Program-made: the position numbers and the translations under genes
In this document: positions 1 through 64,000 of the stretch, piece by piece
How positions within the stretch are numbered: position 1 is the stretch's first letter
Layout of the letters: every line of letters starts with the position of its first letter
NCBI RefSeq assembly: GCF_000312425.1
Contig: NZ_HE997181.1
Span: 3,315,044 to 3,379,043, forward strand
Origin: Reyranella massiliensis 521
GTDB taxonomy: Bacteria; Pseudomonadota; Alphaproteobacteria; Reyranellales; Reyranellaceae
DNA: 64,000 bases
Direction of reading: 5' to 3'
The notes under the pieces: model-generated
Seen by the model: the letters and a program-made list of their open reading frames with translations, nothing else
What the model was told of the DNA's origin: nothing
Databases searched by the model: none

Positions 1-1119
1 GGGCATTGCCGGCGCGGGCGCCATGGCTGCGGTCGGCATGGCGATGCGTCCGACGGGCGGTGCGGCCGGACGGCTGAGCGCCGGCTGGCCGGTCTGCGCC
101 GGACGGTTCATGTCGAGCGACAGATAGTTCGGGGCCGGCTGCTGCGAGGCCAGTGCGGCGATGCCGGTGGCGACCACCGAAACGCGCATCCGCCCCTGCA
201 TCGTGGCGTCGAAGGTCGAGCCGAAGATGATGTTGGCGTCGCCGTCGACTTCTTCGCGGATACGGTTGGCCGCTTCGTCGACTTCATGCAGCGTCATGTC
301 GAGGCCGCCGGTGATGTTGATGAGAACGCCCTTGGCGCCCTTCATCGAGTGGTCTTCCAGCAGCGGATTGGAGATTGCCGATTCGGCGGCAACGCGGCTG
401 CGATCCGGACCTTCGGCTTCGCCGGTGCCCATCATCGCCTTGCCCATCTCGCCCATCACCGTACGGATGTCGGCGAAGTCGAGGTTGATCAGGCCCGGCA
501 TGACCATGAGATCGGTGACGCCGCGCACGCCCATATGCAGCACGTCGTCGGCCATCTTGAAGGCGTCGGCGAACGTCGTCTTCTCGTTGGCGATCTTGAA
601 CAGATTCTGGTTCGGAATGACGATCAGCGTGTCGACGACCTTCTCGAGCTCGGTGATGCCCTGCTCGGCCGACTGCATGCGCCGACGGCCCTCGAAGTGG
701 AAGGGCTTGGTCACGACGCCGATGGTGAGGATGCCCTGCTCGCGCGCCGCAGCGGCGATGACGGGTGCCGCGCCGGTGCCAGTCCCGCCGCCCATGCCGG
801 CGGTAACGAACACCATGTTCGCACCGTCGAGAAGCTGGAGGATTTCGGGAAGCGCTTCCTCGGCGGCCTGGCGGCCGACCTCGGGCCGCGCACCCGCACC
901 CAGGCCCTGGGTGATGGTGATACCGAGCTGCACGCGCCGATCGGCGAGCGACTGGCCAAGCGCCTGAGCGTCGGTATTGGCGACGATGAATTCCACGCCT
1001 TCCAGCGCGGCGCTGATCATGTTGTTGACGGCGTTTCCGCCCGCGCCACCGACACCGATGACGGTGATACGTGGCTTAATCTCCGACTCCTTCTGAGGGA
1101 GACTGAGGTTGATTGTCAT
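1..1119 (-). CDS. ftsZ: Cell division protein FtsZ (partial, C-terminus off the left edge)
   Basis: Tubulin-like GTPase that polymerises into the cytokinetic Z ring at mid-cell. The start is ATG at 1119; 373 codons are present and the gene runs off the window, so the end of the linker and the C-terminal peptide that binds FtsA are not seen. Visible motifs are the N-terminal nucleotide-binding [11 protein letters not shown] (about residues 22-32) and the tubulin signature GGGTGTG (110-116). After about residue 320 the sequence becomes Pro/Ala/Gln-rich, as in the disordered linker of alphaproteobacterial FtsZ. It is the last gene of the dcw cluster, 149 bases after ftsA. That gap (1120-1268) holds a small inverted repeat around 1235-1252 and is where ftsZ-specific promoters lie in relatives; I could not fix a promoter. 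Identity is certain. Confidence 0.98.
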
Positions 1120-1268
1120 TCGGCTTTCTCCACGCAAACGAGGGGGTTATCTGCTCGGAGCGTCGGCGTGAGACCCCTTTTTGGGTGGAGCCCCTTCACC
1201 GCCACCGGCTTTTTATTCTTTCTATCTACAGCCTGTTGGGGATTGCCATTCCCCATACAACATATTGC

Positions 1269-2504
1269 CTAAAAATTTTCCCGTATCCAACTGCCAATCC
1301 GACCGATGCGCGTTGCCGGCGCTTCCGAAGCGGCGGGCTGACTTTGCGTGACAGCGTGGTTGTGAAGGGCGAACGACAGAAGCCCCGCCGCCGCAGAAAA
1401 TGCCGGCCCGCCTGTCGAATCTGCGAGTCCAGCTAGCCTGAGCGGCGCGCCTGTACGAACTTTCTTGTTCAGGATCGCGGCCGCAACTTCCGGCACGCCA
1501 TCGAGTTGGCAGCCACCGCCGACCAGAACCGCACGACCGCCGGCCAACTTATCCACACCGCTCGCCTCGAGTCGGCTGCGCACCAACTCGAACGTCTCTT
1601 CGACGCGCGGTCGAATGATGCCGACGAGAATCGACCGGGGGATGTGATTGGGACGCGTGCGATCTTCTTCGCCGATCAGCGGCACGTCGATGATGTCGTA
1701 TTCGTCGTTGGGCTTGGCGACGGCGCGGCCGATCTGGGTCTTCATCCTTTCTGCATGCGCCAGCGGCGTCGAGAGGCCACGGGCGATGTCCCGCGTCACA
1801 TGTTCGCCACCGACGGGGATCGAGTCGACGTGCACGAGGTGGCCTTCATAGAAGACGGCTATCGAGGTGGTGCCGGCACCCATGTCGATGAGCGTGACAC
1901 CGAGGTCGCGCTCGTCGGAGACCAGCGAGCTGAGGCCGGCGGCATGGGCGGCCACGACCCGGTCGGCGATCTCGAGATGGGCGCGGCGCACGCAGACCTG
2001 GAGGTTTCGCATGGCGCCGCTCGCCGCGGTCACGAGATGGACATCGACCCCCAACCGCTCGCCGAACATGCCGCGCGCATCCCGCACCGGCGTGCCGTCG
2101 ACCGAGTAGCCGATGGCAGCGGAGTGGATGATGTCGCGGTCGGCGGTCTCCGCAGGCAACTGGATGTGCTGCTGGACACGCCGGACGTCGCGCTCGCCGA
2201 TCTCGTGATGGCCGATCGCGACCTCGAGGCTCTGGTTGTGCGAGGCGGCCGACCCGCCGCTGACGCCTACGATGACGTCCCGGACGTGCTCGCCACACAT
2301 CTCCTCGGCGGTCGATACGGCTGACGAGATCGCCCGCGTGGCGGCTTCCATGTCGACGATGTTGCCGCAGCGCATGCCCTGCGCCGGCTGATGCCCGATG
2401 CCGACGACCCGCAGCCCCTGCCCGTCCACGCGCGCCACGAAGCAAACGACCTTGTTGGTTCCGATGTCGAGCGCTGCAATGACGCCGTTTCTCGTCTTCG
2501 CCAC
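1269..2504 (-). CDS. ftsA: Cell division protein FtsA
   Basis: Actin-like ATPase that tethers FtsZ filaments to the inner membrane and recruits later division proteins. 411 residues, normal family length. The start is GTG at 2504, 45 bases after ftsQ, with a purine-rich GGGGGA just upstream; no ATG fits the conserved N-terminus. The phosphate-1 loop ALDIGTNKVVC lies at about residues 11-21. The last residues (GSWIRENF) form a short amphipathic helix with Trp and Phe, the expected membrane-targeting sequence. It sits between ftsQ and ftsZ as in most proteobacteria. Confidence 0.97.
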   Translation of the reverse strand: MAKTRNGVIAALDIGTNKVVCFVARVDGQGLRVVGIGHQPAQGMRCGNIVDMEAATRAISSAVSTAEEMCGEHVRDVIVGVSGGSAASHNQSLEVAIGHHEIGERDVRRVQQHIQLPAETADRDIIHSAAIGYSVDGTPVRDARGMFGERLGVDVHLVTAASGAMRNLQVCVRRAHLEIADRVVAAHAAGLSSLVSDERDLGVTLIDMGAGTTSIAVFYEGHLVHVDSIPVGGEHVTRDIARGLSTPLAHAERMKTQIGRAVAKPNDEYDIIDVPLIGEEDRTRPNHIPRSILVGIIRPRVEETFELVRSRLEASGVDKLAGGRAVLVGGGCQLDGVPEVAAAILNKKVRTGAPLRLAGLADSTGGPAFSAAAGLLSFALHNHAVTQSQPAASEAPATRIGRIGSWIRENF

Positions 2505-2549
2505 GATGTCCCCCGTCTCTACGCGTACACGTCCAGTATCACATCAATA

Positions 2550-3428
2550 TCACGCCGGCCCGGGCGTAGGCTCGCCCGTGTTGCGTTTTCTGAGATAAAG
2601 CTTGTCCGGCAGTCTGAGATCGACGACGCCGAACTCGCGCGACAGCAACTTGTGCTGTCCGTCGAGCTTGGCGAGCTGCTGCAGGGCCGCGACAGCGTCT
2701 TCCTCCGGCAGCCAGATCTCGACGCCATTGTTCAGAACCAGATTCCAGCGGCGCTGGCCGACCCAGACGGCCGCGCGCAACTGCCGGGACACGGCCGGCT
2801 CGTAGGTCAGCAGCAGCAGCAGATCGCCGACATGCTCGGGCGCACCCGGACCACCAAGCAGCAGCAGGCTTTCGGCGCCCGGCGGCATGCGGCTCGCCCG
2901 GACGGTGCGGCCGTTCTTGTCGATCAGCGTATACTCGTTGCCGTTCTGCCAGATCGCGACGGCGCGACGCTCCTTCAGCGTGACGTAGAGCGTGTCGGGC
3001 AAGCGGCGTTCGACCGTGGCCCATTCGACCCAGTCGATCGCTTCGAGCCGCCGGCGCGAGGCCTGCAGGTCGATGCCGAGGAGCGAATCACCGCGGCTCA
3101 CATTCAATGCGGCCAGGATGGCGCTGCGCTCGACATAGTCGCGGCCCTCGACCGTGACATCGGCCAGCTTGAACGGCGTGATGGCGCCAACGACGGCGCG
3201 CGACGCTGCATCGATCCGGTTCTGGGCCTCGACCAGCCAGCCCTCGTGCCATGCCCACCAACCGCCACCGCCGCCGCAGCCCAACAGCAGGACGATGACG
3301 CCGAGCAGCAGCGGCTGGCGCCAGAACGGCCGGCCGGACTTGCGGATCGGCGCGCGCTTCTTGCGGCGGTCGTAGTCGCGCCGGGCGGTACCGGCCTTGG
3401 GAACGGCTTTCTTGGGGGCCGTGGTCAC
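2550..3428 (-). CDS. ftsQ: Cell division protein FtsQ
   Basis: Bitopic inner-membrane divisome protein with a periplasmic POTRA domain that links early and late division proteins. 292 residues. I chose the GTG at 3428, which overlaps the ddl stop as GTGA; the frame stays open further upstream, but those codons lie inside ddl. A basic cytoplasmic tail of about 45 residues precedes one hydrophobic segment (LLLGVIVLLLG, then a run of glycines). The POTRA region follows (VEGRDYVERSAILAALN, then LPDTLYVTLKERRAVAIWQ) and then a beta-rich domain. Translational coupling to ddl is likely. Confidence 0.93.
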   Translation of the reverse strand: MTTAPKKAVPKAGTARRDYDRRKKRAPIRKSGRPFWRQPLLLGVIVLLLGCGGGGGWWAWHEGWLVEAQNRIDAASRAVVGAITPFKLADVTVEGRDYVERSAILAALNVSRGDSLLGIDLQASRRRLEAIDWVEWATVERRLPDTLYVTLKERRAVAIWQNGNEYTLIDKNGRTVRASRMPPGAESLLLLGGPGAPEHVGDLLLLLTYEPAVSRQLRAAVWVGQRRWNLVLNNGVEIWLPEEDAVAALQQLAKLDGQHKLLSREFGVVDLRLPDKLYLRKRNTGEPTPGPA

Positions 3429-4357
3429 ACCGGGGACCTCGCGTGATCGATCATCCAGGTCATGAGTTCCGGCCAGGAAATGCCGGCCCACTTCGCCTGC
3501 TCCGGCGCCAGCGACAGCGGCGTCATGCCGGGCTGGGTATTGAGTTCGAGGATGACCAGGCCGGACGTACCGGCTTCGGCGTCGTTCCAGCGAAAGTCGG
3601 CACGGGCAAGGCCGTCGCAGCCAAGGGCCTGGAACGCCGTGAGCGCCCATTGCCTGGCAAGCTCGTAGACTTCCGCGGGGATCGGCGCCGGGATCAGGTG
3701 CTCGGTAATGCCGTCGGTGTACTTGGCCTCGTAGTCGTAGAACCGTGTCTTCGGCCGCAGTTCGGTGACGGCGACGGCCTTGTCGTGCATCACCGCGACG
3801 GTGAGTTCGCGGCCGGGGACGAACTTCTCGATCAGCACGCGCTCGCCAAACGCCGCTTCGGCGGCTTCGACAGCTGCGAGATTGTCGCCTTCGCGCACGA
3901 TATGCACACCGACGCTGGAACCCTGGTCGATAGGTTTTACCACATAGGGGCGCGGCATGGGATCGCCAGATGCAAGCAACCGCCGTTCGATCACCTTGCC
4001 TTCCGCCACCCGCAGGCCGAGCGAGGTGAAGACGTGACGTGCCATCGGCTTGTCCATGGCAATGGCCGAGGCCAGGACACCGGAGTGCGTATAGGGTACG
4101 CGCATGATCTCCAGCACACCCTGAATGCAGCCGTCTTCGCCATAGCGGCCGTGCAGTGCATTGAACACGACATCGGGTCCGCCGCCCGCGGCCGGGCGCA
4201 GGAAATCGACCAGCGCGCGCAAGTCGCGTTTCACGTCGTACTCGATGACCTCGTGCCCACCTTCACGCAAGCCTTCGGCGCAGGCCTTGCCGCTCACCAG
4301 CGAAACCTCACGCTCGGGCGACCACCCGCCCATCAGGACCGCGACGCGACGCGTCAT
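3425..4357 (-). CDS. ddl: D-alanine--D-alanine ligase
   Basis: Cytoplasmic ATP-grasp ligase that joins two D-alanines, supplying the terminal dipeptide for MurF. 310 residues from the ATG at 4357, which overlaps the murB stop (ATGA); a possible start ten codons upstream lies inside murB and is not preferred. The N-terminus has MGGWSPEREVSLVSG, the family's first motif. The ATP-grasp core follows (PYVVKPIDQGSSVGVHIV, then VAVMHDKAVAVTELRP) and the C-terminal substrate and Mg-binding stretch LVILELNTQPGMTPLSLAP. Stop and ftsQ start overlap. Gene context agrees with DdlB. Confidence 0.97.
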   Translation of the reverse strand: MTRRVAVLMGGWSPEREVSLVSGKACAEGLREGGHEVIEYDVKRDLRALVDFLRPAAGGGPDVVFNALHGRYGEDGCIQGVLEIMRVPYTHSGVLASAIAMDKPMARHVFTSLGLRVAEGKVIERRLLASGDPMPRPYVVKPIDQGSSVGVHIVREGDNLAAVEAAEAAFGERVLIEKFVPGRELTVAVMHDKAVAVTELRPKTRFYDYEAKYTDGITEHLIPAPIPAEVYELARQWALTAFQALGCDGLARADFRWNDAEAGTSGLVILELNTQPGMTPLSLAPEQAKWAGISWPELMTWMIDHARSPV

Positions 4358-5271
4358 GCCGGAACTCCAATACGACGAATTTCCCACTCAAGCCGAACAC
4401 CGCTCTGCTCGAACACACGACGGCGAACTTCCTCGCCCAGCGCCTCGATATCGGTGGCCGTCGCCGCGCCGAGGTTGATCAGGAAGTTGCAGTGCTTCTC
4501 GGAAACCTGCGCCTCGCCGATACGCAGACCACGGCAGCCGGCGCGATCGATCAGCTCCCAGGCCTTGTGGCCGGGCGGATTGACGAAGGTCGAGCCGCCA
4601 GTACGGCTGCGCGGCTGGGACTCGGTGCGGGCCGCATCGATCTCGGCGATGCGGCGGGCGATCGCGAGCTGGTCGCCCGGCGTCGCCGCCAGGCGGGCCG
4701 AGGTGAAAATCCAATCCGCCGGCGCCTCGCTGTGGCGATAGGTAAAGCCCAAGTCGGCGCCGGTGACCTTGTGGACGCGACCGGCACGATCGACGGCTTC
4801 GGCCGAGACCAGCACCTGCGAGAGGTCGCCCTGATAGGCCCCGGCATTCATGGCGACCGCGCCGCCGATCGTCCCCGGAATGCCGCTCAGAAACTCCAGG
4901 CCGGCCAGCGCATGGTCCCGCGCCGTCAGCGCCACGTTGAGGTCCGGCGCGCCCGCTCCCGCGATGACCTCGTGACCTTCGACCTCGATGCCGGTGAAGC
5001 CGCGCATCAGGCGGATGACGACACCTTTCACGCCGCCGTCGCGCACCAGGAGGTTGGAGCCGACGCCCAGCACCGTGACCGGCACGTCCTGTGGCAAGGC
5101 CGCAAGAAAGGTCGAGAGATCCTCGACGTCGGCCGGTCGGAACAGCACCTCGGCCGGACCGCCGGCGCGGAACCAGGTCTGCGGTCCGAGCGGCGCGTCG
5201 GCCACCAGCCGCCCCCGCGGCTGAGGCAGCCGGTCGATAAGGTGGGGGGTGGACGTCGCGAGCGCCATCAT
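4354..5271 (-). CDS. murB: UDP-N-acetylenolpyruvoylglucosamine reductase MurB
   Basis: FAD- and NADPH-dependent reductase making UDP-N-acetylmuramate, the second committed step of peptidoglycan precursor synthesis. 305 residues. The start is the first of two tandem ATG codons (5271), overlapping the murC stop as ATGA. Seen are [15 protein letters not shown] near residue 32, the FAD-binding [36 protein letters not shown], and [17 protein letters not shown], which carries the serine proton donor. It sits between murC and ddl, all overlapping. Confidence 0.97.
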
Positions 5272-6731
5272 GCGACCGATCCGGAATCATTCGCCACGGC
5301 GCGCGGACCGGCCTTTTCGGCGGCGAGCTGCTGAATCTGGCCGGGCAGCGCATGAGCCCAGGCCGTGATGTTGCCGGCACCGAGACAGACCACGACGTCA
5401 CCGGGGCGCGCCATCTGCCAGATCATCGCCGGCAGGTCGCCCGGCCCGCCGAGCGGCGTGACATCGCGATGGCCGGCGCGCTGGACCAGGCCGACCAGCA
5501 TGTCGCGGTTGACGCCCTCGATCGGCGCCTCGCCCGCGGCATAGACGTCGGCGATAATCACCGCATCGGCATCGCTGAAGCAGGTCGCGAACTCGTGACG
5601 CAGCGCGCCCAGCCGCGAATAGCGATGCGGCTGCATGACGGCAATCACGCGGCCCGACCCGCCATAGGCCTGGCGCGCGGCGCGCAGCACGGCGGCGATC
5701 TCGACGGGATGGTGGCCGTAATCGTCGATCACCGTGATGCCATGGGCCTCGCCGGTCTTGGTGAAGCGCCGCTTCACGCCGGCGAAGGACGCCAGCGCCC
5801 GGCGGATCGTCTCGTCGGGCAGACCCATCTCCTGCGCTACGGCGATCGCGGCCAGGGCATTCTGGACATTGTGCTGGCCGAACATGGGCAGGCGCAGGCC
5901 GGTTATGGTGCGCGACTCGTTGGTGGCGCGGTGCTCGATCATCACGTCGAAGTCGGCGCCGCTGCGGTCGAGCTTGAGGTTGATGGCGCGGACGTCGGCA
6001 TTGGCGCCGAGGCCGTAGGTAATGATGCGGCGGTCGGCGACGCGCGGCAGCAGCGCCTGGACCTCGGGATGGTCGAAGCAGAGGACGGCGAAGCCGTAGA
6101 AGGGAATGTTCTCGACGAAGCGGACGAAGGCGTCGCGCAGCGCGTCGAAGGTGCCGTAATGGTCGAGATGCTCGGGATCGACGTTGGTCACGACGGCAAT
6201 GGTCGCCGGCAGCCGGAGGAACGAGCCGTCGGACTCGTCCGATTCCACGACCATCCAGTCGCCCTCGCCCAGACGGGCGTTGGTGCCGTAGGCGTTGATG
6301 ATGCCGCCGTTGATGACCGTGGGGTCGAGGCCACCGGCGTCGAGCATCGAGGCGACCAACGAGGTCGTGGTCGTCTTGCCGTGCGTGCCGCCAACGGCGA
6401 TCGACCATTTGAGCCGCATCAGCTCGCCCAGCATTTCGGCGCGGCGCACCACGGGCACAAGACGCGCCCGGGCAGCCAGGACTTCGGGATTGTCCTTCTT
6501 GACGGCGCTCGAAACGACCACGACCTGGGCGTTGGAAATGTTGTCGGCGCGATGGCCAATGGACACCTTGATGCCGAGGTCGCCGAGGCGCCGCGTGTTG
6601 GCGCCCTCGGCAACGTCGCTGCCCTGAACCTTGTAGCCGAGATTGTGCAGGACCTCGGCGATACCGGACATGCCGATGCCGCCGATGCCGACGAAGTGGA
6701 TCAATCCGAGGTCGAGCGGCAGTGCCCTCAT
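5268..6731 (-). CDS. murC: UDP-N-acetylmuramate--L-alanine ligase MurC
   Basis: ATP-dependent Mur ligase adding L-alanine to UDP-MurNAc in the cytoplasm. 487 residues from ATG 6731, which overlaps the murG stop (ATGA); the frame is open far upstream but that part lies inside murG. The N-terminus [19 protein letters not shown] is the UDP-binding Rossmann loop. The ATP loop is [18 protein letters not shown] at about residue 110. The central Mur motif and the C-terminal [14 protein letters not shown] are present. Length is normal. Confidence 0.98.
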
Positions 6732-7849
6732 GCGGGAACTCCTGAAGGCTGGAGAGAAAGGCCGGTGAGCTCGGCCACGACGTCGGCGAGCCGTGCGGCG
6801 GCGTCGGGGCGACCGGCGCCATGCGCCGCGGCGGCCATCGCGGCAAGCCGCTCCGGTGCCTCGAACAGCATCGTGAGATGTTCGGCCAGCGTTGCGGCAT
6901 CGAACGACGCATGCGGTACGACAATACAGGCACCCGTCGCCTCGAAGGCGCGGGCATTGGCCGTCTGGTGATCGTCGGCCGCGTAAGGATACGGGATCAG
7001 AATCGACGGCCGGCCGATCGTGGCCAGTTCGGCCACGGTCGAAGCGCCGGAGCGGCCGATCACGAGATGGGCCGCGGCGATGCGTTGCGGCAGGTCGGAG
7101 AAGAACGGCGCCAGCTCGGCCACGACGCCGTGCTTGGCGTAGATCTTGCGGACGCTGCCGAGATCCTCGGCGCGGCATTGCTGCACGACCCTGAGCCGCG
7201 GCCGCAGGGCCGGCGACAGCGAGAGAAGCGCCTGAGGAACGACCTGGCTGAACGAGGCGGCCCCCTGGCTACCGCCGAACACCAGCACGTCGATGATGCG
7301 GCCGTCGCTCGGGGAGCGGTAAGGCGAGGCGCGCAACGCCCGCACCGGCTCGCGCACCGGATTGCCGACAAGCCGCGCCCGCGCATCGTCGGCGGGGACA
7401 AAGCGGGTGCGCTCAAACGACGTCGCGATCAGCCCGGCGCTGCCCTGGACCAGGCGGTTCGCCTTGCCCAGCACGGCGTTCTGCTCGTGCAGCATCGCGG
7501 GCAGGCGGCGCAGACGGGCGGCGACCATGGTCGGCACGGAGGCATAGCCGCCGAACCCGACGACGGCCGACGGTGCGATGCGGCCCAGCACACGCCACGC
7601 ATCGAACAGGCCGACCGCCAACGTCAGCAGCGCCTTCGCCTTGCTCTGCAGGGAACCCGTCGGGCTGGCCGACCGAATGTAGTGGATCGGCCGGCGCGAC
7701 AGCGCGCCCTGCCACTGCCGGCCACGCGAATCCGTCACCAGGGCGAACGGGACGCCCCGGGCCTCGAGCTCGCCCGCCAGCGCCTCGGCGGGAAACACAT
7801 GCCCGCCGGTGCCGCCGGTCGCGAGGACAACGGGGCCGACTGCCGCCAT
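6728..7849 (-). CDS. murG: UDP-GlcNAc transferase MurG (lipid II synthase)
   Basis: Peripheral inner-membrane glycosyltransferase (GT28) that converts lipid I to lipid II on the cytoplasmic face. 373 residues from ATG 7849; the TTG one codon upstream is also possible. The start overlaps the ftsW stop by one base (TGATG). Seen are [17 protein letters not shown] at the N-terminus, [29 protein letters not shown], and the donor-binding [21 protein letters not shown], typical of MurG. The order ftsW-murG-murC is the usual one. Confidence 0.97.
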
Positions 7850-8976
7850 CAAACTGCCTCCCGCAGGCCGGCATGTTCGCGCGTCAGCGACAGCATCATG
7901 CCGACGCAGATCGCCATCGCCAGCGCGGACGAACCGCCGTAGGAAATGAACGGCAAGGTCATGCCCTTGGCGGGAATGAGCTGGATGGTCGAAGCCATGT
8001 TGATGGCCGCCTGCAGGCCGAACTGCACCGCAAGGCCGGTGGCGGCCAAGGTGATGAACAGGCTCGTCTCCTTCGAGGCGCGCGACATTGAGCGCAGGGT
8101 GACGAAGCCGAACAGGCAGAGGATCAGCAGGCAGACGACGAGACCAAACTCTTCTCCCGCCACGGCCATCACGAAGTCCGTATGGGCGTCGGGAAGCTGC
8201 GCCTTCACCGTACCCTCGCCCGGCCCGCGACCGAACAGCGAGCCGTTCATGAAGGCTTCCAGCGACGTGTTGACCTGATAGTTGTCACCCGACGACGGAT
8301 CGAGGAAGCGATCGAAGCGGCTGCGGACGTGGCTGAACATGAAGTAGGCGCCGACCAGACCGCCGACGCCCGCAACTGCGCCGAAGCCTGCGACCCACAT
8401 CGGCAGACCGACGACGAAGAGCTGCACGGCCCACACGGCGGCCACGACGACGCTCATGCCGAGATCGGGCTGCAGCACCAGCAGCGCCAGCACGCCGCCG
8501 ACCAGCAGCGTGGACAGAAGATAGCCCGGTGCGCGCCGCTCGGTCCGGCTCTGCGCCAGCAGCCAGGCGGAGATTACCGCAAGGCTCGGCTTCACGAACT
8601 CCGACGGCTGCAGGCTCGACAGGCCCGGCACGGAGATCCAGCGCCGCGCGCCCTTGATCTCGATGCCGATGACGAAGGTCGCCGCCAACAGCACGACGCT
8701 GCCGCAGAACACCAACAGCGCCAGCCGGCGTACATGCCGTGGCGAGGCGAGCGAGATTGCAAGCATCAGCAGGAGCGCCAACGGCAGGAAGAGGAACTGG
8801 CGTCTGGCGAAGACGAAGGAGTCGGCGCCGATCCGTTCGGCAGCCGGCGGCGAGGCCGCGAGCGTCAACAGCACGCCGAATGCCATGATCGCCAGGATAG
8901 CCCCCAGCGACCAGCGATCGACCGTCCACCACCACTGCCCGATCACACTGCGGTCGTCGCGCGGAACCTGGATCAA
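7849..8976 (-). CDS. ftsW: Lipid II polymerase FtsW (SEDS family)
   Basis: Multi-spanning SEDS glycosyltransferase that polymerises lipid II at the septum together with FtsI. 375 residues from a TTG at 8976 overlapping the murD stop as TTGA; a GTG at 8946 is the alternative start and would remove only the first ten residues. The conserved N-terminal pattern GQWWWTVDRWSLGAIL leads into about ten hydrophobic segments. The signatures are ISVPGLSSLQPSEFVKPSLAV near the middle and the C-terminal IQLIPAKGMTLPFISYGGSS. The large periplasmic loop with the catalytic Asp region is present (PDLGMSVV and later). Confidence 0.95.
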   Translation of the reverse strand: MIQVPRDDRSVIGQWWWTVDRWSLGAILAIMAFGVLLTLAASPPAAERIGADSFVFARRQFLFLPLALLLMLAISLASPRHVRRLALLVFCGSVVLLAATFVIGIEIKGARRWISVPGLSSLQPSEFVKPSLAVISAWLLAQSRTERRAPGYLLSTLLVGGVLALLVLQPDLGMSVVVAAVWAVQLFVVGLPMWVAGFGAVAGVGGLVGAYFMFSHVRSRFDRFLDPSSGDNYQVNTSLEAFMNGSLFGRGPGEGTVKAQLPDAHTDFVMAVAGEEFGLVVCLLILCLFGFVTLRSMSRASKETSLFITLAATGLAVQFGLQAAINMASTIQLIPAKGMTLPFISYGGSSALAMAICVGMMLSLTREHAGLREAV

Positions 8977-10361
8977 GCCGCCCTCCCCAAACTCTCGGCC
9001 CCGGGCAGCGCCCGCGCCATGGCGCGGAAAGCATCGCCGCGATGCTCGTAACTCTTCCACTGGTCCCACGAGGCGCAGGCCGGCGACAGCAGCACCACGG
9101 CAGGTGCCGTGGCCTCGCGTTGCGCTAGCGCATGGGCCGCATCGAGCGCCGACTGGAGATCGCCGCAACGGGTGTAGGGAACCTTACCATCGAGCTGGCC
9201 GGCGAAAAGCTCAGTCGCCTCACCGATCAGAAAGGCGTGGCGGATGCGGTCGAACCACGGTGCGAGCGGCTCGACGCCGCCCTCTTTCGCCTGGCCTCCC
9301 AGGATCCAGTAGATGTCGCGATAGGATGACAGCGCCCGAGCCGTCGCGTCGGCGTTGGTCGCCTTGCTGTCGTTGACATAGACGACGTGGCCGACGGCTG
9401 CGACGCGCTCCTGACGATGCGGCAGGCCTCCGTAGCTCTTGAGGCCGTTCACGATCCACTCGCGCGGCACGTCGAGCCACCGGCAGGTCGCCCAAGCACA
9501 GGCTGCATTCTGGGCATTGTGGTCGCCCGGCAGGGTCGGCACGTCGGAGAAGTCGACGGTATAGCCGTCGGCATCGATCAGCATGCCGGCGCGGTAGGAC
9601 ACGCCGCCGGCAACCGGCCGGTCGAGCGCCACCGGCACGCAGGCGATCCCGGGGCGCGCCGCCATCTCGCGCTCGACCGCACGTGACGGCTCGTCGTCGG
9701 TGCCGATCACGGCGCAGTCGCCGATACGCTGGCGCGCAAAGATGTTCTTCTTGGCGGCGACATAGCCTGCGAGATCGCCGTGACGATCAATATGGTCCGG
9801 CGTGATGTTCAGCCAGATCGCGACATTGGCGCGAAAGGTCTGCAGCAATTCGAGCTGGTAGGACGACAGTTCGAGAACGTAGATGCCGCCTTCGCCCAGC
9901 GGCGCGAGATCGAGAGCGCCGCGACCGATATTGCCGCCGACTTCGCAGCGCAGGCCGGCGTCCTGAAGAATGTGACCGATCAGCGACGTCGTCGTCGACT
10001 TGCCGTTGGTGCCGGTGATCGCCACGAACTGCGCTTCCGGCTGGGCCCGCGCCAGCAGCTCCACGTCGCAGATGATGGGTTTGCCTGCGGCGCGCGCGGC
10101 CACGGCCGCCGGATGCGGCTGGGGCAGGCGGTTGGGAATGCCGGGGCTCATCACCAGCGCGGTGACGTGCGACCAGTCGACGGTCGACGGTTCGGCGATA
10201 CGGGCGCCCGCCCTCGCCGCCTCGTCGCGCGACGACGCGTTGTCATCCCAGGCGGTGCAGTCGATCCCGGCCGCCGTCAGGGCACGAACGGTCGCCAGGC
10301 CGGAGCGCGCGAGCCCCAGCACGACGAACGACGAACCCTTGAGGATGGCGAGATCGATCAT
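8973..10361 (-). CDS. murD: UDP-N-acetylmuramoylalanine--D-glutamate ligase MurD
   Basis: Mur ligase adding D-glutamate to UDP-MurNAc-L-Ala. 462 residues, ATG at 10361, four bases after the mraY stop. Visible motifs are the N-terminal Rossmann loop VVLGLARSGLATVRAL, the ATP loop VAITGTNGKSTTTSLIG at about residue 112, SSYQLELLQTFR, the HxxxH-type NITPDHIDRHGDLAGY, and YVNDSKATNADATARAL in the C-terminal domain. Its stop overlaps the proposed ftsW start. Length and order are normal. Confidence 0.97.
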   Translation of the reverse strand: MIDLAILKGSSFVVLGLARSGLATVRALTAAGIDCTAWDDNASSRDEAARAGARIAEPSTVDWSHVTALVMSPGIPNRLPQPHPAAVAARAAGKPIICDVELLARAQPEAQFVAITGTNGKSTTTSLIGHILQDAGLRCEVGGNIGRGALDLAPLGEGGIYVLELSSYQLELLQTFRANVAIWLNITPDHIDRHGDLAGYVAAKKNIFARQRIGDCAVIGTDDEPSRAVEREMAARPGIACVPVALDRPVAGGVSYRAGMLIDADGYTVDFSDVPTLPGDHNAQNAACAWATCRWLDVPREWIVNGLKSYGGLPHRQERVAAVGHVVYVNDSKATNADATARALSSYRDIYWILGGQAKEGGVEPLAPWFDRIRHAFLIGEATELFAGQLDGKVPYTRCGDLQSALDAAHALAQREATAPAVVLLSPACASWDQWKSYEHRGDAFRAMARALPGAESLGRAA

Positions 10362-10365
10362 CCGC

Positions 10366-11457
10366 TCACCTCAGCTTGAGGGTGGCGAGGCCGGCCATCG
10401 CCAGAATGGCGGCGATGATCCAGAAGCGAAAGACAATGGTGGGCTCGGCCCATCCCTTTTGCTCGAAATGATGGTGCAGTGGCGCCATGCGGAAGACGCG
10501 GCGGCCGGTCCACTTGTAGGACAGAACCTGCACGATCACCGAAACCGTCTCCAAGACGAACAGGCCACCGACGATGGCGAGCACGATCTCATGCTTGGTG
10601 ACGACCGCCACCGCGCCCAGCGCACCGCCGATGGCGAGCGAGCCCGTATCGCCCATGAAGACCATGGCCGGTGGCGCGTTGAACCACAGGAAGCCGAGCC
10701 CTGCGCCGACCAGCGCCGCCAGCAGGACGGCAAGCTCGCCGGAGCGCGGGACGTGATGCAGGTAGAGGTAGTTCGTGAGGATCGTGTTGCCGACGACGTA
10801 GGCAATCAGGCCGAACACCGCCGAGGCCATGATGACCGGACCGATCGCCAATCCGTCGAGACCGTCGGTCAGGTTGACGGCATTGGAGGCGCCGGTGATC
10901 ACCAGGACGCCGAAGGCTACGAAGCCAACGACACCCAATGGGATCAACAGGTCCTTCAGGAACGGTACCGCGAGCATGTAACGCAGCGGCGCCGGCGACG
11001 CCTGCGCCACCAGATAGACGCCGATACCCGAAGCGACAATCGAGAATGCAAGCTTGAGCTTGCCCGGCACGCCCTTGGGATTGCGCTTGGTGACCTTGAG
11101 GAAGTCGTCCCAGAAGCCGACGGCACCGAAGGCGAGCGTGACGCCGAGCACGATCCAGACATAGTGGTTGGTCAGGTCCGCCCACATCAGAGTCGCGGCC
11201 GAGAGCGTGATCAGGATCAGGAGCCCACCCATGGTCGGCGTCCCCTTCTTGGTCACGAGGTGGCTGGCCGGACCGTCGTTGCGGATCGGCTGCCCCTGTT
11301 TCTGCTTGCTGCGCAGCCAGCGAATCAGCGGGCCACCGATCAGGAAGCTCAGCACCAGCGCCGTCAGGAAGGCAGCGATCGACCGAAAGGTCAGATACTT
11401 GAAGAGATTGAGGGGGCTGAATACGTCCGCCAGCGGATAGAGGAAATTGTAAAACAT
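10366..11457 (-). CDS. mraY: Phospho-N-acetylmuramoyl-pentapeptide-transferase MraY
   Basis: Polytopic membrane enzyme that transfers phospho-MurNAc-pentapeptide to undecaprenyl phosphate, making lipid I. 363 residues, ATG at 11457, three bases after the murF stop. About ten transmembrane helices are visible. Key motifs are the aspartate pair in [19 protein letters not shown], the catalytic loop [28 protein letters not shown], and the three-histidine [11 protein letters not shown] near the C-terminus. The N-terminus ([20 protein letters not shown]) is the usual alphaproteobacterial form. Confidence 0.98.
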
Positions 11458-11460
11458 TCT

Positions 11461-12867
11461 TTAGCGTCCCGCCTCGCCGCCGCTTGCCGCCACAACGGCA
11501 TCCACGACGATTTTCATTTTCGATCCCAAGGATCCTTTGACCGCCACGACGTCGCCTGGCCGCAGCGCCGCCGCAAACTCACCGGCGAGAGCCGCCGAAT
11601 CCGGCCGGTGCACACCGCGCTGCGCCGGAGCCAACTTCGACCACAGCGCCTGCATGTGAGGTCCGCACAAGAACACCTGCGCCGCCCCGCTGGCCGCCAC
11701 CGCATCGGCGAGATCGGCGTGCAGCGCGTCCGCACCGTCACCCAGCTCGCGCATGTCGCCCAGCGCCAGCATGCGACGACCGCCCGCCTTCGGTTCCGTC
11801 CGCGACAGCACCGCCAGCATGGCGCGCATCGACACCGGATTGCCGTTGTAGCTCTCGTCGAGCAGCTCGATCGTGCCCGCTCCGAACTTCAGCACACGGC
11901 GTGCGCCACGGCCTGGCGAGGCCTTCACCTCGGTCAGGACACCGGCAGCCTTCACGACATCTGCACCCAATGCCTCGACGACGGCGAGCGCCGCCACGCT
12001 GTTCAGCGCCCAGTGCTCGCCCGCCGCACCCAGCCGATACTCGATCCGCCGGCCATGGATCAAGGCGACAAGGTCGCTCCCCGAATCCTGCAGGTCGGAC
12101 GAGACAAGCCGAGCGTCGGCGGCCCCGTCACGGCCAAAGGTCACGACGCGGGAAACACCGAAACGACGAGCTTTCTCCGCCAGCCGCATGAAGTGGCGAT
12201 TGTCGCGATTGAGCACGGCCACTGCACCTTCGGCCATGCCGGCAAACAGACACCCCTTTTCGTCGGCGATCGCCTCCTCGCTGCCCATGTGACCGATATG
12301 GACCGGCCCCACATTGGTCACGATGCCGACATGCGAACGGACCTGACGGGCCAGCGGCTCGATCTCGCCGGGATGGTTCATGCCGATCTCGAAGACACCG
12401 TAACGCGCCTCGCGCGGCAGGCGCGCCAGGCTGATCGGCACGCCGACATGGTTGTTGTAGCTCGCGATGCTGGCCGAGGTCGGCGCCTGTGCCGACAGCA
12501 TGGCGCGCAGGGCGTCCTTGGTACTGGTCTTGCCGACCGATCCGGTAACGCTCGCAATGCGCGCCTTGCTGCGCGCGCGCGCGGCATGACCAAGATCGAC
12601 CAGTGCCTTCATCGTATCGGGAACGCGGATCAACACGCCCTGTGCGCCTTCGACGTCGCGCGACACGACGGCAGCCGCGGCGCCGCGCGCCAACGCATCG
12701 GCAACGTAGCCATGGCCGTCTGTCGTCTCGCCGCTCAGTGCAAAGAAGATGTCGCCCTTGCCGACGGCACGGCTGTCGAAGGTGACGCCCTCGGCCTCAA
12801 AGGGCGCGGTCACCGAGATCGGAGACAGGGCCGCCTTCACCTCGTCGGAAGTCCACAGTGCGGTCAT
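11461..12867 (-). CDS. murF: UDP-MurNAc-tripeptide--D-Ala-D-Ala ligase MurF
   Basis: Mur ligase that adds the D-Ala-D-Ala made by Ddl, finishing the cytoplasmic pentapeptide precursor. 468 residues; ATG 12867 overlaps the murE stop (ATGA). The N-terminal domain contains TFDSRAVGKGDIFFALSGE. The ATP loop is VTGSVGKTSTKDALRAML at about residue 108, followed by NNHVGVPISLARL and the family's EIGMNHPGEIEPLARQV. The C-terminus contains LLDESYNGNPVSMRAML. Family length is typical. Confidence 0.97.
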   Translation of the reverse strand: MTALWTSDEVKAALSPISVTAPFEAEGVTFDSRAVGKGDIFFALSGETTDGHGYVADALARGAAAAVVSRDVEGAQGVLIRVPDTMKALVDLGHAARARSKARIASVTGSVGKTSTKDALRAMLSAQAPTSASIASYNNHVGVPISLARLPREARYGVFEIGMNHPGEIEPLARQVRSHVGIVTNVGPVHIGHMGSEEAIADEKGCLFAGMAEGAVAVLNRDNRHFMRLAEKARRFGVSRVVTFGRDGAADARLVSSDLQDSGSDLVALIHGRRIEYRLGAAGEHWALNSVAALAVVEALGADVVKAAGVLTEVKASPGRGARRVLKFGAGTIELLDESYNGNPVSMRAMLAVLSRTEPKAGGRRMLALGDMRELGDGADALHADLADAVAASGAAQVFLCGPHMQALWSKLAPAQRGVHRPDSAALAGEFAAALRPGDVVAVKGSLGSKMKIVVDAVVAASGGEAGR

Positions 12868-14351
12868 GCGGCGGCTCCCGCCAGCTCGCGCGCAACTTCG
12901 GCATCGTCGAAGTGATGCGTGACACCCTTGATGGTCTGGCCGGTCTCGTGGCCCTTGCCGGCGATCAGCAGCAGATCGTCGGGCCCCGCGAGCGCGGCCA
13001 TGCCGGCCTCGATGGCGGCGTGCCGACCGTCCTTGGCCTCGATCCAGTTCTTCCGATCGGCCGTGATGCCGCGGAGAATCTCGGCGCGGATTGCCTCGGG
13101 CTCCTCGCTGCGGGGATTGTCGTCGGTGACGATCGCAAGATCGGCCAGGCGCGTGGCGATCTCGCCCATCACCGGCCGCTTGGCACGATCGCGATCACCG
13201 CCGCAACCGAAGACCACGACCAGCTTGCCGCGCGCAAAGGGACGCAAGGTGCGAAGCACCGTCTCCAGCGCTTCCGGCTTGTGCGCGTAGTCGACATAGA
13301 CCGCCGCACCCGAGCGGTGCTGCGCGACGAGCTGCAGCCGGCCCGGCGCGCCGGTCAGGCTGGCGAGGCCCGCAACGGCACGGTCTGGATCGCCGCCCGT
13401 CGCCACCACAAGGCCGAGCGCCGCCAGTGCATTGGAAGCCTGGAAGCCGCCGACCAGCGGCAATGCGATCGCGTGGCGCTTGCCCAGCACCTCGACAGAA
13501 AGCGCCTGTCCGGTCGGCGTCGGGTCGTCGGCGATCAGGCGGAATTCGCGCCCCTTGAGGCCATAGGTCCAGAAGCGGATGCCGCGACGCCGGCACAGCG
13601 TCGCCAGAGCGTCGGCACGATCGCTGTCGGCATTGACCACCGCCGTGCCATCGGCCGGGAGCAGCCCCTCGAACAGCCGCGCCTTGGCGGCGAAGTAGTC
13701 GTCCATCGAGGCGTGGTAGTCGAGATGCTCGTGCGTCAGATTGGTGAAGGCCGCGGCCGAGACGCGGAGGCCGTCGAGCCGGTGCTGGTCGAGACCGTGG
13801 CTCGACGCCTCGATCGCCAGATGCGTTACGCCTTCGCGCGCCAGCGCGGCGATGTCTTCGTGGAGCTGCACGGGATCGGGTGTCGTCAGGCCGCCGTCGC
13901 GCACCAGGCCAGGCGAGACGATGCCGAGCGTGCCGACGCTCGCGGCGCTGAAGCCCATCGTCGACCAGAGATGGCGCACGAAATGGACGGTCGAGGACTT
14001 GCCGTTGGTGCCGGTTACGGCGGCGATGATGTCGGGTTGAAGGCCGGCGAAGGCCGCCGCCATCAGCGCCACGCGCCGGCGCGGATTGCCGTCGCGCAGG
14101 ACGACGATGCCGGGATCGAGCGGCGGCAGTGCGGCGTCGGGCGCGGCGAGGATCGCAACCGCACCGTTCTTCACCGCATCGGCCACGAAGGCCGCGCCAT
14201 CTTGGCTGGCGCCGGAAAGGGCTGCGAACAGATAGCCGGGGCGGACCCTGCGCGAGTCCAGTGTCAGGCCGGAGAGGATGGGATCGCGCGGGAGTGCCGA
14301 AGGCGACGCGGTGCCCTCGGCGCTTCGGCGCATGAGCTCACTCAGACGCAA
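12864..14351 (-). CDS. murE: UDP-MurNAc-dipeptide--meso-diaminopimelate ligase MurE
   Basis: Mur ligase that adds the third residue of the stem peptide. The DNPR motif in IVTDDNPRSEEPEAIRAEI marks meso-diaminopimelate specificity, so the cell wall is expected to be of the DAP type. 495 residues from a TTG at 14351, chosen because MRLSELM matches the conserved N-terminus; it overlaps the ftsI stop by 14 bases. An ATG at 14333 would avoid the overlap. The ATP loop is VTGTNGKSSTVHFVRHL, and TPDPVQLHEDIAAL and HEHLDYHASMDDY are also seen. Confidence 0.96.
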   Translation of the reverse strand: MRLSELMRRSAEGTASPSALPRDPILSGLTLDSRRVRPGYLFAALSGASQDGAAFVADAVKNGAVAILAAPDAALPPLDPGIVVLRDGNPRRRVALMAAAFAGLQPDIIAAVTGTNGKSSTVHFVRHLWSTMGFSAASVGTLGIVSPGLVRDGGLTTPDPVQLHEDIAALAREGVTHLAIEASSHGLDQHRLDGLRVSAAAFTNLTHEHLDYHASMDDYFAAKARLFEGLLPADGTAVVNADSDRADALATLCRRRGIRFWTYGLKGREFRLIADDPTPTGQALSVEVLGKRHAIALPLVGGFQASNALAALGLVVATGGDPDRAVAGLASLTGAPGRLQLVAQHRSGAAVYVDYAHKPEALETVLRTLRPFARGKLVVVFGCGGDRDRAKRPVMGEIATRLADLAIVTDDNPRSEEPEAIRAEILRGITADRKNWIEAKDGRHAAIEAGMAALAGPDDLLLIAGKGHETGQTIKGVTHHFDDAEVARELAGAAA

Positions 14352-16221
14352 CGCCGCGCGCTCCCGGCCCTCTGACCCCCGGATCGGGCGCTGCCGCCGT
14401 CTGCCCGGGGGCCGGGCGGACCGGCAGAGCCTTGCGATGGTCGCCTGGAGACCGGCGAGCGCTGACCGGCATGAGTTGCGGCTGCGGCGCGACGGTCGCG
14501 GGCACCGGAGTCGAGGCGATCTCGATCGGCGGCAGACCCTCCTTCAAATCGCCCGGCAGGATGCCATAGAGCGACGCGATGTTCTCCACGATCACCTTCA
14601 CCGACGGCGCCGCGACCCAGCCGGCCGTTGCATAGCCGCCGGTCTCGGGCAGGCCCTTGGGCTCGTCGAGCGAGTAGAGGATCACGAACTTGGGGTCGTT
14701 CATGGGAAACATGCCTACGAACGAGCTGATCAGGGCTTTTTGACGGTAACCGCCACGGCCGGGCTTTTCGGCCGTACCTGTCTTGCCGCCGACCTCGTAG
14801 CCCGGGAGGTTGGCATTCCTGCCGGTGCCTTCGACCGCGTTCAGGCGCAGGAGCTGGCGCATGCTCACCGAGGTCTTGGTCTGGATGACCCGGCGGCCCT
14901 TGTCGCTCGCCTCGGTGCGTTTGACCAGGGATGGCGGATAGAGAATGCCGCCATTCACCATGGCTGCCGAGCCGGTCACGAGGTGCAGCGGCGTTACCGA
15001 GATACCGTGACCGAACGCGATGGTCATGGTGTTGATTCTCATCCAGTGGCGCGGCCAGAGCGGTGCGGCCAGTTCGGGAAGCTGCGTGTTGAGCGGTCTC
15101 AGGAAGCCGATCTTGTCGAGGAAGGCGCGCTGGCCCTCCGGCCCCATGACCTCGACCGCCATCTTGGCCGAGCCGATGTTGGACGAGTACCTGAAGATTT
15201 CCGCCACGTTCAGCGGCCGGCGCTGCGCATGGTCGTCGTTGATCGTGAAGCGGTCGATCCTGATCGGCGAGGTGGCGTCGAAGACGCTGGCGACCGTCAC
15301 CTTGCCGCTGTCGAGCGCCATCGCGGTATTGAAGATCTTGAAGGTCGACCCCTGCTCGTAGACGCCCAGGGTAGCGCGATTGAACAGCGCCTCGTTGGTC
15401 AGCGTCTTGGTGCTGTTGGGATTGAAAGTCGGCAGCGACGCCATGGCGAGGATCTCGCCGTTGGTCGCATCCATCACGATCGCGGTGCCGCCGATCGCCG
15501 AGAATTTATGGATTCCGCGGGCGAGTTCACGCTCGACCATGCGCTGCAGGCGCAGGTCGATCGAAAGCTGAACCGTCTCGCCGCTCTGGAGCTGCTGGTC
15601 GAAGTAGCGCTCGACACCGGCAAGGCCCGAATTGTCGACGCTGGCATATCCCAGGATGTGCGCCGCCGCCGTGCCCTGCGGATAGATGCGCCGTTCCTCG
15701 GCCTGGAAGTCGAGGCCGGGAATACCCAGCCGATTGACGCGATCATGCTCGCGCGGGCTCAGGCCGCGCTTGATCCAGAAGAAGGTCTTGTCGGCTTCGA
15801 GCTTCTCGCGAATATCCTCGTACTTGAGATCCGGAAGCGCCGTCACGATCTTGCGCGCGGCATCGGGGGGATCGATCACCAGGTGCGGATTGACGAAGGC
15901 CGACATCACCGGCACCGACGTCGCCAGCACGGCGCCGTTGCGGTCGACGATATCGGCGCGTTCCGACTGGATCGAACCGCCGCGGGCCGCCACGCGCTGC
16001 GTCGGCTCGGCGCCGTCGCGCAGCAGCGACACGTAGCCCATGCGCAGGCCGACGGCGGCGAACGCCACGGCGAAGAGCGCCGAGGCGATCACCAGTCGCT
16101 GGCGGGCGGTCTCCTGCAGGTCGCCCTTGAGGCGATCCTGCGGCGACGCGTAACGCGCGCCGGCCGCCGCGCTCTGCGCGGCGGCCGGTTCGGGCGAGGC
16201 AGACCTGCGCCACAGTCTCAC
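14338..16221 (-). CDS. ftsI: Division-specific peptidoglycan transpeptidase FtsI (PBP3)
   Basis: Class B penicillin-binding protein that cross-links septal peptidoglycan, partner of FtsW. 627 residues. The start is GTG at 16221, overlapping the ftsL stop (GTGA). A cytoplasmic tail of about 45 residues precedes one transmembrane anchor (LVIASALFAVAFAAVGLRM), then the dimerisation domain with RADIVDRNGAVLAT. All three active-site motifs are present: STFK in YEQGSTFKIFN, SSN in FRYSSNIGSAK, and KTG in VGGKTGTAEKPG. A proline-rich tail follows the transpeptidase domain. Confidence 0.97.
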   Translation of the reverse strand: MRLWRRSASPEPAAAQSAAAGARYASPQDRLKGDLQETARQRLVIASALFAVAFAAVGLRMGYVSLLRDGAEPTQRVAARGGSIQSERADIVDRNGAVLATSVPVMSAFVNPHLVIDPPDAARKIVTALPDLKYEDIREKLEADKTFFWIKRGLSPREHDRVNRLGIPGLDFQAEERRIYPQGTAAAHILGYASVDNSGLAGVERYFDQQLQSGETVQLSIDLRLQRMVERELARGIHKFSAIGGTAIVMDATNGEILAMASLPTFNPNSTKTLTNEALFNRATLGVYEQGSTFKIFNTAMALDSGKVTVASVFDATSPIRIDRFTINDDHAQRRPLNVAEIFRYSSNIGSAKMAVEVMGPEGQRAFLDKIGFLRPLNTQLPELAAPLWPRHWMRINTMTIAFGHGISVTPLHLVTGSAAMVNGGILYPPSLVKRTEASDKGRRVIQTKTSVSMRQLLRLNAVEGTGRNANLPGYEVGGKTGTAEKPGRGGYRQKALISSFVGMFPMNDPKFVILYSLDEPKGLPETGGYATAGWVAAPSVKVIVENIASLYGILPGDLKEGLPPIEIASTPVPATVAPQPQLMPVSARRSPGDHRKALPVRPAPGQTAAAPDPGVRGPGARGVASE

Positions 16222-16769
16222 CGGCGACCCCCTTCGTTTCGCGAGAGGATCTCATCGATTGAGGCTGCGGCGTTCTGGCCGTCGCCAACCGGACCCGAGG
16301 TTGCCGGCTCTTGAAGCTGGGCCGGTCGAGGGGGCGTCGTGGGTCCGGATGAACGCCCTGGAGGGGGTGCGGAGGCCGGCGAGGGGCTGCCGGCCTCCGC
16401 TGCGACGCGGGCACCACCGGGCAAAGTCGACGAGGGGACGTCGTTGCCCGTACGTGGGGGGGAAGGGAGTGGTGCTTCGCGCCGCGGGGGGACAGATTCG
16501 GGTTTGAGCTGATCGAGCCGGGCAATCTGCTTGACCGATGCCGACTCGAGTTTGAGATGCTTCAAGGCGAGCATTTCGATGCGCTCGGCCTCGTTGAGAT
16601 GAGCCCATTCGACCCGCAGGATATGCGTGGCCTGCTGGCTCTCGACGATCTTCTGGTTGGTGCGGTCGATCTGCTCCTCGAGGTCCTGCACCTTGTACTT
16701 GACCGTGAACAGACCCACCGCCGTAGCGATGGCGGCGACCGACCAGAACATGAGTCCACGGTGGATCAT
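16218..16769 (-). CDS. ftsL: FtsL-like cell division protein
   Basis: Small bitopic protein expected to act in the FtsQLB divisome complex. 183 residues from ATG 16769, overlapping the rsmH stop (ATGA). A very short cytoplasmic end is followed by one transmembrane helix ([19 protein letters not shown], about 7-25). A coiled-coil stretch comes next ([20 protein letters not shown]) and then [14 protein letters not shown], the FtsL-type ending of the helix. Residues after about 90 are Pro/Ser/Gly-rich and look disordered, making this protein clearly longer than gammaproteobacterial FtsL. The assignment rests on topology and position, since FtsL sequences are poorly conserved. Confidence 0.85.
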
Positions 16770-17743
16770 GCGCGGCCTCCGGAGGAGCTCTCGGAAGCGG
16801 CGAGCTTCTCGGCGATGCGCAGGCGTGCCGAGCGCGCGCGCGGATTGGCGGCAATCTCGGCGTCCGACGGCACCACCGGCTTGCGCGTGAGATCGCGCAG
16901 CGTGGCATCCTGTTCGCCGGCGCGCGGCGGCGCATGGCGCGACGGACCCGGCGTCCGGCCGGCGCGGGCACGCACGAATTCCTTCACCGCACGATCTTCC
17001 AGCGAATGGAAGGACACGACCGCCAGCCGGCCGCCGGGCGCCAGTACCTGCTCGGCAGCCGCAAGGCCACGCTCGAGCTCGCCCAGCTCGTCGTTCACGG
17101 CAATGCGCAGCGCCTGGAAGGTGCGCGTGGCGGGATCGCTCTCGTCCCTGCCCTGCGGGCCGACGGCCCGGCGCACGATCTCGGCCAGTTCGCCGGTGGT
17201 CTCGATGCGCTTGGCGCGGCGCGCTTCGACGATGGCGCGTGCGACGCGGCGGCTGCGCCGCTCCTCGCCGTAGCGCCAGATGATGTCGGCGAGCTCCGCC
17301 TCGTCGCCTTCGTTCACCAGATCGGCCGCCGACGCACCGCTCTTCTCCATGCGCATGTCGAGCGGGCCGGAGGCGCGGAAGGAGAAGCCGCGATCGGCCT
17401 GGTCGAACTGCATCGAAGAGACGCCGAGATCGAGCGCCACGCCGTCGACATCCTCGACACCTTCGGCCGACAGGAGATCGGCCATGTCGCCGAAGCGGCC
17501 CTCGATCAGGCGCAGCCGAGGCGCATAGCGCTGGGCCAGCGCCTGGCCCGCGGCGATCGCATCGGGATCGCGATCGATGGCGATCACCTGGCAGTCGGCG
17601 CGATCGAGCATGGCCGCGGTGTAGCCGCCGGCGCCAAAGGTGCCGTCGAGATAGCGGCCGCCGTCGCGCGGCTGCAGCGCATCGACGACTTCGCGGGCCA
17701 TCACCGGAACATGCCGGACGGAGCTGGGGCGGACGGCGCTCAT
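16766..17743 (-). CDS. rsmH: 16S rRNA (cytosine-1402 N4) methyltransferase RsmH
   Basis: SAM-dependent methyltransferase that modifies C1402 in the ribosomal P site; a standard member of the dcw cluster (also called mraW). 325 residues; ATG 17743 overlaps the mraZ stop (ATGA). Seen are [13 protein letters not shown] at the N-terminus, the SAM-binding [16 protein letters not shown] at about residue 32, [20 protein letters not shown], and the C-terminal [15 protein letters not shown]. Length is normal. Confidence 0.97.
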
Positions 17744-18219
17744 GCCTCGCCTCCACTCAGGTTGCGCACGAAGGCCGCCATCTTCTCGCGCTCGGCAGCG
17801 CGGCGGGCCTGCCAGCGCGCCGGATTCCAGAGCTGAAACTTCTCGACCTTGCCGACCAGCATCACGCCGTCGGCAGCATCGAGCGCTTCGACGAATTCGG
17901 CAGGCATGGAGAAGCGGCCGTCCGGCTCCATGGCGATGGTGCGGGCGCCGGCCGAGAGATAGCCCGCCGGATCGAACGCCTCGTCGTCCAGCGCCACCTT
18001 CAGCGAACCTTTAGGCCCCAGCGCCTCGGCACGCAGCCGCTCCAGCATGGCGTCGAAGCCCATGCGCGAGTTGCCGTTCACGACACCGGGAACATTGGGG
18101 GAGTGATAAAGCACGAAGGCGCCGCGATCGTCCGCAGGCAGCTCGTCGCGAAAGGCCGCGGGCAACAGGACCCGGCCCTTCTTGTCCAATTTGATCAGGA
18201 TTTCGGACCGGAATGCCAC
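17740..18219 (-). CDS. mraZ: Transcriptional regulator MraZ
   Basis: DNA-binding protein with two AbrB-like repeats that regulates its own dcw operon. 159 residues from a GTG at 18219; no upstream ATG fits. The first repeat is [21 protein letters not shown] and the second is [22 protein letters not shown], each with the G-R-(x)2-(L/M)-P pattern of the family. It is the first gene of the cluster. Four GGG-repeats at 10-base spacing lie 60-95 bases upstream (18279-18313) and fit the kind of tandem-repeat operator known for MraZ, which suggests autoregulation. Confidence 0.95.
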
Positions 18220-18278
18220 GGCCCTTCTCCCCCTACATCCCGCCGCAGGTGCCCCACGCCCCTGCGTTTCCTGTTACA

Positions 18279-18313
18279 CGGGATACAATGGGATACCATG
18301 GGAAAGCCTGGGG
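18279..18313. promoter_or_regulatory. Candidate MraZ operator: four tandem repeats, 10-base period
   Basis: On the plus strand the pentamers CGGGA, TGGGA, TGGGA and TGGGG begin at 18279, 18289, 18299 and 18309, so each repeat falls exactly one helical turn after the last. MraZ in Escherichia coli binds direct TGGGN repeats separated by five bases, the same spacing. Here the TGGG strand is the one opposite to mraZ transcription. The array lies 60-95 bases upstream of the mraZ start. Spacing and sequence are seen; the binding protein is inferred. Confidence 0.7.
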
Positions 18314-18331
18314 CGCAATTCACAAACACAG

Positions 18332-18347
18332 GAATCCACAAGGAATC
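18332..18347. promoter_or_regulatory. Two GANTC (CcrM-type) sites upstream of mraZ
   Basis: GAATC occurs at 18332-18336 and again at 18343-18347, eleven bases apart, just upstream of the GGG-repeat array. GANTC is the target of the cell-cycle methyltransferase CcrM in alphaproteobacteria, and methylation with GcrA controls division genes in Caulobacter. The sites are seen; a regulatory role is inferred. Confidence 0.45.
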
Positions 18348-18360
18348 TGAAGGCCTTAGA

Positions 18361-18376
18361 CACAATATCTATTGTG
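18361..18376. promoter_or_regulatory. Palindrome CACAATA-N2-TATTGTG in the mraZ/TRIC intergenic region
   Basis: A perfect 7-base inverted repeat with a 2-base centre, AT-rich within GC-rich DNA, about 145 bases upstream of mraZ and 280 upstream of the divergent membrane protein gene. It has operator geometry; the binding protein is unknown. The rest of the 18220-18655 gap holds a 7-bp hairpin (18465-18482) and another near 18565-18582, and no gene that I can support. Confidence 0.4.
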
Positions 18377-18655
18377 CGCTCACGGCAAGGGAACGCAAGG
18401 TGTTGTAATTGCGATTCGCGGTGCGGCACCTGACAAGTGGGAAGCGCCCCGCTCCCCCAATCAAGCCAGCCACCAGGCTGGCATTTCGTCCGTCTGTCCT
18501 CTCGGCCTGCGCCTTGACACGAAAGCCGCGTCGCGTGTGCGCATGTCCTTCCGTCTTGCTCCTCTCCGGCGGATTACGCCGGGCATGCGGCGACCGGCCG
18601 TCATCAACAGCAGACTTGTTGGCGCCGCGAGAGCGAGAGTTGGGGGACCGACCTG

Positions 18656-19333
18656 ATGGCAGCGCCCGATTTGATGGGGCAGGATGGGGCGATGATCAGT
18701 TGGTCGGAAACCGATAGCTTCATTCATATTCTCTATCTCATAGCGATCATCGCAGAAGCCATGACAGCCGCGCTTGCGGCGGGCCGCCGGCAGATGGATT
18801 GGGTCGGCGTGTTTCTGCTCGGTTGCATTACCGCTCTTGGCGGCGGATCGGCACGCGACGTCCTCCTCGATCACCATCCCCTTTCCTGGATAGAGAACCC
18901 GACCTACCTGCTGGTCACCGGCGGCGCGGCGATCGCGACCATCGCCATCGCCCGCTTCATGCACTCGCTGCGGCGGATGTTCCTCCTCCTCGATGCCATC
19001 GGTCTCGTCGTCTTCACCGTCATAGGCTGCGGCGTGGCCATCGAAATGAAGATGCCGCTGATCATCGTGATCGCATCGGGGATGATTACAGGGTGCGTGG
19101 GCGGCGTTCTGCGCGACATCCTGTGTACGGAAGTGCCACTCCTCTTTCGATCGGAGCTCTACGCGACCGTCTCCGTCATTACCGGCCTTGTCTATGTCGC
19201 CGGCCCTTATCTGAACCTCCCGCACGGGCCCTCTGCTGTTCTGGCCATGGCCGTCGGCTTGATCCTCCGGCTGCTTGCCCTGCGCTACAATTGGAGCATG
19301 CCGAAGTTCGTCTACACCAAGGACTGGCACTGA
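18656..19333 (+). CDS. TRIC/UPF0126 family membrane protein (trimeric cation channel-like)
   Basis: Inner-membrane protein of the glycine-rich UPF0126/TRIC family (YadS and YicG of Escherichia coli), whose relatives are trimeric cation channels. 225 residues with seven hydrophobic segments. The two internal repeats are visible as FLLGCITALGGGSARDVLL and MITGCVGGVLRDILC, both with the GG-(x)3-RD pattern of the family. An ATG at 18692 (MISWSE) is an alternative start. The gene is transcribed away from mraZ. Its stop codon touches the palindromic element at 19334. The transported ion is not known. Confidence 0.85.
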   Translation: MAAPDLMGQDGAMISWSETDSFIHILYLIAIIAEAMTAALAAGRRQMDWVGVFLLGCITALGGGSARDVLLDHHPLSWIENPTYLLVTGGAAIATIAIARFMHSLRRMFLLLDAIGLVVFTVIGCGVAIEMKMPLIIVIASGMITGCVGGVLRDILCTEVPLLFRSELYATVSVITGLVYVAGPYLNLPHGPSAVLAMAVGLILRLLALRYNWSMPKFVYTKDWH

Positions 19334-19436
19334 CCTGGAGCGTCGAGCCTTCGACTGCAATCAGTCGAAGGCTCGACGCCGAAAGTGGAGATGCCTTGTG
19401 TGCAATGCGGTTCCATTTAGTTGGAACCGCTCCAGG
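19334..19436. repeat. 103-base palindromic element (RIME/REP-like candidate)
   Basis: The element is bounded by CCTGGAGCG (19334-19342) and its inverted copy CGCTCCAGG (19428-19436). Inside are a perfect 18-bp hairpin with a 4-base loop (arms 19340-19357 and 19362-19379) and a 9-bp hairpin (arms 19407-19415 and 19422-19430). It starts at the base after the TRIC stop codon and ends 12 bases before the 3' end of the RNase P RNA. It may end transcription from both sides, although neither hairpin has a T-run. The nested symmetry resembles short mobile palindromic elements of alphaproteobacteria; only a genome search for copies can confirm that. Confidence 0.5.
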
Positions 19437-19448
19437 CGCGATGAAAGA

Positions 19449-19838
19449 GGGTCAGGCGGCCTGTAAGCCGGGTTCTGTCCTCGCCCGAAGGCGATGGATG
19501 GCCATTCCTCTGGGATGCCCGTTACCGAGCACCTCGCGCGACCGACCCGGGCGACGACGCGGAAACACCGCTGCCGGTTGCCCGGCGTGCCGCCCCTATT
19601 TGGTCTTGCTCCCGGTGGGGTTTGCCGTGCCGCTCCCGTTGCCGGTCGCGCGGTGGGCTCTTACCCCACCGTTTCACCCTTACCTGACCAGCAAGCTGGC
19701 CCGGCGGTCTGTTCTCTGTGGCACTTTCCCTGGGGTCGCCCCCGCCGGTCGTTAACCGGCACCGTGTCTCCGTGGAGCCCGGACTTTCCTCACCCGATCG
19801 GTTGCCCGTTCGAGCGCAGCCATCCAGTCGCCTGACCC
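19449..19838 (-). ncRNA. rnpB: RNase P RNA (class A)
   Basis: Catalytic RNA of ribonuclease P, which matures tRNA 5' ends. On the minus strand it shows the universal GAGGAAAGTCCGGGC element near its 5' end (about 19778-19792), the AGGGTGAAA-containing core (about 19671-19680), and ACAGAACCCGGCTTA near the 3' end (19463-19477). The first and last ten bases are complementary (GGGTCAGGCG and CGCCTGACCC), forming helix P1, and define the ends used here. About 390 bases, normal for alphaproteobacteria. The mature ends may differ by a few bases. Confidence 0.95.
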
Positions 19839-19847
19839 GGCGCCTGA

Positions 19848-20537
19848 CTAGGCTGCTCCTCCCAACGGGTCAAGCAGCCCGGCCAGAAGACTCCGTGTCT
19901 CGGGATCGGCCATGCCGTCCACCCGCGCCGGCCGGTAGTGGCGCTGGAAGGCCTTAACGACTTCCTTCGGCGGAACAGCGATCGGAGGTGCATAGCCGAA
20001 ACGCTGCAAGGCTTTCTGGAAATCGCCGTCCAGCGGTCGTGCTCCGGCCCGCGGCCAGACGCCGACACCCGCATCGGCCAGGACCTTCCAGGGGAAACGG
20101 CGGCCCGGGTCGACCTTGCGCTGCGGAGCAATGTCGGAGTGTCCGACGACATTGCGCGGCACGATGGCAGGATGGCGCGCCAGAATGCCGTGGCAAAGTT
20201 CGATCAATGCCGCGATCTGAACCGGCGGATAGTCATGTCGATCGCCATGCAAGTTGACGATCTCGATGCCGATCGACGTTGCATTCAACGCCTCCCGGCC
20301 GCGCCACCACGAGCGGCCGGCATGCCAGGCGGTACGATCCTCGGCAACGAGACGATAGACCGTGCCATCTTCGGCAAGGACGTAGTGCGAACTCACGCAA
20401 TGCTCTCGCGTGCTGTCGCACAGGATGTCGAGCGACTCCTGCAGCGGCAGCTCCGTGTAATGCAGCACCAGGATATCGACGATCGCCCCCTCGGGCCGCG
20501 GCGCGTGATTGGGCGATGGCTGCTCGACGAGCTTCAC
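19848..20537 (-). CDS. N-acetylmuramoyl-L-alanine amidase, AmpD-like, with peptidoglycan-binding domain
   Basis: Zinc amidase (Amidase_2 fold) that cleaves the MurNAc-L-Ala bond, probably recycling anhydro-muropeptides in the cytoplasm since no signal peptide is seen. 229 residues from a GTG at 20537, one base after the preceding gene's stop; the frame is open further upstream but inside that gene. Zinc ligands fit the His of VLHYTEL (about residue 26) and the His and Asp of VGHSDIAPQRKVDPGRRFPW. The C-terminal 60 residues (FQKALQRFGY to DPETRSLLAGLL) match a PG_binding_1 domain. It ends ten bases from rnpB. Confidence 0.9.
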   Translation of the reverse strand: MKLVEQPSPNHAPRPEGAIVDILVLHYTELPLQESLDILCDSTREHCVSSHYVLAEDGTVYRLVAEDRTAWHAGRSWWRGREALNATSIGIEIVNLHGDRHDYPPVQIAALIELCHGILARHPAIVPRNVVGHSDIAPQRKVDPGRRFPWKVLADAGVGVWPRAGARPLDGDFQKALQRFGYAPPIAVPPKEVVKAFQRHYRPARVDGMADPETRSLLAGLLDPLGGAA

Positions 20538-20538
20538 G

Positions 20539-21240
20539 TCAGGCAGCAACCAGTCCGCGCTGGCGGCGCAGGCGATCGTAGGCATCGTTGATCAGCGCCA
20601 GCTTGCGGTTGGCCACGGCGATGGCCTCCTCGGGCAAACCCTGCGCCATCAGCCGATCGGGATGATTGGCGCGAACCTGACGCAGCCACGCTTCGCGGAT
20701 CTGTTCGTCGGTCGCCAGCGGATCGATACCGAGCACAACGCACGGCTCGCATTCGACGACACCGAGTGCGGCGGCCTTGGCGCGCTCGAAGCGCGAGCTT
20801 TCCAGACCGAAGAGGCGCGCCACCTTGGCAAGATAGTCGGCTTCCGCCGCATCGATCTGGCCATCGGCCTGCGCGATGCTGAAGAGACCTTCGATCACGT
20901 TCTCGAGAATCTCAGGCGCGTCGGGAAAGAGCGCCGCCACCTGCCGCGCATAGGTCTCGAAGCCGCCGGCGTCGCGTTTGGCCAGATCGAAGAAACGCTG
21001 GACGTTGGCTTCCTCGCCGGGCGGCACCTGAAAGAAGGCGCGGAATGCGTCGATCTCGGCCTCCGACACTTCGCCATCGACCCGCGCCATCTTGGCGCCG
21101 AGCGCAATGACGCCGATCGTGAAGCCGATCTCGCGCAGGCCGGGATGCCCGCCATCGTCGGCTGGCGGCGAAGACAGGCCCAGCAGCTCGGCAATGCCGA
21201 GGCTGTTCATGCCTTCCACGATTTTGTCCCAGATCCTCAT
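20539..21240 (-). CDS. TerB-like and J-domain protein (DjlA-type)
   Basis: Predicted DnaK co-chaperone. 233 residues from ATG 21240. Residues about 35-150 form an all-helical, acidic TerB-like domain (ALGAKMARVDGEVSEAEI, then IAQADGQIDAAEADYL). The last 65 residues are a J domain with the essential HPD motif at 193-195 (RANHPDRLMAQG). Unlike classical DjlA there is no N-terminal membrane helix, so it is probably soluble. It lies between the TSUP exporter (8-base gap) and the amidase (1-base gap), probably one transcript. Confidence 0.85.
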   Translation of the reverse strand: MRIWDKIVEGMNSLGIAELLGLSSPPADDGGHPGLREIGFTIGVIALGAKMARVDGEVSEAEIDAFRAFFQVPPGEEANVQRFFDLAKRDAGGFETYARQVAALFPDAPEILENVIEGLFSIAQADGQIDAAEADYLAKVARLFGLESSRFERAKAAALGVVECEPCVVLGIDPLATDEQIREAWLRQVRANHPDRLMAQGLPEEAIAVANRKLALINDAYDRLRRQRGLVAA

Positions 21241-21248
21241 GTCGAGTC

Positions 21249-21980
21249 CTATAGCAGCAAGGAACCCACAGCGACGCAGACCAAAAGCAGCAGCGCCAGC
21301 CGCCTGTAGAAGCGCTCGCTGGCCAACGGAAACAGGCGCTCGCCGAGCAGGCCACCTGCTATGACCGCCGGCGCCAGGAGCAGCCCGTGGGCGCCAACGC
21401 TCCACCCGATCAGATCACGTGACGCGAACGCCGCGATGGCAAACAAGTCGACGAAAACGAAATAGGTCGTGAGGTTGGCCCGCACGCGCGCCGCCGGATC
21501 CTCACCTGCCAGATAATAGAATGCGATCGGCGGACCGGCCATGCCCGAGAGACCATTCAAGAAGCCGCTGGTCGCACCCGCCGTGAGAGTAGTCGCCGTC
21601 CCCGGCCGACCGGAAAAGCGCCAGCCGCTCGCCAGCATTATGACGGCACCGAGAACGATGGCGGAAATCGCCCAGCGCATCGGTTCGGGATCGGCCCATG
21701 TCAGCGTGAGGTTACCGAACGGTACGCCGATTGCCGCCGCCACCAGCAGCATGCCGATGCGGCGCCAGTCGACGAGGCGCACGACCCGGGGCAGCAGCGG
21801 CAGCGCCACGGCGATTTCCAGGAGCAGGCAGAGCGCGATGCCGACGGCGGGTCCGTAGAGCGCCGAAAACACCGGCGTCATCAGCATGGCGGCGCCGAAG
21901 CCCGCGAAGCCGCGCACCATGCCTGCAATGCAGGCAACAACGGCCGAAATCAGGAAGGGAATGCTCAACAGGTCAGGCAT
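21249..21980 (-). CDS. TSUP-family membrane exporter (TauE/SafE type)
   Basis: Predicted inner-membrane anion or organosulfonate transporter of the TauE/SafE (TSUP) family. 243 residues, ATG at 21980, with about eight hydrophobic helices. The family pattern of a glycine-rich loop after the first helix appears as [19 protein letters not shown] and is repeated in the second half as [21 protein letters not shown]. The substrate cannot be told from sequence. It is divergent from uvrB with a 48-base gap. Confidence 0.85.
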
Positions 21981-21999
21981 AGGGGCGCGGAAGCTAGCA

Positions 22000-22028
22000 T
22001 TGCCGGACCGTCATCCGAGCATCATATA

Positions 22029-22030
<2 letters not shown>
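22000..22030 (+). promoter_or_regulatory. Putative uvrB promoter overlapping the first ATG
   Basis: TATAAT at 22025-22030 is a perfect -10 hexamer, with TTGCCG at 22000-22005 as a possible -35 (19-base spacer). The hexamer overlaps the first in-frame ATG of uvrB (22029), so a transcript from it would begin close to the second ATG at 22038. No LexA-type GTTC-N7-GTTC box was found. The spacer is longer than ideal. Confidence 0.4.
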
Positions 22031-24233
<2,203 letters not shown>

Positions 24234-24247
24234 TCGGAAGATAGGCG

Positions 24248-25084
24248 ATGCGCCTGCGCGTCTTGGTCGGCCTGCTCCTTTTCGTGCTGGCATGGCCGGC
24301 GGCAGCGCAGGAGCGCGAGCAGATCGTGCGCGTGCCCGGCCCGGGCGGAGCGAACCTGATCGCCACGGTGCTGCGGCCGCCGGGCGAGGCACGCCAGCCG
24401 CTGGTCATCATCAATCACGGCTCGCCAGCCGATGGGTCGCGACGCGCCACCATGGAACGGCCGCGCTACGCCACCCTCTCCTCCTGGTTCGTGGCGCGCG
24501 GCTATGTCGTTGTCCTGCCGATACGGCGTGGCTATGGCGACAGCGGCGGCACCTGGGCCGAGGGCTATGGCCGCTGCGAGTCGCCGGACTATTTCAACGC
24601 CGGCCTGCAAAGCGCCGCCGACATCCAGGCGACCATCGACTACATGCGCAGTCAGCCCTATGTCGCGGCCGACCGCACGATCGTCGTCGGTCAGTCGGCC
24701 GGGGGCTGGGCGGCCATCGCCTTGTCGAGCCGCAACCCGCCCGGCGTTTCCGGCATGATCAACTTTGCCGGCGGCCGCGGCGGCCAGCAGAAAATGGCCG
24801 GAGGCGACATCGGCAACTGCACGCCGGACGCGCTGGTCGACGCGGCAGCGAAATACGGTGCGACGGCGCGGGTGCCGATGCTCTGGATCTATGCCGAGAA
24901 CGATAGCTTCTTCGAGCCTGCGCTCGCCAGGCGCATGGCCGAGGCCTACGACAAGGCCGGCGGCAAAGCGACCTACTTGCCACTCGGCCCGTTCGGCCGC
25001 GATGGCCATGGCCTTGCCGGCGCGACCAACGGCGCATCCGTCTGGTCACCGCTGGTCGAAACTTTCCTCAGTGGTTTGAGGTAG
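24248..25084 (+). CDS. Exported alpha/beta hydrolase (dienelactone hydrolase-like)
   Basis: Predicted periplasmic esterase or peptidase of the alpha/beta-hydrolase fold. 278 residues with a clear signal peptide (LLLFVLAWPAAAQ, cleavage near residue 20). The catalytic triad is probably Ser150 in VVGQSAGGW, Asp219 in YAENDSFF and His254 in RDGHGL. NHGSPADGS near residue 56 is the oxyanion region. Two cysteines (110 and 191) could form a disulfide after export. The gene is 14 bases after uvrB and 31 before an MFS gene. The substrate is unknown. Confidence 0.8.
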   Translation: MRLRVLVGLLLFVLAWPAAAQEREQIVRVPGPGGANLIATVLRPPGEARQPLVIINHGSPADGSRRATMERPRYATLSSWFVARGYVVVLPIRRGYGDSGGTWAEGYGRCESPDYFNAGLQSAADIQATIDYMRSQPYVAADRTIVVGQSAGGWAAIALSSRNPPGVSGMINFAGGRGGQQKMAGGDIGNCTPDALVDAAAKYGATARVPMLWIYAENDSFFEPALARRMAEAYDKAGGKATYLPLGPFGRDGHGLAGATNGASVWSPLVETFLSGLR

Positions 25085-25115
25085 AAAGCAGCCTGCACGT
25101 TATAGTCGCCGCGCC

Positions 25116-26333
25116 ATGTCTCCTGCCGCGCCGACCGACCTCCGCCGTTATCTGATCGCCCTTATCTCCCTCACCCTCGTGCAGGTCGTCGCGACCATGG
25201 GCTTCAACCAGGCCTCGGTGCTGGCACCCGCCGCTGCACCGGCGCTGGGCGTCGCCGCCGCCGACGTCGCCTATTATGTCTCGCTGGTCTATCTCGCGGC
25301 GATGATCTCGACCCTGGGCGGTGGCGCGATCAACCGGCGCCTGGGGCCTATCCGCTTCATCCAGACCGGCCTTACCGTGGCGGCCATCGGTTCGTTCGTC
25401 TTTGCCGTAGGTGGCGTGGCGATGGCGGCGCTCTCGGCATTGATCGTCGGCTTGGGCTCCGGACCGCTCACCATCGCCAGTTCCCACATCCTGGCGCGCG
25501 TCTCGCCGCCGCGCCTTGCCAACGTCACGTTCTCGCTGAAGCAAAGCGGCGTGCCGGTCGGCTTCGCGATCTGCGGCGCGGTGCTGCCGACCCTGGCGCT
25601 CGATTTCGGCTGGCGCTGGGCCGCGGCCAGCATCGGCTTCCTGTCGATTGCGACCGTCGTCGCGGTCCAGCCGCTGCGCCGCCTCTACGACGAGGAGCAG
25701 ACGAGCGGCTCATCCAGACAGAGATTCCTGCCCACGGTCGCCGAGATACTCGACCCGCTGCGGCTCGCCTGGCGCGATCCGATCCTGCGGCCAATGTGCT
25801 TCATCGGCATGCTCTTTTCGGCGACGCAGGCAATCGTCGTGAACTTTACGGTCGTCTACGCCGTCGACGGCCTCAAGATGTCCTACGTACTGGCCGGCAC
25901 GCTGCTCTCGGCTGCGACGGTCGCCGGTGCGTTCGGTCGCGTCTTCTGGGGTGCCCTGGCCGATTTGCTGCGCAAGCCGACTGCCGTTCTGGCGGGCATC
26001 GGCGGCATCGTGGCGGTCGCAGCCACGATCATGTCCTTCACGACACCGAGTTGGCCGACAACGGCGGTCTACGCCGTCTGTATCGTGCTCGGCGGTACCG
26101 CGGTGGGCTGGAACGGCGTCTTCATCGCCGAGAGCGCCTATCGCGCACCGCCTGGGCGCGCCGCCGAATTCACCGGCGCCACGCAGCTTTTTGTCTTCTC
26201 CGGTGCGCTCATCTCGCCGCTGCTGTTCCGCACCGTCCTGGCCCTCACGAACTCCTACGAGGCAGGCTATCTCCTCCTGGCGGCCGGGGTCGCCGTCTGC
26301 TCGTTCTTCCTGGCACGCGCGGCGATGCGATGA
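25116..26333 (+). CDS. MFS transporter
   Basis: Twelve-helix major facilitator superfamily transporter, 405 residues, of unknown substrate. The loop between helices 2 and 3 reads GGGAINRRLGPIRFIQTG, a weak form of the MFS signature; the equivalent in the second half is GRVFWGALADLLRKPTAVL. Helix 5 contains LKQSGVPVGFAICGAVLP, like MFS members of the CynX/NNP type. The start ATG at 25116 follows the hydrolase closely, so co-transcription is possible. It converges on the ABC permease gene with a 3-base gap. Confidence 0.85.
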   Translation: MSPAAPTDLRRYLIALISLTLVQVVATMGFNQASVLAPAAAPALGVAAADVAYYVSLVYLAAMISTLGGGAINRRLGPIRFIQTGLTVAAIGSFVFAVGGVAMAALSALIVGLGSGPLTIASSHILARVSPPRLANVTFSLKQSGVPVGFAICGAVLPTLALDFGWRWAAASIGFLSIATVVAVQPLRRLYDEEQTSGSSRQRFLPTVAEILDPLRLAWRDPILRPMCFIGMLFSATQAIVVNFTVVYAVDGLKMSYVLAGTLLSAATVAGAFGRVFWGALADLLRKPTAVLAGIGGIVAVAATIMSFTTPSWPTTAVYAVCIVLGGTAVGWNGVFIAESAYRAPPGRAAEFTGATQLFVFSGALISPLLFRTVLALTNSYEAGYLLLAAGVAVCSFFLARAAMR

Positions 26334-26336
26334 AGG

Positions 26337-27113
26337 TCATCCCTCGGCGCTGAGCGCGCTTTCGTGCCAGCGGCGCAGCAGGAGATGCGAGAGCAGCGAC
26401 AGCAAGAGGTAGATGGCGATGCCGGCCAGCGAGATCAGCACGAGGGCCGCGAACATGCGCGGGATCTTGAGCTGGTAACCCGATTCGAGGATGCGATAGG
26501 CAAGTCCCGACTCCCGTCCGCCCGAACCTGCCACGAACTCCGCGACAACGGCGCCGATCAGCGCCAGGCCGCCCGAGATGCGCAGGCCGCCCAGGAAGTA
26601 CGGCAGAGCCGCCGGCAGGCGCAGGTCGACCAGCGTGCGCCAGCGCCCCGCACCATAAAGCTCGAACAGGTCGAGCAGGTTGCGATCGACCGAACGCAGG
26701 CCCAGCACCGTGTTGGACAGGATAGGAAAGAAGGCGACCAGCCAGGCGCAGATCAACAGCGAGAGATTGACGTCGTCGACCCAGGCAATGATCAGCGGCG
26801 CAATGGCTACGATCGGCGTCACCTGCAGGATAATGGCATATGGGAAGAACGACAGCTCGATCCAGCGCGACAGCGAGAATAGAACCGCCAGCATGACGCC
26901 CACGACGACGGCCGCTATCAAGGCCTGAAGCGTGATTTCGAGCGTGATCACGAGCGCTGGCCACAGCGTCGGCCAGTCGGTCCACAATGTCTTTGCCACG
27001 AGGACGGGCCCCGGCAGAACGTAGGGCGGGATTTCCGCCACCCGCACCACGGCCTCCCACAGCGCGAGCATGACGATCCCGACGATGATCGGAGCGACAA
27101 ACCGAGCAGTCAT
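26337..27113 (-). CDS. ABC transporter permease (nitrate/sulfonate/taurine type)
   Basis: Inner-membrane permease of the SsuC/TauC/NrtB class. 258 residues from ATG 27113, overlapping the stop of the ATPase gene (ATGA). Six hydrophobic helices are seen. The EAA loop that contacts the ATPase is ELYGAGRWRTLVDLRLPAALPYFLGGLR, with the glycine at the usual place. FPILSNTVLGLRSVDRNLLDL is typical of this permease class. No periplasmic binding protein gene lies nearby, so the substrate cannot be inferred beyond small organic anions. Confidence 0.88.
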   Translation of the reverse strand: MTARFVAPIIVGIVMLALWEAVVRVAEIPPYVLPGPVLVAKTLWTDWPTLWPALVITLEITLQALIAAVVVGVMLAVLFSLSRWIELSFFPYAIILQVTPIVAIAPLIIAWVDDVNLSLLICAWLVAFFPILSNTVLGLRSVDRNLLDLFELYGAGRWRTLVDLRLPAALPYFLGGLRISGGLALIGAVVAEFVAGSGGRESGLAYRILESGYQLKIPRMFAALVLISLAGIAIYLLLSLLSHLLLRRWHESALSAEG

Positions 27114-27850
27114 GCCGCCAGCGCTTCTGAGAGCTGTGCCGAAGCCAGCCGACAGAGAGCCGCATACTCCGCCGACGTGCCGAAGGCTTCGGTGCGCGGA
27201 TAGGCGGCGGGAATGGCGAGTTCGGACAGCACGCGACCGGGCCGCGCACTCATCACGGCAATGCGCTGCGAGAGGAAGACCGACTCGAACACCGAATGGG
27301 TCACGAACACCGCGGTGAACCGCGTACGCTGCCACAGGTCGAGGAGGTCGGTGTTGAGCCGGCGGCGGGTGATCTCGTCGAGCGCGGCGAAAGGTTCGTC
27401 CATCAACAGCAGCTTGGGTTCGGTGACCAGCGCCCGCGCGATCGACACGCGCATCTTCATGCCACCCGACAGTTCGCGCGGATAGCTCCGCTCGAAGCCG
27501 GCCAAGCCGACATGGCCCAGCGCTTCGGCCGCCCGCGCCTCGCGTTGGGATCGCGCGACGCCCGCGAGCTTGAGCGGCAGCGCGACATTGGCGAGCGCCG
27601 TGGTCCAGGGCATCAGGGTCGGTTCCTGGAAGACGAATCCCAGATCGGGTTTGCCTGACGGCCAGTCGATCGTGCCAGCGGTCGGCTGCGCGAGCCCCGC
27701 GATCAGGCGCAGCAAGGTCGACTTGCCGCAACCCGACGGCCCCAGCACGCTCAGGAATTCGCCGGCCTCGATGTCGAGCGATGTCCCTTCGAGGGCCCGC
27801 ACGCCGTTGGCGAAATCCTTGGAGACGTCACGAACGCCGATGAGTCGCAT
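27110..27850 (-). CDS. ABC transporter ATP-binding protein (nitrate/sulfonate/taurine type)
   Basis: Cytoplasmic ATPase subunit, 246 residues from ATG 27850; a TTG one codon upstream is possible. Walker A is GPSGCGKST (37-45), the Q-loop is GFVFQEPTLMPW, the signature LSGGM lies in ELSGGMKMRVSIARAL, Walker B is LLLMDEPFAALDE, and the switch His is in VFVTHSVFES. The pattern EPTLMPW is common in SsuB/TauB/ThiZ-type ATPases. It overlaps the permease gene and lies 22 bases after the dioxygenase stop, probably one operon. Confidence 0.92.
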   Translation of the reverse strand: MRLIGVRDVSKDFANGVRALEGTSLDIEAGEFLSVLGPSGCGKSTLLRLIAGLAQPTAGTIDWPSGKPDLGFVFQEPTLMPWTTALANVALPLKLAGVARSQREARAAEALGHVGLAGFERSYPRELSGGMKMRVSIARALVTEPKLLLMDEPFAALDEITRRRLNTDLLDLWQRTRFTAVFVTHSVFESVFLSQRIAVMSARPGRVLSELAIPAAYPRTEAFGTSAEYAALCRLASAQLSEALAA

Positions 27851-27872
27851 CAAGTCTTCGATGAAAGCGAGG

Positions 27873-28742
27873 TCAGACGGGCGGGAGGGTCAAGTCGAGC
27901 CGGGCCGACCAGACCGGCATCGGCAGCGTCTCGCGCGCCGCTAGGTTGGCCGGCAGCGCCGTGCGGTCCGTCACCTTGGCGAACGGCAGCACGAGCCCGC
28001 TGCGCACCCCGAACACGGCATCGCCGTCGAGATGCTCGTCGTCCTCGGGAAAGAACTCGGTGATCAGCGGCGGATGGCCCGGCGCCTGGATGATCATGTG
28101 CAGATGCGCCGGCCGCCAGGCATCGCGGCCCAGGATCCGCAGCATGTCGCCTGCCGGGCCGTCGTCGGGCACCTTGTAGGAGACAGGCCGCACCGTGGAG
28201 AAGGCGAAGCTGCCGTCGGCCGCCACCGGAAGGCGTGCATGATAGTTGGTCGGCGACTGCGCCGAATCCTGCTGGGCATAGAGGCCGTTGCCGGCGTTCT
28301 GCCACAGCGCCAGCACCGCGCCTTTGGCCGGTGTCCCGTTTGCGTCGACGACCCTTCCGCTCACGACCAGCGGCTCGCCGACCTGACCGCGCCACAGATC
28401 GCCCCCGTTTGGCAGCTCGGGGGCGCCCTCGATATGGAACGGTCCCAGCACCGACGAAGGCGTGCCGCTGCCGGCGGCATTCACCATGTCGATCAGCGAG
28501 GACACGCCCAGCAGGTCGGAGAAGAGGATGTATTCGTTGCGCTTGTCGTCGGTGAACTTGGTCGCACGGGTCAGCGCGTCGATGGCGGCACCCCACTCCG
28601 CCTGCGTCACCTTGTTCTCGCGCACGAAGCTGTGCAGATGGCCGGCCAGAGAGACCAGCAGGGTCCGGGCCCTGTCCGATGGCGCATTGCGGGCATAGTC
28701 GGCGAAAGCCTGGGTGATCGACGTCGGGGTCAGGTTGCGCAT
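27873..28742 (-). CDS. Intradiol ring-cleavage dioxygenase (catechol/hydroxyquinol 1,2-dioxygenase family)
   Basis: Non-haem Fe(III) enzyme that cleaves catechol-type rings between the two hydroxyls. 289 residues, ATG at 28742. An N-terminal helical domain precedes the family marker SSVLGPFHIEGAP (about 97-108). The four iron ligands are visible as Tyr155 (NGLYAQQD), Tyr189 (VSYKVPDDGPAGDM), and His213 and His215 (WRPAHLHMIIQAPGH). The domain layout is closest to hydroxyquinol 1,2-dioxygenases, but the substrate is not settled by reading. It is followed by the ABC genes, which may import an aromatic or sulfonated substrate. Confidence 0.9.
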   Translation of the reverse strand: MRNLTPTSITQAFADYARNAPSDRARTLLVSLAGHLHSFVRENKVTQAEWGAAIDALTRATKFTDDKRNEYILFSDLLGVSSLIDMVNAAGSGTPSSVLGPFHIEGAPELPNGGDLWRGQVGEPLVVSGRVVDANGTPAKGAVLALWQNAGNGLYAQQDSAQSPTNYHARLPVAADGSFAFSTVRPVSYKVPDDGPAGDMLRILGRDAWRPAHLHMIIQAPGHPPLITEFFPEDDEHLDGDAVFGVRSGLVLPFAKVTDRTALPANLAARETLPMPVWSARLDLTLPPV

Positions 28743-28758
28743 CGATGTTCCTCAGCGC

Positions 28759-29367
28759 CTAGCGCGACGCCCGCAAAAGGGTGTCGTAGTCGGCCCGCAA
28801 CAGGGCGAACAGCAGATGGTCGGCCCACTGTCCGTTGATACGCAGATACTGCCGCGCCAGCCCTTCTTCGTGGAATCCGACCTTGGTCAGGACCGTCTTC
28901 GAGGGCTCGTTGTGCGGCAGGCACGCTGCTTCGAGGCGGTGAAGACGCAGGTCGTCAAAGACGAATGGCAGGGTCGATCGCAGCGCATCCGTCATCAGCC
29001 CCTGCCCGGCATAGGGTTGGCCCATCCAGTAGCCTACCGATGCCGTCTGGGCGACGCCGCGCCGGACATTGCTGAGGTTGATCCCTCCGACCAGCCGGCG
29101 CCCCTCGTTGGTGAACACGAACAGCCCATAGGCCTCTCCCGCCCGCCATTCCTTCACCTGCTGGCGCAGACGGCGCCGGAAATGGTCCCGGCCGAGGGAA
29201 TCCTCGGGCCAGGTCGGCTCCCAGGGAGTCAGAAAAGCCCTACTCCGAGCGCGTAATTCGGCCCATTCGGGCCAGTCGTCCAGGGTCGGCGCGCGCAAAA
29301 ACACGCGCCGGCCGGCAATCCGGGTCATCCCCGACAGTGACAACGGGACGTCGGCAAAGCGAAACAT
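28759..29367 (-). CDS. GNAT N-acetyltransferase (RimJ-like)
   Basis: Acetyl-CoA-dependent N-acetyltransferase of the RimJ/RimL branch, which acetylates protein N-termini such as ribosomal protein S5. 202 residues, ATG at 29367. Seen are VFLRAPTLDDWPEWAELR near the N-terminus, RLVGGINLSNVRRG, VGYWMGQPYAGQGLMTDAL (acetyl-CoA-binding loop) and LRLHRLEAACLPHNEPSKTVLTKVGF, the typical RimJ ending. In related alphaproteobacteria I recall this gene directly following the M16 peptidase gene; here about 2 kb of other DNA separates them. Confidence 0.87.
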   Translation of the reverse strand: MFRFADVPLSLSGMTRIAGRRVFLRAPTLDDWPEWAELRARSRAFLTPWEPTWPEDSLGRDHFRRRLRQQVKEWRAGEAYGLFVFTNEGRRLVGGINLSNVRRGVAQTASVGYWMGQPYAGQGLMTDALRSTLPFVFDDLRLHRLEAACLPHNEPSKTVLTKVGFHEEGLARQYLRINGQWADHLLFALLRADYDTLLRASR

Positions 29368-29531
29368 CTTGGTCTATAATAGTTATCCTTCGGAATTCTT
29401 GCATGTTTTCCGAGGTTTGACGTAGGAAATTGAGACGGTCCGCCACGCCTGGTGGTCAAAAAAGAGCCGCCGCCAGCTGGCCCAACAGGCGTATGTACCT
29501 ATCTAGAGTATCCGCTAAGGCATGGTCTGTT

Positions 29532-30329
29532 ATGGAAACGGATGACAAATCGAATGTCGGCCAGAAGGGCCGATTCTATCTAACGAAGCACATCTGGCTG
29601 CCGCAGGAGCCGCTCGAGAAACTCAACCTCAAGCTCTCCGACATGATCCTGCGCAACATGCCCAAGTTGCCGCTGGGTGGTGACGATGCGCTGAAGGCGT
29701 TCCCGGTCCTGGCCGAGCTCAAGAAGAGCCACGACAAGATCAAGGCCGACCTCAACTACCTGCTGAGCCATCACGAAGAAATCCCGGCACTGCACGAGGT
29801 CCATCCCCGCGATCTCTACGTGCCCGGCCGCGCTTGGCGCACCTTCCTGCTGAAGATCTGGGGCCACGATATACCGGAAAATGTTGCGGCAGTGCCGGAC
29901 ACGATCGCGGCGATCAACAAGATCCCCGGTGTGCACACGGCCCTTTTCAGCATCCTTCACGGTTATGCCGAGATCGAGCCCCATCGCGGCTCGGCCGCCG
30001 GCGTCATCCGCTTCCACTATCCGCTGATCGTGCCGACCGAGCCCGAGAAGTGCTGGATCGAGATCGGTGGCCATCACTTCTTCTGGAAGGAAGGCGAGCC
30101 GCTGGTGTTCGACGACACGCGCGAGCATTGGGTGAAGAACCAGACCGACCAGACGCGTGTGGTGCTGATCATCGACTTCAACGCCGACATGCCGTTCCCG
30201 GTGAACCTCTACACTGGCCTGCGCTACAACCTCGTCCGCCGCAGCGCCGAGGTGAAGACGGTCATCGAACGCGCCTCGATCGGCGTCCCGCCGCGCGCCA
30301 CCCAGACGGAATTGGCCAAGGCTGCCTAA
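29532..30329 (+). CDS. Aspartyl/asparaginyl beta-hydroxylase-family protein
   Basis: Predicted Fe(II)/2-oxoglutarate-dependent dioxygenase of the AspH/LpxO fold. 265 residues from ATG 29532; the frame is open upstream but with poor coding character. The core is HGYAEIEPHRGSAAGVIRFHYPL, which supplies the first iron-binding His and substrate residues, then GEPLVFDDTREHWVKNQTDQTRVVLIIDF with the second His and the Arg that binds 2-oxoglutarate. The hydroxylated substrate may be a protein, peptide or lipid. It is transcribed against its neighbours. No signal peptide is seen. Confidence 0.85.
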   Translation: METDDKSNVGQKGRFYLTKHIWLPQEPLEKLNLKLSDMILRNMPKLPLGGDDALKAFPVLAELKKSHDKIKADLNYLLSHHEEIPALHEVHPRDLYVPGRAWRTFLLKIWGHDIPENVAAVPDTIAAINKIPGVHTALFSILHGYAEIEPHRGSAAGVIRFHYPLIVPTEPEKCWIEIGGHHFFWKEGEPLVFDDTREHWVKNQTDQTRVVLIIDFNADMPFPVNLYTGLRYNLVRRSAEVKTVIERASIGVPPRATQTELAKAA

Positions 30330-30356
30330 ACGATCGCAACCTCATTGCGAGTGAAG

Positions 30357-30390
30357 CGAGGGATTCTTTCCGGTTAGGAAGGATCCCTCG
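30357..30390. repeat. Imperfect hairpin after the hydroxylase gene (REP-like or terminator)
   Basis: CGAGGGAT (30357-30364) pairs with ATCCCTCG (30383-30390), and an inner TTTCC pairs with GGAA around a GGTTA loop, giving a stem of about 13 bp with one bulge. It begins 28 bases after the stop codon and has no following T-run. The preceding TCATTGCGAGTGAAGCGAGG resembles, from memory, interspersed repeats in Rhizobiales intergenic DNA. Confidence 0.4.
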
Positions 30391-30526
30391 TTGCATTTGG
30401 GATGCCGCGGGCGGCTCGCCGCCGCTCTCGCATCAGCAGGCTAGTGGCGCCCGATACAAGGCAGACGTAGTCTCGACGATCAGAGCCGCCATGTTTCGTG
30501 GTGGCCAGATCGGTCGGAGACACACC

Positions 30527-31333
30527 ATGTCGATTACCGACAAGTCGTTCATCGGGTCGATTCCCGAACTCTACGACCGGCTGATGGTGCCCTTGATCTT
30601 CGAGCCCTATGCGCGCGATCTGGCAGCGAGAGCCCTGGCGCTTGCGCCTCGATCTGTCCTCGAGGTTGCGGCGGGCACCGGCGCAGTGACGCGGGCACTC
30701 GCTGCAAGATTGCCGGCCGACACGAAACTGGTGGCGACCGATCTCAACCAGCCCATGCTCGACCAAGCGCGCAAGCAGATGGCAGATGCGCCGCATATCA
30801 TCTTCAGGCAAGCCGATGCCCAGGCGCTTCCTTTCGACGATGCCCAGTTCGACGCCGTACTCTGCCAGTTCGGTGCGATGTTCTTCCCCGACAGAGCCAA
30901 GGCCTATCGGGAGGCGAAGCGCGTCCTGAAGCCCGGCGGGCACTACTTGTTCAATGTCTGGGGCCGAATCGAAGACAACGAATTCGCCGATGAGGTGACG
31001 CGAACACTCGCCCTGCTCTTTCCGTCAGATCCACCGCGCTTCCTGGCAAGGACACCCCACGGCTATCACGATCCGGATAAGATCCGCGCCGATCTGCGGG
31101 CTGCGGCTTTCGAGGATATCTCGATCATGCCGCTGGAGGCCGTCAGTACCGCTCCATCGCCCGGTGAAGCGGCTATGGCCTACTGTCAGGGCACACCGCT
31201 ACGCTCCGAGATCGAGGCGCGCGGTGGCTCGCTGGAAGAAGCGACAAGAACCGCAGCAGAAGCCCTTGCAAGACGATTTGGTCGTGGTGCGATAAGCGGG
31301 CGCATCCAGGCCCTGGTCGTGGCGGCCGGCTAA
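30527..31333 (+). CDS. Class I SAM-dependent methyltransferase
   Basis: Methyltransferase of the UbiE/Methyltransf_11 type, 268 residues from ATG 30527. The SAM-binding motif I is VLEVAAGTGAVTRALAARL (about 44-62), motif II is LVATDLNQPMLDQAR, and the post-motif region is ADAQALPFDDAQFDAVLCQFGAMFF followed by VLKPGGHYLFNVWG. The acceptor cannot be told; small-molecule or quinone-like substrates are common in this group. It lies 197 bases after the hydroxylase gene and converges on the M16 peptidase gene. Confidence 0.88.
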   Translation: MSITDKSFIGSIPELYDRLMVPLIFEPYARDLAARALALAPRSVLEVAAGTGAVTRALAARLPADTKLVATDLNQPMLDQARKQMADAPHIIFRQADAQALPFDDAQFDAVLCQFGAMFFPDRAKAYREAKRVLKPGGHYLFNVWGRIEDNEFADEVTRTLALLFPSDPPRFLARTPHGYHDPDKIRADLRAAAFEDISIMPLEAVSTAPSPGEAAMAYCQGTPLRSEIEARGGSLEEATRTAAEALARRFGRGAISGRIQALVVAAG

Positions 31334-31359
31334 TCGACAAGAGTCGGGATTTTCCCCTG

Positions 31360-32628
31360 TTACGCCGCCAGACGGGCGGCGATCCTGTCCAGGGGCTCGA
31401 GGCCGTCGATCGGCCCCAGGGCAGCGAGCGTGAGCTTGCCCTGCAGCAGGCGTTGAGCGACACGGCGCACCGCGTCCTGGTCCACGGCTTCGATGCGGGC
31501 AACGACCTCGGCGTAAGGGATTGGCCGGCCATGGACGATGAGATGACGCGCGGCCTGCTCGCAACGTGCGCCACTCGATTCCAGAGCCATCAGTGTTCCG
31601 GCCTTGATCTGGTTGCGGGCTCGCACCAGCTCCGCTTCGTTCAGCGTCTCGGCAACACCTACGAATTCGTCGCACACCGCGGGCACCAGCTCGGCGAGAT
31701 CGTCCTCTCCCGTGCCGGCATAGATGCCGAACAGGCCGCCATCGGCATAGGCCGTGTTGAAGCAATGGATGCCATAGACCAGACCGCGCTCCTCGCGGAT
31801 TCGCTGGAAAAGCCGCGAGGACATGCCGCCGCCGAACAGCGTCGAATAGACGGCGAGCGCAAAGTAGTCAGGGTCGCGATAGCCGATACCCTCACAGCCC
31901 AGCACGAGATGCGCCTGTTCGAGCACCCTCGTTTCACGGCCGTCGCCGCCGACATAGGCCAGCGGGACCGGCTGCTCGGCATTGGCCGGCGTGCGCGGCA
32001 CCGAGCCGAAATGCTTCTCGGCAAGGTCGACGATGCGATCGTGCTCGACCCGGCCAGCCGCCGAGAGAACCATGTTCGACGCGGTGTAGTGGCGCGCGAG
32101 ATAGGCAAACAGATCGTCGCGGCCGATCGCCTCGACGGTCGCGGCGGTGCCGAGTACCGGCCGGCCCAGCGGCTGGCCGGGCAGCGCCGTTTCCTGGAAC
32201 TGGTCGAAGATGATGTCGTCGGGCGTGTCGAGCGCCTGCCCGATCTCCTGCAGGATGACGCCACGCTCGCGCTGCAGCTCGTCGGGATCGAACACCGAGT
32301 TGCGCAGGATGTCGGCGATCATCTCGACGCCCAGGCCCACATCCTCCTTGAGTACCGAAGCATGATAGGCGGTGATCTCACGGCCGGTATAGGCATTGAG
32401 GCTGCCGCCGACATTCTCGATTTCCTCGGCGATGGCGCGCGCAGAACGCGTGCGCGTGCCCTTGAACGCCATGTGCTCCAGCATGTGCGCCATGCCGTTC
32501 AGCTCGGCAGCCTCATGGCGCGTGCCGCAGGCGACCCAGATGCCGAGCGAGGCCGATTCGACCTCGGGCATCTCGTCGACGGCGACGCGCAGCCCGTTGC
32601 CGAGAGTCGTGACCTTGACGTTGCTCAT
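31360..32628 (-). CDS. M16-family zinc metallopeptidase (processing peptidase-like)
   Basis: Metallopeptidase related to mitochondrial processing peptidase beta and PqqL/YmxG. 422 residues from ATG 32628, overlapping the thrC stop (ATGA). The inverted zinc motif HMLEH is at 48-52 (GMAHMLEHMAFKGT), with the third ligand in the EIENVGGSLNAYTGRE region as usual. The second half carries the inactive repeat with SSRLFQRIREERGLVYGIH, the family's R-Y-type substrate motif. In alphaproteobacteria thrC and this peptidase are commonly adjacent. No signal peptide. Confidence 0.93.
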   Translation of the reverse strand: MSNVKVTTLGNGLRVAVDEMPEVESASLGIWVACGTRHEAAELNGMAHMLEHMAFKGTRTRSARAIAEEIENVGGSLNAYTGREITAYHASVLKEDVGLGVEMIADILRNSVFDPDELQRERGVILQEIGQALDTPDDIIFDQFQETALPGQPLGRPVLGTAATVEAIGRDDLFAYLARHYTASNMVLSAAGRVEHDRIVDLAEKHFGSVPRTPANAEQPVPLAYVGGDGRETRVLEQAHLVLGCEGIGYRDPDYFALAVYSTLFGGGMSSRLFQRIREERGLVYGIHCFNTAYADGGLFGIYAGTGEDDLAELVPAVCDEFVGVAETLNEAELVRARNQIKAGTLMALESSGARCEQAARHLIVHGRPIPYAEVVARIEAVDQDAVRRVAQRLLQGKLTLAALGPIDGLEPLDRIAARLAA

Positions 32629-34070
32629 GTCTTCACCTTGGCGCGCGTTGCCGGAGCCGTGGCCATTGCCCGGCGTTCGTCGATCATGGCCTTGAGCGCT
32701 TCCACGTCGTTGCGCAGCCCATCCACCCGCTCCGCCCGCTCCAGCAGGTCGCCCAGCCGCGCCGGCAAAGCCGGCCGCTCGCCGGTCGCCTTCTCGACGG
32801 CATCCGGGAACTTGGCGGGATGCGCCGTCGCCAGCACGACCATGGGGATGGAGGTGTCGCGGCGGCGCTGTTGGGCCACGGCATAGCCCACCGCGGTGTG
32901 CGGATCGATGGTTTCGCCGAAGCGGCGACGGCAATCGGCAATGGCGGCGATGGTGCCGGCATCGTCGATACGCCCCGCGTCGAAGAGCTGCCGAACACCA
33001 GTGAACGCATTGGCGCCCACCTTCAGCGTGCCGGTGCTGCGGAAGGCTGTCATGGCGTCGGCGAGGGTCGCGCCGTTGCGGTCGTAGAGGTCGAACAGCA
33101 AGCGCTCGAAATTGCTCGAAATCTGGATGTCCATGCTGGGGCTGAGCGTCGGCACGACTTCAGACATCGTCATCGTGCCGCTTTCGAAGAAGCGCGCCAG
33201 GATGTCGTTGCTGTTGGCGCCAACTACGAAGTGCGAGATCGGCAGGCCCATCTGCTTTGCCGCATAGCCGGCATAGACATTGCCGAAATTGCCGCTGGGC
33301 ACGGTGAAGGCCACCGGCCGGTCCGGCGCGCCGAGCTTCAGCGCCGCCCAGAAGTAATAGACGATCTGCGCCATGACGCGGGCGAAGTTGATCGAATTCA
33401 CCGCCGTCAGCGCATGACGGTCGCGAAAGGCAAGATCGTTGAAGCAGGCCTTGGCGAGGTCCTGGCAGTCGTCGAACGTGCCCTGCACCGCGATGTTGTG
33501 CACGTTGGGCGCCAGCACCGTCGTCATCTGGCGGCGCTGTACCTCGCTCACGCGTCCCTTGGGGAACAGCATGAAGATGTCGATGGTCTTGCGATCGCGC
33601 ACCGCCTCGATGGCGGCCGACCCGGTGTCGCCCGACGTGGCGCCGACAATGGTGGCGTGCTGGCCGCGCGCCGTCAGCGTCTGGTCGAGCATGCGGCCGA
33701 GAAGCTGCAGGGCCACGTCCTTGAAGGCGAGAGTAGGACCATGGAACAGCTCGAGGAGGTGCAGCCCACTGTCGCCCAACGGCTTCAGTGGCGCGACCTC
33801 CGGCGTCTCGAACGAAGCATAGGCTTCGCCGATCAGGCGACGGAACGTCGCTTCGTCGAACGTGTCGCCCACGAAGGGCCGCATCACGCGGAAGGCGAGT
33901 TCGGTGTAGGTCAGGCCCTTCAGCCCAGCGATCTCGGCCTTGTTGAACTGCGGCCACTCCGCGGGAAGGTAGAGACCGCCGTCGCGGGCGAGGCCTGCGA
34001 GCATGACGTCTTCGAAGCCGAGCGGCGCAGGATTACCCTGCGAGCCGTGGCGAGTGCTGATGTAACGCAA
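32625..34070 (-). CDS. thrC: Threonine synthase
   Basis: PLP enzyme converting O-phosphohomoserine to threonine. 481 residues. The start is a TTG at 34070, eight bases after a GGAG; the conserved N-terminus (RYISTRHG) leaves no ATG option. The PLP-binding lysine is Lys117 in GPTLAFKDVALQLLG. Also seen are VGATSGDTGSAAIEAVRD, FTVPSGNFGNVYAGYAAKQMGLP and ATAHPAKFPDAVEKATG. Long bacterial/fungal type (class with an N-terminal domain). It is coupled to the M16 gene and follows the DUF1272 gene. Confidence 0.97.
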   Translation of the reverse strand: MRYISTRHGSQGNPAPLGFEDVMLAGLARDGGLYLPAEWPQFNKAEIAGLKGLTYTELAFRVMRPFVGDTFDEATFRRLIGEAYASFETPEVAPLKPLGDSGLHLLELFHGPTLAFKDVALQLLGRMLDQTLTARGQHATIVGATSGDTGSAAIEAVRDRKTIDIFMLFPKGRVSEVQRRQMTTVLAPNVHNIAVQGTFDDCQDLAKACFNDLAFRDRHALTAVNSINFARVMAQIVYYFWAALKLGAPDRPVAFTVPSGNFGNVYAGYAAKQMGLPISHFVVGANSNDILARFFESGTMTMSEVVPTLSPSMDIQISSNFERLLFDLYDRNGATLADAMTAFRSTGTLKVGANAFTGVRQLFDAGRIDDAGTIAAIADCRRRFGETIDPHTAVGYAVAQQRRRDTSIPMVVLATAHPAKFPDAVEKATGERPALPARLGDLLERAERVDGLRNDVEALKAMIDERRAMATAPATRAKVKT

Positions 34071-34111
34071 CGAAAAACTCCGGTATCGCGCCGGCAGGTG
34101 ACCTGAAGGCC

Positions 34112-34363
34112 TCAGGCGACCTGGCGACAGGCCTCGTGATCCTTGCGAACGCGCTTGGTCGAGGCGGGAAACTTCTGCAACATGCGCTCCGGCCGGGTCG
34201 GACGTTTGACCAGATCGCCGCCACAATTGGGGCAGTGGCCGCCCAGGCGAGTTCGCGCACAGTCCGCACAGAAGGTGCACTCGAAGGTGCAGATCAGGGC
34301 GTCGGACGCGCCGTTGGGCAGGTCCTTGTCGCAGCACTCGCAGTTGGGGCGGAGATCGAGCAT
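34112..34363 (-). CDS. DUF1272 zinc-ribbon-like protein
   Basis: Small protein of 83 residues from ATG 34363. It begins MLDLRPNCECCDKDLPNGA and continues CTFECTFCADCA and HCPNCGGDLVKRPTRPE, so it contains four Cys pairs or CxxC-type motifs that would bind zinc. The pattern is that of DUF1272; function unknown. It lies 9 bases after the M32 carboxypeptidase stop and upstream of thrC, all in one direction. Confidence 0.88.
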   Translation of the reverse strand: MLDLRPNCECCDKDLPNGASDALICTFECTFCADCARTRLGGHCPNCGGDLVKRPTRPERMLQKFPASTKRVRKDHEACRQVA

Positions 34364-34372
34364 GGCTTCCTC

Positions 34373-35875
34373 TTACGCCGACAGGTAGCGGCTTTCCAGA
34401 TGCACCTTGAAGGCCGAGGTTCCCAGCGCCGAGCCGGTGGCCGCGGTCAGGATCTCGTCGGTCGTGGCGATCGAGCCCTTGCCGTGCACATTGGCACGAA
34501 GCCAGCCCAGAAGCGGCGAGAAATCGCCCTTCCCGATGGCCTCCAGAAGACCGGGCTCCGCGCGACGGGCCGCACCAAAGAGCTGGGCGGCCGCCAGGGC
34601 CCCTAATGTGTAGGTCGGGAAATAACCCCATCCTCCGTCAGGCCAATGGATATCCTGCAGACACCCGAGCGAATCGTCCGGCGGCACGACGCCCAATAAC
34701 TCGCGCATGCCGTCGTTCCAGGCGCCCGGCAGATCGGCGAGCGGCAGGTCGCCTGCCAGCATCGCCCGCTCCAGCCGGTAGCGCAGCATGATGTGCAGCG
34801 GATAGGTGACTTCGTCGGCATCGACGCGGATGAAGCCCGGCGCCACCTGTGTGTAGAGGCGGTGGATGTTCTCCACGCTCCAGGCTGGCCCGTCCTTGCC
34901 GAAAGCGGCGCGCATGCGGGGTGCCGCGAAGGCCACGAAGGCGTCGCTGCGGCAGGCCTGCATCTCCATCAGGAGCGACTGGCTTTCGTGCAGAGTCATG
35001 CCGCGGGCACTGCCCACCGGCTGACGCCGCCACGCGCGCGGCAGGCCCGCCTCGTAGAGGCCGTGGCCGGTCTCGTGCAGCACGCCCATCAGCGCCCGGG
35101 CGAAGTCTTTTTCGTCGTAGCGTGTGGTGATGCGCACATCGTCGGCCGTTCCACCCGTGAAGGGGTGAGCAGAGACGTCGAGGCGGCCGTGATGAAAATC
35201 GAAGCCGATGAGACGGATCAGCTCTTCGCCCAGGCGGCGCTGCGCCTCGACCGGGAACGGTCCGTCGAGAGGCTGGATCGGCGGGAGCCGCTTTTGGTGC
35301 TCGAGCACGCGGCCCAGCAGGTCGGGCAGGAAGGAGCGCAGCTCGGCGAACAGCGCATCGATATGGACCGAGCGGCCACCCGGCTCGAACTCGTCGAGCA
35401 GCGCATCGTAGAGCGAGGTGCCGAGCGCCGCGGCCTTGGCCTCGCCGACGCGGCGCATGATGTTGAGCACTTCCGACAGGGCCGGCAGCAGCGACTTGAA
35501 GTCGGCATCCTTCTTGGCCGAACGCCAGGCGAGCTCGCAGGCACTGCAGGCACGCGTGCGTGCGTCGACCAGGTCGGCGGGCAGCGCGCTTTCATGCACC
35601 CAGGACCGGCGCATCTCGCGCAGGTTGGCCTGCCGCCAGGGGTCGAGCGAGGCCCGCCCCTCCTCCGCCCGCGCCAGCAGGTCGGACATGTCGGGAGCGG
35701 CGATGATCTCGTGCGCGATCACGCCGAGCGTGGCGAGCTGGTCGGCGCGATCGTCGCTGGCGCCGTCCGGCATCATCGTCGAGCGGTCCCAGTTCAGGAT
35801 AGCCGAGGCGCGACCGACAGCGCTCAGACGCGCGAACCGGCGCTCGAGCTCGGCATAGGGATCGTTGGTGATCAC
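34373..35875 (-). CDS. Carboxypeptidase M32 (Taq carboxypeptidase family)
   Basis: Cytoplasmic zinc carboxypeptidase removing C-terminal residues from peptides. 500 residues. The start is GTG at 35875, overlapping the SURF1 stop (GTGA). The catalytic HExxH is HETGH at 267-271 (GVLHETGHGLYEAGLP), and the third zinc ligand is expected in GMTLHESQSLLMEMQ. The other family motifs are HPFTGGTADDVRITTRY and IHWPDGGWGYFPTYTLGAL. Length is as in Thermus and Pyrococcus enzymes. It is probably read through from the oxidase operon. Confidence 0.95.
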   Translation of the reverse strand: MITNDPYAELERRFARLSAVGRASAILNWDRSTMMPDGASDDRADQLATLGVIAHEIIAAPDMSDLLARAEEGRASLDPWRQANLREMRRSWVHESALPADLVDARTRACSACELAWRSAKKDADFKSLLPALSEVLNIMRRVGEAKAAALGTSLYDALLDEFEPGGRSVHIDALFAELRSFLPDLLGRVLEHQKRLPPIQPLDGPFPVEAQRRLGEELIRLIGFDFHHGRLDVSAHPFTGGTADDVRITTRYDEKDFARALMGVLHETGHGLYEAGLPRAWRRQPVGSARGMTLHESQSLLMEMQACRSDAFVAFAAPRMRAAFGKDGPAWSVENIHRLYTQVAPGFIRVDADEVTYPLHIMLRYRLERAMLAGDLPLADLPGAWNDGMRELLGVVPPDDSLGCLQDIHWPDGGWGYFPTYTLGALAAAQLFGAARRAEPGLLEAIGKGDFSPLLGWLRANVHGKGSIATTDEILTAATGSALGTSAFKVHLESRYLSA

Positions 35876-36618
35876 TTATCCGCCTTGCGGCGACCGCCGA
35901 TCTCGAGCCGCCCCGTCTCCCAGTGATAGGCGAGATACACGCCGGCCATCGCCACGGCGATCAGAAACCAGGTGATGGCGTATTGCAGGTGATCGTTGGG
36001 AATGTCGAAACGCGTCTGACCGCCGACCGGCAGGCCGCCGGGATTGGGTGTGGCATCGGCGTCGAGGAAGAACGTGTCCAGCTTGGGATCGGGTGGCGCC
36101 CCGGCCATCTTGCGCATCAGCGGCACGTCGACGTGGAACCACACGTTCTTGTCCGGCACGTTCTCGGGCGCGAACTGACGACGCTCCTGATTGCGGCGCA
36201 CGATGCCGACCAGCTCGACGTGACCCGCAGGCTGGCCTTCGGCGCGACGGGCGGGATCCTTCCGCTCCTGGGGAATCCAGCCGCGATCGAACAGGACGAT
36301 GCGGCCGTCGTCGGTCTTGAGCGGCACGACGAGCTGGTGGCCGACCTTGTTCTTGAGGCTGCGCGCAGCCAGGAAGTATTCCTTGTCGTAGAGGAAGGTG
36401 CCACCGAGCTTCACGCGCCCGTACTCGTAGCGAAGCGGATTGCCGCTCAGCAGCTCGTCGAGGGAAACCGGCGCGGCTGCCTGGTTGGCGGCGATACGAT
36501 CGAGAATGTCCCTTTTCCATTCGCGACGCTCCATCTGCCAGATGCCGAGCCCCAGCGAGAGGACCAGGATCGGCAGTGAGACGAGCGTGGGCCACAAAGC
36601 GGGCCGCAGCCTGATCAT
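35872..36618 (-). CDS. SURF1-family cytochrome oxidase assembly protein
   Basis: Inner-membrane assembly factor (Surf1/Shy1) that helps insert haem a into subunit I. 248 residues, ATG at 36618 with an AGGAGA 6 bases upstream. The topology is the usual two membrane helices, one at each end (LVSLPILVLSLGLGIWQ at about 13-29 and YAITWFLIAVAMAGVYLAY near the C-terminus), with a periplasmic domain between. The family motif LVVPLKTDDGRIVLFDRGWIP is present. It lies between the DUF983 and M32 genes. Confidence 0.95.
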   Translation of the reverse strand: MIRLRPALWPTLVSLPILVLSLGLGIWQMERREWKRDILDRIAANQAAAPVSLDELLSGNPLRYEYGRVKLGGTFLYDKEYFLAARSLKNKVGHQLVVPLKTDDGRIVLFDRGWIPQERKDPARRAEGQPAGHVELVGIVRRNQERRQFAPENVPDKNVWFHVDVPLMRKMAGAPPDPKLDTFFLDADATPNPGGLPVGGQTRFDIPNDHLQYAITWFLIAVAMAGVYLAYHWETGRLEIGGRRKADK

Positions 36619-36628
36619 GATGTCTCCT

Positions 36629-36991
36629 CTACTCGTCGAGTGCAGTCGAGCGATGGGTGTACTGCTGGGCGACCAGGAGTGCCTTCAGGAAGCGCAGCAT
36701 CCAGGTCGCGAGCCCGAAGGTGACGGGCAGCCAAATCAGGACATGCAGCCACCAGGGCGGCTCGTAACGGAATTCCACCCAGAAAACGAGCATCATGATG
36801 ATGGCACCCAGTGCCAGGATCACGAGCACGGCCGGCCCGTCGCCGGCATCGTTTCCCCGCAGGTCGAGGTCGCATTCGGAACAGCGATCGACCACCGTCA
36901 GCAGACCGCGAAACAGCTTACCGCGGCCGCAGCGCGGGCAGGTGGCGCGGAGCGCGACGTCGAGTGGCGATTGTCGTGGCCAGTCGGACAA
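36629..36991 (-). CDS. DUF983 membrane protein with zinc-finger-like N-terminus
   Basis: Small inner-membrane protein of the DUF983 family, usually found in oxidase operons of alphaproteobacteria. I place the start at TTG 36991 because GAGGAG stands 6 bases before it, giving 120 residues; a TTG at 37039 would add 16. The N-terminus carries CPRCGRGKLFRG and CSECDLDL, two CxxC pairs, followed by two hydrophobic helices (AVLVILALGAIIMMLVFWV and LHVLIWLPVTFGLATWML). Exact role unknown; a part in oxidase assembly is inferred from context. Confidence 0.88.
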   Translation of the reverse strand: MSDWPRQSPLDVALRATCPRCGRGKLFRGLLTVVDRCSECDLDLRGNDAGDGPAVLVILALGAIIMMLVFWVEFRYEPPWWLHVLIWLPVTFGLATWMLRFLKALLVAQQYTHRSTALDE

Positions 36992-37057
36992 GGCTGTCTC
37001 CTCAAAGGCGAACCGCCGGGGATCGCCCGGCGGTTCCAAGATAGTCGGCTTTTCTGC

Positions 37058-37936
37058 TCAGTGCAGGGCGATCGGCGCCTTACCGGCCCCCCACCAGTAG
37101 ATGCAGAAGAACAGGAACAGCCACACCACGTCGACGAAATGCCAGTACCAGGCAGCGGCCTCGAAGCCGAAATGCTGCTTGGGCTTGAACTGACCCTTCA
37201 TCGCCCGGAACAGGCAGACCAGCAGGAATATCGTCCCGACCAGCACGTGGAAGCCGTGGAAACCCGTCGCCATGTAGAAGGTCGACGCGTAGATGCCCTG
37301 GTCGAAGGTAAACGGCGCGTGCAGGTACTCGTAAGCCTGGACGCCGGTGAAGATCATCCCCAGGACGACCGTGCACAGCAGGCCACGCACCGCGTCGCGC
37401 TGATTGCCCTCGATGATCGCGTGATGCGCCCAGGTCACCGTCGTGCCGGAGAGCAGCAGGATCAGCGTGTTCATCAGCGGCAGGTCGAACGGCGCGATGA
37501 TGCTGATGCCCTTCGGCGGCCAGATGCCGCCGGTGACTTCGGCGCGCACGGGCTGCTTCAGTTCGCCGGGATAGAGCGACGCATCGAAGAATGCCCAGAA
37601 GAAGGCCGCGAAGAACAGCACTTCCGAGGTGATGAACAAGATCATCCCGTAGCGCAGGCCGATCTGGACAACCGGCGTATGGAAGGTGCGCGACTCGACG
37701 ATGACGTCGCTCCACCACCAATACATGACCGCGACGACCATCAGGAGGCCGGGCGCGAGCGCCCACCAGTGCACGACCTTGATGACCTTCTCGACGCCCG
37801 GCCCCAGCATGTCGGGATGCATGCCGAGCGCGAAGCCCAGCGCCAGCACCAGCGCAGCGAACGCGCCAAGCGCCGGCCACGGGCTCGGATCTACGAGATG
37901 ATAGGGATGCTTGGGAGCGCCGTCGGCCATGTTCAT
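37058..37936 (-). CDS. ctaE: Cytochrome c oxidase subunit III
   Basis: Seven-helix subunit III of the aa3-type oxidase, 292 residues, ATG 37936 overlapping the ctaG stop (ATGA). Seen are HPYHLVDPSPWP at the N-terminus, LRYGMILFITSEVLFFAAFFWAFF with the conserved Glu, and TGFHGFHVLVGTIFL and the C-terminal FEAAAWYWHFVDVVWLFLF. All are standard for this subunit, which stabilises the core and sits beside the proton entry path. Confidence 0.98.
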   Translation of the reverse strand: MNMADGAPKHPYHLVDPSPWPALGAFAALVLALGFALGMHPDMLGPGVEKVIKVVHWWALAPGLLMVVAVMYWWWSDVIVESRTFHTPVVQIGLRYGMILFITSEVLFFAAFFWAFFDASLYPGELKQPVRAEVTGGIWPPKGISIIAPFDLPLMNTLILLLSGTTVTWAHHAIIEGNQRDAVRGLLCTVVLGMIFTGVQAYEYLHAPFTFDQGIYASTFYMATGFHGFHVLVGTIFLLVCLFRAMKGQFKPKQHFGFEAAAWYWHFVDVVWLFLFFCIYWWGAGKAPIALH

Positions 37937-38538
37937 CCACCCTTTCCAGTATCAGCGGCGGGCACGCCGCCGAGCAAGGTCCTTGCCCGTTCCGTCTTCG
38001 CCTCGAAGAAAGTGTAGGAGAGCGTGACGGTACGGATGTTGTCGTAACGCCGATCCTTGTCCATCTCGGGATCGACGAAGAAAATCACGGGCATGTCGAC
38101 CGACTGCCCGGGCAGCAGCAACTGCTCGGTGAAGCAGAAGCATTGAAGCTTGTTGAACCACGGCCCGGCGCTTTCGGGCGTGACGTTATAGGTCGAGGTC
38201 CCGACCAGCGGGCGCTGCGAGACATTGGTCACGCGATAGTGCACGAGGCGCTCTTCGCCCAGTTGCACCTTCACCTCGCGCTGCAGCGGCTCGAAGCGCC
38301 AGGGCAGCGCCGAATCCGTATTGGCATCGAAGCGCACGTTGACCGTACGGTCGAGCAGCGGCCTGTCTCCCGACTGGGCGACCAAAGGCTTGCCACCAAA
38401 ACCCGTGGTACGGCAGAACATGTCGTAGAGCGGCGCCGCGGCAAAGGCGGCACCGACCATGCCGCCGGTCAGCAGCACGAGACGCCGTGCGATGCGCGCG
38501 TTCTTTTGAGTCGGCGTGAGGGGTGTCTTGTTGCTCAT
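37933..38538 (-). CDS. ctaG: Cytochrome c oxidase assembly protein CtaG (Cox11)
   Basis: Copper chaperone that delivers CuB to subunit I. 201 residues from ATG 38538, overlapping the stop of the 49-residue gene upstream. One N-terminal membrane helix (LVLLTGGMVGAAFAAAPLY) is followed by the periplasmic Cox11 domain. Copper ligands are the cysteine in LYDMFCRTTGFGG and the pair in LQCFCFTEQLLLPGQ. MPVIFFVDPEMDKD is the usual signature. Order and overlap show tight coupling with its neighbours. Confidence 0.96.
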   Translation of the reverse strand: MSNKTPLTPTQKNARIARRLVLLTGGMVGAAFAAAPLYDMFCRTTGFGGKPLVAQSGDRPLLDRTVNVRFDANTDSALPWRFEPLQREVKVQLGEERLVHYRVTNVSQRPLVGTSTYNVTPESAGPWFNKLQCFCFTEQLLLPGQSVDMPVIFFVDPEMDKDRRYDNIRTVTLSYTFFEAKTERARTLLGGVPAADTGKGG

Positions 38539-38684
38539 CCCTGCGCTCCCATGCGCACTATGGTGAGCGCAAAGAACGCCACCACGAGAACCAGCAGGAA
38601 AACCGCGACGAACAGATTCTTGCCGCGCTGACGGCGGTGCATATCGGTATCGCCCGGGCGGCGGTCGTCGGCCATCATGCTCAT
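38535..38684 (-). CDS. 49-residue single-helix membrane protein between ctaB and ctaG (CoxF-like)
   Basis: A very short gene from ATG 38684, overlapping the ctaB stop (ATGA), to a stop at 38535 overlapping the ctaG start (ATGA). The N-terminal half is charged (DDRRPGDTDMHRRQRGK) and the second half is a single hydrophobic helix (NLFVAVFLLVLVVAFFALTIV). Overlaps on both sides argue that it is translated. Small proteins at this place in alphaproteobacterial oxidase operons are called CoxF or small assembly proteins; role in assembly is inferred. Confidence 0.8.
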   Translation of the reverse strand: MSMMADDRRPGDTDMHRRQRGKNLFVAVFLLVLVVAFFALTIVRMGAQG

Positions 38685-39616
38685 CCGGCCAAAATCCGCC
38701 CCGCGACCAGGTCGAGGGGCAGCGCCGCGAACAGTGCCGCGAGATAGAGCAGCGAGAAGCGGAACATGCGCCGCGCCGCTCCATGGGCGGTCTCGTCGTC
38801 CGCCGTCCGCCACACGGAGATCGCGTAGCCGACGAAAGCGAGGCTGAAAACCAGCGCGACAGAGCCGTACAGCCAGCCGACCGAGCCCAGCAGGGTCGGC
38901 GCCAATGCCACCGGCGCAAGCACCAGCGTGTAGATGAGCATCTGGCGCTTGGTTTCGCGCGGCCCGGCCACCACCGGCAGCATCGGCACGCCGGCGCGCC
39001 GGTAATCGTCGCTGCGGTAGAGAGCGAGCGCCCAGAAATGCGGCGGGGTCCACAGGAAGACCAGCAGGAAGAGCGCAACGCCCACGGCCGACACGTCGCC
39101 GGTCACGGCCGCCCAGCCGATCATCGGCGGGAAAGCGCCCGCAGCACCGCCGATTACGATGTTCTGCGGCGTCCGGCGCTTCAGCCAGATCGTGTAGACG
39201 AAGACATAGAACAGGATCGCGGCGGTCAGCAGCGCGGCGGCGACGAAATTGGTCGCGACCGCCATCAGCGCGACCGAAAAGATGGACAACAGCACGCCGA
39301 GGCCCAGCGCGTCGTCGGGTGCGACGCGGCCGGCCGGCAGCGGTCGGTTACGGGTCCGCTCCATCACCGCATCGAGGTCGCGCTCGTACCACATGTTGAT
39401 GGCACCGGCGGCCCCCGAACCCAGCGCGATCGCCAGCACGGCGAGCGTCGCCGTGAGCGGATGGATGTGGCCCGGCGCGATCACGACACCGATCAGCCCG
39501 GTGAACACGACCAGCGACATGACCCTGGGCTTCAGGAGGTCGACATAGTCGCGCACGCGTGAAGCGGGAGCCGCCTCGTCGGTGATCGTCAGGATGCCGT
39601 TTGCCGTGTTGCTCAT
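38681..39616 (-). CDS. ctaB: Protohaem IX farnesyltransferase (haem O synthase)
   Basis: UbiA-family prenyltransferase that farnesylates haem b to haem O, precursor of haem a. 311 residues, ATG 39616, with about nine hydrophobic helices. The first Asp-rich substrate motif is NMWYERDLDAVMERTRNRPLPAG and the second is YRSDDYRRAGVPMLP. YVDLLKPRVMSLVVFT near the N-terminus is typical. It lies 47 bases after ctaD. Confidence 0.97.
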   Translation of the reverse strand: MSNTANGILTITDEAAPASRVRDYVDLLKPRVMSLVVFTGLIGVVIAPGHIHPLTATLAVLAIALGSGAAGAINMWYERDLDAVMERTRNRPLPAGRVAPDDALGLGVLLSIFSVALMAVATNFVAAALLTAAILFYVFVYTIWLKRRTPQNIVIGGAAGAFPPMIGWAAVTGDVSAVGVALFLLVFLWTPPHFWALALYRSDDYRRAGVPMLPVVAGPRETKRQMLIYTLVLAPVALAPTLLGSVGWLYGSVALVFSLAFVGYAISVWRTADDETAHGAARRMFRFSLLYLAALFAALPLDLVAGRILAG

Positions 39617-39663
39617 AGCCTTTCAAGGCGAAGGCGCCTTTTGGGCGCCTCCGCTCCTCGAGA

Positions 39664-41292
39664 TCAGTGGTGAGCCGACGGGGAGATGCGCGGCAGTTCC
39701 TCGAAGGTGTGGAACGGTGGCGGCGAAGCGACCGTCCATTCCAGCGTCGTGGCGCCCTCGCCCCAGTAGTTCGCGCCGACCTTGCGGCCGTACATCAGCG
39801 TGCCGAAGACCACGAAGATCAGCCAGAAGATCGTCGAGCCGAACGAGATGAACGCGCCGATCGAGGAGATGTAGTTCCAGTGCGCCATCGCGTCGGGATA
39901 GTCGACGTAGTGGCGCGGCATGCCGGCCAGACCGGAGAAGTGCATCGGGAAGAACGTCAGGTTGACGCCGATGAAGGTCGTCCAGAAGTGGACCTGAGCC
40001 GCCCATTCCGAATACTGCCGGCCCGACATCTTGCCGAGCCAGTAGTAGAAGCCGGCGAACATGCCGAACACCGCACCGAGTGACAGCACGTAATGGAAGT
40101 GCGCGATCACGTAGTAGGTGTTGTGCAGCGAGTAGTCGACGCCGGCGTTCGCCAGCACGACGCCGGTAACGCCGCCGACGGTGAACAGGAAGATGAACCC
40201 GATCGCCCAGAGCATGGGCATCTCGATACGGATCGAGCCGCCCCACATCGTCGCGATCCAGCTGAAGATCTTCACGCCCGTCGGCACTGCGATCACCATC
40301 GTGGCCGCGACGAAGTAAGCTCGCGTGTCGACGTCCATACCGACTGTGTACATGTGGTGCGCCCACACGACGAAGCCCACGACGCCGATTGCCACCATCG
40401 CATAGGCCATCCCGAGATAGCCGAAGATCGGCTTCTTCGAGAAGGTCGAGATGATGTGGCTGATGATGCCGAAGGCCGGCAGGATCATGATGTACACCTC
40501 GGGATGGCCGAAGAACCAGAAGAGGTGCAGGAACAGGGTCGGGTCGCCACCGCCCTCGGCCTTGAAGAACGAGGTGCCGAAGTTACGATCGGTCAGCAGC
40601 ATGGTGATGGCGCCGGCCAGGACCGGAAGGGCCAGCAGCAGCAGGAACGCAGTGACCAGGATCGACCACGCGAACAGCGGCATGCGATGGAGCGTCATGC
40701 CCGGCGCACGCATGTTCAAGATGGTCGTGATGAAGTTGATCGCGCCCAGGATCGACGAGGCACCCGCGATGTGCAGCGAGAAGATCACGAGATCCATGCC
40801 CGCACCCTGACTGAGCGTCAGTGGCGGATAAATCGTCCAGCCGGTGCCGACACCACCGCCGATCAGGGCCGACATCAGCAGCAGGATGAACGCCGGCGGC
40901 AGCAGCCAGAAACTGATGTTGTTCATGCGCGGGAACGCCATGTCGGGCGCTCCGATCATCAGCGGCACGAACCAGTTGCCGAAGCCGCCGATCAGACCCG
41001 GCATGACGACGAAGAACACCATGATCAGGCCGTGGGCCGTCACGAAGGTGTTCCAGAGGTGTCCGTCAGGCGTACCGTCTACGTTGAAGTACTGCACCCC
41101 CGGCTGCAGCAGCTCGAGGCGCATGATCACCGAGAAGGCCGCACCGATCAGGGCGGCGCAGATCGAGAACACAAGGTACATCGTGCCGATGTCCTTGTGG
41201 TTGGTGCTGTACAACCACCGCTTGATGCCGGTCGGCGTGTGGTGGTCGTCGTGGTGGCTGTGGTCGTGGGCGGCGCCGTGCGCGGTGGCCAT
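39664..41292 (-). CDS. ctaD: Cytochrome c oxidase subunit I (aa3 type)
   Basis: Twelve-helix catalytic subunit with haem a and the haem a3-CuB centre. 542 residues, ATG 41292 with an AGGAGA just upstream. Haem and copper ligands lie in [24 protein letters not shown] (CuB His plus the proton-path Glu of A1-type oxidases), [12 protein letters not shown] and [14 protein letters not shown]. The N-terminus is His/Asp-rich. The gene follows ctaC by 23 bases. It is an A1-type cytochrome c oxidase by its Glu-containing helix VI. Confidence 0.98.
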
Positions 41293-41315
41293 TGTAATCT
41301 CCTGCGGCGAAGCGC

Positions 41316-42182
41316 TTAGCGGTTGGCGGGAGCGGTTACGGAAGCGAAGTTGGTTTCGGGCAGCAAGCCGGCAGCCTTCTTCTTCTCCTCAACCCATTTG
41401 TCGAAGTCAGCTTTGGATACGACCTTGATCGCGATCGGCATGTAGGTGTGATTCATGCCGCAGATCTGCGAGCACTGGCCGAAATAGAGGCCCTCTTCCT
41501 TCACGCTGATCCAGCCTTCGTTGAGACGGCCGGGGATCACGGTCTTCTTGATGCCGAAGCCGGGAACGGTCCACCCGTGCATGCTGGCGCCCTCGGCCGT
41601 GCCGATGATGCGCACGACGGTGTTCGCCGGGATCACCATCTCCTCGTCGACCGCCAGCAGGCGCGGCACCTGCGGCTTCTGCTTGACACGATCGGCCTCG
41701 GCCAGGATGCGGCTCTCGACCTTGAAGTTGCCCTGGTCGGGATAGTCGTAGGACCAGTACCACTGGTGGCCGGTGACCTTGACCGTCAGGCCGGCGTCGA
41801 TCGCCTTGTCGCTGTAGTAGAGCAGACGAAACGACGGCACCGCGACGACGACCAGGATGAGGATCGGGATGATCGTCCAGGCGATCTCGAGGCCGGTATG
41901 ATGGGTGACATTCGTCGCCACCGGGTTACGCGAGGCGTGGAAGCGCCACACGGCGTAAATCAGCAGGATGAGGACGAATATCGAGATCATGATGATGATC
42001 ACAAGCAGCAGGTCGTGCAGCGACTCGACCCGCTCCATGATCGGCGTAAAGGCCGCTGGGAAATTCAGCTGCCAGTCGTGCGGCACGCCGATGACTTTCT
42101 GCGCCTGAGCGGCGCCCGCGAAGCCGAAGGCGGCTATCGCCGACAAAATGCCCAGAATGCTCAATACGCGCTTACCGACCAT
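41316..42182 (-). CDS. ctaC: Cytochrome c oxidase subunit II (CuA)
   Basis: Electron-entry subunit of the aa3 oxidase. 288 residues from ATG 42182, with a GAGGGGA eight bases upstream. A signal peptide (cleavage near AQA, residue 27) is followed by two membrane helices (about 57-79 and 100-121) and the periplasmic cupredoxin domain. CuA ligands fit His202, Cys237, Cys241, His245 and Met248 ([15 protein letters not shown]). The aromatic electron-entry patch is [11 protein letters not shown]. There is no C-terminal cytochrome c domain. It is the first gene of the operon. Confidence 0.98.
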
Positions 42183-42501
42183 GCATCCGTCCCCTCGCGG
42201 TTTAGATCCCAACGGGATTTCCGACCCGCAAAATCCCCCGCATTTCAAACGGGTTAGTACCAGATATAGCCGTGGGTCGTAACGGGTTTTCGCCCCCAGT
42301 CGGTATGTGGCGGCCAGTCGCAGCCGCGTCAGTTCAGGACATTTGCAAGAGCTTCGCCGCCTGCACGCCCCAGGCAAAGGCCGGCCGGTCGAAAGGACGC
42401 ATCCGCCGGTGCAAAGCGGCGTAAGACGAGCATTGGCCCGGCGGCGCTATTGCCTGGAAAAGCCGCGCCACCCGATGGCCTTGGCCATACGTCGCGGCTT
42501 A
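42183..42501. other. Intergenic region upstream of the oxidase operon
   Basis: 319 bases that must contain the ctaC promoter (reading leftward). AACGGG followed by an AT-rich pair occurs three times, at 42211, 42248 and 42281, all in one orientation within 76 bases, and ATCCC-AAC-GGGAT (about 42207-42219) is a small inverted repeat. I could not place a convincing -35/-10 pair. No gene is supported; the open frames here lack coding character. Confidence 0.4.
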
Positions 42502-43017
42502 CTAAGATCCGCCGCCGGCGGGCTCCGTTGTGAAAGAGCCGGAGCGTCCAGCTGGATGTAGTCCGCCCGCGGATCCAGCGAAGGCTATCGGCCGGTCCGC
42601 CCACGACAGATCGATGGCCCCCGAGTTCTGCCGCGGGCCCGAAGCAAAGCGCACGAGCCCCGAGGGAGGCCCGCCGAAGATCGATTCCGGAACGATCCAG
42701 CCGCCTGGGGCGGCCTCGCCTCCTGTCCAGGGGTGGGCCGGCACGCGTGCGAAAGCGACGATCGACGGCGGCTCCCGGCGAAGGGCGAGCCGTTCGGACA
42801 CGAGGCGGCGGAGTTCGGCGTCGGTGAGCGTCAGGCCATGCGTGCGGAAGTAATGGCGAACCGTCTCGCCGATTGCGAAGGCGACTTCCGACGGCGGGCG
42901 GCCGACGTCGAGGATGGCCTGAACGGCCGCCTCCATCTCGCGGCCGAAGGCGCGCCATGTCCTTTCGACCTGCGTCTCGCGCGAGACGTCGGCCGGCCAG
43001 TCGGGAACGAAGCTCAT
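42502..43017 (-). CDS. Hypothetical protein, possibly a degraded or truncated gene
   Basis: Not recognised. 171 residues from ATG 43017 (MSFVPDWPADVSRE). The first 110 residues have strong coding character, with G or C at most third positions and a helical, charged pattern (VERTWRAFGREMEAAVQAIL, then LTLTDAELRRLVSERLALRRE). The last third is Gly/Pro/Ser-rich and loses that bias, as if the original C-terminus had been lost by frameshift or rearrangement. No signal peptide or membrane helix. It precedes the oxidase operon in the same direction, 319 bases away. A whole gene of unknown family is the alternative. Confidence 0.45.
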   Translation of the reverse strand: MSFVPDWPADVSRETQVERTWRAFGREMEAAVQAILDVGRPPSEVAFAIGETVRHYFRTHGLTLTDAELRRLVSERLALRREPPSIVAFARVPAHPWTGGEAAPGGWIVPESIFGGPPSGLVRFASGPRQNSGAIDLSWADRPIAFAGSAGGLHPAGRSGSFTTEPAGGGS

Positions 43018-43325
43018 GGAAGATACGGCACTGCTGCGCCGCCCCCGCCGCTCAACGCGGTCATCGATCAATCCGTAGAATATGACTTCCCAATATGTGC
43101 GATCGGAACTGGCAAAAAGCGCCAACCCCTGCCCGGTCGCACTGCCACTCTAGCCGCCAGCCCCGTCAAAACCACGACAAACGATGCACATCCTGCTGAA
43201 AATGTGGCCCCGGCTGCCCATCCACCCCCGGGCGCCCCGCCCCGAAGTTGCCGCTTGTCTTTCGATGATCGGCCTATAAGGTCCGGCCGCCACATCTGAC
43301 CGTGGCTTCGCCGAAGGAACACGTC
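43018..43325. other. Divergent intergenic region
   Basis: 308 bases between the hypothetical gene and the cyclophilin gene. CCTATAAGG at 43273-43281 looks like a -10 element for the cyclophilin, but the nearest TTGTCT (43255) is only 14 bases away, too close for a normal -35. I see no RNA gene, repeat or coding sequence. Confidence 0.3.
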
Positions 43326-43871
43326 ATGCGTCTCTCCCTTCTGACGCCCGTTCTTGCCGTCATTCTCATGTTTGCAGGAGCCGCCTCCGCCATGGACAAG
43401 GAAAACACACTCTATATCGACCTGAAGGACGGCCGCGTCGTGATCGAGATGCGCCCCGACCTCGCCCCCAAGCATGTCGCCCAGATCAAGAAGCTGGCGC
43501 GCGAAGGCAAGTACGACGGCGTCGTCTTCCATCGCGTCATCGACGGCTTCATGGCGCAGACCGGCGACCCGACGGGTACAGGCTCCGGTGGCATGGGCGA
43601 GACGCTCAAGTCAGAATTCAACAAGGAACCGCACACCCGCGGCACCGTCTCGATGGCGCGGACCAACGATCCCAACAGCGCCCGCAGCCAGTTCTTCATC
43701 GTCTTCAAGGACTCGAACTTCCTCGACGGCCAGTACACCGTGTGGGGCAAGGTGACGTCCGGCATGGAGTTCGTCGACAAGATCAAGAAGGGCGCACCCG
43801 GTTCGGGTGCCGTCGCCGCGCCGCAGGACAAGATGATCAAGGTCCAGGTCGCGGCCGACGTGAAGAGCTAA
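43326..43871 (+). CDS. Exported cyclophilin-type peptidyl-prolyl isomerase
   Basis: Peptidyl-prolyl cis-trans isomerase assisting protein folding, probably in the periplasm. 181 residues from ATG 43326, with GAAGGAA upstream; a start 8 codons earlier would disrupt the signal peptide. The signal sequence is LLTPVLAVILMFAGAASA. The cyclophilin core shows VFHRVIDGFMAQTGDPTGTG, SMARTNDPNSARSQFFI (with the Gln of the active site) and LDGQYTVWGKVTSGMEFVDKI. A strong terminator follows at 43895. Confidence 0.94.
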   Translation: MRLSLLTPVLAVILMFAGAASAMDKENTLYIDLKDGRVVIEMRPDLAPKHVAQIKKLAREGKYDGVVFHRVIDGFMAQTGDPTGTGSGGMGETLKSEFNKEPHTRGTVSMARTNDPNSARSQFFIVFKDSNFLDGQYTVWGKVTSGMEFVDKIKKGAPGSGAVAAPQDKMIKVQVAADVKS

Positions 43872-43894
43872 CCCGCTCTTCCGGTCTCTATAAG

Positions 43895-43925
43895 AACCTC
43901 CCCCGCCGCAACGGGGGAGGTTTTT
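43895..43925 (+). terminator. Rho-independent terminator after the cyclophilin gene
   Basis: CCTCCCCCG (43897-43905) pairs perfectly with CGGGGGAGG (43912-43920) around a 6-base loop, extended by two A-T pairs and followed by five Ts. It begins 24 bases after the stop codon. Confidence 0.93.
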
Positions 43926-43950
43926 CTTTGAGAGAACGGCTTGCCGTCTC

Positions 43951-44331
43951 CTACGCGTCCTTCGTAACGGTGTGGAAGGACTTCGAGATGACCTGCCAGC
44001 GGCCGTCGACCTTCAGCAGCGTCAGATAGTCGGTGAAGTAGCGCGGCGGAATTTGGCATTCCACCTTGGCAATGGCGGTCGCCGGACCGGAGAAGTCGAT
44101 CGACACGATGCGGTCGGCCCGGGCGCTGCCCTTGGACTTCGCCGACGGACGGCTCTCAACCGCCTTGAACCACTCGGCGCGCGGCAGATCGGCCGCCTTG
44201 CCGTCGCTGCCTGCACTGTAGAGATGCGAAGCGGGATGGAACGCTTCGCCGAGCTTCTTGGTATCGCCTTCGTAGAGGCCGTCGAAATAGACCTGCAGGA
44301 CCTTTTCGACCGCTGCGACATCGGAATTCAT
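43951..44331 (-). CDS. NTF2/SnoaL-like protein (lumazine-binding-like)
   Basis: 126 residues from ATG 44331, a small alpha+beta cone-fold protein. The helix VEKVLQVYFDGLYEGDTKKLGEAFHPASHLY and the ending YFTDYLTLLKVDGRWQVISKSFH are typical of the NTF2-like group annotated as nuclear transport factor 2 or putative lumazine-binding protein. No catalytic residues can be assigned. Its promoter would lie in the 46 bases shared with the downstream end of the MDR gene; it follows that gene in the same direction. Confidence 0.75.
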   Translation of the reverse strand: MNSDVAAVEKVLQVYFDGLYEGDTKKLGEAFHPASHLYSAGSDGKAADLPRAEWFKAVESRPSAKSKGSARADRIVSIDFSGPATAIAKVECQIPPRYFTDYLTLLKVDGRWQVISKSFHTVTKDA

Positions 44332-44377
44332 CAGTTCACTCCCTCACTCGGATTGCGCTCTATTCAAACAAGATCAT

Positions 44378-45367
44378 TCAGACAGGCCCATTTGGCGCCA
44401 CCAGGATCTTACCGTTGCGCCCGCCTTTGTCGGCATGGGCCAACGCTTCCTTGATTTTCTCGATTGGATAGACCGTGTCCACTGGCGCGTGCAGCTTGCC
44501 GGCCAGCACTTGCCCGCCGAGATCGGCATAGATCTCGCGGATCTTCTCCGGGCTGCGCTTTGCGAGCCCGCGCCCCAGCATGAAGCCCGTGAGCTTGATG
44601 CCGCGATAGATGAAGTTGCTGCGCGTGACCACGGGGTCCTCGCCGCTCATCGAACCGTAATGCACCACGGTGCCCTCGGTCGCGACGCACTCGACGATCC
44701 GCCCCGTCGCCCTGCCGCCAATCGCCTCGACACCAAGCCGGATCGCAGCGTCACCCGTGCCCTTGGCGACACGCGCAGCGAGATCGTCGTCGTCGACGAC
44801 CACGAGATCGGCGCCCAGCGACTTGAGCTCGGCTTCCAGGTCGGGCCGACGCACGACGTTGACGGTGCGCAGCCCGCGTTGCTTCGCCAGCACGATCAGC
44901 AGGCGGCCGACCGCCGAATTAGCGACGTTCTGGATCACCCACTCGCCGGGCTTCAGGTCGACAAAGTCCTGGAGCATGAGCTGCGCCGTCGGCGGATTGA
45001 TGCGCACCATGGCCGCCTGGCGCAGATCGATGCCGGCCGGCAGCGGGATGGCGTCGTTGCCCTTCACGCGCCGCTTCTGCGCCCAGTTCTCGCGCTGCAG
45101 GTTGATGACGAGATCGCCCTTCTTGACGTGCGTCACGGCCGATCCGACGGCGGTGACGCGGCCAACGCACTCCGCGCCGGGCGTGGCCGGCAGCGGCGGC
45201 TTCAACCGATAGCTGCCCTTGCAGAACCACATGTCGGCGGGGTTGATGGGAAAGGCCAGGACGTCGAACACGACCTCGTCGGCCGCCGGTTCGCCGACAT
45301 CGGGAACATCGGCGCAGCGCGCGACCTCCCATGGCGTTCCATAGCGATCGATCAGCACCTGCTTCAC
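44378..45367 (-). CDS. Medium-chain dehydrogenase/reductase (MECR/quinone oxidoreductase-like)
   Basis: NADPH-dependent MDR-superfamily enzyme without the structural zinc site. 329 residues, ATG 45367. An N-terminal GroES-like domain with PINPADMWFCKGSYRLKPPLPATPGAECVG is followed by a Rossmann domain. WVIQNVANSAVGRLLIVLAKQRGLRTVNVVRR resembles the mitochondrial-type trans-2-enoyl-CoA/ACP reductases more than alcohol dehydrogenases. Reduction of an enoyl thioester is therefore the best guess, with a general quinone reductase as the alternative. It is divergent from the ATP-grasp gene. Confidence 0.82.
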   Translation of the reverse strand: MKQVLIDRYGTPWEVARCADVPDVGEPAADEVVFDVLAFPINPADMWFCKGSYRLKPPLPATPGAECVGRVTAVGSAVTHVKKGDLVINLQRENWAQKRRVKGNDAIPLPAGIDLRQAAMVRINPPTAQLMLQDFVDLKPGEWVIQNVANSAVGRLLIVLAKQRGLRTVNVVRRPDLEAELKSLGADLVVVDDDDLAARVAKGTGDAAIRLGVEAIGGRATGRIVECVATEGTVVHYGSMSGEDPVVTRSNFIYRGIKLTGFMLGRGLAKRSPEKIREIYADLGGQVLAGKLHAPVDTVYPIEKIKEALAHADKGGRNGKILVAPNGPV

Positions 45368-45465
45368 GCTGCCCTCCCCTCACTCCCTCGAATTCCGTTC
45401 CAGGGGGCCACTTTGTTGGCCCGTCGATTGCTTGTACTGTGAATCAACAGGGGGTGAAATGCCGG

Positions 45466-46905
45466 ATGGCAGCAAAGGCATTTGACGAAATGAACTCGGG
45501 CACGGACGGCTCGGTCCGCCCGCCCTACCGTGGAGTGGCCGCCTGGCTGGATCGTACATCCCCCGAGCGCGTCGCCGCGACCCGCCGCGAAGTCGACCTC
45601 TTCTATAGGCGACACGGCATTACCTTCGGCGCCTATGGCGCGACCGATGGCCACGAGACCACGATCCCCTTCGACATCATTCCGCGCGTCATCGCGTGGG
45701 ACGAATGGGAGTATCTGCACAAGGGCCTGTCGCAGCGCGTGCGCACGCTCAACGCCTTCCTCGCCGATGCCTACGGGCAGCGCGAGATCTGCCGCGCCGG
45801 GATCATCCCCGAAGAACAGATCCTGATGAATGCCGAGTTCGTGGCGATGGCGCAGGGCCTGGCGCTGCCGGGCGGCGTGCATGCCCATATCGCCGGCATC
45901 GACCTCGTGCGCGTCGGCGAGAAGGATTTCTACGTCCTTGAGGACAATGTGCGCACGCCATCGGGCGTGTCGTACGTGCTGGAGAACCGCGAAGTGATGA
46001 TGCGGCTGGCGCCCGAGCTGTTCTCGGCCATGCGCGTGCTGCCCGTCGCCGACTATTCCGAGGAACTGCTGGCCACGCTGCGCTCGGTCTCCTTCAGCGA
46101 CGACGTCGAGCCCAACGTCGTGCTGCTGACGCCGGGCCACTACAACAGCGCCTACTTCGAACATGCCTTCCTGGCCGACGAGATGGGCATCGAGCTGGTC
46201 AAGGGCTCGGACCTGTTCGTCGACGAAAGCCGCGTCTACATGCGCACGCCGCGCGGGCCGCAACGGGTCGACGTGATCTATCGCCGGGTCGACGACGCCT
46301 TCCTCGATCCGTTGGCGATGCGCCCCGATTCCTATCTCGGCGTGGCGGGTCTGCTCGGCGCGTTGCGGGCCGGCAGGGTCAACATCGTGAATGCGCTGGG
46401 CAACGGCGTGGCCGACGACAAGTCGACCTACACCTATGTGCCCGAGATGGTCCGCTTCTATCTCGGCGAGGAGCCGATTTTGCAGAACGTGCCGACCTGG
46501 CGCTGCGATCGCTCCGACGACTACAAGTACGTACTCGAACACCTGTCGGAACTGGTGGTGAAGGAAGTCCACGGGTCGGGCGGCAAGGGCATGCTGGTCG
46601 GCCCGACGTCGAGCAAGGCTGAGATCGAGGAATTCGCGGGTCTCCTCAAGACACGGCCGGACAACTACATCGCACAGCCGACCCTGGCCCTGTCGACTTG
46701 CCCGACCTTCGTGAGCCAGGGTGTGGCGCCGCGCCACGTCGACCTTCGCCCCTTCGTCCTGTCCGGGCGCAAGATCACCATAGTACCCGGCGGGCTGACG
46801 CGCGTGGCACTGAAGGAAGGCTCGCTGGTCGTCAATTCGAGCCAGGGCGGCGGCACCAAGGATACCTGGGTGCTGGCGCCCGACGCGCCGGCCGGCGGCA
46901 GGTAG
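45466..46905 (+). CDS. Circularly permuted ATP-grasp type 2 protein
   Basis: Predicted peptide or amide ligase of the circularly permuted ATP-grasp family (older names DUF404/DUF407). 479 residues from ATG 45466. Seen are FGAYGATDGHETTIPFDIIPR near the N-terminus, FYVLEDNVRTPSGVSYVLENR, LTPGHYNSAYFEHAFLADEMG, VVKEVHGSGGKGMLVGPT (nucleotide loop) and HVDLRPFVLSGRKITIVPGGLTRVAL. It is the first gene of a conserved trio with an alpha-E protein and a transglutaminase-like protein, thought to make or process a small peptide-like product; the product is unknown. Confidence 0.92.
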   Translation: MAAKAFDEMNSGTDGSVRPPYRGVAAWLDRTSPERVAATRREVDLFYRRHGITFGAYGATDGHETTIPFDIIPRVIAWDEWEYLHKGLSQRVRTLNAFLADAYGQREICRAGIIPEEQILMNAEFVAMAQGLALPGGVHAHIAGIDLVRVGEKDFYVLEDNVRTPSGVSYVLENREVMMRLAPELFSAMRVLPVADYSEELLATLRSVSFSDDVEPNVVLLTPGHYNSAYFEHAFLADEMGIELVKGSDLFVDESRVYMRTPRGPQRVDVIYRRVDDAFLDPLAMRPDSYLGVAGLLGALRAGRVNIVNALGNGVADDKSTYTYVPEMVRFYLGEEPILQNVPTWRCDRSDDYKYVLEHLSELVVKEVHGSGGKGMLVGPTSSKAEIEEFAGLLKTRPDNYIAQPTLALSTCPTFVSQGVAPRHVDLRPFVLSGRKITIVPGGLTRVALKEGSLVVNSSQGGGTKDTWVLAPDAPAGGR

Positions 46906-46909
46906 CGCC

Positions 46910-47842
46910 ATGCTGAGCAGCACCGCCAAGAACCTCTACTGGATGGGCCGCTACCTGCAGCGAGCCAAGTCGACGGCACGGCTGATCGAGGCGATGCAGC
47001 GCATGGCCCTGCAGTCGCGCGGCGAGGAAGCGGCGGGCGTCGCGGCGATCTTCGGCATGGAGGACGAGTTCCGCCAGAGCCAGCTCCAGGGTGGCCGGCT
47101 GGCCAGCCTGATCGACTTCCTGGTGCTCGACGAGAACAACCCCTCCTCGATTGTAAACTCGATCGACGCGGCGCGCCGCAATGCCCGCGAGGAACGCAAC
47201 AACATCACGGTCGATGTCTGGGAGAGCCTGAACGGGCTGTGGCTGGAGCTGAGTAGCCGCCTTCGCGGCAACCGCGCAACGCTCGACCGCGGCGCGCTGA
47301 TCGAATCGGTGAAGAAGCAGGCCGTCATGATCTTCGGCGCCGCGCAAGTAACCCTGCTGCGCGACGAGGCGAACAATTTCTTGCAGCTCGGCGCCTACCT
47401 CGAACGTGCCGACAATACCGGCCGCATCCTCGACGTGAAGTTCCATCTGCTGCGGCCCGATGGCGATGCCAATGCCGAAGGCCTCGACTACTTCGCCTGG
47501 TCGGAGCTGCTGGCCTGCATCGGTGCGGTACGTACCTACCGGCGTATCTATCGAAGCTCATTGCATCCCATGAAAGTGGCGGAGCTGATGATGCTGCGCC
47601 GCGACGTGCCGCGCTCGGTGCACCACTGCCTCTGGATGGTCGACCTCAACATGCGCGAGCTGGCCGACGCCTACGGCACGCACGGCGAGGCCGACCGGCT
47701 GGCCGGCGAGCTGCATGCCCGGTTGCGTTACGCCCGGATCGACCAGGTGTTCGATGTCGGCCTGGCGAAGTTCCTCGGCACGCTGCGCGGCGACATCGCG
47801 ACGCTGAACGACGAGATCGGCCGACAGTTCCTGTTGGATTGA
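46910..47842 (+). CDS. Alpha-E domain protein
   Basis: All-helical protein of 310 residues that starts 4 bases after the ATP-grasp gene. MLSSTAKNLYWMGRYLQRAKSTARL is the standard N-terminus of the alpha-E family, and FLQLGAYLERADNTGRILDVKFHLL and DVPRSVHHCLWMVDLNM follow. Alpha-E proteins have no known activity and occur almost only with circularly permuted ATP-grasp ligases and transglutaminase-like proteins. A scaffold or substrate-holding role is an inference from that association. Confidence 0.92.
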   Translation: MLSSTAKNLYWMGRYLQRAKSTARLIEAMQRMALQSRGEEAAGVAAIFGMEDEFRQSQLQGGRLASLIDFLVLDENNPSSIVNSIDAARRNAREERNNITVDVWESLNGLWLELSSRLRGNRATLDRGALIESVKKQAVMIFGAAQVTLLRDEANNFLQLGAYLERADNTGRILDVKFHLLRPDGDANAEGLDYFAWSELLACIGAVRTYRRIYRSSLHPMKVAELMMLRRDVPRSVHHCLWMVDLNMRELADAYGTHGEADRLAGELHARLRYARIDQVFDVGLAKFLGTLRGDIATLNDEIGRQFLLD

Positions 47843-47852
47843 GGGACGGACC

Positions 47853-48671
47853 ATGCGCTTCTCCATCCACCACGCCACGCGCTTCGACTTCAACCAGCCC
47901 TCCCGCCACTCGATCCACGATGTGAGGCTGACGCCCAAGCCGGCCACGGGGCAGCGCATCGTGTCGTGGCGCATCGAAGGCCCCGGCAAGCGCTCGGAAT
48001 GGGTCGACGGTCACGGCAATCAGGTCACGACTTTTTCGCTGGCACATCAGCACCAAGCCGTCGAAATCGTCGTGCACGGACTCTACGAGTACGGCGGTGT
48101 CGATCAATGGCTGCGCTATGCCGACGCGCCGACGCTGCCGGCGCCGTTTTGGCTGCGTAACACCGGGCTGGCGCGCCACGATGCGAGCTTCGATCCGCTG
48201 ATTGAGGGCCTTGCCGAACGCGCCGCCGATCCGGGGCAGCGCGTCGCCGTCCTGCATGAGCTGATGGATCGGATTGCCAGGCGCATCGCCTACAAGACCG
48301 GAGTCTCCACGGTGGACACCACGGCGGTCGAAGCGCTGGCCCGCGGCGCCGGCGTCGCCCAGGACGACGCGCATGTCTTCATCGCCTGCTGCCGGCGGCT
48401 CGGCGTCCCCGCGCGCTATGTCAGCGGCTACTTGCGCAACGACGATCCAGACCTGCATGTCGGCCGCACCAGCCACTCCTGGGCCGAGGCCTGGGTGCCG
48501 GGTCTCGAATGGGTCGGCTTCGATCCTGCCAATGGCATCAGCCCGCGCGGCGACAGTCTGCGGGTCGCGGTCGGCCTCGATTACCGCGATGCCGCTCCGG
48601 TCAGCGGGCGGCGCATCGGCTTCGGCGATGCCAAGATGACCGTCGAGGCCTCGATCCGCCTCGTCGACTAA
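47853..48671 (+). CDS. Transglutaminase-like protein, catalytic cysteine replaced by alanine
   Basis: Cysteine-protease-like fold protein, third gene of the ATP-grasp/alpha-E set, 272 residues, 10 bases after the alpha-E gene. The N-terminal beta domain (MRFSIHHATRFDFNQPSRHS) is normal. The active-site motif, usually GVCQDxAH, reads GVAQDDAHVFIACCRRLG here: residue 169 is Ala (codon GCC at 48357-48359) where the nucleophile should be. The catalytic His (208, TSHSWAEAW) and Asp (224, VGFDPANG) are kept, as is VPARYVSGYL. Two cysteines at 179-180 lie ten residues on. Likely inactive as a protease or acyl-transferase, perhaps binding only. Confidence 0.88.
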   Translation: MRFSIHHATRFDFNQPSRHSIHDVRLTPKPATGQRIVSWRIEGPGKRSEWVDGHGNQVTTFSLAHQHQAVEIVVHGLYEYGGVDQWLRYADAPTLPAPFWLRNTGLARHDASFDPLIEGLAERAADPGQRVAVLHELMDRIARRIAYKTGVSTVDTTAVEALARGAGVAQDDAHVFIACCRRLGVPARYVSGYLRNDDPDLHVGRTSHSWAEAWVPGLEWVGFDPANGISPRGDSLRVAVGLDYRDAAPVSGRRIGFGDAKMTVEASIRLVD

Positions 48672-48752
48672 GGGTCGTCCAGGTGCCCATCGGTACGGCG
48701 CGCCACATGCCGAGCAGCGATACGCCGATCATATCGAAGCAGACGACCCTGC

Positions 48753-48769
48753 ATGGGATAAAATCCCAT
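48753..48769. promoter_or_regulatory. Operator-like palindrome ATGGGAT-AAA-ATCCCAT
   Basis: Perfect 7-base inverted repeat with a 3-base spacer, in the AT-richest part of the 290-base gap before the aminotransferase gene (193 bases upstream of its start). It may be a regulator site or a hairpin in a leader. The same gap holds a 14-base direct repeat (48709-48722 and 48825-48838). Confidence 0.4.
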
Positions 48770-48871
48770 ATGTTACAATAGGTTAATGTCTTTTCAGAGA
48801 GGTCGTTTGAAGGTTCTACAGAAGGCCGAGCAGCGATATCGCGAGCACCTATGAGAAATAGCCCTCGATAG

Positions 48872-50164
<1,293 letters not shown>

Positions 50165-50188
50165 GCCGATCCAATACATAAAGGGAAC

Positions 50189-50219
50189 AGGGCCGGCCCT
50201 TGGGGGACCGGCCCTTTTT
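50189..50219 (+). terminator. Rho-independent terminator after the aminotransferase gene
   Basis: AGGGCCGG (50189-50196) pairs with CCGGCCCT (50208-50215), followed by a run of Ts to 50219. It lies 25 bases after the stop codon and its T-run touches the proposed desaturase -35 element. Confidence 0.92.
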
Positions 50220-50220
50220 C

Positions 50221-50249
50221 TTGCCTCCACCCCCTATTTACTGTACGAT
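50221..50249 (+). promoter_or_regulatory. Putative desaturase promoter
   Basis: TTGCCT (50221-50226) and TACGAT (50244-50249) are separated by 17 bases, the ideal spacing for a housekeeping sigma factor. The -10 element lies inside the palindromic operator at 50240-50258, so a bound regulator would block it. Confidence 0.5.
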
Positions 50250-50258
50250 TAGTACAGT
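50240..50258. promoter_or_regulatory. Operator palindrome ACTGTAC-N5-GTACAGT upstream of the desaturase
   Basis: Perfect 7-base inverted repeat with a 5-base centre, 18 bases before the desaturase start and overlapping its proposed -10. The 19-base layout fits a TetR-family dimer site, and a TetR gene lies immediately downstream of the desaturase gene in the opposite direction. The palindrome is seen; the pairing with that TetR is inferred. Confidence 0.65.
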
Positions 50259-50276
50259 TAAATGGAGGATGCCAGC

Positions 50277-51230
50277 ATGGCTGGTCCATCGGCAGGTCCC
50301 GCCGCCATCCGGGCGCTTTCGGTACAGAACAACGCGCCGGCAGTACTGCGCATCGTGAGCCAGCTTGGCCTGATCGTGGCAATGGCGGTGCTCATCTCGA
50401 TGCTGATCAGTACCTACGGCGTGCTGGCGGCTTTGCCGTTGATGGCCATGCAGGGCTTCTGCATCGCCTTCCTGTTCACACCGCTGCATGAAACCGCGCA
50501 CAAGACGGCGTTCAGGACGCGCATCCTCAACTCGGTCGTCGGCCAGCTCTGCGGCGTGCTGATCGGCCTGCCCTACGAATACTACCGCCTCTTCCATTGG
50601 GATCATCACCGCCACACGCAGGACCTCGAGAAGGATCCCGAACTGATTGTCGGCTCGCGGACCGATTCGCTGCCGCGACGGGTCCTGTCCTTCACCGGCC
50701 TGCCGCAGCTCGGTAACCGCCTGCTGCTGATGCTACACCATGCCGTGACCGGCAAGGTGGTGGCGCCCTGGGTGCCGGACGACAAGCGTAGCCTGATCGT
50801 GTGGGAGGCGCGCGCCTACACCGCGCTCTACCTGGCGCTCGCGGCAGGATCGGTCGCGCTGGCCTCGCCGCTGCTGCTCTCGGTGTGGATCGCTCCCGTG
50901 CTGATCGGGCAGCTCTTCCTCAGGCCCTATCTCTATTCCGAGCATACCGGCTGCGGCCATTCGTCGAGCGCTCTCGAGAATACGCGGACGACCTATACGA
51001 ACGGCATTGTGCGCTGGTTCGCCTGGAACATGCCCTACCACGCCGAGCACCATGCGTTTCCGTCGGTTCCCTTCCACGCTCTGCCCGAGCTGAACCGGCT
51101 GGTCGCGGCGCGGATCGTCCATCAGGGACAAGGCTACCGCCGGGTCATTCCTGCGGCCTGGCGCTATCTCACTGAGGCATCAGAAGCGAGGCCACCAGCT
51201 TCCTCGCATAGTCGCCAGACAGCGGCCTGA
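50277..51230 (+). CDS. Membrane fatty acid desaturase/hydroxylase family protein
   Basis: Di-iron membrane enzyme that introduces a double bond or hydroxyl into a lipid. 317 residues from ATG 50277, placed 8 bases after GGAGG; an ATG at 50262 is less likely. The three histidine boxes are HETAH (71-75), HWDHHRH (107-113) and HAEHH (in MPYHAEHHAFPSVPF). Four hydrophobic segments surround them. It ends on the complementary strand inside the tetR gene: the two coding regions overlap tail to tail by 62 bases. Confidence 0.9.
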   Translation: MAGPSAGPAAIRALSVQNNAPAVLRIVSQLGLIVAMAVLISMLISTYGVLAALPLMAMQGFCIAFLFTPLHETAHKTAFRTRILNSVVGQLCGVLIGLPYEYYRLFHWDHHRHTQDLEKDPELIVGSRTDSLPRRVLSFTGLPQLGNRLLLMLHHAVTGKVVAPWVPDDKRSLIVWEARAYTALYLALAAGSVALASPLLLSVWIAPVLIGQLFLRPYLYSEHTGCGHSSSALENTRTTYTNGIVRWFAWNMPYHAEHHAFPSVPFHALPELNRLVAARIVHQGQGYRRVIPAAWRYLTEASEARPPASSHSRQTAA

Positions 51231-51759
51231 ACTGGAAGAGGAAGCGGTAGAAGAGCGTGCCGTAGATGCGGTCGTAGAGATCGCCCGCTGCAACGCCCGC
51301 CATGATCGAACCTTCCCTCTGGCCGCGCTCGATGATCGCTGTGGCCGTCCTTCGCCGGATGTCGAGATAGCGTTCCGTGAAGAGCTGTGCGGAGCCCGTC
51401 TTGGCGATGCACTCGGAGATGACGGCGAGCTGTACTTTGCCGAATTCGCTCTTCAGAGCTTCGGCATAGGCGGCTGCGTGCCGCTGCAGCGTTGAGATCG
51501 GATCGCCTTCTTCCGTGAGCGGAAGCATCAACGACGCATGCCGGAGAAAGGCGTCGATCAGCAGCGCCTCGCGGGACGGCCACCATTTGTAGACCGTCAT
51601 CTTGGAAACTTTGGAGGCGCGGGCGATCGCATCCATCGTCGCAGCCGTCAGGCCTTTCGACACGATGAGCCCGTAGGCCGCGTCGAGAATGGCGGCCTCC
51701 GCCGCCGTCGAACGCGGCCGGCCACGGCGGCTTGGTTTCCCTTCACTCCTTTCGGTCAT
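51169..51759 (-). CDS. TetR/AcrR-family transcriptional regulator
   Basis: Repressor-type regulator of 196 residues from ATG 51759 (MTERSEGKPSRRGRPRS). The helix-turn-helix is AILDAAYGLIVSKGLTAATM then VSKMTVYKWWPSREALLIDAF, the standard TetR pattern. The C-terminal ligand domain (RHAAAYAEALKSEFGKVQLAVISE onward) resembles the TetR_C_33/AefR-like group. An imperfect palindrome (51763-51787) touches its start codon and may be an autoregulatory site. It probably controls the convergent desaturase gene. Confidence 0.92.
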   Translation of the reverse strand: MTERSEGKPSRRGRPRSTAAEAAILDAAYGLIVSKGLTAATMDAIARASKVSKMTVYKWWPSREALLIDAFLRHASLMLPLTEEGDPISTLQRHAAAYAEALKSEFGKVQLAVISECIAKTGSAQLFTERYLDIRRRTATAIIERGQREGSIMAGVAAGDLYDRIYGTLFYRFLFQFRPLSGDYARKLVASLLMPQ

Positions 51760-51762
51760 CCC

Positions 51763-51787
51763 CCGTCGATATAAGGCGTATTGACGG
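51763..51787. promoter_or_regulatory. Imperfect palindrome just upstream of tetR
   Basis: CCGTCGATA (51763-51771) and TATTGACGG (51779-51787) are inverted with one mismatch and a 7-base centre. It starts 4 bases before the tetR start codon on the template side, so protein bound here would affect tetR expression. Its sequence differs from the desaturase operator. Confidence 0.35.
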
Positions 51788-51970
51788 CCTCCCAGCGGAA
51801 TCTCATCCACATGTCCCGGTCGGCCGATTGACTCGGCCTGCCCCCGGTGAAACGATTTCGTCGACACAGGGCTTCGCTCCGAACGAGGCGCCGCGGGTTA
51901 GCCCGTCCTTCCTGGAGACGCCTCCGGGGCTTCTACGCGTATTGCATTCGCGAAGAAGGAGGACGTCGTC

Positions 51971-54043
51971 ATGGCCGAACTCAAGACCGAGACCATCCCT
52001 GGGGGCAGACCAGGTAGCGGCGCGCACCGCGTGGTGGCGCTGTGCGGGCCGTATCTCTCGGGCAAGACCAGCCTGCTCGAGAGCATCCTCTTCGCTACGG
52101 GAGCCATCGGCCGGCGCGGTTCGACTCGTGCGGGCACTTCCATCGGCGACGGCTCCCCCGAGGCTCGCAAGCGCGGCATGGGTACCGAGATCAACATGGC
52201 CTCGGTCGACTATCTGGGCGACCAGTGGACCTTCCTCGACGTGCCGGGTTCTATCGAATTCCAGCACGATGCCTTCACGGCCCTTGCCGTGTGCGACGCC
52301 GTCGTCCTCGTCTGCGAGCCCTCGCCCGAACGGGTCGTGGCCCTGACGCCGCTGCTGAAATACATCGAGGACCGTCACCTTCCCCACATCATCTTCATCA
52401 ACAAGATCGATTCTGCCGACGTCCGCGTGCGCGACATGCTCGCAGCGCTGCAAGCCATCTCGACGCGCAAGCTCGTGCTGCGCCAGGTACCGATTCGCCG
52501 GTCGACTGCCGATGGTGGCGAAGAGACGGTAGGCTATGTCGATCTCGTGAGCGAACGCGCCTATCGCTACAAGTCGAGCGGTGCCTCCGATCTGATCGAG
52601 ATGCCGGCTGAGATTCTGCCGCGCGAAAGCGAGGCGCGCCGCGAGATGCTGGAAACGCTGTCGGAATTCGACGACACGCTGCTCGAACAGCTCATCGAGG
52701 ACGTGGCGCCCGAGAAGTCGCTGATCTACCGCGACCTGCACGAGGAATTCGGCTCCGATCAGATCTCGCCCGTCCTGCTGGGCGCCGGCGATCGCGAGAA
52801 CGGTGTGCGCCGGCTCTTGAAAGCACTGCGTCACGACACCCCTTTCGTCGATGTGACGGCTAAGCGTCGGGCTTTGCCGTCGAACGGGGTCGCCATGGCG
52901 GAATGCTTCAAGGTCCTGCACCAGAGCCATGCCGGCAAGCTCTCGCTCTGTCGCGTCTGGTCGGGCGCGCTCACCGAGGGGCAGTCGCTGGGCGGCCAGC
53001 GGATCGGCACTTTGCTGCGGCCTTTCGGACAGCGCCTCGACAAGACGACGGAAGCGAAGGCCGGCGAGATCGTGGCGCTGGCCAAGGTCGAGGCGATCTC
53101 GGCCGGGCAGACACTGTCGGCGGGCGGCGTCGCTGCGTCGGCCGACTTCCCGACGGCCGATCCTCCGGTCTTCGCCCTGTCGCTCGCCGCCAAGAACCGC
53201 AACGACGAGGTCAAGCTCTCGGGGGCGCTGCACAAGATCGTCGAGGAGGATCCCTCGCTCTCCTTCGAGGCGCGCGGCGAGACTCACGAGCTGCTGATCA
53301 AGGGTCAGGGCGAAATGCACCTCAAGGTCGCCGTCGACAAGCTCGCCGGCCGCTACAACGTCGCCGTCGAAACGACGGCGCCGCGCGTTGCCTATCGCGA
53401 AACCATCCAGGCCGGCGCGCAGCAGCATGCCCGCTACAAGCGCCAGACCGGCGGCCACGGCCAGTTCGCCGACATCAAGATCGAGATCAAGCCGCTGCCG
53501 CGCGGCTCGGGCTTTCGCTTCGTCGACAAGATCGTGGGCGGTGTCGTGCCGCGTAACTTCATCCCTGCGGTCGAGGCCGGGCTGACCGAGTATCTGAAGG
53601 AGGGACCGCTCGGCCAGCCGGTGGTCGATCTCGAAGTGACGCTGTTCGACGGCCAGTATCATTCGGTCGACAGCTCCGAAATGTCGTTCAAGATGGCCGC
53701 GCGTATCGCCATGAGCGAGGCCATGCCCAAGTGCAAGCCCGTGCTGTTGGAACCGATCCTCAAAGTCACGGTCGCCGGGCCGAGCGAGTCGACGCCGCGG
53801 CTGCAGCGGCTGATTTCCGGACGGCGCGGCCAGCTCCTCGGCTACGACACCCGGCCAGGGTGGAGCGGTTGGGACGAAGTTTCGGCGTTGATGCCCGAAG
53901 CGGAGATCGCCGACATGATCGTCGAGATCCGGTCGGTCACCCAGGGCGTCGGGAGCTTCCGTACCGAGTTCGACCACCTGCAGGAGCTGGTCGGCCGGAC
54001 AGCCGAGCGCATCGTCGAGGAGAGCAAGAAGCGCGCGGCATGA
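51971..54043 (+). CDS. Elongation factor G-like GTPase (EF-G paralogue)
   Basis: Translation-factor-family GTPase, 690 residues with the full five-domain EF-G layout. Motifs are the P-loop GPYLSGKT (26-33), G3 as DVPG (90-93), G4 as NKID (144-147), and domain IV with TGGHGQFADIKIEIKPL. The G3 motif is followed by Ser-Ile-Glu-Phe instead of His-x-Asp-Phe, so the catalytic histidine of EF-G is missing. This divergent paralogue is found beside normal EF-G in alphaproteobacteria; its role is unknown. It is probably not the main translocase, since that gene normally sits with rpsL, rpsG and tuf. Confidence 0.9.
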   Translation: MAELKTETIPGGRPGSGAHRVVALCGPYLSGKTSLLESILFATGAIGRRGSTRAGTSIGDGSPEARKRGMGTEINMASVDYLGDQWTFLDVPGSIEFQHDAFTALAVCDAVVLVCEPSPERVVALTPLLKYIEDRHLPHIIFINKIDSADVRVRDMLAALQAISTRKLVLRQVPIRRSTADGGEETVGYVDLVSERAYRYKSSGASDLIEMPAEILPRESEARREMLETLSEFDDTLLEQLIEDVAPEKSLIYRDLHEEFGSDQISPVLLGAGDRENGVRRLLKALRHDTPFVDVTAKRRALPSNGVAMAECFKVLHQSHAGKLSLCRVWSGALTEGQSLGGQRIGTLLRPFGQRLDKTTEAKAGEIVALAKVEAISAGQTLSAGGVAASADFPTADPPVFALSLAAKNRNDEVKLSGALHKIVEEDPSLSFEARGETHELLIKGQGEMHLKVAVDKLAGRYNVAVETTAPRVAYRETIQAGAQQHARYKRQTGGHGQFADIKIEIKPLPRGSGFRFVDKIVGGVVPRNFIPAVEAGLTEYLKEGPLGQPVVDLEVTLFDGQYHSVDSSEMSFKMAARIAMSEAMPKCKPVLLEPILKVTVAGPSESTPRLQRLISGRRGQLLGYDTRPGWSGWDEVSALMPEAEIADMIVEIRSVTQGVGSFRTEFDHLQELVGRTAERIVEESKKRAA

Positions 54044-54153
54044 GACGCTGACGCCATCACAAGCGGGTGAAGCCGTCCTCCGGCGGCTTCACCAAAGGTC
54101 CCAGGCCACCCATAGTTCTCCCGTGTGTAAGCGTCCGAGAGGAGAACTTTCCA

Positions 54154-54588
54154 ATGTTCAACAGACGGTCTCTGATGGCGGGCGGCCTGGCGATGGCCGC
54201 AGTGTCGTCACTGATCCGCGTCGCGAATGCCCAGTCTGGGCGTCCGACGCTGGTGTTCGTCGGCCACGAGCTTTGAGGCGGCTGCAAGATCTGGCGTGCC
54301 CAGTCCGAGCCTGATTTCCTCAAGTCCGACGCCTTCAAGAAACTCGACTATCAAGTCGTTCACCCGGCCAATGCCGACCTCATCATGGTCGAGCAAAGCT
54401 GGCCTGCCGCGGCGCGCCCTGTCCGAGAGGCATTCCTGGCAAGCGACGAAGGCAAGAGCCGGCCAAACGCCACCCCGCGCTTCATTCTCTACAAGGACGG
54501 CAAGATCCTCCTGACCGTGACCGGCAACGCCGGCTGGAAGGACAAGATGTGGCCCGCCCTTCAGGAAGTGACGGGCACGAAAGCCTGA
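54154..54588 (+). CDS. Tat-exported thioredoxin-like protein with in-frame TGA (candidate selenoprotein or recent pseudogene)
   Basis: From ATG 54154 (GAGAGGAGA upstream) the frame encodes a Tat signal peptide (NRRSLMAGGLAMAA, cleavage after VANA) and then VFVGHEL, followed by TGA at 54274-54276, then Gly-Gly-Cys-Lys-Ile-Trp. The frame is open and well coded to 54588, with GC-rich third positions. The whole product aligns with the paralogue just downstream, where the TGA matches Ser43 and Cys44 matches Cys46. If read as selenocysteine the motif is Sec41-Gly-Gly-Cys44, a thioredoxin-type redox pair. If read as stop, the gene is broken at codon 41. Which is true cannot be decided from this window. 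Confidence 0.6.
54277..54311 (+). promoter_or_regulatory. Possible bacterial SECIS-like hairpin after the TGA
   Basis: Folded by hand, the RNA directly after the TGA can pair GGC (54277-54279) with GCC (54309-54311), GG with CC inside it, and CTGG (54291-54294) with CCAG (54300-54303) around the loop CGTGC. The loop has G then U and lies 19-23 bases after the TGA, within the range known for bacterial SECIS elements. Pairing is short and interrupted, so this is only suggestive. Confidence 0.3.
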
Positions 54589-54602
54589 TTCGGCTGTATA
54601 AC

Positions 54603-54628
54603 CTCCCCGGGAAGCCTTTCTCGGGGAG
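54603..54628 (+). promoter_or_regulatory. Hairpin that would cover the ribosome binding site of the next gene
   Basis: CTCCCCG (54603-54609) pairs with CGGGGAG (54622-54628). The right arm contains GGGGAG, the only good Shine-Dalgarno for the ATG at 54638. It has no T-run, so it is more likely a translational switch or an mRNA spacer than a terminator. Confidence 0.4.
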
Positions 54629-54637
54629 AAGTAGTTG

Positions 54638-55078
54638 ATGTTGACGAGACGCAAGCTGGTCGCGGGTGGAGCAATACTCGCGGGTGTGGCGCCGCTCGCG
54701 CGTGCCGCCTCCGCACAACAGGCCACCGGCAAGCCGATCCTGATCTTCGCCGGCGACGAAACGTCCGAAGCCTGCAAGGTCTGGCGCACGCAGTGGGAAC
54801 CCCTCTTCAAGCAAGCGCCGGTCTTCCAGAAGCTCGACTACCGGGTGGTCTTTACCCCGACGCCCGCCCTGCTGCTAAAGCCGGCAAGCTGGCCATCGGA
54901 CCTGCGCTGGGTGCTCGATGCCTTCCTGATGAGCCAGGTCGGCGTGGAACAGGGTGCCGAGACGCCGCGTTTCTTCCTTATCCAGAGCGGGCAGATCACG
55001 ATGACCGCGGTCGGCAACAATTCCTGGCGCGACATCGTGTGGCCGACCCTGCTGGATGTGACCAACTCAAAGCCGTAG
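54638..55078 (+). CDS. Tat-exported thioredoxin-like protein (paralogue)
   Basis: 146 residues from ATG 54638 (a TTG one codon earlier is possible). The twin-arginine signal peptide is TRRKLVAGGAILAG with cleavage near AASA. The mature part begins ILIFAGDETSEACKVWRTQWEPLF, with a single Cys46 and Ser43 at the position where the upstream paralogue has TGA. The ending ETPRFFLIQSGQITMTAVGNNSW contains the cis-proline-like TPRF typical of thioredoxin folds. It is clearly a duplicate of the gene at 54154. A periplasmic redox or binding role is inferred. Confidence 0.75.
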   Translation: MLTRRKLVAGGAILAGVAPLARAASAQQATGKPILIFAGDETSEACKVWRTQWEPLFKQAPVFQKLDYRVVFTPTPALLLKPASWPSDLRWVLDAFLMSQVGVEQGAETPRFFLIQSGQITMTAVGNNSWRDIVWPTLLDVTNSKP

Positions 55079-55107
55079 ACTTCAGGAAGCAAGCCTGGAG
55101 GCTCTCG

Positions 55108-55620
55108 ATGGCCAACGACCTCTTCCGCCGCCAGCTCGGCGCCTATGCGTCGGTCCATCGCGACTGGCGCAACAAGGCAACGCATTTCGTCGGCATCCCC
55201 GTCATCGTCTTCTCGCTGCTGCTGATCCTGTCCCTGTGGCGCTTCGAGCTGGGCGGCCGTGAATGGACACTCTCGCTCGCCATCGCGATCCTCGCCGTGC
55301 TGGGCTGGATGGCGCTGGACCTCGGCGTCGGCATTCTTATGGGCATCATCATGGCGCCCGCCTGGTATGCCGCGGAAGCGTTCGCCGGCGCACTGGGTTC
55401 GCCGTCGGCCGTGTGGACGGCTTTCGCCGTTCTGTTCGTTGGCGGTTGGGTGTTGCAGTTCCTCGGCCACCACTATGAAGGCAAGCGACCGGCGTTGATC
55501 GACAACATCTTCCAGGGTTTCATCGGGCCGATGTTCCTGGTGGCCGAAACGCTGGTGGTACTGGGACAGCGCAATGATCTCGCAGAGGCCATGGGAGAAG
55601 GTAACGTCACGGCGCGGTGA
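55108..55620 (+). CDS. Mpo1-like (DUF962) membrane protein
   Basis: Four-helix membrane protein of the yeast Mpo1/YGL010W family, whose members are iron-dependent dioxygenases in alpha-oxidation of 2-hydroxy fatty acids. 170 residues from ATG 55108, with CTGGAGG upstream. The conserved histidines are seen in VHRDWRNKATHFVGIP and QFLGHHYEGKRPALIDNIFQ, which also carry the family motif. Between them lie alternating hydrophobic helices. It lies between the thioredoxin-like genes and msrP in one direction. Confidence 0.87.
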   Translation: MANDLFRRQLGAYASVHRDWRNKATHFVGIPVIVFSLLLILSLWRFELGGREWTLSLAIAILAVLGWMALDLGVGILMGIIMAPAWYAAEAFAGALGSPSAVWTAFAVLFVGGWVLQFLGHHYEGKRPALIDNIFQGFIGPMFLVAETLVVLGQRNDLAEAMGEGNVTAR

Positions 55621-55700
55621 GCAGGGTTGATTTGCGGCGCGCCTGTCTCGCGGCCATGACTGGGCAGTACGCGTGACGGAGCGACTCAGGAGTAGGACGA

Positions 55701-56663
55701 ATGTTGATCAAGCGCAGACGAGGCTGGGAACTGCCGGAAGCCGCGGCGACGTCCGAGAGCCGCTATCTGCAGCGCCGCGAACTGGTGCGTTCCATGGGCC
55801 TCGGCGCTGCGGCACTGGCATTGCCGGGCACGGCTTTCGCGCAGGGCAAGGCGGCCGATCCGTCGGCCAGCCTCTATCCGGCGAAGCGCAACGACAAGTA
55901 CGGCGTGCCGACGCCGATGACGGCCGAGAAGCAGGCCACGACCTACAACAACTTCTACGAGTTCGGCACCGACAAGAGCATCTTGCGGGACGCGCAGAAG
56001 CTCGAAGTACGGCCCTGGACGATCAAGGTCGGTGGCATGGTCGAGAAGCCGTTCGAGATCGGCATCGACGATCTCCTGGCCAAGGTGCAGCTCGAGGAGC
56101 GTGTCTATCGCCATCGCTGCGTCGAAACCTGGTCGATGATCGTGCCATGGAGCGGCTTCCCCGTGCGCTCGCTGGTCGAGGTCTGCAAGCCGCTCAGCAG
56201 CGCCAAGTTCATCGTCATGAAGACGCTCAGCAATCCGTCGGTCATGCACGAGCAGCGCGACCTGCTCTATCCCTGGCCCTACACCGAAGGCCTGGCGATG
56301 GACGAGGCCATGAACGACCTCGCCTTCATCGCGACAGGCCTCTACGGCAAGCCGATCCACAAGCAGAATGGCGCCCCGCTGCGCCTCGTGGCGCCGTGGA
56401 AGTACGGCTTCAAGAACGTGAAGTCGATCGTCAGCGTCGAGTTCACCGACAAGAAGCCCGTCTCGTTCTGGGAGAAGCTGCAGTCCAGCGAGTACGGCTT
56501 CTGGGCGAACGTGAACCCGCAGGTCCCGCATCCGCGCTGGAGCCAGGCCACCGAGAAGCCGCTCGGCAGCAGCGAGCGCATCCCGACCCTGCTCTACAAC
56601 GGCTACGCGGAGTTCGTGGCCGGCCTCTACGCCGACCGCAAGGCGGAAAAGCTCTTCATGTAG
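55701..56663 (+). CDS. msrP: Periplasmic methionine sulfoxide reductase catalytic subunit MsrP (YedY)
   Basis: Molybdopterin enzyme that reduces methionine sulfoxide in exported proteins. 320 residues from ATG 55701 with AGGAG upstream. The Tat signal is LQRRELVRSMGLGAAALALPG. The Mo-binding cysteine is Cys140 in YRHRCVETWSMIVPWSGF, and LVAPWKYGFKNVKSI is the typical pterin-side motif. The haem-binding membrane partner MsrQ (YedZ), which usually supplies electrons, is not next to it in this window. The two thioredoxin-like proteins upstream could be related to its electron supply. Confidence 0.95.
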   Translation: MLIKRRRGWELPEAAATSESRYLQRRELVRSMGLGAAALALPGTAFAQGKAADPSASLYPAKRNDKYGVPTPMTAEKQATTYNNFYEFGTDKSILRDAQKLEVRPWTIKVGGMVEKPFEIGIDDLLAKVQLEERVYRHRCVETWSMIVPWSGFPVRSLVEVCKPLSSAKFIVMKTLSNPSVMHEQRDLLYPWPYTEGLAMDEAMNDLAFIATGLYGKPIHKQNGAPLRLVAPWKYGFKNVKSIVSVEFTDKKPVSFWEKLQSSEYGFWANVNPQVPHPRWSQATEKPLGSSERIPTLLYNGYAEFVAGLYADRKAEKLFM

Positions 56664-56757
56664 CCACCTCCCCGGGCGTGAGCGTTACCCTCGCCTTTGC
56701 CTCGGCGTGCCGGCCCGGTAAAACGGAGATCGAGCCGTCAGGGCTGGTGGAGGAAAC

Positions 56758-57729
56758 GTGAAAATCAATCGTCGTTCGACCCTCGCCGGTGCAGCCGCAC
56801 TGGCGACCGCGCCATTTGCAAAAGCGGCTTTCGCCCAGGCGTTTCCCAGCAAGCCGATCAAGATCGTCGTGCCGTTCGCGGCCGGTAGTGCCACCGATCT
56901 CACGGCGCGTGGGCTCGGCGCCAAGCTGCAGGACATCCTCAAGCAGCCGGTCGTGATCGACAACAAGCCCGGCGCCAGCGGCCAGCTCGGCGCCTCTGCC
57001 GTCGCGACCGCCCCGGCCGACGGCTACACGCTGCTGATGGGCACCAACACCACGAACGCCGCCAACGGCGCGCTGTTCAAGAAGCTCAGCTACGACATCG
57101 AGAAGGACTTCGCGCCGATCATGCGCTGCGTAATGGGCGTCAACGCGCTGGTCGTGAACAACGACCTGCCGGTGAAGACTGTTGCCGAGCTGATCGACTA
57201 TGCCAAGAAGAATCCCGGCAAGCTCAACTACGCCGAGGCCAGCGCCTCGCAACGCCTCTCCGGCGAGATGTTCAACAAGCTGGCCGGCGTGAAGATTGAG
57301 CGCGTGCCCTACAAGGCGAGCCCGCAGGCGCTGGGCGATGTCGCCGCCGGTCAGGTGCAGGTCATGTTCCCCGACCTGCCGCAGGCGCTGACGCAGATCG
57401 AGGCCGGCCGCGTACGCGGCCTGGCCACCACCGGCCCCAAGCGCACCTCGGTCACGCCCAATCTCCCGGCGATCGCCGAGACCGTGCCGGGCTATTCGTT
57501 GGTCTATTGGCTGGCCGTCTTCGCGCCGGCTGCTACGCCCAAGGACGTGCAGAAGGCTCTGGCCGATGCCATCGCCGAGGCGCTGAAGGATCCTGCCACG
57601 GCCAAGGCCATGACTCAGGGCCGCATGGAGATAGCGCCGCTGCCGCTCGACCAGTTCGCCGACTACGTGAAGAGCGAGACGGCCTGGTGGACCAAGGAGA
57701 TCAAGGCGGCAGGGATCGAGCCAGAGTAA
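56758..57729 (+). CDS. Bug/TctC-family tripartite tricarboxylate transporter binding protein
   Basis: Periplasmic solute-binding protein of the Bug family, usually binding organic acids. 323 residues from a GTG at 56758 directly after GGAGGAAAC. The signal peptide (RRSTLAGAAALATAPFAKAAFAQ) has a twin arginine. The family core is FPSKPIKIVVPFAAGSATDLTAR, then VVIDNKPGASGQLGASAVA and DGYTLLMGTNTT. As is common for Bug proteins, no TctA/TctB membrane genes are near. It precedes acyl-CoA catabolism genes, hinting at an aromatic or branched acid ligand. Confidence 0.95.
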   Translation: MKINRRSTLAGAAALATAPFAKAAFAQAFPSKPIKIVVPFAAGSATDLTARGLGAKLQDILKQPVVIDNKPGASGQLGASAVATAPADGYTLLMGTNTTNAANGALFKKLSYDIEKDFAPIMRCVMGVNALVVNNDLPVKTVAELIDYAKKNPGKLNYAEASASQRLSGEMFNKLAGVKIERVPYKASPQALGDVAAGQVQVMFPDLPQALTQIEAGRVRGLATTGPKRTSVTPNLPAIAETVPGYSLVYWLAVFAPAATPKDVQKALADAIAEALKDPATAKAMTQGRMEIAPLPLDQFADYVKSETAWWTKEIKAAGIEPE

Positions 57730-57747
57730 CGGGCCGGAGTGAACGTC

Positions 57748-58509
57748 ATGAGCAAGGTCATCATCGACAAGAACGGCCCGGTCAAAACCATCTGGATGAA
57801 CCGGCCGGAAAAGCGCAACGCTCTCGACAGCGAGTTGCTGCAGGCCATGATCGAAGCGTTGCGTGCGCCGGTGGCACCTGAGGACCGCGTCGTCGTGATC
57901 CGCGGCAAGGGCGATGTGTTCTGCGCCGGCCTCGACATGGCCGAGCGTCGCGAGACGATTGGCTCGGGCAGCGCCAGTGGCATTGAGGTCATGCTGCGCG
58001 CCATCGAACTCTGCCCGTTGCCTGTCGTGGCCGTCGTGCAGGGCGACGCTATCGCCGGCGGCAACGAACTGGCGCTGCATTGCGACCTGGTCGTGGCGAG
58101 CCAGAAGGCGCGCTTCGGCATGTCGCTGGCGCAGGTCGGGCTCGCGCCCAACTGGTTCCTGGCCAAGAAGCTGATGGAAGTGCTGGGCCCGGTCACGACC
58201 CGCGAGATGCTGCTGCTGGGCGATCCCCTGCCCTCGACCAAGCTGCACGCGCTGGGATTGATCGCCCGCTGCGTCCCAGCCGCCGAACTCGAAGCCGAGG
58301 CGTCGAAAGTGATCGACCGGCTGGCCGCCAATGCGCCGCTGTCGCTGAAAGCCATGAAGGCGCTGACGGTAAAGCAGCTCGAGTTCCGCGACGGCATCAA
58401 GCATGACGATGTCGATGCGCTGGTCCAGGCGGCGATGAAGAGCCAGGACGCGCAGGAAGGCATGAAGGCCAGGCTCGAGAAGCGCACCGCGAAGTTCCAG
58501 GGCCACTAG
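57748..58509 (+). CDS. Enoyl-CoA hydratase/isomerase family protein
   Basis: Crotonase-fold enzyme acting on an acyl-CoA, 253 residues from ATG 57748 with GGAG upstream (a GTG at 57739 is less likely). The CoA-binding and oxyanion regions are NRPEKRNALDSELLQAM, GKGDVFCAGLDMAE and VVQGDAIAGGNELALHCDLVVAS. At the places of the two catalytic glutamates of hydratases I see Glu in GNELALH but not a clear second one, so isomerase, hydrolase or lyase activity is possible. It lies in a row with acyl-CoA dehydrogenase and CoA-transferase genes. Confidence 0.9.
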   Translation: MSKVIIDKNGPVKTIWMNRPEKRNALDSELLQAMIEALRAPVAPEDRVVVIRGKGDVFCAGLDMAERRETIGSGSASGIEVMLRAIELCPLPVVAVVQGDAIAGGNELALHCDLVVASQKARFGMSLAQVGLAPNWFLAKKLMEVLGPVTTREMLLLGDPLPSTKLHALGLIARCVPAAELEAEASKVIDRLAANAPLSLKAMKALTVKQLEFRDGIKHDDVDALVQAAMKSQDAQEGMKARLEKRTAKFQGH

Positions 58510-58512
58510 CCC

Positions 58513-58854
58513 GTGTCCATCCGGCTTCGCCTCGACAAGCCCTGGCGGCCGCTCGCCGCGGAAGAGATCGCCCGCCTGCCCGGCCAGCTCGGCATCTACC
58601 AGATCGCCGACGCCAAGGGCGCGATCCTCTACATCGGCCAGGCCGGCGCGCGCGCGCCGTTCGGCTTGCGCAGCGAGTTGCAGCGCGAGCTGGCCGAGCG
58701 CGGCGCCGGTTGCCAGTTCCGCGTCGAAGTGAACATGCAGTATCGCTCGCGCTGGTTCGAACTGCTGATGGTCCACAAGGCCGACCACGGCGCTCTGCCG
58801 CCCGACAACGCCAAGAACCCGCCGCCCAATCTCGGACGGCTCAGCCCTGCCTGA
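58513..58854 (+). CDS. Small GIY-YIG-like domain protein
   Basis: 113 residues from a GTG at 58513, 3 bases after the hydratase gene. The pattern GIYQI (27-31) then ILYIGQAG (38-45) and Arg53 fits the GIY-YIG nuclease fold in a minimal form. A catalytic Glu further on is not evident, so nuclease activity is doubtful. Similar small proteins of unknown function occur in acyl-CoA clusters. The gene is tightly packed between two metabolic genes and has normal codon use, so it is very likely expressed. Confidence 0.6.
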   Translation: MSIRLRLDKPWRPLAAEEIARLPGQLGIYQIADAKGAILYIGQAGARAPFGLRSELQRELAERGAGCQFRVEVNMQYRSRWFELLMVHKADHGALPPDNAKNPPPNLGRLSPA

Positions 58855-58879
58855 AGAGGCCACCCAAAGAGGCCAGTAG

Positions 58880-60046
58880 ATGGACTTCGAACCGAACTCC
58901 GAACAGCAGATGCTGATCGACCAGGTCAGGCGCTACGTGCGGGAAGAGATCATTCCCCTCGAAGCCAGGCTCGACCCGGACGCGTCGGAGCTGGCGCCGG
59001 AAGATCACGCGCGGCTGGTCGAGAAGACCAAGGCGATGGGTCTGTTCGGCATCGACATTCCCAAGGAATTCGGCGGTCCCGACATCGACATCGTGACACG
59101 CACCCTGCTCGCCATCGAAATGGCGCAGCATCGCGCCGGCCTTTACGTGCCCTGCTACGGCACCTTCGGCGGGGCCGGCCTCGCCCAGATCTTCGAGGCC
59201 AACGACGATCAGAAGGAGCGCTATCTCTACCCGACCCTGCGCGGCGAAAAGAAAGCCTTCTTCGGCCTGACCGAGCCGTCCGGCGGCAGCGATCCGGCGC
59301 GCGCCATCCAGACCAAGGCCGAGCGCAAGGACAATGGCTGGGTATTGAACGGCGCCAAGATCTTCATCTCCAATGCCGACCGCGCGCAGTACGGCATCGT
59401 CTTTGCCCGTACAGACGCCTCGAAGGGCCGCGCCGGCATCACCTGTTTCATCGTCGATTCCGACACGCCGGGCTTCCATGTGCGAAGGGTCGTGCACACG
59501 CTGCGGTCCTCGCACTACGCCACTGAACTCGAATTCAAGGATTGCTGGGTCTCCGACCATCAGGTCCTGGGCGAGGTCAACAAGGGTTTCGCCGTCGCCA
59601 ACGACCGGCTGACCCGCCAGCGCATCCCCTATGCCGCGGGCTGTATCGGCGTCGCCATCGCCGCCCACGAAATGGCGATCGAATGGGCCAAGATGCGCTC
59701 GACCTTCGGCGAGAAACTTGCCAACCGCCAGGCCGTGCAGTGGATGCTGGTCGACAACGAGATCGACATCCGCACCGCGCGCCACTTCACGCTCGAAGCT
59801 GCGGAAAAAGCGCGGCAGGGCGTGCCATTCCGTACCGAAGCCGCCATCGCCAAGCTGACCGCCTCGGAAGGCGGCGGCCGCGTCGTCGACCGGGCGATGC
59901 AGATCCATGGCGGCATGGGCATGACCAAGGACCTGCCGCTCGAACGCTGGTATCGCGAGATGCGCATCCGGCGCGTCGGCGAGGGACCGAGCGAAGTGCA
60001 GCGCATGGTGATCGCGCGCGAGATTTTGGGAAGCAATCTGCGATGA
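58880..60046 (+). CDS. Acyl-CoA dehydrogenase
   Basis: FAD enzyme that desaturates an acyl-CoA, 388 residues, ATG 58880, normal length. Seen are GLFGIDIPKEFGGPDID, FFGLTEPSGGSDPARAIQT and NGAKIFISNADRAQYGIVFARTD (flavin and substrate region), and IHGGMGMTKDLPLERWYREMRIRRVGEGPSEVQ at the C-terminus. The usual catalytic-base Glu of medium-chain enzymes is expected in the last region, where GEGPSEVQ is seen. Substrate unknown. The stop overlaps the CoA-transferase start (ATGA). Confidence 0.95.
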   Translation: MDFEPNSEQQMLIDQVRRYVREEIIPLEARLDPDASELAPEDHARLVEKTKAMGLFGIDIPKEFGGPDIDIVTRTLLAIEMAQHRAGLYVPCYGTFGGAGLAQIFEANDDQKERYLYPTLRGEKKAFFGLTEPSGGSDPARAIQTKAERKDNGWVLNGAKIFISNADRAQYGIVFARTDASKGRAGITCFIVDSDTPGFHVRRVVHTLRSSHYATELEFKDCWVSDHQVLGEVNKGFAVANDRLTRQRIPYAAGCIGVAIAAHEMAIEWAKMRSTFGEKLANRQAVQWMLVDNEIDIRTARHFTLEAAEKARQGVPFRTEAAIAKLTASEGGGRVVDRAMQIHGGMGMTKDLPLERWYREMRIRRVGEGPSEVQRMVIAREILGSNLR

Positions 60047-61170
60047 ACACACCCTCAGGGCCGCTGGCCGGCATCAAGGTCGTCGAATTCGGCCAGAACC
60101 TCGCCGGCCCCTACTGTGGCCAGATCCTGGCCTTCCTCGGCGCCGAGGTGGTGAAGATCGAACGGCCCGAAGGCGACGATGCCCGCAAATGGGGGCCTCC
60201 TTTCGTGGAGGGCGATGCGACGGGCTTCATCGCGCTCAATCGCGGCAAGAAATCGATCACCTGCGACCTCGCCGACCCGAAGCAGCGCGAGACGTTGATC
60301 GAACGCATCGGCGCGGCCGATGTCTTCGTGCATAACCTGCGGGCCGACGTGCCGGCCAAGTTCGGCTTCGATGGCGCCACGCTGACCAAGCGCTTTCCCC
60401 GTCTGATCTATGCCGATCTCGGCGCCTTCGGCCATGCCGGTCCATGGAAGGACCGGCCGGGCTACGAGCCAATCATTCAGGCGGTCGCGGGCCTCATTTC
60501 CCTTAACGGCGACCCGACCGGGCCCGAGGCCCGGATTGGCGTCTCGATCATCGACCTCTCGACCGGCATGTGGACGGCGATCGGCGTGCTGGCGGCGCTG
60601 GCCAAGCGCACCGCGACCGGCCAGGGCAGCCTGGTCAACACCTCGCTGTTCGAGAGCGGCCTGATGTGGGCCTCGAACCATGTCGCGGGCTGGTCGGTGA
60701 CCGGCCGGATGCCGCCGCGCCAGGGGACCGGCCATCCCTCGCTCACGCCCTACCAGGCGTTCGAATGCAGCGACGGGCCGCTGATGATCTGCCCGGGCAA
60801 CGACCGGCTGTGGCGCAAGTTCGCCGAAGCGCTGGGCCACCCCGAATGGCCGGACGAGGAGCGTTTCAAGACCAACGTGCAGCGCTCGGAACGGCGCGAG
60901 TTGCTGCTCGGCATGATCGCCGACATCATGAAGAAAGAAAGCCGCGCTCATTGGTCGGCCAAGCTCGACGCTCTGGGCGTGCCCAACGGGCCGTTGAATT
61001 CGGTGCCACAGGTCATGGAACTGGCCCAGGTCGCCGCGCTCGGCATGTTTGCGCAGCCCTATGCCGGTTCGAATGCCCTCTTCCACGGCCTGCCGCTCAG
61101 CATCGACGGCGAGCGGGCCGGCGGCGCCGAGAAGGCGCCGAAGATCGGCGAACACAACGGGAAGGTTTAG
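60043..61170 (+). CDS. CaiB/BaiF family (class III) CoA-transferase
   Basis: CoA-transferase moving CoA between carboxylic acids, 375 residues from ATG 60043, overlapping the acyl-CoA dehydrogenase stop. The N-terminus is GIKVVEFGQNLAGPYCGQILAFLGAEVVKIERP, and GDDARKWGPPF, LNRGKKSI and the catalytic Asp region GVSIIDLSTGMW follow. It probably activates the acid that the dehydrogenase and hydratase then process. It ends convergent with the DUF6492 gene, overlapping by 4 bases. Confidence 0.95.
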   Translation: MNTPSGPLAGIKVVEFGQNLAGPYCGQILAFLGAEVVKIERPEGDDARKWGPPFVEGDATGFIALNRGKKSITCDLADPKQRETLIERIGAADVFVHNLRADVPAKFGFDGATLTKRFPRLIYADLGAFGHAGPWKDRPGYEPIIQAVAGLISLNGDPTGPEARIGVSIIDLSTGMWTAIGVLAALAKRTATGQGSLVNTSLFESGLMWASNHVAGWSVTGRMPPRQGTGHPSLTPYQAFECSDGPLMICPGNDRLWRKFAEALGHPEWPDEERFKTNVQRSERRELLLGMIADIMKKESRAHWSAKLDALGVPNGPLNSVPQVMELAQVAALGMFAQPYAGSNALFHGLPLSIDGERAGGAEKAPKIGEHNGKV

Positions 61171-62045
61171 CCGGCGAAGCTCAGGCAGTAGTCCCGCACC
61201 TGGTCGAGCGGGATGCGGGCATGGCTCTGGACGATGATGAACTTGCCGCCGGGGTCGGTGCCGTTGGGCAATCGCACGAGGCGCTCGAAATCGTCGGCGC
61301 CCCAGACGCAGGACCGTTCGGAGAAAAGATGGATGTCGGCCGAGTAACAGCTGTCCCATTCGGCGTGATAGTCGAACAGGGTGCCGTTGATCTCGGCGGC
61401 GCTGGTATAGAGCGAGTATTCCGTCCAGGCGGTATTGAGCGGCGACCGCAGCTTCCACCAGACCAGCGCCGATATCGGATCTAGGTAGCGGCCCCGCAGG
61501 CGCTCCAGGGTCTGCGCCGCCAGGTCGCCGTGCAGGATGTTCGGCGTCACCGACAGCCCATGCGACTTGGGATCGTAGGGAACGCCGATGACCTTGGAAG
61601 CCTGCTGCCACCAGCCGTGATGGCGCTTGGGCTCCCAGCGCGAAAGCGCACGATTATGTTCCAGGAAGCTCTGCGAATCGAAGTCACCGACACAGCAGAC
61701 GTCGGAATCGAGCGTCAGGTAGCCGCCGAAACCCAAAAGGGTCGGTACGTGCAGCTTCAGGATCTGCTGACGATACCAGCCGGTCAGCAGGTAGAACGGA
61801 CTGAACGCCGGAACGAAGTCGCTTTCGGGCCGAACCGACACCTCGATGTTAGGAAACCGCGGCAGGCTCTGGCGCAGAAGGCTGGCGTCCCGGTTCGGGG
61901 CGATGATCAGCAACTCGAACGGCTTGCTGTCGATCCAGTGCTTGGCCAGCGATTCAATGAGAAGGCCGGCACGCTCCAAATCGCCCCGACGCTTTATGTT
62001 GCGCAGGGCCAGCGGAAGGATGCCTTGGCGAATCTCGGAAAACAT
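61167..62045 (-). CDS. DUF6492-family glycosyltransferase-like protein
   Basis: 292 residues from ATG 62045. The fold looks like a GT-A glycosyltransferase: LLIIAPNRDASLLRQSL, GWYRQQILKLHVPTLLG and TLDSDVCCVGDF, whose Asp-Ser-Asp is a DxD-type metal and sugar-nucleotide motif. These match the DUF6492 pattern as I know it. The first 25 residues are basic. No genes for a polysaccharide are around it, so acceptor and donor are unknown. A structural homologue without activity is possible. Confidence 0.7.
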   Translation of the reverse strand: MFSEIRQGILPLALRNIKRRGDLERAGLLIESLAKHWIDSKPFELLIIAPNRDASLLRQSLPRFPNIEVSVRPESDFVPAFSPFYLLTGWYRQQILKLHVPTLLGFGGYLTLDSDVCCVGDFDSQSFLEHNRALSRWEPKRHHGWWQQASKVIGVPYDPKSHGLSVTPNILHGDLAAQTLERLRGRYLDPISALVWWKLRSPLNTAWTEYSLYTSAAEINGTLFDYHAEWDSCYSADIHLFSERSCVWGADDFERLVRLPNGTDPGGKFIIVQSHARIPLDQVRDYCLSFAG

Positions 62046-62176
62046 CAGTGATCGAGCCTGAAGCTACATATGGTTAGCGGTTACAGCCACATCAATTGGT
62101 GGTTTGTGCGTCAAACACCCCCAATCAGCGGCACTTCGCCCCACAAGGAAATCACCAGGTCGCAGCCACCACGACG

Positions 62177-62207
62177 AAAAAAAGACGCCGGGCACTGAGG
62201 CCCGGCG
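62177..62207 (-). terminator. Rho-independent terminator on the minus strand
   Basis: Reading leftward, CGCCGGGC (62207-62200) pairs with GCCCGGCG (62193-62186) around a 6-base loop, followed by a run of seven Ts (complement of A at 62183-62177). It would end transcripts coming from the LysR gene or from a small transcript started within 62210-62412. Confidence 0.85.
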
Positions 62208-62412
62208 AGTCAAACAGGGAGGCTTCACGTCTGGGAGACGTGGGATCATGAGGATCCCGAGTTTCGAACGCGATCAGCCGAAACCTTTCGTGTCGAAGAC
62301 CTGCCTCTAAATTAGGCCTCGTGCGCCGGATTGGTAGAGGTGAAGTAAAGGACACTGGCATGCGACGAACGCATGCCTTTCAACAGCTGTGCATTCCTGC
62401 AGATCTCGCGCT
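62208..62412 (-). other. Hairpin-rich intergenic stretch, possible LysR 3' UTR or small RNA
   Basis: 205 bases between the terminator at 62177 and the LysR stop, without a supportable gene. Three hairpins are seen: CACGTCT-GGG-AGACGTG (62226-62242), the overlapping GGGATC-ATGAG-GATCCC (62242-62258), and GGCATGCG-ACGAA-CGCATGCC (62357-62377). With the terminator this makes a structured transcript of about 235 bases on the minus strand. Whether it is an independent RNA or an untranslated tail is open. The remaining 62046-62176 holds the DUF6492 upstream region with nothing I can name. Confidence 0.4.
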
Positions 62413-63303
62413 TCAAAATCGTGTCTCTGCCACCTTTCGCAGAAGGAAATCACGGAACACGGCAATGCGCTTGGAGTGCCGCAGTTCCTCGGGATAAGTG
62501 AAATATACATCTGTCGTACGGACATTGAGGTCCGGCAGCAGTATCTCGAGCTTGGTCGACTCGCGCGCGAGATAATCCGGCAGCGAAGCGATCCCCAACC
62601 CGGATTCGACGGCGCGGAAGATGCCGTAGACGTTGTTCACGCGCAGCACCACGGTGCGGCCGGTCTGGTCGAGATTGCCCTCGCGCAGCAGCCAGTTCAC
62701 GTCCTGGACCGGGGAGCGCGCATCCTCACCGAAGATGATCAGCCGATGCTGGTCGAGTTCTTCGATGGTCGCGGGCTTGCCGTACTTCTGCACATATCCA
62801 TGCGAGGCATAGACGTGGCTGCGCACCGTGAGCAGATGGCGCTGCACTAGGCCCGGCTGACGCGGCATGACCATCCGGATCGCCACGTCGGCCTCGCGCA
62901 TGCCGAGGTCGAGTTCGTTGTCGGAAAGCACGAGACTGACGTCGATCTCAGGGTACAGCGCAATGAACTCGTGCATCTGCGCGGTGAGCCAGGTCGAGCC
63001 AAACCCGATCGTCGTCGTGATCTTCAGTCGGCCGGCCGGCTTGTCCTGGTTGGCGCGCAGCAATGCCTCGGCCGTGTTGACCTTGGCCGCCATGTCGCGC
63101 GCCGTACGGTAGAGCAGCTCGCCCTGCTCCGTGAGAATGAGACCGCGGGCATGGCGATGGAACAGCATGACGCCAAGCTGCTCCTCCAGCGCGCCGATCT
63201 GACGCGAGATCGCCGACTGGCTGAGCTTCAGCGCTTCGCCGGCATGCGTGAAGCTGCCGGCATCCGCCACGGCCTGGAAGATCCGCAGCTTGTCCCAGTC
63301 CAT
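62413..63303 (-). CDS. LysR-family transcriptional regulator
   Basis: Regulator of 296 residues. I choose the ATG at 63303 because GGGGAGG lies 7-8 bases before it; the ATG at 63309 is only one base from that site. The winged helix-turn-helix is LRIFQAVADAGSFTHAGEALKLSQSAISRQIGALE, followed by the effector domain (GRLKITTTIGFGSTWLTAQM). It lies 30 bases after trxB in the same direction, an arrangement common in alphaproteobacteria, so it may be co-transcribed with trxB. The target is unknown. Confidence 0.95.
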   Translation of the reverse strand: MDWDKLRIFQAVADAGSFTHAGEALKLSQSAISRQIGALEEQLGVMLFHRHARGLILTEQGELLYRTARDMAAKVNTAEALLRANQDKPAGRLKITTTIGFGSTWLTAQMHEFIALYPEIDVSLVLSDNELDLGMREADVAIRMVMPRQPGLVQRHLLTVRSHVYASHGYVQKYGKPATIEELDQHRLIIFGEDARSPVQDVNWLLREGNLDQTGRTVVLRVNNVYGIFRAVESGLGIASLPDYLARESTKLEILLPDLNVRTTDVYFTYPEELRHSKRIAVFRDFLLRKVAETRF

Positions 63304-63333
63304 TTCCATGCCTCCCCTGCCTCTCCGCGCGGC

Positions 63334-64000
63334 CTATTCGGCGGCCTGCGCGAGCCGTGCCTCCTGCGTTGCCAGCCATTTCTCGGCTTCGAGCGCTGCC
63401 ATGCAGCCCGTGCCGGCGGCTGTCACGGCCTGGCGGAAAATCTTGTCCTGCACATCGCCGGCCGCGTAGACGCCCGGCACATCGGTCGCCGTCGAATCGG
63501 GCTTGGTGATCAGGTAGCCCTCGCTGTCCATCGCGAGCTTGCCTTTGAACAGCTCGGTATTGGGCGAGTGGCCGATGGCGATGAACACGCCGTCGGTGGC
63601 AATTTGCTGTTCGGCGCCGGTCTTCACGTTGCGCACGCGCACGCCCTTGACCAGCGGCGCCGGCGACGCCTCGCCAACGATTTCCTCGACCGTATGATCC
63701 CACAGAACCGTCACCTTGGGATTCTTGAACAGTCGCTCCTGCAGGATCTTTTCGGCGCGGAAGCTGTCGCGGCGATGGATCAACGTCACCTTCGAGGCAT
63801 GGTGCGTAAGATAGAGCGCCTCCTCGACCGCCGTGTTGCCGCCGCCGACCACCACGACCTCCTTGCCGCGGAAGAAGAAGCCATCGCAGGTCGCGCAGGC
63901 CGACACGCCGCCGCCACGGAAGGTCTGTTCGCTGGGCAAGCCGAGCCACTTGGCGGTGGCGCCCGTCGCGATGACCAGCGCTTCGGCTTCGTAGCGGTCA
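63334..64000 (-). CDS. trxB: Thioredoxin-disulfide reductase (partial, N-terminus off the right edge)
   Basis: NADPH- and FAD-dependent reductase of thioredoxin. The last 221 residues are in the window; the start is outside. The active-site CATC lies in GVSACATCDGFFF (about 63886-63897). The NADPH loop is VVVVGGGNTAVEEALYL, and the C-terminal FAD motif is VPGVYAAGDVQDKIFRQAVTAAGTGCMAA. The low-molecular-weight bacterial type. It lies upstream of the LysR gene in the same direction. Confidence 0.97.
   Translation of the reverse strand, partial: DRYEAEALVIATGATAKWLGLPSEQTFRGGGVSACATCDGFFFRGKEVVVVGGGNTAVEEALYLTHHASKVTLIHRRDSFRAEKILQERLFKNPKVTVLWDHTVEEIVGEASPAPLVKGVRVRNVKTGAEQQIATDGVFIAIGHSPNTELFKGKLAMDSEGYLITKPDSTATDVPGVYAAGDVQDKIFRQAVTAAGTGCMAALEAEKWLATQEARLAQAAE

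Follow-up and report, generated by a model that had tools for sequence, protein, structure and literature searches.

The question that this locus raises is whether a TGA codon lying inside the reading frame of an exported thioredoxin-like gene of Reyranella massiliensis 521 is the scar of a broken gene or a codon for selenocysteine (Sec). The gene is found in a stretch of 64,000 nucleotides, here called the window, for which an initial annotation had proposed a candidate selenoprotein, with a recent nonsense mutation or a sequencing error as its main alternative. From comparison of the gene with its homologues, together with the Sec machinery of the genome, the conservation of the TGA and the selected frame behind it, we conclude that the window gene very probably encodes an exported thioredoxin-fold selenoprotein whose in-frame UGA is recoded as Sec.

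The gene occupies positions 54154..54588 of the forward strand, on which all other window features named below lie as well, and its predicted product of 144 residues carries Sec as residue 41 in the motif UGGC, according to the sequence and its homologues. A Shine-Dalgarno-like AGGAG (54140..54144) can be read 9 bases 5' of the ATG, and the beginning of the protein (54154..54231) is an N-terminal export signal with an RR pair, probably of the Tat type, to which the Pfam model TAT_signal matched weakly, with E 0.11 for the window protein and a best E of 0.0093 among 6 of 19 relatives. In our reading, this signal probably ends ..VANA/QS, with the mature domain starting from about Gln27, and the selenoprotein would go to the periplasm. 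Codon 41 is the TGA at 54274..54276, read here as Sec on the evidence of the sequence and the homologues, and it is followed by Gly-Gly-Cys, thus giving the Sec-x-x-Cys layout first pointed out in the initial annotation. Also in agreement with that annotation, coding continues past the TGA without decay, given that 103 further codons stay open until a second TGA (54586-54588) closes the frame, that third-position GC is 0.80 upstream and 0.81 downstream of the in-frame TGA, and that codons +10 to +94 after it are under purifying selection (pN 0.21, pS 0.52). The scan of 53950-57800 for a sigma-70 promoter found none.

The genome that holds the window (G000, 5.79 Mb in one contig) contains all four genes that had been proposed as the first thing to look for, namely selA, selB, selC and selD. 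The tRNA-Sec scored 75.4 bits against a gathering threshold of 47 and was also called as tRNA-Sec with anticodon TCA by ARAGORN, while SelB, SelA, and SelD scored 455, 556, and 288 bits, respectively. The selC/selB/selA/fdh stretch is located about 41-52 kb downstream of the window end, and it includes, on the reverse strand and clustered with other fdh genes, selA, selB and selC, an fdhA gene with an in-frame TGA (L099 183-3287; about 3427682-3430786 of the contig G000:C1). The frame of this FdhA, which scored 1444.5 bits to TIGR01553, becomes continuous once a single TGA, at UHGP, is translated as Sec; it is an ordinary FdhA, yet it provides internal evidence of Sec decoding in the window genome. 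In the survey of 61 relatives, SelB was above its cut-off in 36 of the 37 genomes of the same genus. The exception (G019), which has the TGA gene and no SelB above the cut-off, is 89% complete in 240 contigs, and the missing SelB is perhaps an assembly gap.

When the homologues were aligned, the TGA column proved to be conserved, with Cys in some relatives. All 30 public homologous loci carry TGA at the Sec column, and these loci were retrieved with a Cys-bearing query that would, if anything, favour Cys homologues. Within the same bacterial family, 68 of 75 genomes have a TGA-bearing gene of the UGGC type; this count includes one genome (G017) in which contig ends truncate the gene, and it is not additive with the 30 of 30, since the public loci and the family genomes overlap. 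For 58 distinct TGA genes we examined every base, the remaining rows being known by their stop count alone. Across 128 distinct family rows, distant ones included, the Sec column holds Sec in 65, Ser in 37, Cys in 24, Arg in 1, Asn in 1 and Trp in none; the Cys rows are mostly distant and include the homologues L150/L078 (one gene, CGFC) and L158 (CGQC). Seven of the 75 genomes have no TGA gene of the UGGC type: one (G001) has a Cys gene, two (G021, G447) have the Ser paralogue only, and four (G033, G448, G420, G424) have distant relatives only; G001, G021, and G033, the three of these covered by the SelB survey, keep SelB despite this. In wider draws, in which the best 10 candidates per genome were scored, at least 11 of 385 genomes at class level matched the broad profile, at least 5 of them with TGA, these 5 all in the same bacterial family, and at least 2 of 398 genomes at phylum level matched the A1 profile. 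A tblastn search of plasmids with the window protein gave no match.

In bacterial SECIS elements, SelB together with Sec-tRNA-Sec recognises a hairpin located after the UGA. Just past the UGA of the window gene, we found the apical SECIS-like hairpin CUGG(54291-54294)-CGUGC(54295-54299)-CCAG(54300-54303), spanning 54291..54303, whose GU-containing loop lies 19-23 bases after the TGA, exactly as described at the outset. The DNA of the 58 distinct TGA genes is near-invariant from the TGA through the tenth codon, synonymous sites included, and this block (54274..54303) overlaps the putative SECIS. In the 29 of these 58 sequences that were used for the comparison, the synonymous difference across 85 nine-codon windows is smallest in the first one past the TGA, 0.047 versus a median of 0.53. 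This minimum right after the TGA, together with the retention of TGA in 30 of 30 homologues, makes the pattern more than chance. The loop Arg codon and the next two codons, CGT GCC CAG, are identical in all 58 TGA genes, and this codon choice is apparently fixed by the RNA element within the coding sequence; CGT is the loop Arg codon in 58/58 TGA genes versus 1/30 Ser paralogues, and it accounts for 41 of the 459 other Arg codons of the same TGA genes. The four-pair stem can form in 57/58 TGA genes versus 8/30 Ser paralogues, and stem and CGT occur together in none of the 30 Ser paralogues. The single TGA gene short of one stem pair (L090) has Arg for Trp. These hairpin and codon counts are not independent trials, because the TGA-gene rows were picked by amino-acid pattern and are related by descent.

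The hairpin, with its G/U apical loop, is likewise decayed in the two close Cys homologues, where L158 reads TGG CGG GCG CAG, without the CGU loop and one of the four pairs, and L150 reads TGG CGC GCG CAA, without the loop and two pairs. Support for the hairpin comes from conservation and from slid controls (76.7% of its cells paired in place versus 52.5% in the best slide). Covariation fails against shuffles, with a score of 0.093 that 293 of 500 shuffles equalled or passed; the paired fraction itself was as high in 404 of 500 shuffles. Shuffled versions of the 69 nt that surround the TGA fold just as well as the real sequence (z +0.92), and Rfam gave no SECIS match, only one sub-threshold chance hit. 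The FdhA of the same genome resembles the window gene in its in-frame UGA followed by a hairpin with a GU loop, but it is a molybdoenzyme and an unrelated protein, and its loop is GUCU on a longer stem.

With this evidence at hand, the other readings of the TGA can be weighed. That it arose by a recent nonsense mutation or a sequencing error from TGC, leaving a pseudogene, is suggested by the single change that separates the two codons and by the TGC-bearing Cys homologues that do exist; however, the TGA recurs in 30/30 loci and 68/75 genomes with an intact and selected frame behind it, and its presence in genomes assembled independently of one another excludes a sequencing error, so that the main alternative of the initial annotation is refuted by conservation and retains practically no probability. 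It is also very improbable that the UGA is read through with another amino acid, for instance Trp, without SelB: Sec at residue 41 is a prediction from sequence, which leaves room for such a reading, but the column is occupied by Sec, Ser, Cys, one Arg and one Asn and never by Trp, the genome has the full Sec machinery, TGA members retain the stem with its CGT loop whereas 30 Ser paralogues and the two close Cys relatives do not, and TGA serves as the terminal stop in 16 of the 58 TGA genes. This use of TGA as a terminal stop, in the window gene as well as in those 16 relatives, also led us to reject a code change in which TGA would be an amino acid throughout.

A UGA followed by a hairpin could, of course, regulate by selenium supply, in which case termination would be the normal outcome and the short product or a regulated readthrough would be what matters. 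We give this programmed termination very little credence, considering that a 40-residue product would be little beyond the signal peptide and that the codons past the UGA are under purifying selection.

In the AlphaFold model of the window protein (m102013c0877f, built with 31 sequences; mean pLDDT 78, pTM 0.71), strands and helices follow one another much as in thioredoxins. Residue 41 immediately precedes helix 42-50 and Pro108 precedes strand 110-114, and the predicted structure is thus a thioredoxin fold whose active site lies where helix 1 begins and in which a Pro stands ahead of the following strand. In VIA-align, the first match was SoxS (3dml/3d4t; Z 8.8, rmsd 2.9, 91 aligned residues, 20% identity), with ordinary thioredoxins within 1 Z of it (8.0-8.4), and the best 50 rows span Z 7.8 to 8.8 and are nearly all titled thioredoxin; Foldseek gave a best E of 1e-3 with a TM of about 0.5. 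SoxS, a periplasmic thioredoxin of Paracoccus pantotrophus, has the thioredoxin fold in common with the window protein as a top structural match tied with ordinary thioredoxins. SoxS has Cys rather than Sec.

Libraries of sequence models hardly touch this protein. No NCBIfam model matches it at E up to 1, and no Pfam cut-off is reached by family members; TIGR01295 (the PedC/BrcD disulfide isomerase) is touched by 8 of 31 members with a best E of 0.03, and NF041199 by one of eight UGPC-type members with E 0.15. Among PDB sequences, the A1 profile found nothing below E 0.24 and the A3 profile found weak thioredoxin-fold matches with a best E of 0.01, SoxS being absent among the 28 sequences listed for it. 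Annotation often mistakes selenoprotein genes for truncated ones, and since no model in the Pfam and NCBIfam libraries covers the UGGC gene, automatic pipelines are expected to miss it. The CxxC paralogues of the same bacterial family (DCRPC, DCPPC etc.) differ from the window protein in having Cys-x-x-Cys in place of Sec-x-x-Cys and no TGA; the three compared are 24-27% identical to it, and they share C44, W47, W83, PRF 108-110, G124, and W128, which are invariant in the 19 rows of A3.

Thioredoxins with Sec and thioredoxin-like selenoproteins, all with a UxxC motif, were tabulated by model and motif in a 2026 review and include Trx PF00085, the thiol:disulfide interchange protein PF13098, SaoT NF040730, HUIPC NF047660, and GOS_C NF045500 (PMC13188914). 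The window protein has UxxC and a thioredoxin-type domain in common with these but matches none of the family models, and the UGGC family is not among the entries of that table considered here (PMC13188914). The literature search found no title or abstract opening describing a UGGC selenoprotein family. We therefore suggest that the UGGC selenothioredoxin-like group is a new selenoprotein family, although a groundwater survey cited in PMC13188914 might list it. Two relatives (L018, L025) are themselves titled as groundwater genomes.

The neighbourhood of the gene is well conserved. Upstream lies an EF-G-like translation factor (NF009379; 51971..54043), and downstream are a tandem paralogue (54638..55078), an Mpo1-like protein (PF06127; 55108..55620), and msrP (55701..56663; 418.8 bits, cut-off 207), encoding the catalytic subunit of the periplasmic methionine-sulfoxide reductase. 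By tblastn at 1e-10, the EF-G-like gene is upstream in 29 and MsrP downstream in 28 of the 30 public loci, with a separate Ser paralogue in 22; the Mpo1-like gene stands in between in 21 of the 30. In these counts, one locus (L035) ends before the genes concerned and another (L046) is located elsewhere. Of 8 further loci, 6 have MsrP, and L105 and L153 have neither MsrP nor EF-G within 1.5 kb flanks; the L153 copy has a metallo-beta-lactamase/rhodanese gene close by, and the flanks of L105 yielded no identified neighbour.

Two copies sit in a different company. In L046 (JAUXWH010000310.1), the TGA gene is placed among SorA-like, SorB-like, SoxX, cytochrome c and BigR-like genes, and in L087 (genome G008), a UAAC copy stands by a SorA-like gene, a rhodanese and a TauE gene; the two SorA-like proteins are 82% identical. 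The names SorA, SorB, and BigR are assigned below the curated model cut-offs and SoxX above; SorA models also touch the window MsrP, and MsrP and the SorA-like proteins share the molybdopterin-enzyme family. The L046 contig is titled Bradyrhizobium, whereas L087 comes from a genome of the window's own genus, and L046 is perhaps a misbinned contig or a transferred cluster. The setting shared with SoxS, by soxX and a sorA-like gene, applies to the L046 copy only, as the window copy lies outside any sox cluster and has neither sox nor sor genes next to it. All identified settings of the UGGC type, leaving L105 and the rows without flanks outside the count, are of sulfur or methionine-sulfoxide chemistry.

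From the fold and the export signal, the natural reading of the predicted protein is a periplasmic Sec-Cys thiol/sulfur oxidoreductase. In the mechanism that we propose, SelB with Sec-tRNA-Sec would recognise the CUGG-CGUGC-CCAG hairpin past the UGA, as at other bacterial SECIS elements, and the protein would be exported to the periplasm, where Sec41 would attack and Cys44 resolve, giving a Sec-x-x-Cys cycle located where helix 1 begins and close to the Pro of TPRF. Electrons would possibly arrive via a DsbD-type transporter, given that one such gene (DsbD_TM) is encoded elsewhere in the genome, and, as the least certain step, the protein might take part in periplasmic sulfur chemistry in a SoxS-like role, by reducing either oxidised sulfur species or the thiols of proteins. 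The partner and the substrate are deduced from the gene neighbours only. There is a substantial chance, though somewhat short of even, that the selenoprotein serves MsrP or general periplasmic thiol repair rather than sulfur-oxidation chemistry: MsrP adjoins it in 28/30 public loci, and the genome has, besides the DsbD-type gene, an MsrQ-like stretch far from msrP (85.9 bits for the piece tested, cut-off 130). Against this stand the two extra copies by SorA-like genes, one with SoxX and the other with rhodanese and TauE, and also the first place of SoxS in the fold comparison, albeit within 1 Z of ordinary thioredoxins. The msrP and sulfite-dehydrogenase-like neighbours offer a testable link between selenium and periplasmic sulfur or methionine chemistry.

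Regarding its history, the tandem paralogue at 54638..55078 has Ser in place of Sec (SEAC), as had been noticed at first sight, and by sequence comparison does not keep the CGT loop. A second subfamily, UGPC/UDPC, comprises 10 distinct sequences (L081-L086, L160, L168, L182, L183), all with the CGU loop at the same distance and with changed outer pairs; identity to the window protein is 26-33% in the six that were compared. It is rare (10 hits in 8 of 75 genomes) and was not found in the window genome; one member (L081) lies near a gene of the MbnB/TglH/ChrH family (PF05114). In a quick tree of 128 rows and 142 columns, whose root was not inferred and in which 52 of 125 inner branches are open, the Ser paralogues fall together as a single group of 36 rows (support 95). 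The two Cys rows share a 7-row set with 5 Sec rows (support 97), nested within the UGGC group, and the UGPC rows are grouped (98) together with the very long branch L170. This fits with Sec being older within the UGGC group and changing later to Cys and, via duplication, to Ser.

We propose, quite tentatively, that the UGGC and UGPC types are sister subfamilies of an undescribed exported selenothioredoxin forming a selenium-dependent branch of periplasmic sulfur metabolism in Reyranella-type bacteria, with Sec ancestral in UGGC and replaced both by Cys, the SECIS decaying as well, and by Ser in the tandem duplicate. It would work with sulfite-oxidase-type molybdoenzymes, MsrP at the main locus and SorA-like proteins at the others, and the Ser duplicate may be a partner without an attacking group of its own. 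The gene adds a family that most genomes of one bacterial family carry and in which Sec has been replaced naturally by Cys and by Ser, with a matched SECIS decay; these natural replacements make it well suited to studying what a periplasmic thioredoxin fold gains from Sec.

Some individual copies deserve mention. In genome G452, the EF-G/msrP locus holds a Cys copy (CGQC; L158 1504-1887) with an in-frame TAG, and the Sec copy is elsewhere in the same genome (L153), which has the look of a Cys form in decay and a Sec form that has moved. Ser occupies both active-site positions, with neither Sec nor Cys, in L170 1501-1938 (G001:C49; SPSS) and in L140, the paralogue of G018 (SEQS). Finally, a CxxC paralogue of the window genome (L117, G000:C1:112348-112735) is split over two frames, by a frameshift or a sequence error, while its relatives have it in one frame.
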